From positions 1-52,544 of the forward strand of contig JAUWLW010000018.1 in assembly GCA_030613505.1 (NCBI GenBank): a DNA stretch of 52,544 nucleotides, in the 5' to 3' direction. The notes under the pieces were generated by a model. That model was not told where the DNA came from and did no database searches. It saw nothing but the letters and a program-made list of their open reading frames with translations. This DNA comes from Candidatus Zixiibacteriota bacterium (GTDB lineage Bacteria; RBG-13-66-14; B26-G2; WVWN01). This document shows positions 1-52,544 of the stretch, piece after piece (within the stretch, counting starts at the first letter, position 1; every line of letters starts with the position of its first letter). Made by a program: the position numbers and the translations under genes.

Positions 1-1
1 C

Positions 2-280
2 ACCAAGTTCTCGGGCGAGGTGTACGTGCTGACCAAAGAGGAGGGCGGGCGGCACAAGCCGTTCTTCGACGGCTACCGGCCGCAGTTCTACTTCCGGACG
101 ACGGACGTGACGGGAGCGGTCCACCTCCCGGATGGGGTGGATATGGTGATGCCGGGAGACAGCGTCTCGATGAAGGTGGAGCTCATCATCCCCATCGCCA
201 TGGAGAAGGAGCTGCGGTTCGCCATCCGCGAGGGCGGCCGCACCGTAGGCGCCGGCGTCGTTACCGACGTCGAAGAGTAA
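2..280 (+). CDS. tuf: Elongation factor Tu, C-terminal part (5' end outside window)
   Basis: This is the last 92 codons of EF-Tu, the GTPase that delivers aminoacyl-tRNA to the ribosome; the frame is open to the left edge, with the first complete codon at base 2. The text is domain [21 protein letters not shown], a VMPGDSV stretch, then the family-typical ending [15 protein letters not shown]. The GTPase domain is not in the window. It lies 28 bases before rpsJ, the usual junction between the str operon and the S10 cluster, so fusA and the other str genes are expected to the left. Confidence 0.97.
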
Positions 281-308
281 CGCGGCCGCCAGGCGACCAA
301 AACACGCA

Positions 309-617
<309 letters not shown>

Positions 618-634
618 TCGAGGTTCGCGAACTC

Positions 635-1273
635 ATGGCGCTCGGAATGTTGGGAAAGAAACTCGGGATGACGACGGCCTTCGACGAGGAAGGCCGGGCG
701 GTCGCCGTCACCGTCCTCGAACTGCCCCTCAACAGCCTTACGCAGGTCAAGACCCCCGAGCGCGACGGCTACGCCGCGGTGCAGCTGGGCCTGGGCGAGA
801 AGAAGCGGCCCAACAAGCCGGAGGCCGGCCACGCCGCCAAGTCGGGCGTAGCGCCCCCGGCGGCCTTGCGCGAGTTCCGAACCGCCGACGTCGAATCCTT
901 CAAGGCCGGGGACGTCGTCGACATCTCGATCTTCGAGGGCGTGACGGCTGTGGACGTGCGGGCACGCTCCAAGGGACGCGGGTTCGCCGGCGTAATAAAA
1001 CGACACGGCTTCCACCGGGGTCCCAAGACCCACGGGTCCAAGGCCTATCGACGGCCCAAATCCATCGGCGCCTCCGCGACGCCCTCCAAGGTCTACAAGG
1101 GCAAGAGGATGCCGGGCCATATGGGCCATCGGTGGGTGACGGCGGCGAACCTCAAGGTATTCCGGCTCGACGCCGAGAAGTCCCTTCTAATAGTGAAGGG
1201 CGCGGCGCCCGGACCTAACGGCGGCTTCGTCGTCGTCTCGCCGTCGCGTAAAGTGGCGCGTGTAGAATCGTAG
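635..1273 (+). CDS. rplC: 50S ribosomal protein L3
   Basis: Large-subunit protein L3, 212 residues from the ATG at 635. That start gives the family-like opening [13 protein letters not shown] and follows a GAGG at 620-623. A longer form from GTG 614, overlapping the S10 stop, adds seven residues and cannot be excluded. The conserved loop that reaches toward the peptidyl-transferase centre is visible as [20 protein letters not shown], followed by PGHMGH. Position after rpsJ and before rplD is canonical. Confidence 0.96.
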
Positions 1274-1282
1274 TAGTAGGCT

Positions 1283-1909
1283 ATGAAAACGAAATTATTA
1301 GACCACGTAGGACGTGAGACGGGCGAGCTCGAGCTCGCGGACAGCGTCTTCGCTACGGAACCGAGGCCGGACCTCGTCCACCTGTGCGTGGTGGCCCAGC
1401 TCGCGGCCAAGCGCGCGGGCGCGGCCAAGGTCAAGACGCGGGCCGAGGTGCGCGGCGGCGGCCGCAAGCCCTACCGCCAGAAGGGGACCGGCCACTCCCG
1501 CCAGGGGTCCATACGTTCGCCGCAGTGGCGCGGCGGCGGCGTCGCTTTCGGCCCCCGGCCCCGCGATTACGGGAAGAATATCCCGCGCAAAGTCCGCCGC
1601 GCGGCGCTCAGGAGCGTCTTGTCCGATAAAGCCCGCGACGGCAAATTGCGCGTCGTCGAGGCCTTGAAGTTCGACGAATACCGGACCGGGGCCGTCGTCG
1701 AATTGCTGGCGGACATGAACTTGCTCGACGCCAAAGTTTTATTCGTAATCGACGAAAAGAACGAGAAGTTCGTCAAATCGGCCGCTAACGTTCCTATCGT
1801 TAAAGTGCGACACCCGGGCAACGCCAGCGTCTACGAGGTCGTCGAGGCCGACGAGCTCGTGATGACCGCGGCCGCGGCGAAAGCGTTGGAGCTGAGATTG
1901 GCGAAATGA
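1283..1909 (+). CDS. rplD: 50S ribosomal protein L4
   Basis: Large-subunit protein L4, 208 residues. The internal basic loop lining the exit tunnel is clear ([18 protein letters not shown], then [16 protein letters not shown]). In Escherichia coli L4 also represses its own operon by binding the S10 leader; no comparable leader is visible because the cluster continues from tuf. The stop overlaps the ATG of L23 in an ATGA arrangement (1906-1909), suggesting translational coupling. Confidence 0.96.
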
Positions 1910-2190
1910 AGGCGCCCCAGGACATAGTGATTCGACCCATCATAAGCGAGAAGATGGAGTACCTCCAGGAGGCGCAGCGCAAGTACGCCTTCAAGGTGCT
2001 CCCCGGTGCCAACAAGATCCAGATAAAGGGCGCCGTCGAGACCATCTACAAGGTTACCGTAACCGACGTTAACGTCATGAACCGTATGGGCAAGAAGCGT
2101 CGCGTCCGCTACACCGAGGGGCGACGTTCCAGCTGGAAGAAGGCCGTGGTTACCCTCAAAGAAGGGGATACCATCGAGTACTTCGAGTAA
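1906..2190 (+). CDS. rplW: 50S ribosomal protein L23
   Basis: Large-subunit protein L23, 94 residues, at the exit-tunnel rim where trigger factor and SRP dock. Family text includes VIRPIISEKMEYLQE at the N-terminus, YAFKVLPGANKIQIKGAVE, and the ending AVVTLKEGDTIEYFE. It overlaps the L4 stop by four bases, so its translation is probably coupled to that of L4. Confidence 0.96.
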   Translation: MKAPQDIVIRPIISEKMEYLQEAQRKYAFKVLPGANKIQIKGAVETIYKVTVTDVNVMNRMGKKRRVRYTEGRRSSWKKAVVTLKEGDTIEYFE

Positions 2191-2200
2191 ATAGCTAGAT

Positions 2201-3025
2201 ATGGCCATTAAGAAATACAAACCTACGTCTCCCGGCCGGCGCTTCATGAGCGTCCGCTCCTTCGACGGCCTGTCCGACAAGAAGCCGGAGAAGCGGCTTC
2301 TCAAGGCCAAGAAGCAGCGCGCGGGCCGCGACGGCCAGGGCCGCATCTCGGTGCGCCACCGCGGCGGCGGCAGCCGCCGCAAGATCCGCATCGTCGATTT
2401 GAAGCGGGCCAAGGACGGCGTGCCGGGCCGCGTCGCCGCGCTGGAGTACGACCCGAATCGCTCCGCCGACGTCGCGCTCGTCGTGTACGCCGACGGCGAC
2501 AAGCGGTACGTAATCGCCAACCAGGGGATGAAGGTGGGCGACGACGTGAACGCCGGCGCCGGCGCGGAGGCCAAAGTCGGTAGCGCCATGCCGCTTCGGA
2601 ACATCCCCGCCGGAACCGTCGTCTCGTGCGTGGAGCTCAAACCGGGCAAGGGGGCCCAGATCGCTCGCGCCGCCGGGACGTACTGCACGCTGCTGGCCAA
2701 AGAGGGCGACGTGGGCCACGTCAGGTTGCCCTCCGGCGAAGTGAGGCTTTTTTCCCTCGCCTGCCGGGCCACGGTGGGCGAGATCGGAAACGCCGACCAC
2801 GCCAACATTAGAATAGGCAAAGCGGGTCGCAATCGCCACCTGGGGTTCAGGCCCACCGTGCGGGGCGTGGCGATGAACCCCAACGACCATCCCCACGGCG
2901 GCGGCGAGGGTAAGTCCAAGGGCGGCAACCACCCCCAGTCGCCTTGGGGATGGTTGACCAAAGGCGCCCGTACGCGTAAAAAGAAGCATTCCGATAAGTA
3001 CATCGTGAGCCGGCGGAAGAAGTAG
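2201..3025 (+). CDS. rplB: 50S ribosomal protein L2
   Basis: Large-subunit protein L2, 274 residues, the usual length; it supports subunit association and the peptidyl-transferase centre. Conserved blocks include [17 protein letters not shown] and the C-terminal [19 protein letters not shown], whose histidine is conserved near the catalytic centre. The antisense strand carries a long open frame here that is only a codon-bias shadow. Confidence 0.97.
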
Positions 3026-3053
3026 CGCCGGCTCGAGCCGCCGAGGAAGAGCT

Positions 3054-3338
3054 TTGGCACGTTCGACTAAAAAAGGACCGTACGTCGACCTCAAGCTGAT
3101 GAACAAGATCAGGAAGGTCGAGGCTACGGGTGAAAAGGTCGTCATCAAGACGTGGGCCCGCCGCAGCACGATACCGCCCGAGTTCGTGGGCCACACCATC
3201 GCGGTCCACAACGGCCGTAAGTTCGTCCCGGTCTACGTGACGGAGGACATGGTGGGCCACAAGCTGGGCGAGTTCGCGCCGACGAGGATCTTCCGTTCCC
3301 ACGGCGGCCCTACTGCCAGGACTTCGCGGCTTAAGTAG
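3054..3338 (+). CDS. rpsS: 30S ribosomal protein S19
   Basis: Small-subunit head protein S19, 94 residues. The start is a TTG at 3054 ([15 protein letters not shown]), behind a purine-rich GAGGAAGAG. Family text: [20 protein letters not shown], then [11 protein letters not shown]. The TAG stop shares its last base with a GTG start of L22 (taGTG), giving a one-base overlap. Confidence 0.96.
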
Positions 3339-3961
3339 TGATGGAATTTAAGGTCAAACAGAAGTGGATTAAACTCTCGCCGCAGAAGGCGCGGTTGGTG
3401 GCGGCCGCCGTCCGGGGCCTGGACGTCCAGGACGCGATCGACGTTCTCAAGTTCATGCCGCAGAAAGCGGCGCCCCTCGTCAGCAAAGCGGTTCGCTCGG
3501 CCCTCGCCAACGCCCGCGAGCACAAGGGCGACGAGAAGCCCGACGTCGACAAATTATTCCTGAAGTCGGTAGTGGTCGACGTCGGCCCCACGCTGAAGCG
3601 CATCAAACCGCGGGCCTACGGCCGGGCCCACCGCATCCTCCGGCGCACGAGCCACATTATGGTAGTGCTGGCCGAGAGGTCGGAGGAGGAGCGGGCTGCG
3701 GCGCGCACCCGCGGCGAGCGCCGGCGCCGGGTCGGACGGCCCGGTGCCCCGACCGAGGAACCGAGGAAGCCGGCGGAGGGAGCGGCCGAGGGACGGGAAG
3801 CGGGGCCCGCCAAACCCAAAAAGCCGCGCTTTCTGGGATTTAAAAAGAAAGAGGACAAATACGGTGCCAAGGTCAAGGGCGCGGGAGAGGCGGGCGAGAG
3901 ACCCGCGGCCGAGCACCGTAAGACCGAGCGCGGAACCAAGGGCGGCCGCAAGAAAAAGTAG
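3338..3961 (+). CDS. rplV: 50S ribosomal protein L22 with long charged C-terminal tail
   Basis: L22 lines the exit tunnel. Residues 1 to about 112 are a normal L22 (LSPQKARLVAAAVRGLDV near the start; RAYGRAHRILRRTSHIMV near 90-107). The family usually ends around 110-120 residues, but this protein runs to 207. The extra 95 or so residues are rich in Arg, Lys, Glu, Ala, Pro and Gly, with no recognisable domain, and end in KGGRKKK. GTG 3338 and ATG 3341 are equivalent starts. Confidence 0.95.
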   Translation: MMEFKVKQKWIKLSPQKARLVAAAVRGLDVQDAIDVLKFMPQKAAPLVSKAVRSALANAREHKGDEKPDVDKLFLKSVVVDVGPTLKRIKPRAYGRAHRILRRTSHIMVVLAERSEEERAAARTRGERRRRVGRPGAPTEEPRKPAEGAAEGREAGPAKPKKPRFLGFKKKEDKYGAKVKGAGEAGERPAAEHRKTERGTKGGRKKK

Positions 3962-3979
3962 CGGCGCGGGAACGATATT

Positions 3980-4702
3980 ATGGGACAGAAAACGCATCCG
4001 ATCGGCTTTAGGCTCGGGTACATCAAGACCTGGGATTCGCGGTGGTTCGCCAAGCGCGATTACGCCGTCAAGCTTCACCAGGACCTCGCCATCCGCAGGT
4101 ACGTCAAGAAGAACTTCAGCAACGCCGCCATATCGCGCGTCCAGATCGAGCGGACGACGGACCGCGTAATCGTCCACATCTGGACCGCCCGGCCCGGGAT
4201 GATAATCGGTACCAAGGGCGCCCGCATCACGCAGCTGAGGGAAGAGCTCAAGGAAATCGCCGGCGGCGACCTCGACGTTGAAATCCGCGAGATAGAAAAC
4301 GCCGAGCTCGACGCGCAACTGGTAGCGGAGAACGTAGCCGCCCAGCTCGAGCGTCGGATGGGTTTTAGGCGCGTTATGAAGAAGACGCTGGCCACCGTCA
4401 TGAAGCTCGGCGCCAAAGGCTGCAAGATTCAGGTTAAAGGCCGCATAGGCGGCCGCGAGATGGGCCGCCAGGAGAGGTACTCCGACGGCCGCGTCCCGTG
4501 CCAAACGCTCCGCGCCGACATAGATTACGGCCAGGCGGAAGCCAAGACCGTCTACGGCGTCGTGGGCGTTAAGGTGTGGATTTTCCGGGACGAGGTGTTG
4601 CCCTCCGAGATAATCGAACGGGAGGCTCTCGCGGAGCAGACGCGTCGCCCGGCCAAGAGGAAGCGGCGCCGCTCGAAGAAGGGTGGCTCGCGCGAGAGGT
4701 AG
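3980..4702 (+). CDS. rpsC: 30S ribosomal protein S3
   Basis: Small-subunit protein S3, 240 residues, at the mRNA entry channel. The N-terminus MGQKTHPIGFRLGYIKTWDS is typical. A KH RNA-binding segment with RPGMIIGTKG is near residues 72-81, and the C-terminal domain shows GRIGGREMGRQE. The C-terminus is strongly basic (RRPAKRKRRRSKKGG), a little longer than in many families. It lies 18 bases after rplV. Confidence 0.96.
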   Translation: MGQKTHPIGFRLGYIKTWDSRWFAKRDYAVKLHQDLAIRRYVKKNFSNAAISRVQIERTTDRVIVHIWTARPGMIIGTKGARITQLREELKEIAGGDLDVEIREIENAELDAQLVAENVAAQLERRMGFRRVMKKTLATVMKLGAKGCKIQVKGRIGGREMGRQERYSDGRVPCQTLRADIDYGQAEAKTVYGVVGVKVWIFRDEVLPSEIIEREALAEQTRRPAKRKRRRSKKGGSRER

Positions 4703-4732
4703 TAGCGACGTAAGCGTCCGGAGCGCAGATAT

Positions 4733-5143
4733 ATGTTAATGCCCAAGAGGACGAAGTGGCGCAAACAACAGCGGGGCCGCCGGCGCGGGAAGGCCAGGCG
4801 CGGCAACACGCTGCAATTCGGCTCCTTCGGCCTCCAGGCGCGGGAGGCGGCCTGGCTCTCCGCGGCGCAGATCGAGTCGGCGCGCGTCGCCATAACCCGC
4901 CACGTCAAGCGCCAGGGGAAATTGTGGATTCGCGTCTTCCCGGATAAGCCCGTGACGAAGAAGCCGCTCGAGACCCGTATGGGCAAAGGTAAAGGCGCGC
5001 CCGAGTTCTGGGTAGCGGTCGTCCGCCCCGGCCTGGTCCTGTTCGAGCTGGAGGGCGTGCCGCCCGCCACGGCCCGCGAGGCCATGAGGCGGGCCAAGTA
5101 CAAGTTGCCCATAAAGACTAAATATTTGGAGATAGAGGAATAG
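4733..5143 (+). CDS. rplP: 50S ribosomal protein L16
   Basis: Large-subunit protein L16, 136 residues, near the A-site tRNA and 5S rRNA. The start [16 protein letters not shown] is the family-typical opening. Other conserved text is [28 protein letters not shown] and [11 protein letters not shown]. The next gene, rpmC, starts three bases after this gene's stop codon. Confidence 0.97.
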
Positions 5144-5145
5144 CT

Positions 5146-5379
5146 TTGGGCCTGAAGAAAGAACGCGAGGAGCTGCGGCATAAAACGGTGGAGGAGCTGG
5201 AGATCTCGCTCCGGGACGCCAAGAAGGAGATGTTGGTGATACGGACCAACATCGCCACCCGCCAGGAAGAGGACAACAACCGGAGCAAGATGCTCAAGCG
5301 CCGCATCGCCCGCATCCTCACCGTCATTGGCGAGAAGCAGCACGCGGTCGCGGCGGCGGCCGCCGGAGATAATCGATGA
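5146..5379 (+). CDS. rpmC: 50S ribosomal protein L29
   Basis: Large-subunit protein L29, 77 residues, a helical hairpin at the exit-tunnel rim. The start is TTG at 5146. The first helix shows [22 protein letters not shown]; the second has a [14 protein letters not shown] core. An alanine-rich tail ([11 protein letters not shown]) follows. The stop overlaps the rpsQ ATG (5376-5379). Confidence 0.94.
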
Positions 5380-5654
5380 CCGCGACGGAAGAAATGACGG
5401 CGCGCCGAGGCCGCCGCAAAGTGATGCAGGGCCGCGTGGTAAGCGACGCGGGGGATAAGGCCATGGTCGTCGAAATCGAGACTCGAAAACAACACCCATT
5501 TTTTAAGAAGATGGTGAAGAGGTCGAAGCGTTTCATGGCGCACGACGAGAACAACGAGTGCCGCGTCGGCGACACGGTCCGCGTAATGGAGACGCGGCCC
5601 TTGTCCAAACGCAAACGCTGGCGCCTCGTCGAGGTGGTCGAACGGGCCAAATAA
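5376..5654 (+). CDS. rpsQ: 30S ribosomal protein S17
   Basis: Small-subunit 16S-rRNA-binding OB-fold protein S17, 92 residues. Family text: [19 protein letters not shown], then [19 protein letters not shown], and [19 protein letters not shown]. An N-terminal stretch of about 14 residues ([14 protein letters not shown]) precedes the fold, slightly longer than usual. It overlaps the rpmC stop by four bases. Confidence 0.96.
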
Positions 5655-5672
5655 TCGGGCGCAAGGGCGAAA

Positions 5673-6044
5673 GTGATAATACCGTATTCCAAATTGGTCG
5701 TAGCCGACAACTCAGGCGCCAAGAAGGCGTCCTGTATCAGGGTCGTGACCGGCTCGGGAGCCAAGCGCTTCGCCGAGGTGGGGGACACCATCGTCGCCAC
5801 GGTTAAAGACGCGTCGCCCCGCGGCACCGTGAAGAAGGGCCAAGTAGTCCGGGCGGTCGTCGTGCGGACGCGCTACCAGACCCGGCGGTCCGACGGCTCC
5901 TACATAAAGTTCGACGACAACGCGTGCGTCGTCATAAACGAGGGCGGCGAGCCCGCGGGGACCCGTATTTTCGGCCCGGTGGCTCGCGAGCTGCGCGAGA
6001 AACGCTTCATGAAGATAATATCTCTCGCGCCCGAGGTGTTGTAG
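5673..6044 (+). CDS. rplN: 50S ribosomal protein L14
   Basis: Large-subunit protein L14, 123 residues, from GTG 5673. It forms part of an intersubunit bridge. Conserved text: [18 protein letters not shown], then [30 protein letters not shown], and [15 protein letters not shown]. Length and order are canonical. Confidence 0.97.
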
Positions 6045-6047
6045 GTA

Positions 6048-6401
6048 GTGTCTCCCGGCGAAAAGAAGCGCCCCTCACGTACGCGCATCCGCTTGCGCAG
6101 AGGAGACGCCGTCAAGGTGATCGCCGGCAAGGATTTCGGGAAGACCGGCAAGATCCTGCGGGTGATACCCCAAAAGGGGAGGCTTATCGTCGAGGGCGTA
6201 AATTTCGTCAAAAAGCACGCCCGGCGGACGCGCGAAGACCGCGCCGGCGGCATTCACGAGATCGAGGCCTCCATTCACGTCTCGAACGTAATGTTGATAT
6301 GTCCCAAGTGCCGGCAGACCACCCGCGTCGGCCATACCGAACTCGCCGACGGCACGAAAGTACGCACGTGCCGAAAATGCGGCGAGGTTTTGGAGCGTTA
6401 A
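6048..6401 (+). CDS. rplX: 50S ribosomal protein L24 with zinc-ribbon C-terminus
   Basis: Assembly-initiating large-subunit protein L24, 117 residues, from GTG 6048 three bases after rplN. The KOW motif lies near residues 18-37 (RRGDAVKVIAGKDFGKTGK). The C-terminus has two Cys pairs, C85/C88 (CPKC) and C108/C111 (CRKC), a probable zinc ribbon found in L24 of several bacterial groups. Confidence 0.96.
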   Translation: MSPGEKKRPSRTRIRLRRGDAVKVIAGKDFGKTGKILRVIPQKGRLIVEGVNFVKKHARRTREDRAGGIHEIEASIHVSNVMLICPKCRQTTRVGHTELADGTKVRTCRKCGEVLER

Positions 6402-6419
6402 TTCTCGTCCGGAGAGGCC

Positions 6420-6980
6420 GTGATAAAACCGCGTTTAAAGAAGAAGTACGAAGACGAAGTAGTGCCGGCTATAATGGCGGAGCGCGGCTACCGCAACCGT
6501 TACCAGGTCCCGCACCTCGTCAAGATCGCGATAAATTCGGGCCTCGGCCGGTACCACGACGATATAAAAGTTTTCGACGCCACGGTCGACGAACTCGCCG
6601 CCGTGACGGGCCAGCGACCCGTGGTCAGCCGCGCCAAGCGGTCGGTGGCGAACTTCAAGGTCCGGATCGGCATGCCGTCCGGCGTCCGCGTGACGCTGCG
6701 CCGCGACCGAATGTACGAGTTCCTCGACCGGCTCATCAGCTTCTCGCTGCCGCGGGTACGCGACTTCCGCGGCCTCGACCCTGAGAGCTTCGACGGCCAC
6801 GGCAACTATACGCTCGGCATAACGGAACAAATTATATTCCCGGAGGTAGATTACGACAAAGTCGTCAAGATAACCGGGATGAACGTAACGATAGCGACCT
6901 CCGCCGGAAGCGACGAGGAGGCCCGCAATTTACTGACGGCGCTCGGGATGCCCTTCGGCCGGCCCCGCGCGCACCGTTAA
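6420..6980 (+). CDS. rplE: 50S ribosomal protein L5
   Basis: 5S-rRNA-binding protein L5, 186 residues, from GTG 6420. Recognisable blocks are [55 protein letters not shown] and [16 protein letters not shown]. Eighteen bases separate it from rplX. Confidence 0.97.
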
Positions 6981-6987
6981 GAGACTC

Positions 6988-7173
6988 ATGGCGAAGAAGG
7001 GATTAATTGCCAAGGCCAAGCGGGAGCCCAAATTCAAGGTCAGGCGGTATAACCGCTGCCCGTTGTGCGGCCGGTCGCGCGCCTATCTCCGTAAATTCGA
7101 AATGTGTCGGATCTGCTTCCGCCAGCTGGCGTTGCGCGGCGAGATCCCGGGCGTGATCAAGGCCAGTTGGTAG
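6988..7173 (+). CDS. rpsZ: 30S ribosomal protein S14, zinc-binding type
   Basis: Short (61-residue) zinc-binding S14 of the 30S head. Cysteines C24, C27, C40 and C43 form the CxxC-x12-CxxC zinc site, and the C-terminus [12 protein letters not shown] is the family ending. It is seven bases after rplE. The zinc form matches the other zinc-binding ribosomal proteins here (L24, L36, S4, S18). Confidence 0.97.
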
Positions 7174-7225
7174 GGGCGGCGCCCTTCGGCGAAAGCCGTG
7201 CGGCGCGTCCTAAAGGTCGTAATAC

Positions 7226-7624
7226 ATGGTAATGACCGACCCCATAGCGGACTTATTGACGCGGATCCGGAACGGGCTCCGCGCCGGCCACGAGAAGGCC
7301 GACGCCCCTCACTCCAAAGTCAAGGAGGAGATAGTCAAAATCCTCAAGGACGAGGGGTTCATATCGAACTACCGCGTTATCGACGAAAGACCGGCGCCGA
7401 CCCTTCGCGTGTACTTGAAATACGGGCCGGACAAGGCCGGCATACTGCGGCGTATCGAACGGGTCTCCAAGCCCGGGCGAAGGGTCTACGCCGACAAGGA
7501 TAGTATTCCCCGCGTTATAAGCGGGTTGGGCGTGGCCGTCCTCTCGACGTCGCAGGGTATCCTGACCGACCGCGAATGTCGAAAGCGCGGCATCGGCGGC
7601 GAAGTGCTTTTGAGGGCGTGGTAG
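7226..7624 (+). CDS. rpsH: 30S ribosomal protein S8
   Basis: Small-subunit assembly protein S8, 132 residues; in E. coli it represses the spc operon. The N-terminus MTDPIADLLTRIRNGLRAGH is typical. ATG 7226 gives MVMTD; ATG 7232 gives MTD and is an equally good start. The C-terminus shows ISTSQGILTDRECRKRGIGGEVL-like family text (here VAVLSTSQGILTDRE, then GIGGEVLLRAW). The 52 bases before it hold no gene. Confidence 0.96.
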   Translation: MVMTDPIADLLTRIRNGLRAGHEKADAPHSKVKEEIVKILKDEGFISNYRVIDERPAPTLRVYLKYGPDKAGILRRIERVSKPGRRVYADKDSIPRVISGLGVAVLSTSQGILTDRECRKRGIGGEVLLRAW

Positions 7625-7639
7625 CCGCTATCGGTTGAT

Positions 7640-8197
7640 ATGTCTCGCGTTGGAAAAAAGCCCATACCGTTGCCTGAAAAGGTGGAGGTAGAGGTCGACG
7701 GTCGGACCGTCAGGGTCAAGGGCCCTAACGGCGACCTGGAGCGCGTCCTCCACCCGGCGGTGACCGTCCAGGTCGCCGACGGCCAGGTGTCCGTGACGCC
7801 GGTCGACGAAAGCCGCGAGAGTCGGGCGCTGTGGGGCCTTTCGCGCACGCTGGTGGCCAACATGGTGGAAGGCGTCTCGCAGGGGTTCTCGAAAGAGCTC
7901 GAGATCGTCGGCGTGGGCTATCGGGCCGAACGCCAGGGCGACGCGGTTAAGCTTTCCCTCGGCTTCTCGCGGCCCATCACGTACCAACCGCCCGAGGGCG
8001 TCACCGTAGAAGTCCCGTCGCCGCAGGCGATCGTAGTTCGCGGTATTGATAAGGAAATGGTCGGCCAATGTGCCGCGGAGATAAGGTTGCTGAGGCCGCC
8101 CGAGCCGTACAAGGGCAAAGGCGTGAGGTACAAAAACGAGCGCGTTCGGCGCAAAGTTCGCAAAGGGGCGTTGGGCGGTATGGGCCCCGGCGTGTAA
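7640..8197 (+). CDS. rplF: 50S ribosomal protein L6
   Basis: Large-subunit protein L6, 185 residues, two repeated RNA-binding folds. Family text: [39 protein letters not shown], and [15 protein letters not shown] with a basic end. The stop lies two bases before the ATG chosen for L18. Confidence 0.97.
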
Positions 8198-8199
8198 GA

Positions 8200-8574
8200 A
8201 TGGTCGCGATGGTTCACCCTGCTAAAAAAGTACCCAGGCGTTTGAGGAGACACGGCCGCGTTCGCCGCAAGGTGAGCGGGACGGCGGATAGGCCCCGGTG
8301 TTGCGTCTTCCGCAGCCTCCGGCATATCTACGTCCAGGTCGTCGACGACTACGCAGGCCGGACGCTGGCGGCTGCTTCCAGCCTGGACCCGGACCTTCGG
8401 GGCAAAGTGAACGGCGGCAACGTGGACGGCGCCGCGGCCGTCGGCGAGGCGCTCGCCGGAAAAGCGATCGCCCGGGGCATTACGGAGGTAGTTTTCGACC
8501 GCGGCGGGCACAAGTACCACGGCCGCGTCAAGGCGCTGGCCGACGGCGCCCGCAAGGGCGGCCTGCGGTTCTAA
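8200..8574 (+). CDS. rplR: 50S ribosomal protein L18
   Basis: 5S-rRNA-binding protein L18, 124 residues from ATG 8200 (ATG 8209 is an alternative). The longer in-frame extension to 8068 lies inside rplF and has no family similarity, so it was trimmed. Family text: [40 protein letters not shown], and the ending [20 protein letters not shown]. Confidence 0.96.
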
Positions 8575-8595
8575 CGTCAACCACGTCCGGCAGAC

Positions 8596-9399
8596 ATGAA
8601 TAGAAATAGAAGAAGAGTCAGCGAAGAAGAACAACTTTTCCAAGACCGCGTCGTAACCATAAACCGCGTCGCCAAGGTGGTCAAGGGCGGCCGGCGGTTC
8701 GGTTTCAACGCCCTGGTGGTCGTGGGCGACGGCGCCGGCCGCGTCGGCGTGGCGCTCGGCAAGGCCAACGAGGTCGCCGAGGCGGTGCGCAAAGGCGTGG
8801 AGTTGGCCAAGAAGAACATGTTCACCTTCCCCATCGTGGCCGGCACCATACCGCACGAGGTTTTGGTAAAGAAGGGCGCGGCCAAAGTTTTGCTAAAACC
8901 CGCGGCGCCCGGAACCGGCGTTATCGCCGGCGGCCCCGTACGCGCCTTGATGGAGCTCGCCGGCGTCCAGAACGTCTTGACGAAGTCCTTGGGCTCGAAC
9001 AACCCCCACAACGTGCTCGGCGCTACCGTCGAGGGGTTGAAGTCCCTTATCTCTCCGGAGGCCGCAGCGGCCCGGCGCGGCGAGTTGCCCAAGGCCGCGC
9101 CGAAGAAAGCGGAAGCCGTCCAGGCTGCCGAGGCCGCGGAGAAGGCCAAGACGACCCGCATCGCCCGTCGCGTCCGCGCCAAGAAGGTCCGCCCTGACGC
9201 CGAGGCGCCGGAACCGGTAAAGGCGGCCAAAGAGGCCGCCGGGGCCGGCGAGAAGGAGGGGGCGCAGGCCGAAGGCGACGCGCCGGAACCGGTAGAAGAA
9301 AAAGCCGCCGAAGCCGGCGAGAAGGAAAAGGCGAAGGCCGAAACCGACGCGCCGGAGGAAGCGCCGCCCAAGGCGGGCGACGAGGTTAAGGAAGAATGA
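8596..9399 (+). CDS. rpsE: 30S ribosomal protein S5 with repetitive acidic tail
   Basis: S5 helps keep decoding accurate and binds at the mRNA entry. Residues 1 to about 165 are normal S5: [39 protein letters not shown], and [20 protein letters not shown]. The family usually ends near 165-170, but this protein continues to 267. The extra part is Ala/Glu/Lys/Pro-rich and shows an imperfect repeat built around APEPV, EAGEKE and DAPE. The stop overlaps the rplO ATG, leaving no room for rpmD (L30). Confidence 0.95.
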
Positions 9400-9848
9400 A
9401 GTTGGGCGAACTCAAACCGCCGTCCGGCTCGAGGAAAGGTCGGAAGCGCATAGGCCGCGGGCCGGCCTCCGGCCGCGGTAAGACGTGCGGTCGGGGCCAT
9501 AAGGGCCAGAAGGCCCGGGCCGGCGGGAAAACGCGCCCCGGCTTCGAGGGCGGCCAGATGCCTCTCCAACGCCGTTTGCCGAAGAGGGGTTTTACAAACG
9601 TTTACAACGAAAAGAAGGTCGCGACGGCGTCCATGAACGTCGGCGAGCTGGCTCGCTTCGGCGACGGCGCGACCATAGATCTGAATTTCTTGAAAGAACG
9701 CAAGGCCGTGAAGGAGAAGGGGATTCGCTACCTGAGGGTCCTGGGCGGCGGCGAGTTGAACGCCGCGCTCACGGTGCGGGCCCATTACTTTACGCCCCAG
9801 GCGCGGGCCAAGATCGAGGGCGCCGGCGGCAAGGCCGAGGCGGAATAA
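9396..9848 (+). CDS. rplO: 50S ribosomal protein L15
   Basis: Large-subunit protein L15, 150 residues. The basic N-terminal arm is clear ([50 protein letters not shown]). A short C-terminal fold follows with [19 protein letters not shown]. It overlaps the S5 stop by four bases and is followed at once by secY. Confidence 0.97.
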
Positions 9849-9849
9849 A

Positions 9850-11181
9850 TTGTTCGACGTAATAAAAAGGTTCTTTGTCAACTTAAGAAACGTCTTCAAG
9901 ATCCCGGAACTGCGCCGGAAGGTCTTGATTACGGTGGGGCTGATCCTGGTGTATCGGATAGGCCGCCACATCCCGGTGCCCGGCGTCAACGCCGACGTGC
10001 TGACCTCTTTCTTCGAGGCGCAAAAGGGAACGCTCTTCGGCCTGTTCGACCTCTTCTCCGGCGGCAACCTCACCCGGGCCACGGTGTTCGCGCTCGGCAT
10101 AATGCCCTACATCTCGAGCTCGATCATCTTCCAGCTCCTCGTCACGGTTATCCCGTATCTCGAGAAGCTCTCCAAGGAGGGGGATGCGGGCCGCAAGAAG
10201 ATAACCCAGTATACCCGCTACGGCACCGTCGTGCTCTCGATCGTCCAGGGCTCCGCCATCAGCTTTTGGCTTGAAGGCTTGGCCCCGGGCGGAATCGCGG
10301 TCGTGGCGTCGCCGGGCTGGGGCTTCCGGTTGATGACCATCCTGACGTTGACCGCCGGCACGGCCTTCATCATGTGGCTGGGCGAGAAGATAACCGAGTT
10401 CGGCGTGGGCAACGGCATATCGCTCATCATCTTCGCCGGCATAGTCGCGGCGATGCCCGGCGGGACGATGAAAACCATAAACAACTTGATCCACGGCGAG
10501 ATGGACGTCGTTACGCTCATCGTCATCCTGGCCGTAATGGTCGGCGTAGTCATGGCCGTGGTTTACATGCAGCAGGCGCAGCGGCGAATTCGCGTCCAGT
10601 ACGCCAAGCGGATCGTGGGCCGGAAGGTGTACGGCGGCCAATCTACCCATATACCCATCAGGGTCAACACCGCGGGCGTCATTCCGGTCATCTTCGCCAG
10701 CTCCATAATAATGTTCCCGCAGACCATCCTGATGTTCGCGGGGGGCCGGGGGGGAATTATCGAGCAGGTGGCCCAAATGCTGGTGCCGGGGCAGTGGTTG
10801 TACGTCGTCGTCAACGTCGTAATGATTATATTCTTTACCTATTTTTATACCGCCGTCGTCCTCAATCCGCAGGACATGGCGGAGAACATGAAGAAGTACG
10901 GCGGCTTTATTCCGGGCATACGGCCCGGTAAGAACACCGCCCAGTACATAGACCGAATCATAACGCGCATAACGCTTGTGGGAGGCTTCTTCTTGGCGGC
11001 CATCGACACCCTGCCGACGGTGCTTATCACTTTTATGAAGGTGCCCTTCTACTTCGGCGGGACCGGCCTTTTGATCGTCGTGGGGGTGGCGCTCGACACC
11101 ATGCGCCAGATAGAGTCCCACCTCCTCATGCGCCACTACGACGGCTTCGTCAAGAAGGGGCGAATACGGGGCCGGGTTTAG
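9850..11181 (+). CDS. secY: Preprotein translocase subunit SecY
   Basis: Channel subunit of the Sec translocon in the inner membrane, 443 residues with about ten membrane segments. The start is TTG at 9850, one base after the rplO stop. Diagnostic text: VYRIGRHIPVPGVN, LFSGGNLTRATVFALGIMPY with YISSSIIFQL (the plug region and second segment), and NPQDMAENMKKYGGFIPGIR near the C-terminus. Its place after rplO is canonical. Confidence 0.97.
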   Translation: MFDVIKRFFVNLRNVFKIPELRRKVLITVGLILVYRIGRHIPVPGVNADVLTSFFEAQKGTLFGLFDLFSGGNLTRATVFALGIMPYISSSIIFQLLVTVIPYLEKLSKEGDAGRKKITQYTRYGTVVLSIVQGSAISFWLEGLAPGGIAVVASPGWGFRLMTILTLTAGTAFIMWLGEKITEFGVGNGISLIIFAGIVAAMPGGTMKTINNLIHGEMDVVTLIVILAVMVGVVMAVVYMQQAQRRIRVQYAKRIVGRKVYGGQSTHIPIRVNTAGVIPVIFASSIIMFPQTILMFAGGRGGIIEQVAQMLVPGQWLYVVVNVVMIIFFTYFYTAVVLNPQDMAENMKKYGGFIPGIRPGKNTAQYIDRIITRITLVGGFFLAAIDTLPTVLITFMKVPFYFGGTGLLIVVGVALDTMRQIESHLLMRHYDGFVKKGRIRGRV

Positions 11182-11188
11182 AGCTCGC

Positions 11189-11830
11189 ATGCGACTCGTC
11201 CTGATAGGGCCGCCGGGCGCCGGTAAAGGCACCATAGCGGAGAAGGTGGCGGCAAATCACGGCCTCGCGCACCTCTCGACCGGCGACATGTTGCGCGACG
11301 CCATAGGACGGGGGACGCCGCTGGGGGCGAAGGCCAAAGAATACGTCGATACCGGTAGGCTCGTTCCGCAGGAGGTCTTGGGCGAGGTCGTGGCCGAAAA
11401 GGTGCGCCAGCTGGACGGATTCGTACTGGACGGCTACCCTCGGTCGCTCGAGCAAGCCGAGTTTTTAGCGGCCCTGGAGGGCGTCGACGTGGACGCGGTT
11501 ATTTACGTCGCCGTCGGCGAGGAAGCGGCCGTCGGTAGGTTGCGGGGACGGCGGGTATGCGCGAAGTGCGGCGCCGTTACCCATACCGAGACCGCCGAAA
11601 CTTGCGGAAATTGCGGCTCCGGCGACCTCGTTGCCCGGACCGACGACCGGCCGGATACGCTCAAGAAGCGGTACGGGGTTTACATGCGCGAGACGGAGCC
11701 GGTCATCGAGTACTACCGGGGCCGCGGCGTCTTGCGCGAAGTGGACGGGACGGGGAGCCGGGAAGAGGTTTTGGCTCGGGTGGAAGCGGCGATCGGACCT
11801 ATCGCGGCCTGCGGCGATGATAAACGTTAA
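11189..11830 (+). CDS. adk: Adenylate kinase with zinc-binding LID
   Basis: Cytoplasmic enzyme for ATP + AMP = 2 ADP, 213 residues. The P-loop is GPPGAGKG at residues 7-14, and the AMP-binding segment follows (STGDMLRDAI). The LID (from about residue 120) carries four cysteines, C124, C127, C139 and C142, so it is the zinc-binding long form. The usual Gln after the P-loop Thr is Ile here (GKGTIA). Its 3' end overlaps map by 14 bases. Confidence 0.96.
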   Translation: MRLVLIGPPGAGKGTIAEKVAANHGLAHLSTGDMLRDAIGRGTPLGAKAKEYVDTGRLVPQEVLGEVVAEKVRQLDGFVLDGYPRSLEQAEFLAALEGVDVDAVIYVAVGEEAAVGRLRGRRVCAKCGAVTHTETAETCGNCGSGDLVARTDDRPDTLKKRYGVYMRETEPVIEYYRGRGVLREVDGTGSREEVLARVEAAIGPIAACGDDKR

Positions 11831-12572
11831 GTCCGCGGGGGAGGTAGAGGTGATGGCCCGGGCCGCGGCGATAGTGGTCGACGCGATGAGGGAAGCTCGC
11901 CGGCGCGCGGAACCGGGAAGCAGTACCGCGGCGCTGGACCACGCCGTGCGGAAGACGATCGAGGGTGCGGGGGCGAGGCCGGCGTTCCTGGGGTACATGG
12001 GTTTCCCCGCTTCGTCTTGCATCTCGTTGAACGCCGAGGTCGTCCACGGCATACCTTCGCCTGACAGGATTTTAGTGGAGGGGGACGTGGTGTCGGTGGA
12101 TGTGGGCGTGTTGTTGGACGGTTATTACGCCGACGCGGCGTTTACGGTGGCTCTGGGAGACGGGGCGGCCGAGTTGTTGGCGTGCGGCCGGCGGTGTTTG
12201 GAGAACGCCGTGGCGCAGTGCCGGGCCGTCAACCGTTTGGGCGACGTCTCGCACGTCATCGAAAAGACGGCCCAGGAGGGCGGCTTCGACGTCGTGCGCG
12301 AGTACGTAGGCCACGGCATCGGGGCGAAGATGCACGAGGAACCCCAGGTGCCGAATTACGGGCTGCCCGGGCGTGGGCCGAGGTTGGTCTCCGGTATGGC
12401 GCTGGCGCTCGAGCCTATGGTAGTGACGGGCGATTGGCGGACCAAGGTTAGCGGGGACAAGTGGACCGTCGTTACTCAGGACGGCGGCCTCTCGGCGCAC
12501 TTCGAACACACGGTAGTGATAACCGACGACGAACCGAGGGTATTGACGCGGGGTTGGGAAGAGTTCGTCTAA
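11817..12572 (+). CDS. map: Methionine aminopeptidase, type I
   Basis: Removes the initiator methionine from nascent proteins; 251 residues. The start is ATG 11817 inside the adk 3' end; the longer frame upstream is adk in another reading frame. All expected residues are visible: metal ligands D95, D106, H166, E199 and E230, and the substrate-contact histidine H77 (VVHGIP). The order secY-adk-map-infA is typical. Confidence 0.96.
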   Translation: MINVKSAGEVEVMARAAAIVVDAMREARRRAEPGSSTAALDHAVRKTIEGAGARPAFLGYMGFPASSCISLNAEVVHGIPSPDRILVEGDVVSVDVGVLLDGYYADAAFTVALGDGAAELLACGRRCLENAVAQCRAVNRLGDVSHVIEKTAQEGGFDVVREYVGHGIGAKMHEEPQVPNYGLPGRGPRLVSGMALALEPMVVTGDWRTKVSGDKWTVVTQDGGLSAHFEHTVVITDDEPRVLTRGWEEFV

Positions 12573-12590
12573 AGGACTAAGACGGCTGTT

Positions 12591-12809
12591 TTGGTGAAGG
12601 AACGAACCATACAGGTAGAGGGGGTCGTCGTCGAGCCGCTCCCCAACGCGATGTTTCGGGTGAAGCTGGACAACGGCCATGTCCTCCTCGCGCACGTATG
12701 CGGGCGCATGCGGATGCATTTCGTCCGCATACTTCCGGGCGACCGCGTCAAGGTCGAGCTTACGCCCTACGACCCCAACCGCGGCCGCATTACGTGGCGA
12801 TATAAGTAG
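12591..12809 (+). CDS. infA: Translation initiation factor IF-1
   Basis: OB-fold initiation factor that occupies the A site, 72 residues. The text [20 protein letters not shown], then [19 protein letters not shown] and [14 protein letters not shown], closely follows the family. The start is TTG 12591 or GTG 12594 (adjacent codons); AAGGA lies about 14 bases upstream. Confidence 0.96.
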
Positions 12810-12832
12810 CGGCCGCCGTCGAGGTGGCGACG

Positions 12833-12946
12833 ATGAAAGTACGACCTTCGGTAAAAAAGATCTGCAAGAAGTGCAAGATAATAAAAAGGCGCGGCGTCGT
12901 TCGCGTAATTTGCGAAAACCCCCGGCACAAACAGCGCCAGGGGTAG
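12833..12946 (+). CDS. rpmJ: 50S ribosomal protein L36
   Basis: The smallest ribosomal protein, 37 residues, read from ATG 12833 to TAG 12944-12946. [20 protein letters not shown] and the ending NPRHKQRQG are typical. C11, C14, C27 and H32 make the zinc site, so this is the zinc-binding form. It lies between infA and rpsM, its standard place. Confidence 0.97.
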
Positions 12947-12975
12947 GAAGCGCCTTTTAAGGGAGAAGTGCACCC

Positions 12976-13350
12976 ATGGCACGTATAGCCGGCGTTGACT
13001 TGAACCGCGCGAAGCGCATCGAGGCCGCGCTGCCGTATATCTTCGGCATCGGCCCCACGACCGCGCGCGCTATCCTGGCGAAGGCCAACGTGAACCCCGA
13101 TACCAGGGTCAAGGATTTGACGGACGCCGAGGTGGCGCGTCTGCGCGGCGTCATTGAAGAGGGGCATAAGGTCGAGGGCGCGCTCCGCTCCGAGGCGGCG
13201 GCCAACGTCAAGAGGTTGATCGCTATAAACAGCTACCGCGGCCTCCGCCATAAGAAAGGCATGCCCGCCCGAGGCCAGCGCACGAAAACCAACGCCCGGA
13301 CCCGCAAGGGCCCGCGCAGGACGGTCGGGCGGAAGCGGAAGAAGAAGTAA
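12976..13350 (+). CDS. rpsM: 30S ribosomal protein S13
   Basis: Small-subunit head protein S13, 124 residues, contacting the P-site tRNA and the large subunit. Family text: [34 protein letters not shown], and the basic C-terminus [20 protein letters not shown] with an RKGPRRTVG ending. It opens the alpha-operon part of the cluster after rpmJ. Confidence 0.97.
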
Positions 13351-13385
13351 CCTCGCCCGGGGTTAATAACACGAGGTGATAAACC

Positions 13386-13775
13386 GTGGCCAAGGTTAAA
13401 AAGAAGACTAAGAGGAAAGTCAAGCGGACGGTTTCGGAAGGCACCGTCTACATCAAGTCCTCTTTCAATAATACCCTTATAACCATCGCCGACAAGGACG
13501 GGAACGTCGTCGCCTGGGGTTCGGGCGGTTTGGTCGGCTTCAAGGGGTCCCGCAAGTCTACGCCGTTCGCGGCCCAGATCTCCGCCGACCAGGCGGCGAA
13601 GCGGGCCGTGGCCATGGGATTGAAGGAGGTCGAGGTGCAGGTAGTGGGGCCGGGTTCGGGGCGCGAGTCGGCGGTGCGCGCCATCCAGGCCTCCGGCCTC
13701 CGCGTGACCGGCATCCGCGACCGCACCAAAATCCCGCACAACGGCTGCCGGCCCAGGAAGCGGCGTCGGGTATGA
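13386..13775 (+). CDS. rpsK: 30S ribosomal protein S11
   Basis: Small-subunit platform protein S11, 129 residues, from GTG 13386. Conserved segments: [54 protein letters not shown], and the C-terminus [17 protein letters not shown]. Confidence 0.97.
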
Positions 13776-13801
13776 CGCCGCGTTGCGAGGTTTCGTAAGA
13801 T

Positions 13802-14449
13802 ATGGCTAAGTATCGTGGCCCGAGTTGTCGAATCTGCCGTCGCGAAGGGGCGAAACTCTTTCTCAAGGGCGAGCGCTGCTTCGCGCGCGGCAAGTGCCCG
13901 GTGGACAAGCCGGTTAACCCGCGCAACTACCCGCCCGGGCAACACGGTTTGAGGCGCCGATTCCGGATATCCGACTACGGCGTGCGGCTCCGCGAGAAGC
14001 AGAAGCTGCGCCGTACGTACGGCCTTTTGGAAAACCAGTTCCGGAAGTACTTCCGCCTGGCGGTCCGGCGCAAAGGCGTAACGGGCGAGAACCTCCTGCA
14101 GCTGCTGGAGATGCGTCTGGACAACGTCGCGTACCGGTTGGGGTTCGTTTCCGCCCGCGGGACGGCGCGGCAGCTTGTGCGGCACGGCTTCTTCACCGTC
14201 AACGGCCGACGGGTGAACGTCCCCTCGTATCAGGTCAAGGTGGGCGACGTCGTAGCCACCGTCGAAAAAGGTTTGCGGATCGAGCCCATCAAGTACGGTT
14301 TGGAATATAACAGCGGGAAGCTATTGCCGGAATGGTTGGAATTTGACCCGAAGAAGGCCGAAGGGCGGGTGGTCTCGCTGCCGACGCGCGAGCAGATTCC
14401 CGTCCCGGTCGACGAGCACCTGGTCGTCGAGTTCTATTCCCGCGTATAG
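13802..14449 (+). CDS. rpsD: 30S ribosomal protein S4, zinc-binding type
   Basis: Primary 16S-rRNA-binding protein S4, 215 residues. The N-terminus carries four cysteines (C9, C12, C26, C32), marking the zinc-containing form. An S4 RNA-binding domain is seen near residues 100-150 (LLQLLEMRLDNVAYRLGF, RQLVRHGFFTVNGRRVNVPS). In E. coli S4 represses the alpha operon. The gene is followed by a 45-base gap to rpoA. Confidence 0.97.
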   Translation: MAKYRGPSCRICRREGAKLFLKGERCFARGKCPVDKPVNPRNYPPGQHGLRRRFRISDYGVRLREKQKLRRTYGLLENQFRKYFRLAVRRKGVTGENLLQLLEMRLDNVAYRLGFVSARGTARQLVRHGFFTVNGRRVNVPSYQVKVGDVVATVEKGLRIEPIKYGLEYNSGKLLPEWLEFDPKKAEGRVVSLPTREQIPVPVDEHLVVEFYSRV

Positions 14450-14494
14450 CTGCACTTTCAACGATCGTGACGAGCAAAGGAGTGGGACTGGCCC

Positions 14495-15466
14495 ATGAAG
14501 GCTGACGCTTTTCAGATGCCGCGTGGGGTCAAGTTCGAACCCGAGGGGGCAAAGGGTTCGTGGGGTAAGTACGTTATCGAGCCCCTCGAGCAAGGGTTCG
14601 GCCTGACGCTGGGAAACGCCGTCAGGCGCGTCCTACTTTCGGCCATCGAAGGTACGGCTATCACGTCCGTCAAGATCGACGGCGTATTGCACGAGTACTC
14701 TACGATCCCGAACGTCTACGAGGACACTACCGAGATCATAATGAACCTCCGGGGGCTGGTACTGCGCCTCGACGCCTCCCGACCCAAGACCATCTACCTC
14801 GACGTCGAAGGCGAGGGCGAGGTCACCGGCCACGACATCATCGCCGACCCGGACGTCAAGATTATCAACCCCGCCCAGAAGATAGCGACGTTGGCTGAGG
14901 GCGGCCGCCTCAAGATGGAAATGGAAGTGAGCCGGGGACGCGGCTACGTTCCGGTGGAACGCTTGCGCGACGAGGAACGGCCCGTGGGAGCTATGCCCAT
15001 CGACGCCGTCTACACCCCGGTGCGCAAGGTGAAGTACGCCGTCGAGGAGACGCGCGTGGGCCAGCGGACCGACTACGACCGCCTGGTGGTCGAGGTTTGG
15101 ACCGACGGCAGCATGACCGCCAACCAGGCCCTCGACGCCGCGGCGAAAGTTTTACAATCCCACGTCGAGTTGTTAGTCGATTTCGAGACCAAGCGGCCGC
15201 CGGAGCAGGCGCGGGAGGACGAGGAGCGTGCTCGACTAATAGAACTCCTCTCCCGCAACGTTAACGAGCTCGAGCTCTCGGTGCGGGCCGTGAATTGCCT
15301 GGAAATGGGCGATATCAAGACTATTCGCGACCTGGTCGCCAAGACCGACGCCGAAATGCTCAAGTACCGCAACTTCGGCCGCAAGTCGCTCAACGAAATA
15401 AAGGAAGTGCTGACCGGGATGGGCCTTTTGTTGGGGATGGACGTCTCCGACATAAAGGACGATTAA
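14495..15466 (+). CDS. rpoA: DNA-directed RNA polymerase subunit alpha
   Basis: Alpha subunit, 323 residues. The N-terminal dimerisation domain (about 1-230) shows EPLEQGFGLTLGNAVRRVLL and TSVKIDGVLHEY; the C-terminal domain (about 245-315), which contacts upstream DNA and activators, shows SVRAVNCLEMGDIKTIRDLV and RNFGRKSLNEIKEVL. An AAAGGAG lies about 14 bases before the ATG, a rather long spacing. It sits between rpsD and rplQ as in most bacteria. Confidence 0.97.
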   Translation: MKADAFQMPRGVKFEPEGAKGSWGKYVIEPLEQGFGLTLGNAVRRVLLSAIEGTAITSVKIDGVLHEYSTIPNVYEDTTEIIMNLRGLVLRLDASRPKTIYLDVEGEGEVTGHDIIADPDVKIINPAQKIATLAEGGRLKMEMEVSRGRGYVPVERLRDEERPVGAMPIDAVYTPVRKVKYAVEETRVGQRTDYDRLVVEVWTDGSMTANQALDAAAKVLQSHVELLVDFETKRPPEQAREDEERARLIELLSRNVNELELSVRAVNCLEMGDIKTIRDLVAKTDAEMLKYRNFGRKSLNEIKEVLTGMGLLLGMDVSDIKDD

Positions 15467-15468
15467 CC

Positions 15469-15957
15469 ATGCGTCACCGCAAGTATAAGAGAAAGTTCTC
15501 GCGGACGCCGTCCCACCGGCGCGCGATGATGTCCAACCTCGTTCGGTCGCTGTTCCATTACGAACAGATAAATACGACCGAGGCCAAGGCCAAGGCCGTC
15601 AAGGCCCTGGCCGACCGGATCATCGCCCGCGCCGGCGAGGACACCGTTCACGCCCGGCGTTTGGTCGCGCCGGTAGTCCGCGACCGCAACCTGTTATGGA
15701 AGCTCTTCCACGAGATAGCGCCCATCGCCGAGGGCGCGGGGGGCGGCTTCGTTCGCATAGTCAAGACCGATACCCGCCACGGCGACGGCGCCCCCATGGC
15801 CCTCGTCGAGCTGGTTAACAAGACCAAACGCTACTACGACCGGCGCAAGGCCGAAGAAGATGCCCGGAAGGCCAAGAAGGAGGAGGCCCGCCAGGCAGCG
15901 GAAAAGGCGCGCGAGGCGGCCCAGGTCTCGGGCGGCGGTCCCGCCGTTACCGAGTGA
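15469..15957 (+). CDS. rplQ: 50S ribosomal protein L17 with charged tail
   Basis: Large-subunit protein L17, 162 residues, from ATG 15469, two bases after the rpoA stop. The core MRHRKYKRKFSRTPSHRRAM, then ALADRIIARA and MALVELVNKTKR, ends near residue 120. A tail of about 40 residues rich in Glu, Ala, Lys and Arg follows. It is the last gene of the cluster and is followed by a clear terminator. Confidence 0.96.
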   Translation: MRHRKYKRKFSRTPSHRRAMMSNLVRSLFHYEQINTTEAKAKAVKALADRIIARAGEDTVHARRLVAPVVRDRNLLWKLFHEIAPIAEGAGGGFVRIVKTDTRHGDGAPMALVELVNKTKRYYDRRKAEEDARKAKKEEARQAAEKAREAAQVSGGGPAVTE

Positions 15958-15977
15958 CGCCCCGCCCGGGACGAAGA

Positions 15978-16003
15978 CCTGGCCTACTAGGCCGGGTTTT
16001 TTT
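15978..16003 (+). terminator. Rho-independent terminator of the ribosomal supercluster
   Basis: Stem CCTGGCCT / AGGCCGGG (eight pairs with one G-U), loop ACT, followed by a run of T at 15997-16003. It lies 20 bases after rplQ and separates the ribosomal genes from the perR promoter. Confidence 0.85.
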
Positions 16004-16075
16004 ATAGGCGGCGGGGCCGAAACGTGCGGCAAAACGTGTTTACGTCGGCGTCCACGGCATTATCGGAAAAAACTA

Positions 16076-16104
16076 TTGACGAAATCGGTCAAATATATTA
16101 TCTA
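16076..16104 (+). promoter_or_regulatory. Predicted promoter of perR
   Basis: TTGACG (16076-16081), a 17-base spacer, and TATCTA (16099-16104) in an AT-rich stretch. TTGAC and GTCAA at 16076-16080 and 16088-16092 form a perfect inverted repeat around the -35. A Fur/PerR-like box overlaps the expected transcription start. Confidence 0.65.
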
Positions 16105-16105
16105 T

Positions 16106-16120
16106 CAATAATAGTTATCA
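16106..16120 (+). promoter_or_regulatory. Fur/PerR-like operator
   Basis: CAATAAT-A-GTTATCA is a 7-1-7 imperfect inverted repeat. It matches the Fur 7-1-7 pattern TGATAAT-N-ATTATCA at 11 of 14 positions and the PerR pattern TTATAAT-N-ATTATAA at 10 of 14. It begins just after the predicted -10, where binding would block transcription, as expected for autoregulation by the adjacent gene. Confidence 0.6.
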
Positions 16121-16140
16121 TTAACATATAGGAGCAAGGA

Positions 16141-16560
16141 TTGGAGAAGCCCGAAAAATTGAAGATGACGGTGCAGCGACGGGTCATCCTGGAGGAGATC
16201 AGGAACGCCGGGACCCACCCCTCGACCGACGAGTTGTACCTGGCGGTGCGGCAAAGACTCCCCGACATCAGCATGGCTACCGTTTACCGCAACCTCGAGA
16301 CGCTCGCCGAGCACGGCTTGATTCGGCGGCTGTGGGAGGTGGGCGCGCCGCGGCGATACGACGGCGAACTGGCCGACCATTACCACGTCGTGTGCGAGCA
16401 GTGCGGCCGCGTCGACGACGTGCCGTTGGAAGCGGTGGACGGCTTTCTGGATGAGGTGCGGAGAGTATCCGACTACGACGTGCAGGGCTACCGCCTCGGA
16501 TTCTACGGCTTGTGCCCGGACTGCCGGCGCGAGGCGCCCGACCGGCGCCCGGCCGCGTGA
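16141..16560 (+). CDS. perR: PerR-type peroxide-sensing Fur-family repressor
   Basis: Fur-family transcription factor, 139 residues, from TTG 16141 behind TAGGAGCAAGG. A winged helix (ISMATVYRNLETLAEHGLI) is followed by a dimer/metal domain. Structural zinc cysteines are C85/C88 and the LCPDC pair near the end. Regulatory-site candidates are H26, D74, H80, H82 and D93. The last aligns with Asp104 of Bacillus subtilis PerR, where Fur usually has Glu, and H26 with the oxidisable His37. I therefore infer a peroxide sensor rather than an iron sensor, supported by rubrerythrin and tpx downstream. Classic Fur remains possible. Confidence 0.85.
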   Translation: MEKPEKLKMTVQRRVILEEIRNAGTHPSTDELYLAVRQRLPDISMATVYRNLETLAEHGLIRRLWEVGAPRRYDGELADHYHVVCEQCGRVDDVPLEAVDGFLDEVRRVSDYDVQGYRLGFYGLCPDCRREAPDRRPAA

Positions 16561-16641
16561 CCTCCTCCCGATAAAAGTTGCGGCGGCCGGAACTAAGGAT
16601 TACGGGCATTCACACGGCGCGTTAAACGCAGGAGGTTCGAC

Positions 16642-17217
16642 ATGGCCGGAATAAAGGGGACCCGGACGGAGAAGAATTTGCTCACGGCTTTCGCGGGGGA
16701 ATCGCAGGCGCGGAACCGCTACACCTATTTCGCCGGCCGGGCCCGCAAGGACGGCTTCGAGCAGATCGCCGCCGTCTTCGAGGAGACCGCCAATCAGGAG
16801 AAGGAACACGCCAAGCGGCTCTTCAAGCTGCTGGAGGGGGGCGACGTCGAGATCCAGGCGGCGTACCCGGCGGGGGTCATCGGCGCCACCGCGGCGAATT
16901 TGGAGGCCGCGGCCGGGGGCGAAAACTACGAATGGACCGACATGTACCCCTCCTTCGCCAAGGCGGCGCGCGAGGAAGGGTTCGGCGAGATAGCGGACAT
17001 CTTCGAGGCCATAGCGGTCGCCGAGAAGCAGCACGAGAAGCGATACCTGGGCCTGCTCGCCAACGTCAAAGCCGGTACCTTTTTCACGAAAGATAAGGCG
17101 GTGGTGTGGCGCTGCCGGAACTGCGGATACCTTTATGAAGGAGTGGAGGCGCCGGACCCCTGCCCGGCCTGCGACCATCCCCAGGCCCACTACGAGTTGC
17201 TATGTGAGAATTGGTAG
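16642..17217 (+). CDS. Rubrerythrin (diiron peroxidase with rubredoxin domain)
   Basis: Classic 191-residue rubrerythrin that reduces hydrogen peroxide in anaerobes. The four-helix diiron domain shows [20 protein letters not shown] and [13 protein letters not shown] in its first half and the matching [12 protein letters not shown] in the second. The C-terminal rubredoxin-like domain has CRNCG and CPACDHP. A strong AGGAGG precedes the ATG. It is 81 bases after perR with no visible promoter of its own, so the two are probably cotranscribed. Confidence 0.95.
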
Positions 17218-17267
17218 TAGACGCGGGAGTTACCCGGTTTGAAGGGGGAAAGTTCAAGAGCGGACGG

Positions 17268-17316
17268 CCGCGGCGCCCCTCGCGAGTTAAGCGCGTGCGG
17301 GAACCGCGGTTTTTTT
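17268..17316 (+). terminator. Possible rho-independent terminator after rubrerythrin
   Basis: Two CCGCGG elements (17268-17273 and 17304-17309) can pair, with partial pairing of the CG-rich sequence between them, and seven T follow (17310-17316). The inner stem has mismatches, so strength is uncertain. Confidence 0.5.
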
Positions 17317-17376
17317 CGCCGGTATAACCGGGCCGCGCGCAGCGAATTTTAAACCGCCGGCCGCAGGAGGGCCGCT

Positions 17377-17943
17377 ATGGACGTTAAAGAAGCGATAATC
17401 GCGAGGCGCGCGTATCGCTCGCTGGCGCCGGTCGAAATCACCGATGAGCTAATTCGCGATTTGGCCCAGTGCGCCGGCCTCTCCGCCTCGTGCTTCAATA
17501 ATCAGCCGTGGCGCTTTATCTTCGTCTACGACCCCGACACGCTGGCGAGTATGCGGGACGTAATGTCCAAAGGCAACGAGTGGACCTTCGACGCCTCCAT
17601 GATAATCGTCGTCCTCAGCAAGAAGGAATACGATTGCGTGATACGGGACCGCGAGTACTACCTCTTCGACGTCGGCATGGCGACGGCTTTCATTATATTA
17701 CGCGCCACGGAGCTGGGCCTCGTCGCGCACCCCATCGCCGGCTACAGCCCCCGCAAGACGAGGGAGGTCCTGGGCATACCGGAGGATATGGACGTCGTGA
17801 CGCTGGTGAACGTGGGCCGGCGCGCCGACGCCATAAGTCCGGTTCTCTCGGAGCAACAAGTCGAGGCGGAGCGGGAGCGGCCCGAGCGGCTGCCACTCGA
17901 TGAGATCGCGTACCTCAACCGCTATCCCGCGGAAGAGCGGTAA
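17377..17943 (+). CDS. Nitroreductase-family flavoprotein
   Basis: FMN-dependent oxidoreductase of the nitroreductase fold, 188 residues, behind GCAGGAGGG. Seen: the N-terminal VKEAIIARRAYRSLAP (FMN phosphate contact), CFNNQPWRFIFV, and GLVAHPIAGYSPRKTREVLG in the C-terminal half. Substrate cannot be told; members reduce nitroaromatics, quinones or flavins or act in cofactor pathways. Its place in the oxygen-defence island suggests a redox-housekeeping role, which is inference. Confidence 0.88.
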   Translation: MDVKEAIIARRAYRSLAPVEITDELIRDLAQCAGLSASCFNNQPWRFIFVYDPDTLASMRDVMSKGNEWTFDASMIIVVLSKKEYDCVIRDREYYLFDVGMATAFIILRATELGLVAHPIAGYSPRKTREVLGIPEDMDVVTLVNVGRRADAISPVLSEQQVEAERERPERLPLDEIAYLNRYPAEER

Positions 17944-18034
17944 CCCGTGTGCCTGCGCGCCGACCAACGACGTGCGCGAGATGCTCGCGTCCCTCGGCGT
18001 CGAAGGCGACCCGTCGCCCTAGGCGGCTTAAAGT

Positions 18035-18063
18035 TTTACCTGGAATAATTTTATCTATTTAAT
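18035..18063 (+). promoter_or_regulatory. Predicted promoter of tpx
   Basis: TTTACC (18035-18040), a 17-base spacer and TTTAAT (18058-18063) in an AT-rich block unlike its GC-rich surroundings. AAAGGAG precedes the tpx ATG. An operator may overlap, but no clear PerR box was found. Confidence 0.5.
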
Positions 18064-18090
18064 TATATTTAGCCGCGAAAGGAGAACGCC

Positions 18091-18606
18091 ATGGCCGAGA
18101 GAACGGGGCTGGTTACGATGGGCGGCAACGCGGTGACGCTGGTCGGCGACGAGGTTAAGGTGGGCGACGAAGCGCCCGACTTCGTCGTCGTCGACAACGA
18201 CCTCAAGCCGGTCAACTTTTCGTCCTATCGCGGGAAGATATGCGTTATCGCCGCCGTACCGTCGTTGGACACGGAAGTGTGCTCGACCGAGACGCGTCGC
18301 TTCAACGTCGAGGCCGCGGGCCTGGGCGAAGACGTCGTCATCCTCACCGTAAGCATGGACCTTCCCTTCGCGCAGAAGCGTTGGTGCGGAGCGGCGGGCG
18401 TGGACCGCGTCGTTACGTTGTCGGACTACCGCGACGCTTCGTTCGGCCTTGCGTACGGCGTGCTCATCAAGGAAGTGCGCTTGCTGGCCCGGGCCGTCTT
18501 CGTCGTAGGCCGCGACGGCGTCGTACGCTACGTCGAGCTCGTGCCCGAGCTGGGCCAGGAGCCGAATTACGAGGCGGCGTTGGCCGCGGTCCGCGAGCTC
18601 GAGTAA
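18091..18606 (+). CDS. tpx: Thiol peroxidase (Tpx-type atypical 2-Cys peroxiredoxin)
   Basis: Peroxiredoxin reducing hydroperoxides with thioredoxin, 171 residues. The peroxidatic cysteine is C64 in the Tpx signature PSLDTEVCSTETRRFN, and the resolving cysteine is C99 in WCGAAG, the Tpx spacing. The N-terminal GNAVTLVGDEVKVGDEAPDF is family-typical. It has its own AT-rich promoter region and strong ribosome-binding site. Confidence 0.94.
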   Translation: MAERTGLVTMGGNAVTLVGDEVKVGDEAPDFVVVDNDLKPVNFSSYRGKICVIAAVPSLDTEVCSTETRRFNVEAAGLGEDVVILTVSMDLPFAQKRWCGAAGVDRVVTLSDYRDASFGLAYGVLIKEVRLLARAVFVVGRDGVVRYVELVPELGQEPNYEAALAAVRELE

Positions 18607-18654
18607 CATAGCCGGTAGCGTAGGCTGAAGGCCGCCGGCTTTGGGGGTATTTCC

Positions 18655-20064
18655 ATGCCCGAATATCGGACCGAACGGGACACGCTGGGCGAGGTGAAGG
18701 TACCCCGCGACGCGTATTGGGGCGCGCAGACGCAGCGCGCCGTCGAGAACTTTCCCATAAGCGGCTTGCGCCTCCCGCCGGCTTTCGTGGTGGCGCAGGC
18801 CGTCGTCAAGCGCGCCGCGGCCAAGGCCAATGGCGAGCGGGGCGTGCTGGACGAGAAGGGGGGCGGGGCGCTCGTCGCCGCCGCGGAGGAGGTCACGGCC
18901 GGGCGGTGGCTCGAGCAGTTCGTCGTGGACGTATTCCAGGCCGGCGCCGGCACGTCGCAGAACATGAACGCGAACGAAGTGCTGGCCAACCGCGCCGAGG
19001 AAATTTTGGGCGGGAAGCTCGGCGAGTACGAAACGGTTCACCCCAACGACCACGCCAACATGGCCCAGTCCACCAACGACACTTTTCACGCCGCCATCCA
19101 TATCTCGGCCTTCGTCGCCGTGCGCGAGCGGCTCCTGCCGGCCGCGGACGCGCTGGCCGCCGCCTTGGAGGAGAAGGCGTGCGAGTTCGACGACGTCGTG
19201 AAGTGCGGCCGCACCCACCTCCAGGACGCGGTGCCGCTGCGGCTGGGGCAGGAGTTCGGCGCGTACGCCGCGTCGGTCCGGGCCGGCCGCGCCCGCGTCG
19301 CCGCGGCGGCCGAAGAATTGAAGGACCTTTGCGTAGGCGGTACCGCCGTGGGAACGGGGTTAAACACGGCGCCGGGCTACAAGCCGTTGGTAATAAAATA
19401 TATAAACGAGGCGACCGACGGCGAATTTCGAACCGCGAACAATATCTTTGCTTGCATGCAATCACTGGACGCGGCGGCGGCGGCCTCCGGCGCGTTGAGG
19501 ACGCTGGCGACGAGCCTCGTCAAGATCGCCGACGACTTCCGCCTGCTCTCCTCCGGGCCCCGCACGGGCCTGGGGGAGCTGAAGCTGCCCGCGGTTCAAC
19601 CCGGCTCGTCGGCCATGCCCGGTAAAGTGAACCCGGTAATGGCCGAGATGCTCAATATGGTTTGCTTCCACGTAATGGGGTGCGACGCGGCCGTCGCGCA
19701 CGCAGCGAGGTCGGGACAGCTCGAGATTAACGTCATGATGCCGGTGGTCGCGTACAACTTGCTCCAGGCGATCGAAATCTTATCGCGGGGGATGGAGGCG
19801 TTTGCCGAGCGGTGCGTGGCGGGCGTCGAGGCCGACGCGGAGGTGTGCCGGCGGTACGCGGAGAGCAGCCCGGCGCTGGCGACGGCGCTTAGCCCGTATA
19901 TCGGGTACCGTCGCGCCGCGGAGCTCGCGCAGAGAGCGCTGAAGGAAAATAAATCCGTTCGCGAGCTGGCGATGGAGGAAAAGCTGCTCGGCGACGAGGA
20001 TTTGAGAAAAGTCCTGGACGTCAATAAAATGACCGAAGACCCCGACGCGGACAAGGACCGGTAA
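18655..20064 (+). CDS. fumC: Class II fumarase-family enzyme (probable fumarate hydratase)
   Basis: Member of the fumarase/aspartase superfamily, 469 residues, probably interconverting fumarate and malate in the cytoplasm. The superfamily signature GSSAMPGKVN is present, with VHPNDHANMAQSTNDTF and GRTHLQDAVPLRLGQEFG. The His in THLQDA is fumarase-like (aspartases usually have TQLQDA). Parts of the C-terminal half, such as SGQLEINVMMPV, resemble aspartase, so aspartate ammonia-lyase is the main alternative. The next two genes encode a 2-oxoacid:ferredoxin oxidoreductase, which favours a citric-acid-cycle role. Confidence 0.85.
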   Translation: MPEYRTERDTLGEVKVPRDAYWGAQTQRAVENFPISGLRLPPAFVVAQAVVKRAAAKANGERGVLDEKGGGALVAAAEEVTAGRWLEQFVVDVFQAGAGTSQNMNANEVLANRAEEILGGKLGEYETVHPNDHANMAQSTNDTFHAAIHISAFVAVRERLLPAADALAAALEEKACEFDDVVKCGRTHLQDAVPLRLGQEFGAYAASVRAGRARVAAAAEELKDLCVGGTAVGTGLNTAPGYKPLVIKYINEATDGEFRTANNIFACMQSLDAAAAASGALRTLATSLVKIADDFRLLSSGPRTGLGELKLPAVQPGSSAMPGKVNPVMAEMLNMVCFHVMGCDAAVAHAARSGQLEINVMMPVVAYNLLQAIEILSRGMEAFAERCVAGVEADAEVCRRYAESSPALATALSPYIGYRRAAELAQRALKENKSVRELAMEEKLLGDEDLRKVLDVNKMTEDPDADKDR

Positions 20065-20085
20065 ACGGGCGTAGAGGGGTAGGCT

Positions 20086-21768
20086 ATGGGCGAAAGAGAG
20101 TTGACCATCCTTATCGGCGGCGAGGCGGGGCAGGGCCTGGCGACGCTGGGGCCGATTCTCTGCAAGAGCCTCGTGCGCGCCGGCTACTACGTCGTCGTGA
20201 CGCAGAGCTACCAGTCGCGGATCCGGGGCGGCCATAACACCTTCGCCGTCCGGGCGAGCGTCGACGAGGTCGCCGCGTCGGGCGAGGCGGTGGACGTGCT
20301 GGCGGCGTTTAACGAAGAGACGGTGGGGCTGCACCGCGGCGAATTGACGCCGGCGGGAATAATAATCGCCGACGGAGCTTTCGGCGTCGAGGGCGAGGAC
20401 GTTTTAGCCGTACCCTATGAGGAGCTGGCGGAAGGCCGGTACCGCAACGTCGCGGCGTTGGGCGTAGTCGCCTGTTTGGTCGGCCTCGACGAAGAGCTCG
20501 TGGCCGGCGTCGTCGAAGGGTATTTCGGTAAGAAGGGCAAGGCGGTGGCGGAGAACCGCGAGGCCCTCGCGAAGGCGTTCGCGTGGGCCGGGGCTCTGGA
20601 GCCGCGGTACCGTAGGCCGCTGGCGGCCGTCGAAAGGCCGGCCGAACGGTTGACGTTGAACGGCAATCAGGCCATCGCGTTGGGGGCGGTATCGGCGGGC
20701 GCGAAATTTTGCGCGTTCTATCCCATGACGCCGTCGACGTCGATACCGCTGACGCTCGTCGTGCACGCCGAGGAAATGGGCCTCGTCGTGGAGCAGGCCG
20801 AGGACGAGATAGCGGCTATCAATATGGCGTTGGGGGCGTCGTACGCCGGCGCGCCGAGCATGGTGGCCACGTCCGGCGGCGGCTTCGCGTTGATGGTGGA
20901 AGGCGTGAGCCTGGCGGGGATGACGGAGACGCCGGTGGTCGTCGTCGTCGCGCAGCGGCCCGGCCCCGCCACCGGCCTGCCGACGCGCACCGAGCAGGCG
21001 GACCTCGAATTCGTCCTGCGCGCGGGGCACGGCGAGTTCCCGCGGGCGGTCTTCGCGCCGGGCGACGTAGAGGAATGCTTCCACCTCACGCGGAAAGCGC
21101 TCGAGCTCGCGCAAAAGTTCCAGGGGCCGGCGTTCGTGCTGACGGACCAGTTCCTCGCCGATTCTTTCCGCGCCGTCGAGCCCTTCGACGTCGACGGCCT
21201 ACCGCCCGTAGGTTCGTACGCGGCGCCGGCCGAGTTCGCCGAGCCGTACGCGCGCTACGCCGCGGCCGAGAGCGGCGTCTCGCCGCGGCTCCTGCCGGGT
21301 ATGAGCCGCAACCTGGTAGTAGTGGACAGCGACGAGCATACCGAGGACGGCCACCTTACGGAGGACCTCGACGCCCGCGTACGCCAGGTGGAAAAACGGC
21401 GCCGCAAGGAGAACGGCATCCGGGCGGAGGTCGTGCCACCGGTATACGAAGGTCCGGCGAAAGCGGAGGTTCTCCTCGTGGGGTGGGGCTCGAGCAAGGG
21501 CGCCGTCGCGGAGGCGGCGGCCGATCTCGGAGGGAACGGCGCGAAGGCCGCGACGCTTCACTTCCCGCAGGTATGGCCTTTAGTCCCCGAGCAATTCGTA
21601 GAACGCTTAAGGGAGGCGAAGCGGGTAGTCTGCGTCGAGGGCAACGCGACCGGCCAGCTGGCGCGGCTCATTCGGGCCGAGACGGGTTTCGAAGTCGGCG
21701 AGCGCGTAAGCCGGTACGACGGCCTACCGCTCACGCCCGAATATATTTTACGCGAACTTAAAACGTGA
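20086..21768 (+). CDS. korA: 2-oxoacid:ferredoxin oxidoreductase, fused gamma-alpha subunit
   Basis: Subunit of a thiamine-diphosphate enzyme that oxidises or reductively makes a 2-oxoacid with coenzyme A and ferredoxin, 560 residues. Residues 1 to about 185 are the gamma domain (GGEAGQG at 11-17; SYQSRIRGGHNTFAVR). The alpha domain follows (LNGNQAIALGAVSAGAKF, YPMTPSTSIP, ATSGGGFALMVEGVSLAGM). This two-gene gamma-alpha plus beta layout is common for 2-oxoglutarate:ferredoxin oxidoreductases, but the substrate is inferred. The ATG follows AGAGGGGTAGG. The beta subunit is the next gene. Confidence 0.9.
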   Translation: MGERELTILIGGEAGQGLATLGPILCKSLVRAGYYVVVTQSYQSRIRGGHNTFAVRASVDEVAASGEAVDVLAAFNEETVGLHRGELTPAGIIIADGAFGVEGEDVLAVPYEELAEGRYRNVAALGVVACLVGLDEELVAGVVEGYFGKKGKAVAENREALAKAFAWAGALEPRYRRPLAAVERPAERLTLNGNQAIALGAVSAGAKFCAFYPMTPSTSIPLTLVVHAEEMGLVVEQAEDEIAAINMALGASYAGAPSMVATSGGGFALMVEGVSLAGMTETPVVVVVAQRPGPATGLPTRTEQADLEFVLRAGHGEFPRAVFAPGDVEECFHLTRKALELAQKFQGPAFVLTDQFLADSFRAVEPFDVDGLPPVGSYAAPAEFAEPYARYAAAESGVSPRLLPGMSRNLVVVDSDEHTEDGHLTEDLDARVRQVEKRRRKENGIRAEVVPPVYEGPAKAEVLLVGWGSSKGAVAEAAADLGGNGAKAATLHFPQVWPLVPEQFVERLREAKRVVCVEGNATGQLARLIRAETGFEVGERVSRYDGLPLTPEYILRELKT

Positions 21769-21791
21769 TATAAAACGGGGCGGGATAGCCT

Positions 21792-22643
21792 ATGGTGAAA
21801 TTAGAGGATTACGGAAAGTACGAGACGGCGTGGTGCCCGGGCTGCGGCAACTTCGCCATCGTCGAGGCGGTGAAGAAGGCGTTGGTAGCCTCGGCGCTCG
21901 AGCCGCACCAGGTGCTCTTCGTCTCGGGCATAGGCCAGGCGGCGAAGGCGCCGCACTATCTGAACGCCAACGTCTTCAACGGCCTGCACGGCCGCTCGCT
22001 GCCCGTGGCCACCGGCGCCAGGCTTGCCAACCCGGACCTTAAAGTAATCGTCCAGAGCGGCGACGGCTGCAACTACGGCGAGGGCGGCAACCACCTGCTG
22101 GCGGCGATACGGCGCAACGTCGACGTTACGACGCTCGTCCACGATAACCTGGTCTACGGCTTGACGAAGGGCCAGGCCAGCCCAACCTCCGAGGAGGGCT
22201 TCGTAACCAAGGCGCAGCCCCACGGCCCCACCGCGGAGCCGTTCAACGCCATAGCCGTCGCCGTCGCTATGGGCGCGTCGTTCGTGGCGCGCGGCTTCTC
22301 GGGCGAGACGGACCACCTGGCTGGCCTGATCGAACAGGCCATAGCCTGGCGGGGCTTCTCGCTCGTCGACATCTTACACCCGTGCGTTTCGTTCAATAAG
22401 GTGAACACCTTCGCCTGGTTCAAGAAGAGGTGTTACCCGCTGCCCGCCGACTACGACCCGACGGATTTCGACGCCGCGATGCAAAAAGCATACGAATGGG
22501 ACGAGCGCATCCCGCTGGGCGTGGTTTACCGCAAGGAGAGGGACCCGTTCGAGACGCGCTTCGCGCCGACGGCTCGAGGGCCGCTCGCCGGGCAGGAAGT
22601 CGACCGCGCGGCGCTGGCGAAGGTTTTGGAAAGGTACGCGTAG
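21792..22643 (+). CDS. korB: 2-oxoacid:ferredoxin oxidoreductase, beta subunit
   Basis: Thiamine-diphosphate-binding subunit, 283 residues. C15/C18 (WCPGCGNF) begin the iron-sulfur ligand set, and the TPP motif GDGCNYGEGGNH (from residue 90) has Cys where GDGD is more usual. HPCVSFNKVNTFAWFKKR near residue 195 is typical of this subunit. It is 23 bases after the gamma-alpha gene. Together they link ferredoxin to 2-oxoglutarate or a related 2-oxoacid. Confidence 0.9.
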   Translation: MVKLEDYGKYETAWCPGCGNFAIVEAVKKALVASALEPHQVLFVSGIGQAAKAPHYLNANVFNGLHGRSLPVATGARLANPDLKVIVQSGDGCNYGEGGNHLLAAIRRNVDVTTLVHDNLVYGLTKGQASPTSEEGFVTKAQPHGPTAEPFNAIAVAVAMGASFVARGFSGETDHLAGLIEQAIAWRGFSLVDILHPCVSFNKVNTFAWFKKRCYPLPADYDPTDFDAAMQKAYEWDERIPLGVVYRKERDPFETRFAPTARGPLAGQEVDRAALAKVLERYA

Positions 22644-22696
22644 CGGCGGTTTAGATCGGGCGCGGCTCGAGCCGAAGGCGAAAGGATAGTGATGTT

Positions 22697-23197
22697 ATGG
22701 CGCCGTTGAACCTGAAAAAGTACAAGATGGAAGACGTACTCCTCACGGCGATGAAGGCGGAGGTGGACGCGCGAGAAGTGTACCGCAAGCTGGCGGCGGG
22801 CGTGCATAACGCCATGCTCAAGGACCGCCTCGAGTTCCTCGCCGCCGAGGAGGAGAAGCACCGCGGTTTCTTCGAGGCGCAGTTTCATAAAGATTTTCCC
22901 GATAAGAAAATCTGCCTGCCCGAGAAGGGAGTGGTCCCGCTCCCGGAGGTCAAACTCGAGGGGGAGGATACGCCGCTGAGCCGGGTATTGGAGCAGGGGA
23001 TGGACGCCGAGCTCGCGGCGTACGACTTCTACCGCGGCATCGCCGGCCTATATGCCGACGAGGCGACGCGAAATATGATATTCTACGTCGCGTCGATGGA
23101 GATGGGCCACTACCGCCTCCTCGAGATCGAGCGCGAGAACGCCGAGCAGTTCGAGGTCTTCGAGGTGTCGTGGCCCGACATTCACGTAGGGCCATAA
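22697..23197 (+). CDS. Ferritin-like diiron-domain protein
   Basis: A 166-residue four-helix protein of the rubrerythrin-like diiron group, without a rubredoxin domain. Two EExxH-like helix pairs are visible: EVDAREVYRKLA with FLAAEEEKHRGFFEA, and GMDAELAAYDFYRGIA with ASMEMGHYRLLEIERENAE. Roles in this group include peroxide reduction and iron handling; none can be assigned. It follows the oxidoreductase genes by 53 bases and precedes an FNR-like site. Confidence 0.8.
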   Translation: MAPLNLKKYKMEDVLLTAMKAEVDAREVYRKLAAGVHNAMLKDRLEFLAAEEEKHRGFFEAQFHKDFPDKKICLPEKGVVPLPEVKLEGEDTPLSRVLEQGMDAELAAYDFYRGIAGLYADEATRNMIFYVASMEMGHYRLLEIERENAEQFEVFEVSWPDIHVGP

Positions 23198-23200
23198 CGT

Positions 23201-23214
23201 TTGATTTAAGTCAA
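23201..23214. promoter_or_regulatory. FNR/CRP-family-like binding site
   Basis: TTGAT-TTAA-GTCAA differs from the FNR-type consensus TTGAT-N4-ATCAA at one base. It lies four bases after the preceding gene and about 110 bases before the desulfoferrodoxin start, a distance suitable for an upstream activator site. No FNR-family regulator is encoded in the window. Confidence 0.5.
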
Positions 23215-23325
23215 AGCGCGGGAGTGCACGGCGTGGTATGGTGTGGGCGTCGTCAAGTGTCGCGGGTTTTCTCGCGAGGAAATAGGACGAAGTCGATAAC
23301 GTATTAGAAAAAAAGGGGCATCGAA

Positions 23326-23700
23326 ATGGCCGAGAGATTACAGATCTACAAGTGCGAGCTGTGCGGTAATATCGTCGAGGTGCTGCACGGCGGCGCCGGC
23401 GAGCTGGTGTGCTGCGGCGAGGCCATGAAGCTCTACGAGGAGAACGCGACGGACGCCGCGGTGGAGAAGCACGTCCCGGTGAGCGAGCCGGCCGAGCACG
23501 GCATCAAGGTCAGCGTCGGCAGCGTCGCCCACCCGATGGAGGAGGAGCATTACATCGAGTGGATCGAGGTCGTCGCCGACGGCAAGGCGTACCGCGAGTT
23601 CCTGAAGCCGGGCGACGCCCCCGAGGCCGCGTTCTGCGTCGACGCCGAGAACGTAACGCTCCGCGAATACTGCAACGTACACGGCTTGTGGAAAGGGTAG
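23326..23700 (+). CDS. dfx: Desulfoferrodoxin (two-iron superoxide reductase)
   Basis: Reduces superoxide to peroxide without making oxygen, 124 residues. The N-terminal desulforedoxin centre has C10, C13, C29 and C30. The catalytic iron site is complete: H49, H69, H75, C116 and H119, with the conserved E47-K48 pair before H49. Electrons usually come from rubredoxin, which is encoded downstream at 28504-29396. The peroxide formed would be handled by the rubrerythrins and Tpx of the same island. Confidence 0.96.
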
Positions 23701-23742
23701 CGCCGTCGGCGTTACCCGAGCCGCTAAAGCGAGGAGGCCGAA

Positions 23743-24162
23743 TTGGTCGACGCGAAGGACAACGTGGCGTTGGATACGGGAACGCTTACCGCGGAACAGG
23801 TTAACCTGATATTGAAGCATCTGCCGGTCGACGTCACCTTCGTAGACGAGGAGGACACCGTAAGGTATTATTCGGCCACGGCGGAACGAATATTTCCGCG
23901 GAGCCCGGCCGTAATAGGCCGGACGATACAGAACTGCCACCCCCCGAAGAGCCTCCACGCCGTCAACCGACTACTGGAGGAATTCAAAGCCGGCGAGAGA
24001 GACGTCGCGGAGTTTTGGATACGGCAGGGTGAGAAGTTCGTGCACATCCGATATTTCGCCCTGCGCGACGTCGACGGTAACTACCGCGGAACGATGGAGG
24101 TTAGTCAGGAGGTATCCGGCGTCCGCGCGCTGGAGGGCGAGCGCCGGCTCCTCGATTCGTAA
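23743..24162 (+). CDS. Stand-alone PAS-domain protein (DUF438 C-terminal type)
   Basis: A 139-residue protein from TTG 23743 behind GAGGAGG. Almost the whole chain is one PAS-like domain: LKHLPVDVTFVDEEDTVRYY, then RIFPRSPAVIGRTIQNCHPP, AEFWIRQGEKFVHIRYFALR, and GTMEVSQEVSGV. This text resembles the PAS part of DUF438 proteins, but the DUF438 and hemerythrin parts are missing, as is any output domain. A cofactor-bound redox sensor acting on a partner is possible but unproven. It sits between desulfoferrodoxin and ferritin. Confidence 0.8.
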   Translation: MVDAKDNVALDTGTLTAEQVNLILKHLPVDVTFVDEEDTVRYYSATAERIFPRSPAVIGRTIQNCHPPKSLHAVNRLLEEFKAGERDVAEFWIRQGEKFVHIRYFALRDVDGNYRGTMEVSQEVSGVRALEGERRLLDS

Positions 24163-24213
24163 ACGTCTTGCCAAGGGGCCGCGAATTAGTTTTTTACGGA
24201 GAGGTTGATATCT

Positions 24214-24717
24214 ATGCTGAGCGACAAGATGCAAGAGGCCCTCAACGGCCAGCTCGTCGCCGAGCTCTACTCGGCGTACCTGTACTTATCCATGGCGGCG
24301 TACTTCGACGCCGCGGACCTCCCCGGCTTCGCCAACTGGATGCGGGTCCAGGCGCAGGAGGAAGTCACCCACGGCATGAAGTTCTACAGTTACGTGTATG
24401 AGCGGAACGGCCGCGTCGTACTCGGTCCTATTGACGGGCCCCCCACGGATTGGGACTCGCCGGCCGCGGCCTTCGAGCACGTCTTAGCCCACGAGCGTAA
24501 GGTAACGGGGCTCATCGGCGGCTTGGTGAAACTCGCCGTGGAAGAGAAGGACCAAGCAACCGGCTACTTCCTGCAGTGGTTCGTGGAGGAGCAGGTAGAA
24601 GAGGAAGAGTCCGCGGAGGCCGTATTGCGGAAAGTCGTGGAGGCGGGTGCCGAGCCGTCCGCGCTCGACGGCGAGCTGGGGGCGCGGGTATTCAAGCCGC
24701 CCGCGGCTTCCTCCTAA
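24214..24717 (+). CDS. ftnA: Ferritin (non-haem iron-storage protein)
   Basis: Classic bacterial ferritin, 167 residues from ATG 24214; the upstream TTG 24205 overlaps GGAGAGG, so the ATG is preferred. Ferroxidase-centre text is visible: [40 protein letters not shown], and [20 protein letters not shown]. It oxidises ferrous iron and stores it in a 24-subunit shell, limiting Fenton chemistry, which fits its neighbours. Confidence 0.95.
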
Positions 24718-24749
24718 GGCCGGGTCATATTAACCGCCGGAGGTAAACG

Positions 24750-25253
24750 ATGAACGTCGAGGAAGCGCTCAAAACGGCGCTCGAGTTCGAGCACAACGTC
24801 CGCGACGCGTACCGTGAGATGGCCGAAACAGCCGGAAGCGACGTCGGCCGCAAGGTCTTCGGCGTCTTGGCCAACGAAGAGCAACATCACGTCGAGTACC
24901 TGGAGAGCCGCCTGAGCGAGTGGCGGCGGACGGGCGCCGTAACGGCCGAGGGGCTGGAGACCGCGGTCCCGCGCCGGGCGGCGATCGAAGAGGGCGTTAC
25001 GAAGCTCGCGAAGGAAGCCGCCGGCGAGACGCGCGGCGGCGAGGTCGAGATGCTGCGGCGGGCCCTCCATATGGAGACGGAGGCCGGCGAATTCTACAAA
25101 CGTATGGTCGAAGAGCTGCCGGAAGAGGCGAGGCCGCTGTTCGCCCGCTTCGTCGAGATCGAGGACGGCCACGCCGCCATCGTCCAGGCCGAGCTCGACT
25201 ACGCGAGCGGCTCGGGCTTCATGTTCGATTTCCGCGATTTCGAAATGGTTTGA
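24750..25253 (+). CDS. Ferritin-like diiron-domain protein
   Basis: A 167-residue rubrerythrin-type four-helix protein without a rubredoxin domain. EFEHNVRDAYREMAE and LANEEQHHVEYLESRL give the first metal-ligand pair; HMETEAGEFYKRMVEE and EIEDGHAAIVQAEL the second. The C-terminus is aromatic (FMFDFRDFEMV). It differs clearly from the gene at 22697, so the island holds two unlike members of this group. Peroxidase or iron-handling roles are possible. Confidence 0.8.
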   Translation: MNVEEALKTALEFEHNVRDAYREMAETAGSDVGRKVFGVLANEEQHHVEYLESRLSEWRRTGAVTAEGLETAVPRRAAIEEGVTKLAKEAAGETRGGEVEMLRRALHMETEAGEFYKRMVEELPEEARPLFARFVEIEDGHAAIVQAELDYASGSGFMFDFRDFEMV

Positions 25254-25294
25254 TAACCCTAAAAATTATGCCCAAAGCGAGGAGTTAAGCGAAT

Positions 25295-25795
25295 ATGGCC
25301 ACGACCGAGGAAAACCTCAAGGACGCGTTCGCCGGCGAGAGCCAGGCCAACCGGAAATATCTCGCATTCGCCCAAAAGGCGGAGCAGGACGGATTGCCCG
25401 AGGTCGCCAGGCTCTTCCGCGCCGTCGCGGAGGCGGAGACGGTACACGCCATGGCGCACCTCCGCCAGATGAAAGTGGTGAAATCGACGGCCGAGAATCT
25501 GGAGGCGGCGAAGGCGGGCGAGACGTACGAGTACACGGAGATGTACCCGCCCATGGTGGAAACCGCGGAGGCGGAGAGCAGCCCGGCCGCGGCTACGTTC
25601 AAGTTCGCGTTGGCCGCGGAGGAACGTCACGCCAAGCTGTACGGCGAGGCGCTGGAGGCCGTGAAAGCGGGCCGCGATATCGAGACCGGCGGCATCTACT
25701 TCTGCCCGGTATGCGGCAACGTCGTCTTCGGCAAGGCCGAGGCGCCGTGCGAGATATGCAACACCGCGGCCGATAAGTTCGTCGAGATGAGTTAA
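25295..25795 (+). CDS. Second rubrerythrin
   Basis: A 166-residue rubrerythrin. The diiron domain has [20 protein letters not shown], then EAETVHAMAHL and ALAAEERHAKLYGEAL. The C-terminal rubredoxin-like domain has CPVCG and CEICNT. It is shorter and differs from the copy at 16642, resembling the short rubrerythrins of other anaerobes. Spacing of 41 bases from the previous gene suggests one transcript. Confidence 0.94.
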   Translation: MATTEENLKDAFAGESQANRKYLAFAQKAEQDGLPEVARLFRAVAEAETVHAMAHLRQMKVVKSTAENLEAAKAGETYEYTEMYPPMVETAEAESSPAAATFKFALAAEERHAKLYGEALEAVKAGRDIETGGIYFCPVCGNVVFGKAEAPCEICNTAADKFVEMS

Positions 25796-25856
25796 CGCCG
25801 CCGGCCGCGGCGCTAACGCTTAATATAAGGGGTAGTCTTGGTCCGGGAGTCGCGTT

Positions 25857-26414
25857 ATGCCTTGGATTAAGGTGATAGGCGAAGACGAGGCCGAGGGCGC
25901 CGTCCGCGACGCGTACGACGACGTCATCCGCACCCGCGGGAAGCTCTCCAATATAATGACGGTCCAGAGCTTGAACGCCGAGGCGATGGCGAAGCACCTC
26001 GAGCTCTACCTGACGCTGATGTTCGGCGACTCGGCCTTGAGCCGGCTCGAGCGCGAATTAATCGCCGTCGTGGTCTCCTCCGCCAACCGCTGCGAGTACT
26101 GCGTCAACCACCATGCCGAACCGCTGCGTTTTTACTGGAAGGACGACGAGCGCGTCGACGCCGTGATAACGGACTGGCGCGAGGCGCCGCTTTCGGCGCG
26201 CGAGCGGGCGTTGGCGGCGTACGCCGACAAGTTGACGCGGGCCCCGGGCGACGTGACGGAGGGGGACGTCGCCGCGTTGCGCGCCCGGGGCCTTTCCGAC
26301 CGCGACATTCTGGACGTCAATATGATTACGGCCTATTTCAACTTCGTGACCCGTATCGCCGCGGGCTTGGGCGTGGAATATTTGCCGGAGGAAGTCCGCG
26401 GCTACAAGACGTGA
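25857..26414 (+). CDS. AhpD/carboxymuconolactone decarboxylase-like peroxidase-related protein
   Basis: A 185-residue protein of the AhpD-like alpha-helical group (the 'uncharacterised peroxidase-related enzyme' type). The redox motif is CEYCVNHH within SSANRCEYCVNHHAEPLRFY, the CxxC-x2-H arrangement of AhpD. The C-terminal half shows DILDVNMITAYFNFVTRIA. Members are proposed to reduce peroxides or peroxiredoxin partners; here Tpx is a candidate partner by context only. Confidence 0.85.
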   Translation: MPWIKVIGEDEAEGAVRDAYDDVIRTRGKLSNIMTVQSLNAEAMAKHLELYLTLMFGDSALSRLERELIAVVVSSANRCEYCVNHHAEPLRFYWKDDERVDAVITDWREAPLSARERALAAYADKLTRAPGDVTEGDVAALRARGLSDRDILDVNMITAYFNFVTRIAAGLGVEYLPEEVRGYKT

Positions 26415-26427
26415 GGGTGGTGCACGC

Positions 26428-26784
26428 GTGGCCGAGAGCGAAATCGAGAAGTTCGAAGCGGAGCGCGAGGAGCTGAACCGCCTCGTCCTCGAGCGCGCCG
26501 GCAAAGAGATGAAGCGCTTCTTCAACGTCGACGCCGGCGTCTACCGCGACGGCGCGCTGCCGGCCAAGGTGAAGGAGCTGCTCGGTTTGGTATCGTCGCT
26601 CGTCCTGCGCTGCGACGATTGCGTCACGCACCACCTTACGCGCTGCAACGAGGAGGGCGTGACCGACGGCGAGCTGGAGGAGGCGCTCGCGGTGGGGCTG
26701 GTCGTCGGCGGCTCTGTCACGATGCCGCACCTGAGGCGCGCCTTCCGCGTGTGGGACGAGCTGAAGGGCGAAGGCCGAACCTAA
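26428..26784 (+). CDS. Carboxymuconolactone decarboxylase-family protein
   Basis: A 118-residue member of the same alpha-helical family, from GTG 26428, 13 bases after the larger AhpD-like gene. The motif LRCDDCVTHHLTRC carries CxxC-x2-H, and VGLVVGGSVTMPHLRRAF is the following helix. Such proteins often assemble as hexamers and are usually redox active when CxxC is present. The substrate is unknown. Confidence 0.85.
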   Translation: MAESEIEKFEAEREELNRLVLERAGKEMKRFFNVDAGVYRDGALPAKVKELLGLVSSLVLRCDDCVTHHLTRCNEEGVTDGELEEALAVGLVVGGSVTMPHLRRAFRVWDELKGEGRT

Positions 26785-26800
26785 AGAGAGGACGAACGTT

Positions 26801-27283
26801 ATGGCGGACAAGGCGAAGATTTTCGCGGGACTTTTGCCGGAACTCGAGGCGACGCTCAGGGGAGGCGCCACGAGGGACGGGAAGTTGCAGCGCGTGTGCG
26901 ACCTCCTCAAGGCCGAGGTGCCCTATTTCGACTGGGTCGGTTTCTACATTACCGATCCCGAGAAGCCGGACGACCTCGTCCTGGGGCCGTACAACGGCGC
27001 GCCCACCGAGCACGTGCGCATTTCCGTGGGCACCGGCATCTGCGGCCGCGCGGCGCAAACGCGGCGCATGTTCGTCATCCAGGACGTCTCCAAAGAGACC
27101 AACTACCTGGCTTGCAACCCGGACGTCAAAGCCGAGATCGTTTTACCCATCCTGGTCGGCGGCGGCGTGTGGGGCGAGCTCGACATCGACTCCCATACCC
27201 CCTCGCCGTTCTCGAGCGACGACGGCGAGTTTCTGGGGAAAGTGTGCTCGCTCGTGGCCGAAATGGTACGCAACGAAGGCTGA
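26801..27283 (+). CDS. GAF-domain protein, free-methionine-(R)-sulfoxide-reductase-like
   Basis: A 160-residue single GAF domain resembling fRMsr (E. coli YebR), which reduces free methionine-R-sulfoxide. Matching text: FDWVGFYITD, LVLGPYNGAP, VGTGICGRAA, NYLACNPDVKAEIVLPI and GELDIDSHTP. Of the three cysteines used in E. coli, those aligned with C94 and C118 are present (C81, C105), while the C84 position is His (H71). It may still be active with two cysteines, or be a non-catalytic relative. The neighbourhood supports oxidative-damage repair. Confidence 0.82.
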   Translation: MADKAKIFAGLLPELEATLRGGATRDGKLQRVCDLLKAEVPYFDWVGFYITDPEKPDDLVLGPYNGAPTEHVRISVGTGICGRAAQTRRMFVIQDVSKETNYLACNPDVKAEIVLPILVGGGVWGELDIDSHTPSPFSSDDGEFLGKVCSLVAEMVRNEG

Positions 27284-27311
27284 CCGTTTCCCCTGACAAG
27301 GCGGTGGCGTT

Positions 27312-28502
27312 ATGGTAATAGAAATAGTCGAGAACGTTTACTGGGTCGGCGTCGTGGATTGGGCCTTGCGCCACTTCCACGGCTACGAGCTATCCACTCC
27401 CCGCGGCTCGACGTACAACTCCTACCTCATAAGAGACGAGAAGACGGTCCTGGTCGATACGGTGTGGGGGCCCTTCGCCGACGACTTCGTCGCCAACGTC
27501 CGCGACGTCGTCGACCCGGCGACAATAGATATCGTCGTGGCGAACCACGCCGAGGCCGACCACTCCGGCGGCCTGCCCGCTATAATGCGCCACTGCCCCG
27601 ACGCGACGGTAATCGTCTCGAAGCGGGGCGCCGAGAGCATCCCCGGCCACTACCACCAGGACTGGAATTTCAAGGTCGTCGGCACGGGCGACAAGGTAAA
27701 TATAGGCAAGCACGAATTAATATTCGTAGAGGCGCCCATGCTCCACTGGCCCGACAGCATGTTTACGTATCTTACCGGTAAGAACCTATTGATGCCCAAC
27801 GACGCCTTCGGCCAGCACTACGCCACCGCTCGGCGGTTCAACGACGAGGTCGACCAGGGAGAGCTGTACGAGGAGGCGCTGCGGTACTACGCCAACATCC
27901 TCACGCCGTTCAGCGATTTCGTAATAAAGAAGATCGACGAGGTCCTGGCGCTCGGCCTTCCCGTCGACATTATAGCGCCGAGTCACGGCGTCATCTGGCG
28001 CGACGAGCCGCTGCAGATCGTCGAGAAATATAAGGAGTGGGCCGCGCAGGAGGGCGAAGAGCAAGCGGTCATCCTATACGATACGATGTGGCAGGGTACG
28101 CGGCATATGGCGGAGGCGGTCGGCGCGGGCCTGGTCGCGGAGGACGTGCCGTACAAGATCTTCTACGCACCGGTTGCGGACCGCAACCTGGTCCTGACGG
28201 AGATATTCCGCGCCAAGGCGCTAGTCGTCGGCTCGCCCACGGTGAACCGCGGCTACATCTCGACGCTCGGGACGTACATGGAGGACCTGCGCGGCCTGGG
28301 CTTCAAGAATAAAATCGGCGCCGCCTTCGGCTCGTACGGCTGGAGCGGCGAGGCGGTTAAGATGCTGGAGGAACATCTCGAGCGGTGTAAGATAAAGGTG
28401 GCGGCGCCCGGCGTGCGCGCCAAGTGGCAGCCTACCGCTGACGACCTTGCCGCGTGCGCGGAGCTGGGCCGGGCCGTCGCTCGAGCCGTAAAAGGGGCGT
28501 AG
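27312..28502 (+). CDS. fprA: Flavodiiron protein (FprA-type oxygen/NO reductase)
   Basis: A 396-residue A-type flavoprotein that reduces oxygen to water, or nitric oxide to nitrous oxide, in anaerobes. The N-terminal beta-lactamase-like domain holds the diiron site, with H79, E81, D83 and H84 in [22 protein letters not shown] and PSHGVIWR follow. A flavodoxin domain starts near residue 253 ([19 protein letters not shown]). The next gene, one base later, is hrb, its known electron donor in Moorella. Confidence 0.96.
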
Positions 28503-28503
28503 C

Positions 28504-29214
28504 GTGTCGGCTGCGTATAATTCGCAGTGCCTTTTTAATTTGACGTGCGGCCTGTACGTCGTGACGTCGTGCGCCGACGGGAAGGCCAACGGCCAAATAG
28601 CCAACACCGTCTTCCAGGTTACGGCGGACCCGGCGCGTATCGCCGTCAGCCTTAACAAGGAGAACCTGACCCACGAGTACGTATCGCGCAGCGGCGTCTT
28701 CGGCGTCTCGGTACTGGATAAGGAGACGCCGATGCCGTTCATCGGCCTGTTCGGCTTCAAGTCGGGCCGCGACGTCGACAAGCTGGCCGAGGTGGAACAC
28801 AAGGAGGGCTTGAGCGGTTGCCCCGTCGTCACGGAGAACGCCCTCGCCGTAATCGAGGCCAGGGTCGTCAGCACGCTCGACGTCGGGACCCATACCATCT
28901 TCGTCGGCGACGTCGTCGCGGGCGAAGTGATTCGCGACGGCGAACCCCTTACGTACGCCTACTACCGCGACGCCAAGAAAGGTAAAGCCCCCAAGGCGGC
29001 GCCCACGTACCACGGCCCGCCGCCGGCGGCAGCGAAAGAGAGGAACGACGTCAAGATGCAAAAGTACGTGTGCCAGGTATGCGGTTACGTCTACGACCCG
29101 GCCGTCGGCGACCCGGATAGCGGCGTCGCGCCGGGGACGGCCTTCGAGAATTTACCCGACGACTGGGTATGCCCGGTGTGCGGCGCGGCGAAGGACCAAT
29201 TCGAGCCGGAGTAA
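28504..29214 (+). CDS. hrb: High-molecular-weight rubredoxin (flavin reductase-rubredoxin fusion)
   Basis: A 236-residue fusion, from GTG 28504. Residues 1 to about 160 are a flavin-reductase-like FMN domain ([38 protein letters not shown]). A Pro/Ala/Lys linker follows, and residues 185-236 are a full rubredoxin ([22 protein letters not shown]). In Moorella thermoacetica Hrb passes electrons from NADH to FprA, and the fprA-hrb order here is the same. It could also supply desulfoferrodoxin and rubrerythrin. Confidence 0.94.
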
Positions 29215-29237
29215 TAGGCCAAAGCGAGGCACGATTT

Positions 29238-29396
29238 ATGCAAAGGTACAAATGTCTGGCGTGCGAGTACGTATACGACCCGGCCGAGGGCGACCCGGAT
29301 AACGGCGTCGAGGCCGGGACGCCCTGGGAGGAGGTCCCGGACGATTGGGTATGCCCGTTATGCGGCGTCGGCAAGGACCTGTTCGAGGCGGAGTAG
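29238..29396 (+). CDS. Rubredoxin
   Basis: One-iron electron carrier, 52 residues, from ATG 29238. The two iron-binding Cys pairs are [10 protein letters not shown] and [12 protein letters not shown]. It closely resembles the rubredoxin domain of the preceding hrb (shared YVYDPA, GDPD.GV and PDDWVCP segments), suggesting duplication. It is the last gene of the defence island. Confidence 0.96.
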
Positions 29397-29435
29397 CGGC
29401 GCACATCCGGCTTTGGCCTTTAGCGTCGATTTTCT

Positions 29436-29464
29436 TTGACATTAAAGCGTTTTTATTATAAAAT
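29436..29464 (+). promoter_or_regulatory. Strong sigma-70-type promoter of ychF, apparently leaderless
   Basis: TTGACA (29436-29441), exactly 17 bases, TAAAAT (29459-29464). Only six bases lie between the -10 and the ATG at 29471, so transcription should start at or next to the start codon. No ribosome-binding site could then exist on the transcript. Confidence 0.8.
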
Positions 29465-29470
29465 CCCGCG

Positions 29471-30574
29471 ATGGACATAGGCCTGTTAGGCCTGCCGAAT
29501 GTCGGCAAGTCCACGCTCTTTAACGTTTTGACCGGTTGCGGCGCGGCGGTAGGTCCCTACCCTTTTACCACCGTCGAGCCCAATAAGGCCGTGCTGCCGG
29601 TCCCCGACCCCCGGCTCGAAGAATTGGCCGCGCTGGTGGGCGCCGAGGAATTCCGGCCCGCCCGCTTGCGTGTCGTCGATATTGCGGGCCTGGTCGAGGG
29701 CGCGCACGAAGGCCTCGGCCTGGGCAACCGCTTCCTGGCACACGTCCGCGAGATGGACGCGTTATTCTACGTCGTCCGCCTCTTCGCGGACGCGGACGTG
29801 GCCTTCGCCGGCCGCAAGGAAGCGCCGGCCTCGCTCGACGGCGCCGGCGACGTCGAGACGTTGACGGCGGAGCTCGCGCTCGCGGACCTGGCGACGCTCG
29901 AGCGCCGCCTCGAGAAGGCGGAGCGGGCGGCGAAGGGCAAGAAAGAGGAAGGCCGCGAGCCCGCCGCGCTCGAGAGGTTGCGCGCGGCGCTGGACGAGGC
30001 GACGCCGGTGCGAGCGCTGGACCTGGCCGACGACGAACGGCGGTTGGCGCGGGAGCTGTTCCTGCTCACGGCCAAGGCCGCAGTCTACGTAGGCAACCTG
30101 GGCCAACCCGGGCGAGGCGAGGAGGAAGAGGCCTTCGCCGCGCTCGAGCGCCGCGGCGCGGCCGACGCGACGCGCGCCGTGGCGGTGTACGGAAAGTTGG
30201 AGGAGGAGTTCTCCCGGCTCGAGGCCGACGACGAGGCGTGCATGCGAGCCGAGTACGGCGTGACGTGCCGCGCGCGCGACGAGCTGCTCGCCGCCGGCGC
30301 CGAGCTCCTGAGCCTGATTACGTTTTACACCGTCGAGGGGACCGTAACGAGCGCGTGGCAGGTCCCGGCGGGTACGACGGCGCGCGAGGGCGCGGCACGA
30401 ATCCATTCCGACCTCGCCGAGCATTTCATCCGCGCCGAGGTTATAGCCTCCGCCGATTTGTTGGGCGCGGGATCGCTCAAAGAAGCGCGGGCCGCCGGCC
30501 TCGTGCGCACCGAGGGCCCGGAATATGTAATCGCCGCCGGCGACGTCGTCACCATAAAGCATGGCGCGAAATGA
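29471..30574 (+). CDS. ychF: YchF/OLA1-family P-loop ATPase
   Basis: Obg-related translation-associated P-loop protein, 367 residues. GLPNVGKS at residues 7-14 is the P-loop; VDIAGLVEGAHEGLGLGNRF is the G3 region. The YchF coiled insertion follows (EKAERAAKGKKEEGREPAAL). A TGS-like C-terminus shows LITFYTVEGTVTSAWQVPAG and DLAEHFIRAEVI. Family members prefer ATP over GTP. It precedes the rpsF-ssb-rpsR-rplI genes and seems to be translated from a leaderless mRNA. Confidence 0.95.
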   Translation: MDIGLLGLPNVGKSTLFNVLTGCGAAVGPYPFTTVEPNKAVLPVPDPRLEELAALVGAEEFRPARLRVVDIAGLVEGAHEGLGLGNRFLAHVREMDALFYVVRLFADADVAFAGRKEAPASLDGAGDVETLTAELALADLATLERRLEKAERAAKGKKEEGREPAALERLRAALDEATPVRALDLADDERRLARELFLLTAKAAVYVGNLGQPGRGEEEEAFAALERRGAADATRAVAVYGKLEEEFSRLEADDEACMRAEYGVTCRARDELLAAGAELLSLITFYTVEGTVTSAWQVPAGTTAREGAARIHSDLAEHFIRAEVIASADLLGAGSLKEARAAGLVRTEGPEYVIAAGDVVTIKHGAK

Positions 30575-30598
30575 CGAAATTTCCAAGGAGGAGTGTAA

Positions 30599-30943
30599 TT
30601 GAAACCTTGTGAGATGTTAGTTATGATAAAGCCGGGTCTGGGCGACGAAGGCCTGGCGGCGTGCCGCGGGCGCCTCGACGGTTGGCTCGCGGAGAACGGC
30701 GCCAAGGTCGACGAAGTCTACGACCTGGGCGAGATGTCTCTCGTCTATCCGATCAAAAAGAACAGCCGGGGGCACTTCCTGTTGTTCTGGTTCGACGGCT
30801 CGGGCGAACTGCCCCAGGCCATGGCCCAGCGGATCCGCGTCGACGAGGAGATCCTGCGACATCTGCTGGTGCTGCGCCACCCGGCGGCCATCAAAACCGT
30901 GAAGCGCGCAAGCGAGGAGAGGGAAAATGGTAAGAGGCGTTAA
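30599..30943 (+). CDS. rpsF: 30S ribosomal protein S6
   Basis: Small-subunit platform protein S6, 114 residues, from TTG 30599 behind AAGGAGGAG. Family text: YEMLVMIKPG-like CEMLVMIKPGLGDEG, DLGEMSLVYPIKKNSRGHF, and IRVDEEILRHLLVLRHP. It pairs with S18, encoded two genes on. Its 3' end overlaps ssb by 17 bases. This is the standard S6-SSB-S18-L9 order. Confidence 0.95.
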   Translation: MKPCEMLVMIKPGLGDEGLAACRGRLDGWLAENGAKVDEVYDLGEMSLVYPIKKNSRGHFLLFWFDGSGELPQAMAQRIRVDEEILRHLLVLRHPAAIKTVKRASEERENGKRR

Positions 30944-31316
30944 CAGAATAGTCCTGATGGGAAACCTTACGGCGGACCCGGAGTTGCGGTATACGCCGCA
31001 GGGAACGGCGACGGCGAATTTCCGGCTCGCGGTGAACCGCGCGTACCGCGACGCCGACGGCGAGTTGAAGGAAGATGCGCAATTCTTCAACGTCGTGTCG
31101 TGGGCAAAAACGGCGGAGCTCTGCACCCAGTACTTGAACAAGGGCCGCGGCGTCTTGGTGGAAGGGCGGCTCAACGTCCGCGATTACGAAAAGGAAGGCG
31201 AGCGACGGTGGATTACCGAGATAGTCGCCAGCCGCGTCGTCTTCCTGGGCGGTCCGGCAGGCGGAGGAGGTGAGGACGGCGCCGCCGAACTCGGCGACGA
31301 CGTCCCCTTCTATTAG
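30927..31316 (+). CDS. ssb: Single-stranded DNA-binding protein
   Basis: SSB, 129 residues, coating single-stranded DNA in replication and repair. The OB-fold is clear: NRIVLMGNLTADPELRYTPQ, FFNVVSWAKTAELCTQYLNK and GVLVEGRLNVRDYE. A short Gly-rich linker leads to the C-terminus DDVPFY, the partner-binding tip (usual DDIPF). The linker is much shorter than in E. coli. It overlaps the rpsF 3' end. Confidence 0.95.
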   Translation: MVRGVNRIVLMGNLTADPELRYTPQGTATANFRLAVNRAYRDADGELKEDAQFFNVVSWAKTAELCTQYLNKGRGVLVEGRLNVRDYEKEGERRWITEIVASRVVFLGGPAGGGGEDGAAELGDDVPFY

Positions 31317-31365
31317 CCCCCGACGGTCGGCATCACGGAAGCAGCGAGGCGAACCGACGGCGAAA

Positions 31366-31599
31366 ATGAAAGGCCGCCGAGCGGTCAGAAAAAGGCATTG
31401 TCGGTTTTGCGCCGACAAGGTCGAATATATCGACTTCAAGGACATTCTCCTTATTCGGCGGTATATGAGCGACAAGGCCAAGATAAAGGCGCGGCGGGGC
31501 ACCGGCAATTGCTCGCAACATCAACAACAGTTGGCGCGGGCGATAAAGCGCGCGCGGTTTATGGGCTTATTACCTTACTTGCGAGAGCTGTACCGTTAG
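31366..31599 (+). CDS. rpsR: 30S ribosomal protein S18, zinc-type
   Basis: Small-subunit protein S18, 77 residues from ATG 31366. The longer in-frame extension to 31270 lies inside ssb and was trimmed. RHCRFCADKVEYIDFKD and RRGTGNCSQHQQQLARAIKR are family text. C12, C15, C49 and H52 can bind zinc, the less common C+ form, in line with S14, S4, L24 and L36 here. Confidence 0.94.
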   Translation: MKGRRAVRKRHCRFCADKVEYIDFKDILLIRRYMSDKAKIKARRGTGNCSQHQQQLARAIKRARFMGLLPYLRELYR

Positions 31600-31624
31600 G
31601 CGCAGCCGTATTCAGGTACCGTTT

Positions 31625-32074
31625 ATGGAGCTGATACTATTACAGGAAGTCGAGAAGCTCGGGCGCCGGGGCGCGAGCGTGAAGGTGGCGGACGGCTACG
31701 CCCGCAACTACCTTATCCCGCGGGGTTTGGCGGTCCCGGTGACGGATAAAAACAGGGCGGCGCTCGTGGCCGAACTGGAGCGCGTCGCGGGCAGCAAGAA
31801 GCGCCTCCGCGACGGGGCCCGGGAGGAGGCGGCGCGGCTGGCGGAAGTAGCGCTGAAGTTCGAAAAACTTTGCAACGAGAGCGGTGAGCTCTACGGCAGC
31901 GTAACGGCCGGCGAAATCGCGGCGGCGTTCGCCGAACGCGGCTTCGACGTCGACCGCAAGCTGGTGTCCTTCGACGAGCCCATATCGTACATCGGGATAT
32001 TTACGGTGCGGGTAAAGCTCGTCGAGGGCGTAGAGGCGCCGGTGTCCGTAACCGTCGTACGCCCGGAGGAGTAG
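31625..32074 (+). CDS. rplI: 50S ribosomal protein L9
   Basis: Large-subunit protein L9, 149 residues. The N-terminal domain MELILLQEVEKLGRRG and VKVADGYARNYLIPRGLAVP is typical, followed by the long helix and a C-terminal domain (LYGSVTAGEIAAAFAERGFD). It completes the S6-SSB-S18-L9 set and precedes dnaB by five bases. Confidence 0.95.
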   Translation: MELILLQEVEKLGRRGASVKVADGYARNYLIPRGLAVPVTDKNRAALVAELERVAGSKKRLRDGAREEAARLAEVALKFEKLCNESGELYGSVTAGEIAAAFAERGFDVDRKLVSFDEPISYIGIFTVRVKLVEGVEAPVSVTVVRPEE

Positions 32075-32079
32075 CGCCG

Positions 32080-33450
32080 ATGGCGAGGGCGCGGGAATAC
32101 CCGGCGAGCTTCGACGCGGAGCGAGCGGTGCTCGGGGCCATGATCCTGGACCGCGACGCCCTTCACGAGGGGCTGGAGCGGCTCGAGGACGATTCTTTTT
32201 TCGGGCCCAATCACCGCCACATCTACGCGGGTTTGCTCGATCTATTTAAGGGCGAGGCCGACGTGGACGTCGTCACGCTGGCCGACGCGCTCAAGCGCCG
32301 GGGGAAGTTGGAGGACGCGGGAGGCACGGCCTACCTGCTTTCCTTGGTCGAGGACATAACGACCGTCGCCTCTTTCTCGCACCACGTTAGGTTGCTCGAG
32401 GAGAAGTACGTACTCCGCTCGTTGATAGACGTTTCGGTCAACCTCGCCGAGCGGGCGAGCGGCGAACGCGAAGACCCGCACCTCCTGCTGGACGAGACGG
32501 AGGCCAAGGTTTTCTCGATCGCCGAGAGGCGGCTCAAGCAGGATTTCGTGCCGGTGGGCGACGTTGTTGGTGGGGTTTACGACGCCATCGAGGCGCGGGC
32601 GAAGAAGAAGGAGCACATCTCCGGCCTCGAGCCCGGCTATCTGGAGATCGACGACCTGACGGGGGGCTTCCAAAAACAAAACCTAATCATATTGGCGGCG
32701 CGTCCCAGCGTGGGGAAGACGTCGCTCGCGCTCAACGTGGCGCAGAACCTGGCGTTGGACCGCGGCGTGCCGGTGGCCATCTTCTCGCTCGAGATGTCGC
32801 GGGAGGCGCTGGCCCACCGGCTGTTGTGTTCGGTGGCCCGCGTCGACCTGAGCCTGGTGCGGTCCGGCCGGCTGTCGTCCATGATGTGGCAGCCGTTGAC
32901 GGAGGCCGTCAACCGGCTTTCCAGCGCGCCCATATTCGTCGACGACTCGCCGACCCTCAACGTGCTCGAGATGCGCGCCAAGGCCCGGCGGATAAAGGCT
33001 CGCCGCGACGTCCAGCTTATCGTCGTCGATTACCTCCAGATGGTACACGGGTACGGTCGGTACGAGAACCGCCAGACGGAGATAGCGGCGGTCTCTTCTT
33101 TCCTCAAGGCTTTGGCCAAGGAGCTCGACATCCCGGTGCTGGCGTGCGCCCAGCTCAGCCGGGCCGTGGAGCGGAGGGTTTCCGGCGAGCCGCAGCTCTC
33201 GGACCTGCGGGAGTCGGGCGCGCTCGAGCAGGACGCCGACGTCGTGATGTTCCTCCACCAACCGTCCGCCGACGGCGACGGCGAAGACCAACAATTCTCC
33301 GAAACGGACGTCATCGTCGCCAAGCAGCGTAACGGCCCTACGGGCCGGGTTAAATTGCTTTTCATTCGTAAGTACACCCGTTTCGAAAACGTGACGCGCC
33401 GGGACGAAGCGTTCGGCCCCGCCGTCTCGGGTGCGGAGGAGGCGTTTTAG
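32080..33450 (+). CDS. dnaB: Replicative DNA helicase DnaB
   Basis: Hexameric 5'-3' fork helicase, 456 residues. The N-terminal domain (about 5-110) shows PASFDAERAVLGAMILD and FFGPNHRHIYAGLLDL. The RecA-like domain follows, with Walker A AARPSVGKT near residues 206-214 and Walker B LIVVDYLQM. LSRAVERRVSGEPQLSDLRE is the DnaB signature region. No intein or insertion is seen. It is directly followed by alr. Confidence 0.96.
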   Translation: MARAREYPASFDAERAVLGAMILDRDALHEGLERLEDDSFFGPNHRHIYAGLLDLFKGEADVDVVTLADALKRRGKLEDAGGTAYLLSLVEDITTVASFSHHVRLLEEKYVLRSLIDVSVNLAERASGEREDPHLLLDETEAKVFSIAERRLKQDFVPVGDVVGGVYDAIEARAKKKEHISGLEPGYLEIDDLTGGFQKQNLIILAARPSVGKTSLALNVAQNLALDRGVPVAIFSLEMSREALAHRLLCSVARVDLSLVRSGRLSSMMWQPLTEAVNRLSSAPIFVDDSPTLNVLEMRAKARRIKARRDVQLIVVDYLQMVHGYGRYENRQTEIAAVSSFLKALAKELDIPVLACAQLSRAVERRVSGEPQLSDLRESGALEQDADVVMFLHQPSADGDGEDQQFSETDVIVAKQRNGPTGRVKLLFIRKYTRFENVTRRDEAFGPAVSGAEEAF

Positions 33451-33455
33451 CGGCC

Positions 33456-34715
33456 GTGACCGCCGAACGTCACAGCGTCGCCGCGGCGGACTCGCTTCGT
33501 AGCGGCACGAGCCCTGCGCCGGTCGACCGCCTCCCGGTGGCCGACCGCGACCTGTGGCAAAACCGCGTCTACGTCGACGTCGACGCCTTCGTCCGCAACG
33601 TGCGCGCCATTCGCGCCCACGTGGGCCGCCACCGGGAGCTTTTGGCGGTCGTCAAGGACGACGCTTACGGCCACGGCGCGGCCGAGCTGAGCCGCGTCGC
33701 CGTCGCCGAAGGGGTGGACGTTCTGGGCGTGGTGAACGTGGACGAGGCCCGGGCGCTGCGCGTGGCCGGCATAACGTCGGCCATACTCGTGCTGGGCATA
33801 ACGGCGCTGGCGGGCGCGGACGAAATCCCGCGGTGGGGGGCGAGCACCGTCCTGTGCCAGCTCGAGTTCGCCGAGGCGTTGGAGGCCGGGGCCCGAGAGG
33901 GCCGCCAACGCGTGCCGGTGTACGTAAAAGTGGATACCGGGATGGGCAGGTTGGGCATCGCGGCGCGCGACGTGCCGAGGTTTTGCGATCGCCTCCGCGA
34001 CTTCCCCCATCTTTCCCTCCAGGGACTGATAACGCACCTGCCGGACGCGGAGGATAAAGACTTCTCGGGGGGGCAGATAGAGGTTTTTAATAAACTCATC
34101 GGCGAGGTGCGGCGGCGGGGCCACGCCGTACCGCGCAACCACCTCGCCAATAGCGCCGCCATCCTCGAGCTGCCCGACGCGTACTTCAACATGGTGCGAG
34201 CCGGCATCATACTTTACGGCCTTTACCCGTCGGAGGGCGTCGCCCGGTCGGTCCCCCTCGAGCCCGTGATGACTTACCGGACGCCCGTAATATTTTCGAA
34301 AGAGGTGCGTCCCGGCGAAACCATTTCGTACAAGCGGATGTACGAGGCGAAAGAGAAGAGTACCATCGCCACGACGCCGCTCGGTTACCGCCACGGCTAT
34401 CCCAGACTGTTGTCCAACCGGGGCGAGGGCCTTTGGCGCGGCCGGCGGGTTCCGGTAGCGGGCGCGGTATGTATGGATATGACGATGTTCGACCTCGGCC
34501 CGAGTGCGCGGCCGCGGTTGGGGGAGGAGATCACGGTCTTGGGCCGCGACGGCGACGAGGAGATCACGGCCGACGAGCTCGCCGCCCACGCCGAGACGAT
34601 ATCGTACGAGGTAATTACGTCGCTGGGCATGAGGTCGCGACGCTATTACTTGCGGGGCGGGCTCCTCTATCCGGAGCCGCGGGAGAGGCGGGCCTTGAGC
34701 GGACAGTATTATTGA
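33456..34715 (+). CDS. alr: Alanine racemase
   Basis: PLP enzyme making D-alanine for peptidoglycan, 419 residues from GTG 33456, six bases after dnaB. PLP lysine is K67 in LLAVVKDDAYGHG (VKADAYGHG is usual). The C-terminal beta domain shows TIATTPLGYRHGYPR, where the usual motif is GYADGYPR. About 35 residues precede the normal start of the family, so a downstream GTG, for example the one in LPVADRD near residue 28, may be used instead. dnaB-alr adjacency occurs in other bacteria. Confidence 0.93.
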   Translation: MTAERHSVAAADSLRSGTSPAPVDRLPVADRDLWQNRVYVDVDAFVRNVRAIRAHVGRHRELLAVVKDDAYGHGAAELSRVAVAEGVDVLGVVNVDEARALRVAGITSAILVLGITALAGADEIPRWGASTVLCQLEFAEALEAGAREGRQRVPVYVKVDTGMGRLGIAARDVPRFCDRLRDFPHLSLQGLITHLPDAEDKDFSGGQIEVFNKLIGEVRRRGHAVPRNHLANSAAILELPDAYFNMVRAGIILYGLYPSEGVARSVPLEPVMTYRTPVIFSKEVRPGETISYKRMYEAKEKSTIATTPLGYRHGYPRLLSNRGEGLWRGRRVPVAGAVCMDMTMFDLGPSARPRLGEEITVLGRDGDEEITADELAAHAETISYEVITSLGMRSRRYYLRGGLLYPEPRERRALSGQYY

Positions 34716-34760
34716 GGAAGCGACCGCCCCTCCGCCTCCCGTCTCTATTCGGCCTTCGTT

Positions 34761-35897
34761 ATGTTTTGGGTAAGAATCGCGTTGGAGGCTTGTGCGGCCG
34801 CCGCCTTGGCGGCCGTTGTGTATCATTACGTCGGTTATCCGCTGCTGTTGCGGTTGGTCGCGGCGTTGGGTCGCGCGCCAGCCAAACCCGCGCCCTTAGC
34901 CGTTCTACCCACTTTATCTGTAATCGTCCCTTGCCATAACGAAGCCGCGACCTTGCCGGCTAAGTTGGAAAACCTCCGCGCCGCCGATTACCCGGCGGAC
35001 AAAATCGAAATAATCGTCGTCTCCGACGGCTCGAGCGACGAGACCGAGGCCGTTGCGCGCGGTACCGACGGCGTGCGCGTCGTAGGCTGGCCCGAGAGGC
35101 GGGGGAAACCCGCGGCCCTCAACGCCGGCGCCGAAGTGGCGGCCGGAGAGGTTCTCGTCTTCACGGACGCCAACGCCGGCATTCCGCCCGGGTCGCTGCG
35201 CGAGCTCGTGGCGCCGTTCGCCGACCCGCGCGCCGGCGCCGTGTGCGGCGAGCAAGTGATTACGCGCGGCGCCTCGAGCGAACGCGCCTATTGGCGCTGG
35301 GAGGCCCGCATTAAGAAGTTGGAAGCGGCCGTCGGCTCGGCCGTGGGCGCGGACGGCTCGCTGTACGCCGTGAAGCGGGGTTTATTTAAAAAGGTCCCCG
35401 AGGGTCGCCTTATCATGGACGACTTCTTCGTGTCGTTGCAGGTCGTGGCGGCCGGTTACCGGCTGGCGTACGCGCCGGCGGCGGTCGCGCGCGAGGAGGC
35501 GCTGGACGACGGCCGCGCCGAGTTCAAGCGGAAGGCGCGCATCATGGCCGGGTCCGTGGCCGCGCTGGCGGCGCTGGACGGCGCCGTGTGGCGGCGTATC
35601 CCGTGGCAGCTGTTTTCGCATAAAATTTTGCGGTGGCTCGGCCCGGGCTTCCTGGCCGTGGCGTTGGCGGCGGCGGCCGCGGCCGCTGCCGCGGGCAGCG
35701 TCTTCGGCGCCGTCCTGTTCGCGGCGCAGTTGCTGTTTTACGCCGCGGCGGCGGTGGGTTGGCTTTGGCGCCGGCAGCGGGGGCCGCTGTTGTTTCGCGC
35801 GCCCTATTCCTTCGCGCTGGCGAACGCGGCGCTGGCGTACGGCTGGCTGCAGTATTTCTTCGGCGGGAAAGAGGCTGCGTGGGAGAAGTTGCGCTGA
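34761..35897 (+). CDS. Membrane glycosyltransferase, family 2
   Basis: A 378-residue processive-type glycosyltransferase. One N-terminal membrane segment (about 5-30) precedes a GT-A domain with LSVIVPCHNEAATLPAKLEN, IEIIVVSDGSSDETEAVA, the metal-binding TDANAG, and AVGADGSLYAVKRGLF. C-terminal membrane segments follow (about 295-365, very Ala-rich). The sugar and acceptor are unknown; polysaccharide or glycolipid synthesis is likely. No clear ribosome-binding site precedes ATG 34761. Confidence 0.88.
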   Translation: MFWVRIALEACAAAALAAVVYHYVGYPLLLRLVAALGRAPAKPAPLAVLPTLSVIVPCHNEAATLPAKLENLRAADYPADKIEIIVVSDGSSDETEAVARGTDGVRVVGWPERRGKPAALNAGAEVAAGEVLVFTDANAGIPPGSLRELVAPFADPRAGAVCGEQVITRGASSERAYWRWEARIKKLEAAVGSAVGADGSLYAVKRGLFKKVPEGRLIMDDFFVSLQVVAAGYRLAYAPAAVAREEALDDGRAEFKRKARIMAGSVAALAALDGAVWRRIPWQLFSHKILRWLGPGFLAVALAAAAAAAAAGSVFGAVLFAAQLLFYAAAAVGWLWRRQRGPLLFRAPYSFALANAALAYGWLQYFFGGKEAAWEKLR

Positions 35898-35916
35898 CGG
35901 CTTTCGGAGGTAGAGC

Positions 35917-36099
35917 GTGAAAAGGTTTGCGATTTGGGCGGTTTTAATTTAGGCGACCGCGCCGCTCGCGTCGGCCAAGGTCCTGGTGGAAATCGCGGTC
36001 GCGGACGTGGCCGACGTAGCGAGCGGCGTTTACCTTTTTCGCGTCGAGTCCGCGGTTATGGCCGACGCCGTGACGGGCAAGGTGGCGGTTTTGAGATGA
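35917..36099 (+). pseudogene. Short secreted ORF with in-frame TAG; tail resembles a C-terminal sorting/FlgD-like domain
   Basis: A frame from GTG 35917, behind CGGAGG, runs to TGA 36097-36099 with one TAG at 35950-35952. Ignoring the TAG it reads as a signal-peptide-like start (VKRFAIWAVLI, then ATAPLASA) and a 40-residue body ending VASGVYLFRVES ... GKVAVLR. That ending resembles the last strands of T9SS type A sorting or FlgD-Ig-like domains (pattern SGVYxYRxE...KxxLL). The TGA overlaps the apbE ATG as ATGA, supporting a once intact gene. It could be a decayed remnant with its middle deleted, an assembly error, or stop readthrough. TAG is an ordinary stop elsewhere here. Confidence 0.5.
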
Positions 36100-37109
36100 A
36101 GCGCGATTTTATTATCCCGGCCGCGTTGTTGGTAATCCTCGCGAGCTGTGGCCGCGGCCCGGCCGAATACCGCGCCGAGCGGCAGGCTATGGGTACCGTC
36201 GTCTTGGCGCGGGCCGTGGCGGCGGACGAGGAGACGGCGCGCCGGGCGGTGGAGGCCGCGCTCGAGGCCGTGGCCCGGGACGAGAAGGTGGCCTCCTCTT
36301 GGGACCCCCAGAGCGAACTTAGCCGTTTGAACCGCGCCGCGGCCGAAGGGCCGACGGAAGTGTCGCCGGAATTATTCGAGCTGGTTAGGCTGGCGCGGGA
36401 GGCGGCCGCCGCGACCGCCGGCTGCTTCGACCCGACGGTAGCGCCCGTCGTCGAACTTTACGGCATCAAGGGTGGGGCGCCGCGCTGGCCGGGCGACGAC
36501 GAGGTGGCCGCGGCGATGGAGAAGGTCGGTTACGATGGCGTTTTGTTGGTAGAGGGGGAACGGACCGTCGCTTTCGCGCGGCCGGGAATGGTGCTCGACT
36601 TGTCCGGCATAGCGAAGGGGTGGGCCGTGGACAGGGCCGCGGCGGCGATGGCGGAAGCGGGGGCGATGGCCGGCATCGTCGAGGCCGGCGGCGACTTGGC
36701 CTGCTTCGGCGGGGGGCCCAGGGCCGGGGAGGAGTGGCGCGTAGGGGTGAAGCATCCCGACCGGGACGGCCTCTACGCGACCTTCGGCCTCGCCTCGGGT
36801 GGCTGCGCCACCTCGGGCGGCTACGCGCAACGGTTCGAAGCCGACGGCCGCAAATTCAGCCACCTGTTCGACCCGCGGACCGGAAGACCGGTCGACGGCC
36901 CGGCGGGCGTTACCGTCGTGGCGCAGACGTGTGCCGAGGCCGACGCGTGGGCGACGGCGTTGGCGGTAATGCCGGCAGCGGAGGCAGGCCGTCTGCTTAA
37001 ACCTGCGAGCGCGCCGGGCTGTCTAATCTTACGCAGAAGTGAAACGGCCTTAAAACACGACGTTTACGGCATATTTCCGAATATGAAGATAATAACGGAC
37101 GGTAGTTGA
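36096..37109 (+). CDS. apbE: ApbE-like FAD:protein FMN transferase, lipoprotein
   Basis: Attaches FMN covalently to Thr or Ser of periplasmic or membrane redox proteins; 337 residues. A lipoprotein signal ends at C18 (VILASC). Family text: RQAMGTVVLARA, SSWDPQSELSRLNRAA, CFDPTVAPVVELYG, VLDLSGIAKGWAVDRAA, GGDLACFGG and FSHLFDPRTGRPVDGPAGV. No target flavoprotein gene is nearby. Start ATG 36096 overlaps the stop of the small frame before it. Confidence 0.94.
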   Translation: MKRDFIIPAALLVILASCGRGPAEYRAERQAMGTVVLARAVAADEETARRAVEAALEAVARDEKVASSWDPQSELSRLNRAAAEGPTEVSPELFELVRLAREAAAATAGCFDPTVAPVVELYGIKGGAPRWPGDDEVAAAMEKVGYDGVLLVEGERTVAFARPGMVLDLSGIAKGWAVDRAAAAMAEAGAMAGIVEAGGDLACFGGGPRAGEEWRVGVKHPDRDGLYATFGLASGGCATSGGYAQRFEADGRKFSHLFDPRTGRPVDGPAGVTVVAQTCAEADAWATALAVMPAAEAGRLLKPASAPGCLILRRSETALKHDVYGIFPNMKIITDGS

Positions 37110-37123
37110 CGGTTCGCGTTTTA

Positions 37124-37152
37124 TTGTAATGTTATCGCTTTTATGATATAAT
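37124..37152 (+). promoter_or_regulatory. Predicted promoter of the DUF151 gene
   Basis: TTGTAA (37124-37129), a 17-base spacer, and a perfect TATAAT (37147-37152) preceded by TGA, an extended -10. It predicts a short leader of about 23 bases with a GGAG just before the ATG at 37182. Confidence 0.75.
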
Positions 37153-37181
37153 CAATTGGCTTGAGATAAGGTAGCGGAGCG

Positions 37182-37676
37182 ATGTCTGTCGAACTTTTAG
37201 AGATGCGCGTGGCCGTGGTTACCCACGACCCCAACACGAACCGGCCGGTCCTTATTTTGAAGAACGAGGAGGCCGGGAAGATTCTGCCCATTTGGATCGG
37301 CCCGTACGAAGCGTACGCCATCATGAGTGCCATCGAGGGCGTGGAGCCGACGCGGCCGATGACTCACGACCTCATAAAAGCTTTGTTGGACGCCGTTGAC
37401 GCGCAAGTTGAACGCGTCGTCGTAAACGACCTGTCCGATAATACCTTTTACGCCAGGATAGTCGTCGAAACCCACCAGGGGACGATAGAGATTGATTCGC
37501 GGCCTTCGGACGCCATAGCCATAGCGCTCCGTGCGACCGCTCCCATATACGTATCCAAAGCCGTGATAGAAGTCAGCGGCGCCGACGCCGACGTCGACAA
37601 GGAAACCCGCGACGAGTTGGAGGGGATGCTCGAGAGCCTCACTCCCGAAGACTTCGATTTCGACAAGCCGTCCTAA
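37182..37676 (+). CDS. Bifunctional-nuclease-family protein (DUF151)
   Basis: A 164-residue DUF151 protein. Seen: PVLILKNEEAGKILPIWIGP, EAYAIMSAIEGVEPTRPMTH, LIKALLDAVDAQVERVVVND and IEIDSRPSDAIAIALRATAP, all family signatures. Some members were reported to have RNase and DNase activity; the biological role in most bacteria is unclear. It has its own strong promoter and ends with an acidic tail. Confidence 0.92.
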   Translation: MSVELLEMRVAVVTHDPNTNRPVLILKNEEAGKILPIWIGPYEAYAIMSAIEGVEPTRPMTHDLIKALLDAVDAQVERVVVNDLSDNTFYARIVVETHQGTIEIDSRPSDAIAIALRATAPIYVSKAVIEVSGADADVDKETRDELEGMLESLTPEDFDFDKPS

Positions 37677-37821
37677 CGGGGTTGAAGCGGCCGGCCGGAG
37701 ATTAAAACCCAGGGCTGCGTGGCGGCATTTTCGGACGCCATTCGCACAGCCGCCGGTTTTGCGCGATGACGGGCGCGCCGGCGGCGTTCATTATTTTAAA
37801 TTCATTCCATGGAGGAAAGCG

Positions 37822-38472
37822 ATGCGCCTTGAAACGTTGCTAGTACTAGCGTTGGCGGTTTTCGTCGCCGTGGCCTTCTTCGGCTGTAAAAAGAAAGAAG
37901 AGGTCGAGGTGCCGGAGACGGCCGTGGTGGAGGCGCCCCTCGCCGAGGGGCCCGAGATAGCGACGCCGGACGAAGCCGGCGCCGAACCGTTGGAGACGCC
38001 GCCCGAAGTAGCAAAGCTTCAACTTCTGGATGGCCTGGCCTACACCATAGCGGTCGTGGGCTGGGATAATCCTTTCGCGGCGACGATGTGCGGCCGCGTG
38101 TTGGGCAATGTCGCGACGCTGTCGGCGGCCTCGACCGGCGCCGAGAAGGAGACGTTGGCCGGCGTCGAACTCGACCTCCGCGCCGTCAAGTCCAAGCTGG
38201 ACGATGTCGTCGCTACCGGCGGTACGCTGTCGCAGGAGGAGTTAGACGCCATCAAGGCTACGCTAAAGGAAGTCGACGCGACGTTGGCCGGGCTCTACGG
38301 TTACGCTCCCACCCGCCGCCTTACCGAAGCCGAAGGCGACAAGCTCAAAGAGGGCCACCGGATGAAGGAAGAGAAGTTGAAAGAGGGCGGCGACCTCAAG
38401 AAAGAGAAATTCAAGGAGGGCGGCGACCTCAAGAAGCAGAAGTGGGCCGAAGGCGAAGGTGAAGGCAAGTAA
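37822..38472 (+). CDS. Lipoprotein with charged C-terminal repeats, unknown function
   Basis: A 216-residue protein, start ATG 37822 behind GGAGGAAAG. A lipobox ends at C22 (VAFFGC) and is followed by KKK. Residues 24-60 are rich in Glu, Pro and Ala; 65-165 look helical (AVKSKLDDVVATGGTLSQEE). The last 45 residues carry tandem charged units, with KEGGDLKKEKF followed by KEGGDLKKQKW. I do not recognise a family. Downstream is a strong terminator, so it is probably monocistronic. Confidence 0.85.
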   Translation: MRLETLLVLALAVFVAVAFFGCKKKEEVEVPETAVVEAPLAEGPEIATPDEAGAEPLETPPEVAKLQLLDGLAYTIAVVGWDNPFAATMCGRVLGNVATLSAASTGAEKETLAGVELDLRAVKSKLDDVVATGGTLSQEELDAIKATLKEVDATLAGLYGYAPTRRLTEAEGDKLKEGHRMKEEKLKEGGDLKKEKFKEGGDLKKQKWAEGEGEGK

Positions 38473-38490
38473 CCGGATTTCGACGACGTT

Positions 38491-38520
38491 AAAAACCCCC
38501 CGCACTGCCGGGGGGTTTTT
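38491..38520. terminator. Bidirectional terminator between convergent units
   Basis: A perfect 12-bp stem, AAAAACCCCCCG / CGGGGGGTTTTT, with loop CACTGC, flanked by A and T runs, so it can act on both strands. It separates the lipoprotein gene (plus) from the flippase gene (minus). Confidence 0.93.
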
Positions 38521-38534
38521 CTTTTACCTGTATG

Positions 38535-39947
38535 TTAACGTTGCCGTAGGAGCTCGGCGAGCTGACCCAGCCGGTAATAGCGAGTAACCAGCAGCGCCGC
38601 GCCGTAGACCGCGGCGCCCCAGCATACGTTGAGGAGGACCGGCCACCGCCAACCCAGCGCGAGCGCCGCCGCCATGACCGCGACCGCGGCCGCGGGCCTC
38701 AACGCCAGCCGCCAGGGGTAAAGGCCGGGCATTTTGGTCCCGATTATTATGAGGTTGAAGGAGGTCGTGGCGAACGCGGCCGTAACCCCCGCTACCGCCG
38801 GCCCGAGGTAGGATACGTACGGTATGAGGATGAGGTTGAGGCCGACGGCCGTCGCCGCCCCCAGGGCGTTGGAGGCCAGCACGAGCTTCTGGAGGTTGAA
38901 GGCGAACAGCGTCGCCGCGGAGAGCTCCCTGATGAAGATGGCCACCAGCGCCCATATCAGCACCGCCAGCACGATCCACCCCTCGGCGTAGTCCGAACCG
39001 TAGACGAAGGGGAACAGCTTATAGGCTACGATGGACGTCCCCACGCCCACCGGGAGGGCGAGGGCCACCAGGAATTTGAAGGCGGTGCGCGACGCGTCGC
39101 GGAAGGGGTCCGGCGACGAAGGCCACAGCCGGGAGAGGATGGGGTACACCGCCTCCCGGAACGAGCCCGCCACCAACACCAGCCCCTCCACGATGCGGGC
39201 CGAGGCGCCGTAGATCCCCACCGCTCGGTCGCCCGCCAGCAACTTGAGCAGAATGGCGTCGCTGCGCCAGTAGAGGCTCGCCACCAGGGCCGACAGCGAA
39301 AAGGGGACCGCCTCGGCGACGAAGCCGCGGAAGTCGGCCCACCGCACTCGGGCCGTGGGACGGGCGAATTTGGCGAAACACAGTACCGCGCCGAAGAGGA
39401 TGGAGAGCAGGTTGGCCGCGGCATACAGCGCAATGATCGGCAAGACCCCCGCTCCCAAGCTGACCGCCACGATGACGAAAGCGAGCGTCGTCAGGTTGTT
39501 GAAGACGAGCACCACCGCCACGAACTCCATACGCTCGAAGCCCTGGAAGATGTCGGTAAACGACGCCAGTATGCTGGAGCAGCCCAGCGCGACGGCGGCG
39601 ACCGCCGCGGCCAGCGCGGCCTGGCTGCCCGTGACGGCGTACACCGCCGCGGCGGCGGCGACGACGGCCGCGGCCCCGGTAACCCGAACGCCGAGCGATA
39701 CCGTGAGGTATTTCGGCGCGGCGCCGCGGTTGCGCGCGACTTCGCGCACAACCAGGGGCGTCATCCCCGCTTGGAACATTACGACGACGAGCGTTACCGC
39801 GGCGAAGGAGAAGATGAAGACGCCGAAGTCGCCGGCGCCTAAATGTCTCGCGATGATGACCGCGGCCACGAAGGAGATGACCTTGGCCGTAAAACGCGCC
39901 AGCGCCAGCGATATATAATTACGGGCGAGACGTGTCTGGGTGGTCAT
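38535..39947 (-). CDS. Polysaccharide flippase (Wzx/MATE-like oligosaccharide exporter)
   Basis: A 470-residue inner-membrane protein with about 12-14 hydrophobic segments. The N-terminus ARNYISLALARFTAKVISFV and IIARHLGAGDFGVFIF is typical of the polysaccharide-transporter group, which flips lipid-linked glycans to the outer leaflet. GSFREAVYPILSRL and SAATLFAFNLQKLVLASNAL are further family-like loops. It is the last gene of the minus-strand operon, after the O-antigen-ligase-like gene, and ends at the bidirectional terminator. Confidence 0.9.
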   Translation of the reverse strand: MTTQTRLARNYISLALARFTAKVISFVAAVIIARHLGAGDFGVFIFSFAAVTLVVVMFQAGMTPLVVREVARNRGAAPKYLTVSLGVRVTGAAAVVAAAAAVYAVTGSQAALAAAVAAVALGCSSILASFTDIFQGFERMEFVAVVLVFNNLTTLAFVIVAVSLGAGVLPIIALYAAANLLSILFGAVLCFAKFARPTARVRWADFRGFVAEAVPFSLSALVASLYWRSDAILLKLLAGDRAVGIYGASARIVEGLVLVAGSFREAVYPILSRLWPSSPDPFRDASRTAFKFLVALALPVGVGTSIVAYKLFPFVYGSDYAEGWIVLAVLIWALVAIFIRELSAATLFAFNLQKLVLASNALGAATAVGLNLILIPYVSYLGPAVAGVTAAFATTSFNLIIIGTKMPGLYPWRLALRPAAAVAVMAAALALGWRWPVLLNVCWGAAVYGAALLVTRYYRLGQLAELLRQR

Positions 39948-40004
39948 GGTAAAAAATTAGGCCGAACGCCCGTCCGGCCGCGGTAGGCTCTCGGTCGCGG
40001 CGCG

Positions 40005-41474
40005 TTATAGGGGAGCACTCTTCTCTTCGCCGCGGAGGCGGGGAATGACGGCCAACAACGCTACTATGAATATAAACGTAACGCGGTTGACGAGCGAGGA
40101 CTGGTACAACGGCGCGACCAGGTTGTGGGTGAGCCAGGCGATCAATCCGGCGCTCAAACCGATGGCGGTGGCGGCGTGGAGGGGCGACGTTTCGCGTACG
40201 GCGCGCCGCGCGTCGAAGAGTATGTAGAGCATGAACACCAAGAACGCCGCTAACCCTATGAGCCCCTGCTCCGAAGTTATGAGAAGCCAGGTGTTGTGAA
40301 CCGGGAACAGCATCTCGAATTCTACGCCCGTGACCTCGTACGTGAAGAAGGCTTCCGGGTAGTTGTTCAAACCCACGCCCACGGCGGGGTTGTGTCTTAT
40401 CATCTCGAACGCGTTGCGCATGAGCGCTATGCGGACCTCGTCCTCCATCGTCTCCGTGAAGAACCGAACGCGCATAAAGAGTTTTTCGGACAACAACGCG
40501 AATATTACGGCGAGCTGTACGCTCACCGCCACCGATACTCGGAGCGCGTGCCGTCCCAGCTGGGGGAAGCGCCGGACGCCCAGAACCAGCAACGCGACCG
40601 CGGCGACCGCCATAGCCATGAGGCCGCCGCGCGAGAACGTGGTTAGCAGCGCGATCAGCGAGAGCGCCAGCAGTACTATAATTACCCTTTTCTTCGCCTT
40701 CGACATCGGGTAGAAGAAGAACAGCGAGGCGAATAACGGCAAGGTCAGCTCGAAGAAGCCGGCCAGGAAGTTGCAGTATCCCGTCGTCCCGCAGGCGCGA
40801 ATGGGGCTGGTGGGGTCGTACGGCGTGGCGTGCGAAATGCCCATATAGATGCCGAACTTCGCCAATAGCTCGTACATCCCCCACGGGTTGATGAATTGCA
40901 ATATGGCGGTTATCGACTGGAAGGCGACGTCCGCGGCTAAGATGACGATGACGATTTTAAGCTGGCGGTCGGTTTTGAGATAGTTGACCACCACCAGGAA
41001 GAACAGGAACATCTCGAACATCCGGAAGAGCTCGTACGCGCCGTAGGTGTAGTCGAGCGCGAAGAACATCGACAGGACGGCCGGGATGAAGAGCAGTCCC
41101 AACGCCAGCGCGGTACGTGGGACCGTGAGGCCCGCGCCGCGGCCGGCGACGAATTCTATGAACCAGAAGAATATAAAAAGGTACAGCGGGACCTCATACG
41201 AATAAACCACCGCCACGTTCAGTATGCCCGGATGCTCGACGTCCGGTATGGGGGCGAGGTAGCGCGCGATGAAAATGGGTAGGAGGATTATGAGCAGGTA
41301 GAAGAACGGCGTCTTTACGTCGCGGAAGAAGAGCATCAGCGCGAGAACGCCCAGGATGAGCAACCCCGGCGCGAGGAATTTCAAGCCCAAGTTTACGTAA
41401 ACCCAGGCGAGCACCAGCGTCGCCACTACCGCGACGAGTATGGTGAGGATTTTTATCGTACGGTCGCGGGCCAT
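40005..41474 (-). CDS. O-antigen ligase/polymerase-family membrane protein
   Basis: A 489-residue protein with about 10-12 membrane segments. The Wzy_C-type region is visible as LLTTFSRGGLMAMAVAAVAL, then the large periplasmic loop with FEMIRHNPAVGVGLNNYPEA and FPVHNTWLLITSEQGLIGLA; the PxxGxGxN and HNxxL elements are hallmarks of these enzymes. They join or polymerise lipid-linked glycans at the periplasmic face. With the flippase 57 bases downstream, it suggests export and transfer of a surface glycan. Confidence 0.9.
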   Translation of the reverse strand: MARDRTIKILTILVAVVATLVLAWVYVNLGLKFLAPGLLILGVLALMLFFRDVKTPFFYLLIILLPIFIARYLAPIPDVEHPGILNVAVVYSYEVPLYLFIFFWFIEFVAGRGAGLTVPRTALALGLLFIPAVLSMFFALDYTYGAYELFRMFEMFLFFLVVVNYLKTDRQLKIVIVILAADVAFQSITAILQFINPWGMYELLAKFGIYMGISHATPYDPTSPIRACGTTGYCNFLAGFFELTLPLFASLFFFYPMSKAKKRVIIVLLALSLIALLTTFSRGGLMAMAVAAVALLVLGVRRFPQLGRHALRVSVAVSVQLAVIFALLSEKLFMRVRFFTETMEDEVRIALMRNAFEMIRHNPAVGVGLNNYPEAFFTYEVTGVEFEMLFPVHNTWLLITSEQGLIGLAAFLVFMLYILFDARRAVRETSPLHAATAIGLSAGLIAWLTHNLVAPLYQSSLVNRVTFIFIVALLAVIPRLRGEEKSAPL

Positions 41475-41493
41475 GTAACGGGCCGCCCTTTCG

Positions 41494-41976
41494 TCAACAA
41501 CTCCGCCTTAACGCGCCCAAGAGCCTGGCCACCGCCCGGGCGTAGTGGGTCCCGGGCCAATATATCCGGCCGCAGCTCGGGCAGCGGGCGAATATCTCCT
41601 GCGTCTTTCGCACGTGCGGCGGCAGCTCTTCCAGAACGTCCGCCTTCGAAACCGAACGCAACCGCTCGTTGCACTCGATGCAACGCGCCATGGCGTCGGC
41701 GGTAAACGTTAAATCGAAGCGCCGGGCGGTGGCGGCGAGCTGCGCCAAAACGTCGTCGTCTTCGACGTGGAATACCTCTATATCGTCTCGAGCCGCCAGG
41801 TCGCGGCGGCGCGTGAGCAACGTCCTGCCCGTTTTGAGCGTCTCGCGCAGCGCCGCGGCGCCGTCCCGGTCTTTGAGGTACGCGGCGTCGTAACCCAGCA
41901 TCCGCAAATACCGCGCCAGCCGACCCAGGGCCGCGTCGGCCAGAAATTTCCGTTCGGCGCCCCCGTCCTCGTCCAT
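41494..41976 (-). CDS. Mut7-C domain protein (PIN-like with zinc ribbon)
   Basis: A 160-residue protein from ATG 41976, behind AAGGA; the longer frame upstream lies in the next gene and was trimmed. The N-terminal part is a Mut7-C PIN-like domain: KFLADAALGRLARYLRMLGY, TGRTLLTRRRDLA and FDLTFTADAMARCIECN. Cysteine pairs CIEC and CPSC flank a segment with PPHVRKTQEIFARCPSCGRI, forming a zinc ribbon. RNase activity is predicted for the group from its fold. Confidence 0.9.
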   Translation of the reverse strand: MDEDGGAERKFLADAALGRLARYLRMLGYDAAYLKDRDGAAALRETLKTGRTLLTRRRDLAARDDIEVFHVEDDDVLAQLAATARRFDLTFTADAMARCIECNERLRSVSKADVLEELPPHVRKTQEIFARCPSCGRIYWPGTHYARAVARLLGALRRSC

Positions 41977-41984
41977 GTTCCTTC

Positions 41985-42383
41985 TTACCAGAGGGCGGGC
42001 GCCCAAACGACCCACCCGGCCATTACGGCCGCTACGCCGAGCTGTACCAAAACATCCCACCGTCCCCGCGGGCCGCCGTGACGCAGCAAGCGGGAGTGCG
42101 AGGGGAAGTACTTTTTCGCTTCCCGGCCCCGCACCAAATTCTCGACGTCGGGAAGCGCGCCGCCCACGGCGCCCAACGCCGTCGTGAGCGCGAAACCGCC
42201 GAGCCAAGTATACAAAATTAACGCCGCCGCCGCCATAAAAAGTTCTACCTTACGGCTTAGGTCGTAGTGCGAGACCAGGTCCGCGGGTACGTGCGCCGCC
42301 ACTCCCAGCGCCAGCGCCGCGGCCGGGTGGGGCGCCAACGTGCCCAGCGCCGCGCCGATGGCGATGTGGCCGTAGACCGACAT
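41985..42383 (-). CDS. Small membrane protein, unknown function
   Basis: A 132-residue protein with about three hydrophobic stretches (8-30, 47-75, 108-128). MSVYGHIAIGAALGTLAPHP with VAAHVPADLVSHYD and GGALPDVENLVRGR resembles integral proteins that bear conserved His and Asp near membrane segments, including the YdjM-like metal-dependent-hydrolase group, but the match is not firm. It lies three bases after the nitroreductase gene and eight bases before the Mut7-C gene. Confidence 0.75.
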   Translation of the reverse strand: MSVYGHIAIGAALGTLAPHPAAALALGVAAHVPADLVSHYDLSRKVELFMAAAALILYTWLGGFALTTALGAVGGALPDVENLVRGREAKKYFPSHSRLLRHGGPRGRWDVLVQLGVAAVMAGWVVWAPALW

Positions 42384-42386
42384 CGG

Positions 42387-42899
42387 TTACTCCATCCACC
42401 TCACGACCGCCGACAGCGGCCGCCGGCTCGAATGCCCCTTCTGGGCGGGAACGCCCACCGGCACCAGCGCCACGGGCCGTTCGCCGCTTCCGAGGCCCAA
42501 CGCCCGGGCCACGGCGTCGTCGTCGAAGGCGCCGACCCAACACGCCCCCAGGCCCATGGCGTGGGCGGCGAGCAATACGTTCTGGACCGCGGCCGCCGTG
42601 TCCTGGAGGCAGTAGAGCTCCCGGCCCCGCCGGCCGTAGGGCGAATCCTCGGGCGGGGCCGCGGCCACGCCGATGACCGCCGGCGCCTCGGCGACGAACC
42701 GCTGGCCGTACGCCGCGGCGGCGAGAGCGGCCCTGACGTCGGCCGCCGTTACGACGACGAACACCCACGGCTGCAGGTTGCCGGCCGAGGGCGCCCACCG
42801 CGCCGCCTCCAACAGCTTCTCGAGCTGGTCGCGGCTCACCGGTCGGCGCTCGAAATGCCTGATGGACCGCCGCGTCAAAATGGTTTCGTATGCGTCCAC
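42387..42899 (-). CDS. Nitroreductase-family flavoprotein
   Basis: A 170-residue nitroreductase-fold protein. Seen: YETILTRRSIRHFERRPVSR (FMN phosphate region), LLEAARWAPSAGNLQPWVFV, DTAAAVQNVLLAAHAMGLGA and CWVGAFDDD. It is unlike the nitroreductase at 17377. Its operon starts with a CofE-like gene; in actinobacterial FbiB a CofE domain and a nitroreductase-fold domain are fused, so a linked role in cofactor chemistry is possible. Generic flavin or quinone reduction is the alternative. Confidence 0.9.
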   Translation of the reverse strand: MDAYETILTRRSIRHFERRPVSRDQLEKLLEAARWAPSAGNLQPWVFVVVTAADVRAALAAAAYGQRFVAEAPAVIGVAAAPPEDSPYGRRGRELYCLQDTAAAVQNVLLAAHAMGLGACWVGAFDDDAVARALGLGSGERPVALVPVGVPAQKGHSSRRPLSAVVRWME

Positions 42900-42903
42900 G
42901 GCC

Positions 42904-43329
42904 CTAACCGTCCCACCGGTCTCCGTACTCGTTGACCAATACCTCGTCCAATTCGTCCGCCACTTCCGCCACGCGCACCAGCGACCTCATCGCTTCGTCG
43001 AACCCCAAGCCCCTCATTTCGCGGTTGATCTCGAGCCAGACGACGGCGTCCCGGATCGAAAATTTCACCGCGATGCGCAGCGCGTTCTCTTCGAGAAGGC
43101 GCAGGAAGAACTCTTCTCGCCGCGATTCGGGCACGGCCATGATGGGCGCGGCGACGTTTACGTAGTATTCGTCGCCGATTTCCAACAACGATACGTAAAT
43201 TTCGACCGAGCCTTTGGTGAAGCGCCAATAATGTTGTTCGTCGTCGTAGCAATCGTCGGGCTCGAGACCCGAAACCCGTCGGATCACGTTCTCGATAAGG
43301 CGGATATATTCCTCGCCTTTGGCCGGCAT
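42904..43329 (-). CDS. YbjN-like (type III secretion chaperone-like fold) protein
   Basis: A 141-residue acidic protein from ATG 43329, behind AAGGA; the longer upstream frame overlaps the CofE-like gene and was trimmed. The text HYWRFTKGSVEIYVSLLEIG, then EEFFLRLLEENALRIAVKFS and AVVWLEINREMRGLGFDEAM, has the alternating pattern of YbjN/CesT-like domains, which often act as small binding or chaperone modules. It lies between the CofE-like and nitroreductase genes with gaps of two and four bases. Confidence 0.75.
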   Translation of the reverse strand: MPAKGEEYIRLIENVIRRVSGLEPDDCYDDEQHYWRFTKGSVEIYVSLLEIGDEYYVNVAAPIMAVPESRREEFFLRLLEENALRIAVKFSIRDAVVWLEINREMRGLGFDEAMRSLVRVAEVADELDEVLVNEYGDRWDG

Positions 43330-43331
43330 CT

Positions 43332-43982
43332 TTATCCTTTTACGCGCAGCAAGCCCACGGGCGTCTGCTCGAGCTGTTGGCCCAGCGGGTTGTCGGTGCA
43401 ATTCCCCTCCACCCACCCCGGCTCGACGCCCGCCGAGTGTCCCAGGCAATCGCAAGCGCCGTAGTCGCCCGCGTCTATGATGGCCGTCTCGCAGCCCGTC
43501 CGGGCCTTGATTGCCTCCGCCAGGGCGTCGCCCTCCGCCGGGCCGTAGACGATGAGCCTGATGAGGGGCTCGAAGCTCTGTTTGCGGGTGCCGTCTATCT
43601 CGGCGACGCCGTGGCCCGTGATCTCGTAGAAGACGCCCCGCCGTCCAAGCAATTTCGTTATCGCCGATAGAAGCGCGGCCCACAGCACCCGCGGCAGGCC
43701 CACCAGGTCTATTGCGGCCTGCATCTTCTCCGGTATCCCCACGGCGCCGAAGCCGTACGGCGGCTTCGATACGAAACGCCACAGCACCCGGGCCCAGAAG
43801 CCCACCCGGAGGTCGTCGAACGGGACCGTCCGCCCCTGGCACAGCGCCACGATTTTCGACGTCACGAGGATGGTGTCGCCGGCCTTGCGTACCGGCGCCG
43901 TGTATTTGTCGACGACTTCGACTATACTATCGCCGTACCCGACGACGTGGGTACGGACCGGGATTTTTTCTACCTCTGCCAT
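43332..43982 (-). CDS. Coenzyme F420-0:L-glutamate ligase-like protein (CofE family)
   Basis: A 216-residue member of the F420 ligase family. Family-type text: AGDTILVTSKIVALCQGRTV near residue 35, EITGHGVAEIDGTRK, VYGPAEGDALAEAI, and a Cys-containing GDYGACDCLGHS. True CofE adds glutamate to F420-0; many bacteria without a known F420 pathway carry relatives of unknown function, and no other F420 gene is in this window. It heads the seven-gene minus operon behind a predicted promoter. Confidence 0.8.
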   Translation of the reverse strand: MAEVEKIPVRTHVVGYGDSIVEVVDKYTAPVRKAGDTILVTSKIVALCQGRTVPFDDLRVGFWARVLWRFVSKPPYGFGAVGIPEKMQAAIDLVGLPRVLWAALLSAITKLLGRRGVFYEITGHGVAEIDGTRKQSFEPLIRLIVYGPAEGDALAEAIKARTGCETAIIDAGDYGACDCLGHSAGVEPGWVEGNCTDNPLGQQLEQTPVGLLRVKG

Positions 43983-44016
43983 CGGGGCGAAACGCTTCGA
44001 AGGTAACGAATACTAA

Positions 44017-44045
44017 TAGATAGCACAAACGGGTAGTTCCCACAA
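44017..44045 (-). promoter_or_regulatory. Predicted promoter of the minus-strand operon
   Basis: On the minus strand, TTGTGG (44045-44040), a 17-base spacer and TATCTA (44022-44017). The same -10 form TATCTA is predicted for perR. It would give a leader of about 28 bases before the CofE-like gene, with no clear ribosome-binding site. It is back to back with the next promoter. Confidence 0.5.
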
Positions 44046-44075
44046 GTTGAAACATGCCGCGTAAAGGCCGCCGGG

Positions 44076-44104
44076 TTGACCGTAAGAGCCGGATATGGTA
44101 AAAT
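44076..44104 (+). promoter_or_regulatory. Predicted promoter of the cysteine-desulfurase-like gene
   Basis: TTGACC (44076-44081), 17 bases, TAAAAT (44099-44104), with TGG before the -10 (extended type). It gives a leader of about 48 bases to ATG 44159. Confidence 0.75.
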
Positions 44105-44158
44105 TCGTTTTATTTAGCAAGGAATTCGTTGGCGTGCAAGGGCGCCCCGCCGTAAAAA

Positions 44159-45316
44159 ATGCGCGAAATCTACATGGACAATGCCGCGACGTCGTGGCCC
44201 AAGCCGCCGGCGGTACTGGAGGCCATGGCGTCGTACCAGAAGGATATCGGCGCGAGCGCCGGCCGGGGCGGTTACCGTCGCGCGGTGGAGGCGTCCCGTT
44301 TGATCTTCGATACCCGCGAAGTCGTGGCCCGTCTGTTCGGCGTCGCCGAATCACGGCGCATAGTATTCACGTTGAATTGTACCGAAGCCCTGAACATAGC
44401 GCTGTGGGGCTGGCTGGACGAGGGCGACCACGTCGTGACCACGTCGATGGAGCATAACTCCGTGGCGCGGCCGTTGAATCATCTAAAAAAGGAGCGCGGC
44501 GTCGACGTTACGTACGTACAGTGCTCGGCCGAGGGATTGTTGGACCCCGACGACCTCTCCCGGGCGATTACGCCGCGGACCAGGCTGGTCGCGTTGGTAC
44601 ACGCGTCGAACGTGTGCGGCGCGGTAAACGACGTCGCCGCGGCGGGCGCTGTCTGCCGGGAACGGGGCGTACCTTTGCTGGTCGACGCGGCCCAGAGCGC
44701 GGGAGCCGTCCCGGTCGACGTGGAGGAGATGAGCGTCGACTTTCTCGCTTTTCCGGGCCATAAGGGTTTGATGGGGCCCCTCGGCACGGGCGCGTTGTGC
44801 GTGGGCCCGAACGTGAAGCCCCGGCCGCTCTACCAGGGCGGTACCGGCAGCCATTCGGAGTTCACGTTTCAACCGGACTATCTCCCGGATTTTTACGAAG
44901 CCGGGTCGCACAACGCCATCGGCCTGGCGGGGCTGAAGGCCGCGTGCGAGTTCGTAGCCGAGGTTACCCCGGCGGTCATAGGCGCCCACAAGTCGAAGCT
45001 GGCGGCGCGTTTCGTGGCGGCGATGGACGAGATGCCGGGGGTTACGTACTACGGCCCGCGCGACTTCGCGCGGCAAGCGGGCGTATGCTCGGTGCGGGTG
45101 GAGGGGATGGACCCCGCCCTCGTCGGGCACGCGCTCGACGCGGAGTACGGCGTTATGGTGCGCACGGGGCTTCACTGTTCCCCCTTGGCCCATACGACGT
45201 TGGGTACCATAGACGCCGGGACGGTGCGTTTTTCTTTCGGGTATTATAACGATGAGGAACAGGTCGACTTCGCCGCGCGGGCGCTGGCAGAGGTAGCCCG
45301 CCGTGGGGGTAGCTGA
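44159..45316 (+). CDS. Cysteine desulfurase-like PLP enzyme (class V aminotransferase fold)
   Basis: A 385-residue enzyme that probably releases sulfur from cysteine as a persulfide for cofactor synthesis. YMDNAATSWPKPPAVLEAM at the start is typical. The PLP lysine is in LAFPGHKGLMGP, about residue 202. A candidate catalytic cysteine is near residue 340 in RTGLHCSPLAH. THFNCTEALN-type text is seen as FTLNCTEALNIALWGWL, with SMEHNSVARPLNHL. No scaffold (IscU/SufU) gene is adjacent, so the sulfur acceptor is unknown. Confidence 0.92.
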   Translation: MREIYMDNAATSWPKPPAVLEAMASYQKDIGASAGRGGYRRAVEASRLIFDTREVVARLFGVAESRRIVFTLNCTEALNIALWGWLDEGDHVVTTSMEHNSVARPLNHLKKERGVDVTYVQCSAEGLLDPDDLSRAITPRTRLVALVHASNVCGAVNDVAAAGAVCRERGVPLLVDAAQSAGAVPVDVEEMSVDFLAFPGHKGLMGPLGTGALCVGPNVKPRPLYQGGTGSHSEFTFQPDYLPDFYEAGSHNAIGLAGLKAACEFVAEVTPAVIGAHKSKLAARFVAAMDEMPGVTYYGPRDFARQAGVCSVRVEGMDPALVGHALDAEYGVMVRTGLHCSPLAHTTLGTIDAGTVRFSFGYYNDEEQVDFAARALAEVARRGGS

Positions 45317-45319
45317 GCT

Positions 45320-46240
45320 ATGAGACGAAATGCGTTACTTGCGGCCGCGTTCGCCGTAGCACTGGTGCTGGCGTGCGCGGAAGACGATATCGCGGAAGTT
45401 TCTTCGTGGACGGTATATCGAGGACCGATGCCGGGCGGCGTGAGCCTTCGGGACGTGGACGCTTCGGGGCCCAACGACGTTTGGGCCGTCGGCGCGCAGG
45501 GAAAGATATTGCACTACGACGGCGTACGGTGGACGTTCTACCCGGCCTCCATTACCGGCCTCGCCTTAAACGCCGTGACGATCACCTCCGGGAGTTCCGG
45601 GTGGGCGGTGGGCGCTGACGGCGTCGTGCTCCGTTATCACAACGGCCAGTGGTTCAATACCGTGCACCTCACCGGCTTCGACCTCTACGGCGTGGACTTC
45701 GACGACGCCGGTAACGGTTTCGCGGTGGGCGATCACGGCGTAATCTTCCGATATGACGGCGAGAGATGGCGAGACGTATCGCTCGCCGGCGTTACCGCGG
45801 ACCTCCGCGACGTGGTAATCGGCCCCGGCGGGACCGCGTGGGCGGTGGGCGACGCGGCCACGGTGCTGTACTACGACGGCGGCCGGTGGCGCGAAGTGGT
45901 CGTCCCCACCGCGGAGCGGCTGCACGGCGTGGCGTTGGCCGGCGACGGCGCGTACGCCGTGGGCGACGACGGCGTAATCCTACAGAACAGCGGCGGTTCG
46001 TGGAACGTCGTGCCTACGCCGGCGACGGTGTCGCTCTTGAGCGTGGACGCCGTGGGCGACGCGGCGTATGCGTGCGGCAACGACGGCGCTTTGTTGGGTA
46101 TGAAGGACGGCGCGTGGCGGCAGGTTCGGCTCGAGATGGCCCCGGTCAACTTCAACGGCGTCGTACTGTGCAACGGCGGCGAAGGCTGGGCCGTGGGCGA
46201 CCAGGGCGTCATCCTCCGGTACCATCGCGTCGACGACTGA
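45320..46240 (+). CDS. Beta-propeller lipoprotein (YCF48/BNR-like repeats)
   Basis: A 306-residue protein with a lipobox ending at C19 (LVLAC). It then consists of about six to seven repeats of some 40 residues with the pattern GxAVGxxGxxLxYxGxxW, for example NDVWAVGAQGKILHYDGVRW, SGWAVGADGVVLRYHNGQW and GEGWAVGDQGVILRYH. A single beta-propeller anchored at the outside of a membrane is expected. The ligand is unknown. It starts three bases after the desulfurase gene and ends at a terminator. Confidence 0.9.
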   Translation: MRRNALLAAAFAVALVLACAEDDIAEVSSWTVYRGPMPGGVSLRDVDASGPNDVWAVGAQGKILHYDGVRWTFYPASITGLALNAVTITSGSSGWAVGADGVVLRYHNGQWFNTVHLTGFDLYGVDFDDAGNGFAVGDHGVIFRYDGERWRDVSLAGVTADLRDVVIGPGGTAWAVGDAATVLYYDGGRWREVVVPTAERLHGVALAGDGAYAVGDDGVILQNSGGSWNVVPTPATVSLLSVDAVGDAAYACGNDGALLGMKDGAWRQVRLEMAPVNFNGVVLCNGGEGWAVGDQGVILRYHRVDD

Positions 46241-46263
46241 GCCGCGAACTACCGTAATAAATC

Positions 46264-46290
46264 GGGAGCCCCGACGGGCTCCCTTTTTTT
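46264..46290 (+). terminator. Rho-independent terminator
   Basis: A perfect 8-bp stem, GGGAGCCC / GGGCTCCC (46264-46271 and 46276-46283), loop CGAC, then seven T. It closes the beta-propeller lipoprotein unit, facing the convergent deacetylase-like gene. Confidence 0.92.
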
Positions 46291-46304
46291 CGGTTCGCCG
46301 GCCC

Positions 46305-47198
46305 CTACAGAAGGTCCGCCGCCACCTTGTACGTGTTCACGTGGATGGTGACGGTGTCCTCGGTCCGCGCGGCGTAGCCGCCGGCCAGGAGTATCACGAC
46401 CGGGATCCCCCGCTCGCGGCAGCCGCCCAGCACGATCCGGTCGCGCTCGGCCAGCCCCTCGAGAGTGAGCTGCAGCGTCCCGAGCTGGTCGCCGACGTAG
46501 GGGTCGGCGCCGGCCACGTACGCCACGAACTCGGGACGGTGCTTCTCTAGTATTTGTGGTACGTGCTTGCGCAGCGGCGGGAGGTAGACGTCGTCGCCGG
46601 CGAAGGAGGGCAGGCCGACGTCGAGGTCGCTGCGCTGTTTGACCGGGTAGAGGTGCTCCTCGTGGATGGAGAAGGTGAAGACGTCGGCGTCGCCGGCGAA
46701 TATGACGGCGGTGCCGTTGCCCTGGTGGAGGTCGCAGTCGATGACCGCGGCCCGCTCGACGCGTCCCTCGTGCAGCATCACCCGCACCGCCAGCGCGACG
46801 TCGTTTATGTAGCAGAAGCCCTCGGCGCGGTCGGGGAAGGCGTGGTGGAGGCCGCCGCCGACGTTCATCGCCGGGTCGCCCCCCTCGAGCGCGAGCCGCG
46901 CCGCGGCGATCGAGCCGCCCGCGCCTAAAAGGAAAGCGCGGGCTATCCCCTCGGTCAGCGCCATCTCGGAGGAAGCGGTGCGATGGGTCCACCGCGCCGC
47001 CAGGACGTCGTCCAGGTACTCGCTCGTGTGGACCAGCTCGAGCTCCTCGCGGGTGGCCGGCGAGGGTTCGACCACTTCGCCCAGGAGGCCCTCCGCCTCG
47101 AGCCGCTCGACGATAAGGCGGTACTTCTCGATGGGGAAGACGTGACCCTGCAGGTCAGCGAGATATTGGGGGGAGTAGACGATGGGGATGGTGCTCAT
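46305..47198 (-). CDS. Histone-deacetylase-family (AcuC/class II-like) zinc hydrolase
   Basis: A 297-residue zinc-dependent amidohydrolase. H118-H119 in GGGLHHAFPD, then DCDLHQGNGTAVIFAG with metal ligands D156 and H158, and VAGADPYVGDQLGTL form the expected active site. Bacterial members deacetylate proteins, polyamines or small amides; the substrate is unknown. It begins one base after the stop of an outer-membrane-type paralog gene and so seems to be the last gene of that operon, an unusual setting. Confidence 0.93.
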   Translation of the reverse strand: MSTIPIVYSPQYLADLQGHVFPIEKYRLIVERLEAEGLLGEVVEPSPATREELELVHTSEYLDDVLAARWTHRTASSEMALTEGIARAFLLGAGGSIAAARLALEGGDPAMNVGGGLHHAFPDRAEGFCYINDVALAVRVMLHEGRVERAAVIDCDLHQGNGTAVIFAGDADVFTFSIHEEHLYPVKQRSDLDVGLPSFAGDDVYLPPLRKHVPQILEKHRPEFVAYVAGADPYVGDQLGTLQLTLEGLAERDRIVLGGCRERGIPVVILLAGGYAARTEDTVTIHVNTYKVAADLL

Positions 47199-47199
47199 A

Positions 47200-47781
47200 T
47201 CAGAATGATAAAGTCAGGCCGTATACCGGCGTCGGCTCGTCGCGGCCTACGCGGTACGCGGTTACGTAGGGCGTCGCCGAAATGCGGGAAGAAGCGGCAT
47301 CGGCCTCGGGTTTCTTGACGCGGTTGTATACGTACGCGTTGAGGAAGGCGTTCGGTACTACGCCGTAGAAAACGCCGCGCCAGAAACGATTAAAGTGGTC
47401 TTGATCGTTAAATACGGCTACCCCCGTGAAACCAAATAAGACGGCGGCGCCGACGCAGGCAAAGGAAGGCAAAAGGTAGGCGGACCGGCGATTAGCCGAC
47501 GGCGCGCCGAAACGTTCGCCTATACCCATAGTCCCCAAAGTAGTTGCGAACGGGTATGCGAAAGCCAAGGTGTTACCGATTATAACGCCGGGCCAATACG
47601 GCTCGGCCTCGACGATTCGATCATAACCGCCGCCGTAAAGCGACGAGGAGGCTACTACCAAATAAAAACCACCCACGGTAACGGGTACGCTGAGCGCGCA
47701 CCCCGCGGCCGCCTCGCCCAAGAACAAACCCGTCCGGAAGCCGCCGGGTTCTCCGCCATAAGCTGCGAGCGCCCCCGCCAT
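47200..47781 (-). CDS. Secreted GE/SxN-family protein, paralog A
   Basis: Unrecognised family; 193 residues from ATG 47781. Comparison with paralog B suggests the real start is 33 bases upstream, where an ATA (47814-47812) sits exactly where an ATG overlapping the previous stop (TAATG) would be; that form begins with a signal peptide (KSAVTLTAVMAGALAA). Shared family marks, ATG numbering: AYP 75-77, GE 88-89, SAN 95-97, YN 152-153, KKP 156-158, and the ending VYGLTLSF. Gly/Ala-rich hydrophobic segments and a final Phe suggest outer-membrane or envelope location. It lies between paralog B and the deacetylase-like gene. Confidence 0.75.
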   Translation of the reverse strand: MAGALAAYGGEPGGFRTGLFLGEAAAGCALSVPVTVGGFYLVVASSSLYGGGYDRIVEAEPYWPGVIIGNTLAFAYPFATTLGTMGIGERFGAPSANRRSAYLLPSFACVGAAVLFGFTGVAVFNDQDHFNRFWRGVFYGVVPNAFLNAYVYNRVKKPEADAASSRISATPYVTAYRVGRDEPTPVYGLTLSF

Positions 47782-47813
47782 AACCGCCGTTAGCGTTACG
47801 GCACTTTTCCTTA

Positions 47814-48398
47814 TTAGAACGATACCGTTACCCCCCAGGTGGGCGTGAGTTCCTCCCCTCGCGGCCCGACCCGGCATACGCCGAACGAGGGCTCGAGTTT
47901 CATCGAGAAGCCCGGGATTTCGTGGAAGTACGGCTTTTTGAGGGCGTTGTAGACGGCCGCCGCGGCGAAGCCGGCGGGGATGACGGCGTAGAAGGCCGCG
48001 TTCAAGGCGCCGGCGTCCTTGTCGTCCTCGGTGAGGGCGTAGGCTATACCGCCCGCGCCGCCGACGATGCCGCAGAACGTGGCCGTAGTGGCGAGGAACA
48101 GGACGCCGCGGTTGGCGGAGCGGTGGCCCGACGTCTCGCCGACGACGTATATCCCCAGCGACGCGACGAGCGGCGCCGCGGCGTAGATGACGTACGACGC
48201 CTTCTCGCGGCCCGTCCCGTCGTTCTCGGCGGGGTCGCCCCCCACGGCGTAGCCGGCGACGAAGAACGCGACGCCCACGGCGCTCCCCACCGCGGCCTCG
48301 CTGAAGAAGAGCGCGTCGGGCGTGCCGCCGGGCTCGCCGGCCCGAGCGGCCGCGACGACGCACAAAATGCTGACGACGATGGTTGCGGCCTTGGGCAT
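47814..48398 (-). CDS. Secreted GE/SxN-family protein, paralog B
   Basis: Unrecognised family; 194 residues. The N-terminus MPKAATIVVSILCVVAAARA is a signal peptide followed by GEPGG, a segment also found in paralog A. Family marks: AAPLVASLGIYVVGE with GE at 87-88, SAN 94-96, YN 150-151, KKP 154-156, and the C-terminus WGVTVSF. Four or so hydrophobic Ala/Gly-rich stretches lie between. The final Phe is typical of outer-membrane proteins, but the hydrophobic runs are longer than barrel strands, so topology is open. It is in the c-barrel-b-a-deacetylase operon. Confidence 0.8.
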   Translation of the reverse strand: MPKAATIVVSILCVVAAARAGEPGGTPDALFFSEAAVGSAVGVAFFVAGYAVGGDPAENDGTGREKASYVIYAAAPLVASLGIYVVGETSGHRSANRGVLFLATTATFCGIVGGAGGIAYALTEDDKDAGALNAAFYAVIPAGFAAAAVYNALKKPYFHEIPGFSMKLEPSFGVCRVGPRGEELTPTWGVTVSF

Positions 48399-48407
48399 CC
48401 TAATAAT

Positions 48408-49151
48408 CTAAAACTGTAGGACCGGGGCTAAGAACAGCGTGAAGCCGACGGGACGTTCGCCGGGCGCGTCGTCGTCCAGCGTCTTAATGCGATTCGTGAT
48501 TTCGAACCCGCCCGTTATCCCGAAATACTTGGCCACCCGGTACGTCGCGACGGCGGCGGCCGCCAGCTCCAGCGTCTTCCAATCGGCGTCCAGCGACCAC
48601 GTGATACGCGGCTCGGACCGGATAGTCTTCACCCACGCCGTGCCGCCCCGTTCATTTAACGCTACGCCGACGCCGCCCCACGCCGCGCCCGACAATCCCT
48701 CGTCGTTGGCGAATTTTACGCCGCCCAGCGCGAGGATGCGCCGGCTCGTCGTCTCGCCGTCGGCATACTCAAACGGGAAGGGCACGGATTGTTTCTCCCC
48801 GCCCTCGTAATCGTAATCTTTAAACCGGCTTTGGCGGTAGTTGAGGCCGGCGACGGGGGCGACGTCTTTAGCGCCGAAGGCCACGAGCGGCGTGACGTCC
48901 GCGCTGTAATAACGCCGCTCCCATTCGTCTACGTATACGTCGGAGGAGGTATCGCCGGAGTCGGTGGGCATTATCGCGCCGCGGGCGTACACCGATGCCG
49001 GCCCGACGTGCACCGCCAGCGACAGGCCGTAGACGGCGTCACCCTCTCCCGGCGCCCTGGAGTCGAAGCCCACGGCCGGCCCGACATCTACGAGCGCCGC
49101 CGCCGAGCCTGTGTAAATCATTGAGAATGCAAGGATTAAGCGGGATTGCAT
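48408..49151 (-). CDS. Putative outer-membrane beta-barrel protein
   Basis: A 247-residue protein with a signal-peptide-like start (MQSRLILAFSMIYTGSAAA) behind AAGGAG. The rest alternates polar and non-polar residues with turns, such as VYGLSLAVHVGPASVYARGA, GVGVALNERGGTAW and RITWSLDADWKTLELAAAAV, and ends in LFLAPVLQF with a C-terminal Phe. This is the pattern of a small barrel of 10-12 strands. I cannot assign a family. It lacks the GE/SxN marks of its neighbours but shares their operon. Confidence 0.75.
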   Translation of the reverse strand: MQSRLILAFSMIYTGSAAALVDVGPAVGFDSRAPGEGDAVYGLSLAVHVGPASVYARGAIMPTDSGDTSSDVYVDEWERRYYSADVTPLVAFGAKDVAPVAGLNYRQSRFKDYDYEGGEKQSVPFPFEYADGETTSRRILALGGVKFANDEGLSGAAWGGVGVALNERGGTAWVKTIRSEPRITWSLDADWKTLELAAAAVATYRVAKYFGITGGFEITNRIKTLDDDAPGERPVGFTLFLAPVLQF

Positions 49152-49164
49152 AACTCGGGTCTCC

Positions 49165-49632
49165 TTAGAAATTGAACGAAGTATATACGTAGAAGCCGCC
49201 GCCCTCGCCGTCCGCGTTTTCGTCGGCGGTATTTTTTACGAGGTTGTAGGCCAAGGTCGAGGCCGCGGGCGCCGCCAACATACCTATTAGCAAACCCTTA
49301 TATCTCGCCGCTAGGTAGCCGGCCGCGGCCGACACGTACGCCGCCGCCACCGAGGCGCCGACGCCGGCCCAGTCGTTTTCGGAGTCGTCGCCCCAGATCT
49401 CGCCGGCGCCGTATACGCCGAGGCCCACGCCCGCGGGGTAAGCTATGATCAGGCCGTACAGGCCACCGCCGGCGAATTCCTCGCTCGAGAACAGGTTGCC
49501 CACCGGGATACCGGCCAGGCCGACGCCGATGCCGCCGACGTAGCCGCAACCGACCTCCGCGGCCACGACGCCGGCGCCGTCCGCCCACGCGGCCGCGGCG
49601 GTTACCATTAACAATAGCGTTATAACGCGCAC
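49165..49632 (-). CDS. Secreted GE/SxN-family protein, paralog C
   Basis: Unrecognised family; 155 residues from GTG 49632, the shortest member. A signal peptide (VRVITLLLMVTAAAAWA) is followed by a Gly-rich chain. Family marks: AYP 64-66, GVYGAGE with GE at 77-78, SEN 84-86, YN 129-130 then LVKN (KN in place of KK), and the C-terminus FYVYTSFNF. It is the first gene of the minus operon. Its promoter lies only five bases before the GTG, so translation is probably leaderless. Confidence 0.78.
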   Translation of the reverse strand: MRVITLLLMVTAAAAWADGAGVVAAEVGCGYVGGIGVGLAGIPVGNLFSSEEFAGGGLYGLIIAYPAGVGLGVYGAGEIWGDDSENDWAGVGASVAAAYVSAAAGYLAARYKGLLIGMLAAPAASTLAYNLVKNTADENADGEGGGFYVYTSFNF

Positions 49633-49637
49633 CCGAA

Positions 49638-49666
49638 ATAATACAACGGCTCGCTCGCCTTGTAAA
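49638..49666 (-). promoter_or_regulatory. Promoter of the paralog operon, apparently leaderless
   Basis: On the minus strand, TTTACA (49666-49661), 17 bases, TATTAT (49643-49638), then five bases to GTG 49632. Transcription should begin at the start codon. Its -35 is 24 bases from the -35 of the divergent promoter. Confidence 0.7.
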
Positions 49667-49690
49667 CAGAAACCGACGCGCAATTTTTGG

Positions 49691-49719
49691 TTGCGCCGTC
49701 CCCGAATGTTAATTATTAT
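49691..49719 (+). promoter_or_regulatory. Divergent promoter of the Omp85-like gene, apparently leaderless
   Basis: TTGCGC (49691-49696), 17 bases, TATTAT (49714-49719), then six bases to GTG 49726. The same -10 hexamer and the same close spacing to the start codon as the opposite promoter. Confidence 0.65.
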
Positions 49720-49725
49720 AGCGCC

Positions 49726-50817
49726 GTGCGCGCGAAGCCTACGGCAATAATATTGGCTATCGCGGCCGCGCCGGTGTGGGCCGTCACCTGGGCGGGCCTG
49801 CCCTTCGGGTATTACACCCCCGACACCGGCCCGGCCTTCGGCGCCTACGCCGCGGCCTTCTTCCGCCTTCCCGAAAGCCTGCCCGATACGCGCGATTCCT
49901 ACGTCCAGCCGATGGCGGTCTATACCTGGCACCGCCAGTTCCGCTTCGACCTCAACGGCGACCTGTACTCGCCGACCGGCGATTGGCGGCTTTTGGCCGA
50001 GGACCGCTTCGAGAAGTACCCCACGGCGTTCTGGCCTCCCCCCGGCTCCGAAGACGTGGCCAAGGCGTATTACGCGCGCTACACGCGCGAGATGCTGCGG
50101 GCGGACGTCAAGGGGTACCGTCGCGTCGTCGGGCCGTTCTACGGTGGCCTGGGCGCGTACGTGGAGAACTACGAAATCGTCGAGTGGGCGCCCGACGCGG
50201 AGGGTTTGCCGGCGGGGTATCTACCCGGGCCGGCGGCGTACGCGCCGGGCGTAGAGGGGGGCCTTCTGGTCGGGCCCACGGCCTTCGCCGAGTACGATAC
50301 CCGCGACCGCCGCCATACGACGACGGAGGGTCTATTCCTGCGGGCACGTTTCTCGCTCTTCGACGAAGGCGCCGGCTCGGACTACTCGTTCCGGTGGTAC
50401 GAGGCCGACGCGCGGTTCTTCTGGGCGGTGGACCGGCTGGGCCGGAAATGGACCTGCGCCAACCGGCTGTTCCTTTCGGGGCGGGACGGCGCGCCGCCGT
50501 TCTGGGCGATGGCGGAGCTGGGCGGCTCCGCGCTTCTGCGGGGCGAGCCGGAGGGGCGGGCGCGAGGCCGGTGGCTGATAGCCTACCAGGAGGAGGTCCG
50601 CGTACCGCTGTGGTGGCGGCTGGTGGGCGCTTTGTTCGTGGACGTGGGCGACGTCGGCTTCACGGTGGCCGACTTCTCGTTCGACCACGTGATGCTCACC
50701 GCCGGCGGCGGCCTGCGCCTCGACCTGGTGCGCGACGGCGAGGCCCGCGTGCGCCTCGACTACGGCCGCGGCAAGGACTCGCAGGGGATTTACCTGGTAT
50801 TCGACGAGGCGTTTTAA
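49726..50817 (+). CDS. Omp85/BamA-TamA-type C-terminal barrel protein
   Basis: A 363-residue protein from GTG 49726, with a signal peptide (VRAKPTAIILAIAAAPVWA). It resembles the surface-antigen barrel of Omp85 proteins: EYDTRDRRHTTTEGLFLRAR opens the barrel, RGEPEGRARGRW is a likely loop-6 RGF-like motif, and GGGLRLDLVRDGEARVRLDY plus a final SQGIYLVFDEAF closes it with a C-terminal Phe. No POTRA repeats are seen, so it is a short form that probably sits in the outer membrane without a large periplasmic part. A TTG at 49687 gives a longer frame without signal-peptide logic. Confidence 0.85.
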   Translation: MRAKPTAIILAIAAAPVWAVTWAGLPFGYYTPDTGPAFGAYAAAFFRLPESLPDTRDSYVQPMAVYTWHRQFRFDLNGDLYSPTGDWRLLAEDRFEKYPTAFWPPPGSEDVAKAYYARYTREMLRADVKGYRRVVGPFYGGLGAYVENYEIVEWAPDAEGLPAGYLPGPAAYAPGVEGGLLVGPTAFAEYDTRDRRHTTTEGLFLRARFSLFDEGAGSDYSFRWYEADARFFWAVDRLGRKWTCANRLFLSGRDGAPPFWAMAELGGSALLRGEPEGRARGRWLIAYQEEVRVPLWWRLVGALFVDVGDVGFTVADFSFDHVMLTAGGGLRLDLVRDGEARVRLDYGRGKDSQGIYLVFDEAF

Positions 50818-50832
50818 ATATTTAACGTAGGG

Positions 50833-50945
50833 GCCGACCTTAAGGTCGGCGCAGTTCTTTTAGGGGTGGTACGTTTATAGGCCGCCGGCTTAAGCCGGCG
50901 GTTTGACGCTTCGCTGGTTAGGCACCGCCCGCTAAAGCGGGCGGT
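50833..50945. repeat. Three consecutive perfect palindromes
   Basis: Between convergent genes lie GCCGACCTTAAGGTCGGC (50833-50850), CCGCCGGCTTAAGCCGGCGG (50882-50901), and arms ACCGCCCGCT / AGCGGGCGGT around AA (50924-50945). Each is perfect and the first two centre on TTAA; a TAGG precedes each. The stems differ in sequence, so these are three separate REP-like palindromic elements rather than a copied array. They may also terminate both flanking genes, although no T run follows. Confidence 0.85.
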
Positions 50946-50958
50946 ATTCGATTAAATA

Positions 50959-51561
50959 TTAAAAAGACAGCGAAAGGCCGTACACCGGCACCGGCGCGCC
51001 GTTGCCGGCAGTAGTTACGGCCACGTAAGGTTCTAAAGTAGGGCCCCGGCTTTCGGCCGGCGTCTGGGCCGGTTTCTTCGCTTTGTTGTATACGTACGTT
51101 ACGAGTAAGGGCTTAGTTAAAATATCGGTTATTAACGCTTTGGTGTAGGCACCTTCGTCGATATCGTCGGAGGCGGCGTCGACCAGGGCTGCGGTGCCGA
51201 CCAGGGCAAGCGTTTGACCGTACGCCGATAATACGGTTATGCCAAAGGCGGCGCCCTTATTTTCGGAAGGCTCGGCGACGTTTTCCCCTACGAGATAGGC
51301 GCCGCCGGCCGCGGCGAGGGGATACGCGCTAAATATTGCGTATGCCGCGACTAATCCCGGGACGAAGTCCTCGTCGCCGCTTCCCCAGCTGGTCGAGGCC
51401 AGGGCAATAGAAACTCCCACGGAGATAACCGCGAATTCCCCGAAGCCGGCCGCTACGACCTCGAATATAAAAACGTCGGCTCCAACGCCGAACGCGGGCG
51501 CCGGGAAGAACCCGGCCGCGACGAGCGCGAGCGACGTTAATACTTTAATCGGTATATTCAT
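50959..51561 (-). CDS. Secreted GE/SxN-family protein, paralog D
   Basis: Unrecognised family; 200 residues from ATG 51561 behind GGAGGG. The longer open frame upstream lies in the DUF362 gene and was trimmed. The signal peptide (MNIPIKVLTSLALVAAGF, then PAPAFG) is followed by hydrophobic Ala/Gly segments. Family marks: AYP 79-81, GE 92-93, SEN 99-101, YN 158-159, KKP 162-164, and the ending PVYGLSLSF, very close to paralog A. It is 17 bases after the DUF362 gene, so it may share its transcript. Confidence 0.8.
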   Translation of the reverse strand: MNIPIKVLTSLALVAAGFFPAPAFGVGADVFIFEVVAAGFGEFAVISVGVSIALASTSWGSGDEDFVPGLVAAYAIFSAYPLAAAGGAYLVGENVAEPSENKGAAFGITVLSAYGQTLALVGTAALVDAASDDIDEGAYTKALITDILTKPLLVTYVYNKAKKPAQTPAESRGPTLEPYVAVTTAGNGAPVPVYGLSLSF

Positions 51562-51578
51562 CCCTCCAGACCCCCTTT

Positions 51579-52544
51579 CTACTTCCAGTACATCCCCTCC
51601 GGCGGGTAGCGCAGGAAGAGCTTGCCCCACTCGCTCTCGTCCAATATCTTTTGGACGCGTTTCTTTCCTATGAACGGATACCAGAAGGCGTCGTGGTAGA
51701 GGCGCGAGGCCGCGTACGACCAGGGCACCAGCGGCGTCCGTAAAAGGAAGTGCTCGAGTGGCTTGAGCCAGCCGTGGTATATCGCCTTCTGGCCGCGCGA
51801 GGCGAAAGTGTCCTCGTGGGGCGAGAAGTGGAGGTTCATACCGGAGACGTCGTCGCCGACGAGCTCTATCTCGCGGGGGTCGCCGACGCCCAGGCCCCGC
51901 TCGTGGGCCAGCCGGATGAAGTCGAGCTCGAGCGGCTCCAGGCCCATTAGCTTGGCGGATATGGCGTCTACGGCGACCTGGTCGGCGGAGGCCAGGATGA
52001 CGTCGGCCACGACGGGCCGCATGGCCCGGGGGCCCGGGCCGTCGCCGGCGACGGTCCCGTCCATAACCGCGAAGATGCCGGCGTGGATATCCTGCTGTAT
52101 CGTCAACAGGTCCACCAGCGTCTCGTGGATGACGGCGTGGGTCCAGTGGCGCTCGATGTTGAGCAGGCCGCCGAAGGCGTTCTTCATCGCGCCCGTCATC
52201 GTCGTGAAGACGTGGGTCTTGACCGTCGGCAAGTGTATGATGTTGGTTCCGGGGAAGGACTTGGGGAGCCAAAGGCCCTTCTTCTTGTACACGTCGCTGA
52301 GGACGAGCATCTCGCCCGGGGGCTCGTAGGGGACCCACTCCTCCTGGTCGGGGTCTTGCAGGTAGTGGAACTCCAGGCCGAACTTGTCGGCGACGCCCTG
52401 TAGCTTGTTGAGGCGCGCGCCCACCTTGGGGTCGACGACGACGGTGGCGTTCTGGCACAGGACGAGGTTCTCCTTGGGATAGCCGTCCTCGAGGAGCGTC
52501 TTGATGACGGCCTCGAGCTGCCACGGCGTCGTCGAGCAGGCCGG
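51579..52544 (-). CDS. DUF362-domain protein (5' end outside window)
   Basis: At least 321 residues; the frame is open to the right edge, so the N-terminus is missing. DUF362 text: PKSFPGTNIIHLPTVKTHVF, MTGAMKNAFGGLLNIERHW, and IFAVMDGTVAGDGPGPRAM with ASADQVAVDAISAKLMGLEP. The family is found mainly in anaerobes and may act in iron-sulfur or redox chemistry, but function is not established. Beyond the DUF362 core is a C-terminal region of about 90 residues ending in KLFLRYPPEGMYWK that I do not recognise. No ferredoxin-type Cys cluster is visible in the part seen. Confidence 0.9.
   Translation of the reverse strand, partial: PACSTTPWQLEAVIKTLLEDGYPKENLVLCQNATVVVDPKVGARLNKLQGVADKFGLEFHYLQDPDQEEWVPYEPPGEMLVLSDVYKKKGLWLPKSFPGTNIIHLPTVKTHVFTTMTGAMKNAFGGLLNIERHWTHAVIHETLVDLLTIQQDIHAGIFAVMDGTVAGDGPGPRAMRPVVADVILASADQVAVDAISAKLMGLEPLELDFIRLAHERGLGVGDPREIELVGDDVSGMNLHFSPHEDTFASRGQKAIYHGWLKPLEHFLLRTPLVPWSYAASRLYHDAFWYPFIGKKRVQKILDESEWGKLFLRYPPEGMYWK

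Follow-up and report, generated by a model that had tools for sequence, protein, structure and literature searches.

The window analysed here, a stretch of 52,544 nucleotides which represents one entire contig (C35) of a 2.86 Mb genome, encodes four strongly diverged secreted proteins that appear, from sequence comparisons, to be a Coatesbacteria-specific expansion of a wider unnamed bacterial family. Sequence analysis and structure models support an exported, glycine/alanine-rich and glycine-packed four-helix bundle, which is likely located in an envelope membrane. We propose, with a probability of roughly 0.4, that the C-terminal tail anchors these bundles at the outer membrane, where they would act as structural or lipid-organising proteins similar to SlyB. 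The genome is placed in Candidatus Coatesbacteria by matching neighbourhoods in the named records CP070633.1 and JAUVZD010000010.1.

The coordinates of the locus are given in Table 1, and genes are named below by their first coordinate. In the direction of minus-strand transcription, the DUF362 gene and the 50959 family member are followed, past the plus-strand Omp85 gene, by the operon 49165-48408-47814-47200-46305. Its genes are separated by 13, 9, -7 and 1 nt and may be co-transcribed. The earlier note had described this operon with three paralogs, a barrel candidate and a deacetylase, which is correct. The copy outside the operon is the gene at 50959-51561 (YGLSLSF), which follows DUF362; the letters C and D of that note are swapped, provided that its letters A to D follow the order of the listed C-termini. 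The divergent intergenic region of approximately 93 bp (49633-49725) contains a promoter-like match on the minus strand (TTTACA-17-TATTAT), the number of such matches being within chance. At the other end, a YCF48-like beta-propeller protein (45320-46240) faces the operon; its position beside the deacetylase is conserved in each of the four species that make up the genus here.

Table 1. Features of the four-paralog locus in the window.
Feature	Position	Strand	Remarks
Histone-deacetylase-domain enzyme	46305..47198	-	PF00850 E 8e-62; without signal peptide; last operon gene
Family member	47200..47820	-	206 aa; GTG start; 7-nt overlap with preceding gene; ends YGLTLSF; ortholog only in G001
Family member	47814..48398	-	194 aa; ends WGVTVSF; orthologs in G001, G002, G003
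Barrel candidate	48408..49151	-	247 aa; ends LQF; weak outer-membrane beta-barrel similarity only (PF13505 E 0.05, under cut-off); genus-only
Family member, probably ancestral type	49165..49632	-	155 aa; signal peptide, helical bundle, short tail ending SFNF; operon gene 1
Divergent Omp85-superfamily barrel without POTRA	49687..50817	+	PF01103, NF047779
Family member outside the operon	50959..51561	-	200 aa; ends YGLSLSF; directly after DUF362; predicted four helices and C-terminal beta-hairpin
DUF362 gene	51579..52424	-	truncated by contig end

All four open reading frames claimed as paralogs are present, and they carry the described marks in the described order, i.e. a signal peptide, AYP (AAP in the 47814 protein), GxY/M-x-x-GE, S[AE]N, YN-x-x-K[KN] and a terminal Phe. 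Their pairwise homology was evaluated by shuffle tests after removal of the signal peptides, which gave p values of 4e-12 for 47200/47814, 9e-14 for 47200/50959, 7e-9 for 47814/50959, 2e-6 for 50959/49165 and 2e-4 for 47200/49165. The pair 47814/49165 reached only 0.013, such that its kinship is weak by direct comparison and rests on the intermediates. In an alignment of 12 members (A2), E, GE, S-N, YN and the terminal F are invariant. The dN/dS ratios of 0.20-0.31 versus relatives imply that the reading frames are coding and that selection acts on the protein. Judged by these comparisons, the four genes are true paralogs that evolve under purifying selection, and the signal-peptide-like N-termini of the 47200, 47814, 49165 and 50959 proteins suggest that all four are exported.

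Close homologs occur only within the Coatesbacteria class. A profile of the four paralogs found members in the three other species of the genus (G001, G002 and G003), in one further genome of the order and in one of the class; the remaining eight genomes of the phylum that were searched yielded none. Weaker matches were discarded: those in G005 (C18), G007, G008 and G013 either do not coincide with a plausible family gene or run antisense to one, those beyond the class at L028, L030 and L032-L035 are short partial alignments within other proteins, two of them transporter-like, and the match at L029 is antisense to another gene. The 49165 type has orthologs in G002, G003, G004 and G005 and thereby spans three families of the class. 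Among the five further genomes that have members, only G001 shows no such gene, and its contig begins inside the barrel gene, so that absence there cannot be judged. Since it is the most widely kept type and the sole one beyond the genus, its sequence distribution indicates that it is probably the oldest and the likely ancestor of the others. The 47200, 47814 and 50959 types are accordingly seen as genus-level duplicates, several of which were lost or broken in sister species; the 47200 type is found in two species, and the 50959 type is intact only in the window genome, with a distant copy elsewhere in the G002 genome. A tree resolves three groups, namely the 49165 type, the 47814 type and the pair of 47200 sequences; its deep forks are not firm, nor are the long branches that lead to 50959 and the G002 copy. 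The G003 ortholog of the 50959 gene (L019:4701-5288) contains an in-frame TGA, which represents either a recent pseudogene or a fault of the assembly. A second group of secreted proteins has expanded locally just upstream of DUF362, where a protein of 233-236 aa (MKILVSTLAAALVVCAG...) occurs in tandem (L019:377-2771 in G003, L020:3006-3707 in G002), with three copies in G003 and at least one in G002.

From co-expression, the earlier note had derived a module for outer-membrane assembly or modification. Spelled out, this would mean that the paralogs are inserted by the Omp85 barrel and modified by the deacetylase. The tight spacing of the operon, the gene order, which G003 preserves and G001 and G002 share in part, and the divergent Omp85 gene on the common upstream region are in line with this proposal. 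However, the deacetylase lacks an export signal and is not linked to the paralogs in sister families: six of the 14 phylum genomes encode it, and in both of those outside the genus (G004 and G005) it lies among unrelated genes. Moreover, close homologs of the Omp85 protein and orthologs of the barrel candidate are confined to the genus, and the family is present without these genes in G004, G005 and other phyla. Within the genus, G002 lacks the barrel gene but has kept the deacetylase along with the 49165 and 47814 genes. The neighbourhood thus recurs, in part, within the genus, but Omp85 and deacetylase genes do not stand beside the homologs beyond it.

The presence of a divergent Omp85-type barrel beside the family was itself borne out (PF01103 with 26.3 bits just above the cut-off of 24; NF047779 with E 1.2e-20, under its own cut-off), and the comparison with relatives suggests that its start is a GTG at approximately 49726. 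In G005, the Omp85 match is a longer and more distantly related paralog, whose barrel is preceded by a POTRA-like stretch. DUF362 is the sole neighbour that recurs beyond the genus, and it does so in one other family: it adjoins the locus in this genus, is found directly before the family gene in G005 and is far from it in G004. Among 79 DUF362 loci in named records from many phyla, the family was present only in the two Coatesbacteria records. The unlinked deacetylase in G004 and G005, the genus-only Omp85 and barrel genes and the distant DUF362 in G004 together argue that the gene set of the operon is not a conserved functional module. We regard an assembly or modification system as very unlikely; the deacetylase and the Omp85 protein are probably genus-level company rather than partners, and function should not be read from operon membership at 46305-49632.

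The shape of the proteins was predicted with AlphaFold2 for the 49165 and 50959 proteins, for which a common alignment of seven sequences was used. The 49165 model shows the signal peptide and helices at residues 20-46, 56-80 and 87-132 (pLDDT 76, pTM 0.71), the last of which is long enough for two helices. The 50959 model has helices at 28-59, 66-94 (broken), 102-130 and 136-161 (pLDDT 75, pTM 0.64), followed by strands at 175-185 and 189-199 that adjoin Phe 200, i.e. a predicted C-terminal beta-hairpin in this hairpin-type paralog. The hydropathy stretches broadly agree with the modelled helices and are long enough to span a membrane. The structure prediction suggested in the earlier note, barrel versus helical bundle, thus came out in favour of the bundle, because against the eight or more strands used as the mark of a beta-barrel both models have at most two. 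It could still be argued that the proteins are outer-membrane beta-barrels whose strands were mis-assigned as helices by AlphaFold2 from a shallow alignment, since the tail resembles a final barrel strand, barrel genes are neighbours and a periodicity test does not separate helix from strand. But two paralogs were modelled as helical bundles with high local confidence, though one alignment underlies both, and the hydrophobic stretches are long and unbroken, which makes a barrel improbable.

Foldseek searches against the PDB and viral structures gave no significant match. With VIA, ranks 3-13 for the 49165 model are mostly occupied by Tim17 or by complex I subunits of the NDUFA11 type (Z 4-6), which would fit bacterial relatives of the Tim17/Tim23/NDUFA11 fold with its four glycine-rich membrane helices. 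Such relatives might shape membranes or cross them much as those proteins do. However, Z scores of 4-6 lie in a range common for helical bundles and under the trust level, the 50959 model recovered just two such chains low in the list, and no Tim17, Tim22 or Tim23 Pfam family was listed at E <=10 in addition to the missing Foldseek support. A relationship to this fold is therefore the least credible of the explanations considered.

A terminal Phe is found in all 19 members examined, compared to 14 of 119 open reading frames picked from related loci; several of these belong to the family or are barrels themselves. The BAM beta-signal has been described as zeta-x-G-x-x-[aromatic/hydrophobic]-x-[aromatic/hydrophobic] (PMC10945584). 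Gly at -5, a hydrophobic residue at -2 and Phe at 0 occur in each of the nine hairpin-type members, and judged by this consensus the three hairpin-type paralogs would carry most elements of the signal; the members of the 49165 type are without its Gly. The genome encodes a full-length BamA-like Omp85 protein (838-residue frame), hence a BAM route exists. Under the proposed mechanism, the four-helix protein would be exported via Sec, its helices would presumably pack through glycine-zipper contacts into a small integral bundle in the envelope, and the tail, by engaging either the BAM machinery or an outer-membrane barrel at its edge, would hold the bundle at the outer membrane. There it could act as a structural or lipid-organising envelope protein, somewhat like the glycine-zipper hairpins of the SlyB type. 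The duplicates would then diverge as lineage-specific envelope components, the deacetylase being co-transcribed only.

Several points weaken this outer-membrane proposal. Only three of the nine hairpin-type members have the polar residue with which the beta-signal begins, two strands per chain are insufficient to close a barrel alone, and the models come from seven sequences and resemble no solved structure significantly. Moreover, the hydrophobicity of the helices might lead the Sec machinery to leave them in the inner membrane. The proteins could then be Sec-inserted inner-membrane four-helix proteins with both ends in the periplasm, the hairpin forming a periplasmic appendage and the Phe serving packing or partner binding rather than BAM. 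The cleavable-looking signal peptides, which are followed by about four hydrophobic stretches, and the helical prediction in both models agree with such a topology, but the invariant terminal Phe and the Gly at -5 resemble outer-membrane proteins, and the hydropathy of the helices is just moderate because of their Gly/Ala content. We consider an inner-membrane location nearly as likely as outer-membrane anchoring, although on its own it is somewhat doubtful. Integral outer-membrane proteins are, as a rule, barrels; the helical domain would depart from this pattern if it truly resides there through a BAM-type tail.

The notion of a nameless secreted family was substantiated: the four proteins match no Pfam, NCBIfam, PADLOC or solved-structure family, and PHROGs gave one weak match. 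For the search of a wider family, a provisional consensus of a nameless glycine-rich secreted family of other phyla served as a lead. Only its real database matches were used as evidence, and several of them that were low-complexity or other proteins were dropped. The search retrieved real proteins in genomes outside the phylum (E 6e-12, 1.5e-9 and 7e-7), which show glycine-rich hydrophobic stretches, then [FY]N-x-x-R and then a stretch ending in Phe. A profile of four such proteins (A6), which contains no Coatesbacteria sequences, was aligned by hhalign with the Coatesbacteria profile at 92% (score 48.7), compared to 16.6 (0.5%) for the reversed profile and 13.5 for the best of 60 shuffles. 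Over all loci searched, the best matches of A6 after its own members were L178 (5e-6) and then Coatesbacteria members, namely the C-like one in G002 (5e-5) and the one of the 47814 type in G003 (2.5e-4). Since a profile built from outside proteins only recovers the Coatesbacteria members, these represent a divergent branch of the wider unnamed family, and neither branch matches Pfam or NCBIfam above cut-off. Hence, a nameless envelope protein family gains an anatomy and a range beyond one genus. That all of it forms a widespread outer-membrane family of alpha-helical membrane bundles, which are delivered by BAM through a two-strand C-terminal hairpin and are neither barrels nor lipoproteins, is a rather unlikely generalisation.

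Compared to the wider family (L150, L148, L149, L154 and L178), the Coatesbacteria proteins share the glycine-rich helical domain, the [FY]N-x-x-[RK] motif after the last helix in most members and the C-terminal beta-like stretch ending in Phe, whereas the GE and S[AE]N marks and the tandem copies are found on the Coatesbacteria side; the outside member L148 has an extra N-terminal domain. An N-terminal motif VGExIDxxER...GLFP...GFQSA was observed in secreted proteins (L182:1634-2276 and 4566-5624, N-terminus of L148), which are wider-family members or their neighbours in G071 and G087; it possibly marks an unnamed companion domain.

Among known systems, the 49687-50817 protein resembles the noNterm group of POTRA-less Omp85 proteins (PMC4104836; NF047779) in being a barrel of approximately 350 residues without N-terminal extension, but it is a genus-level neighbour and not a member of the four-helix family. 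The deacetylase is an ordinary bacterial HDAC-domain enzyme (PF00850), whose closest protein in the PDB, 9gz5 (E 8e-78), aligns along nearly the whole length with the HH and D-x-D-x-HQGNG motifs kept. For the family itself, a known group for comparison is the PF05433 Rick_17kDa_Anti/SlyB type, to which the outside member L149 has a weak match (5e-4, under cut-off), while none of the 12 members of A2 matched at E <=10. SlyB inserts its helices in the outer membrane. Exported glycine-zipper helices of the envelope are the presumed common feature of both groups, but proteins of the SlyB type combine two helices with a lipid anchor, whereas the Coatesbacteria proteins are predicted to have four helices.
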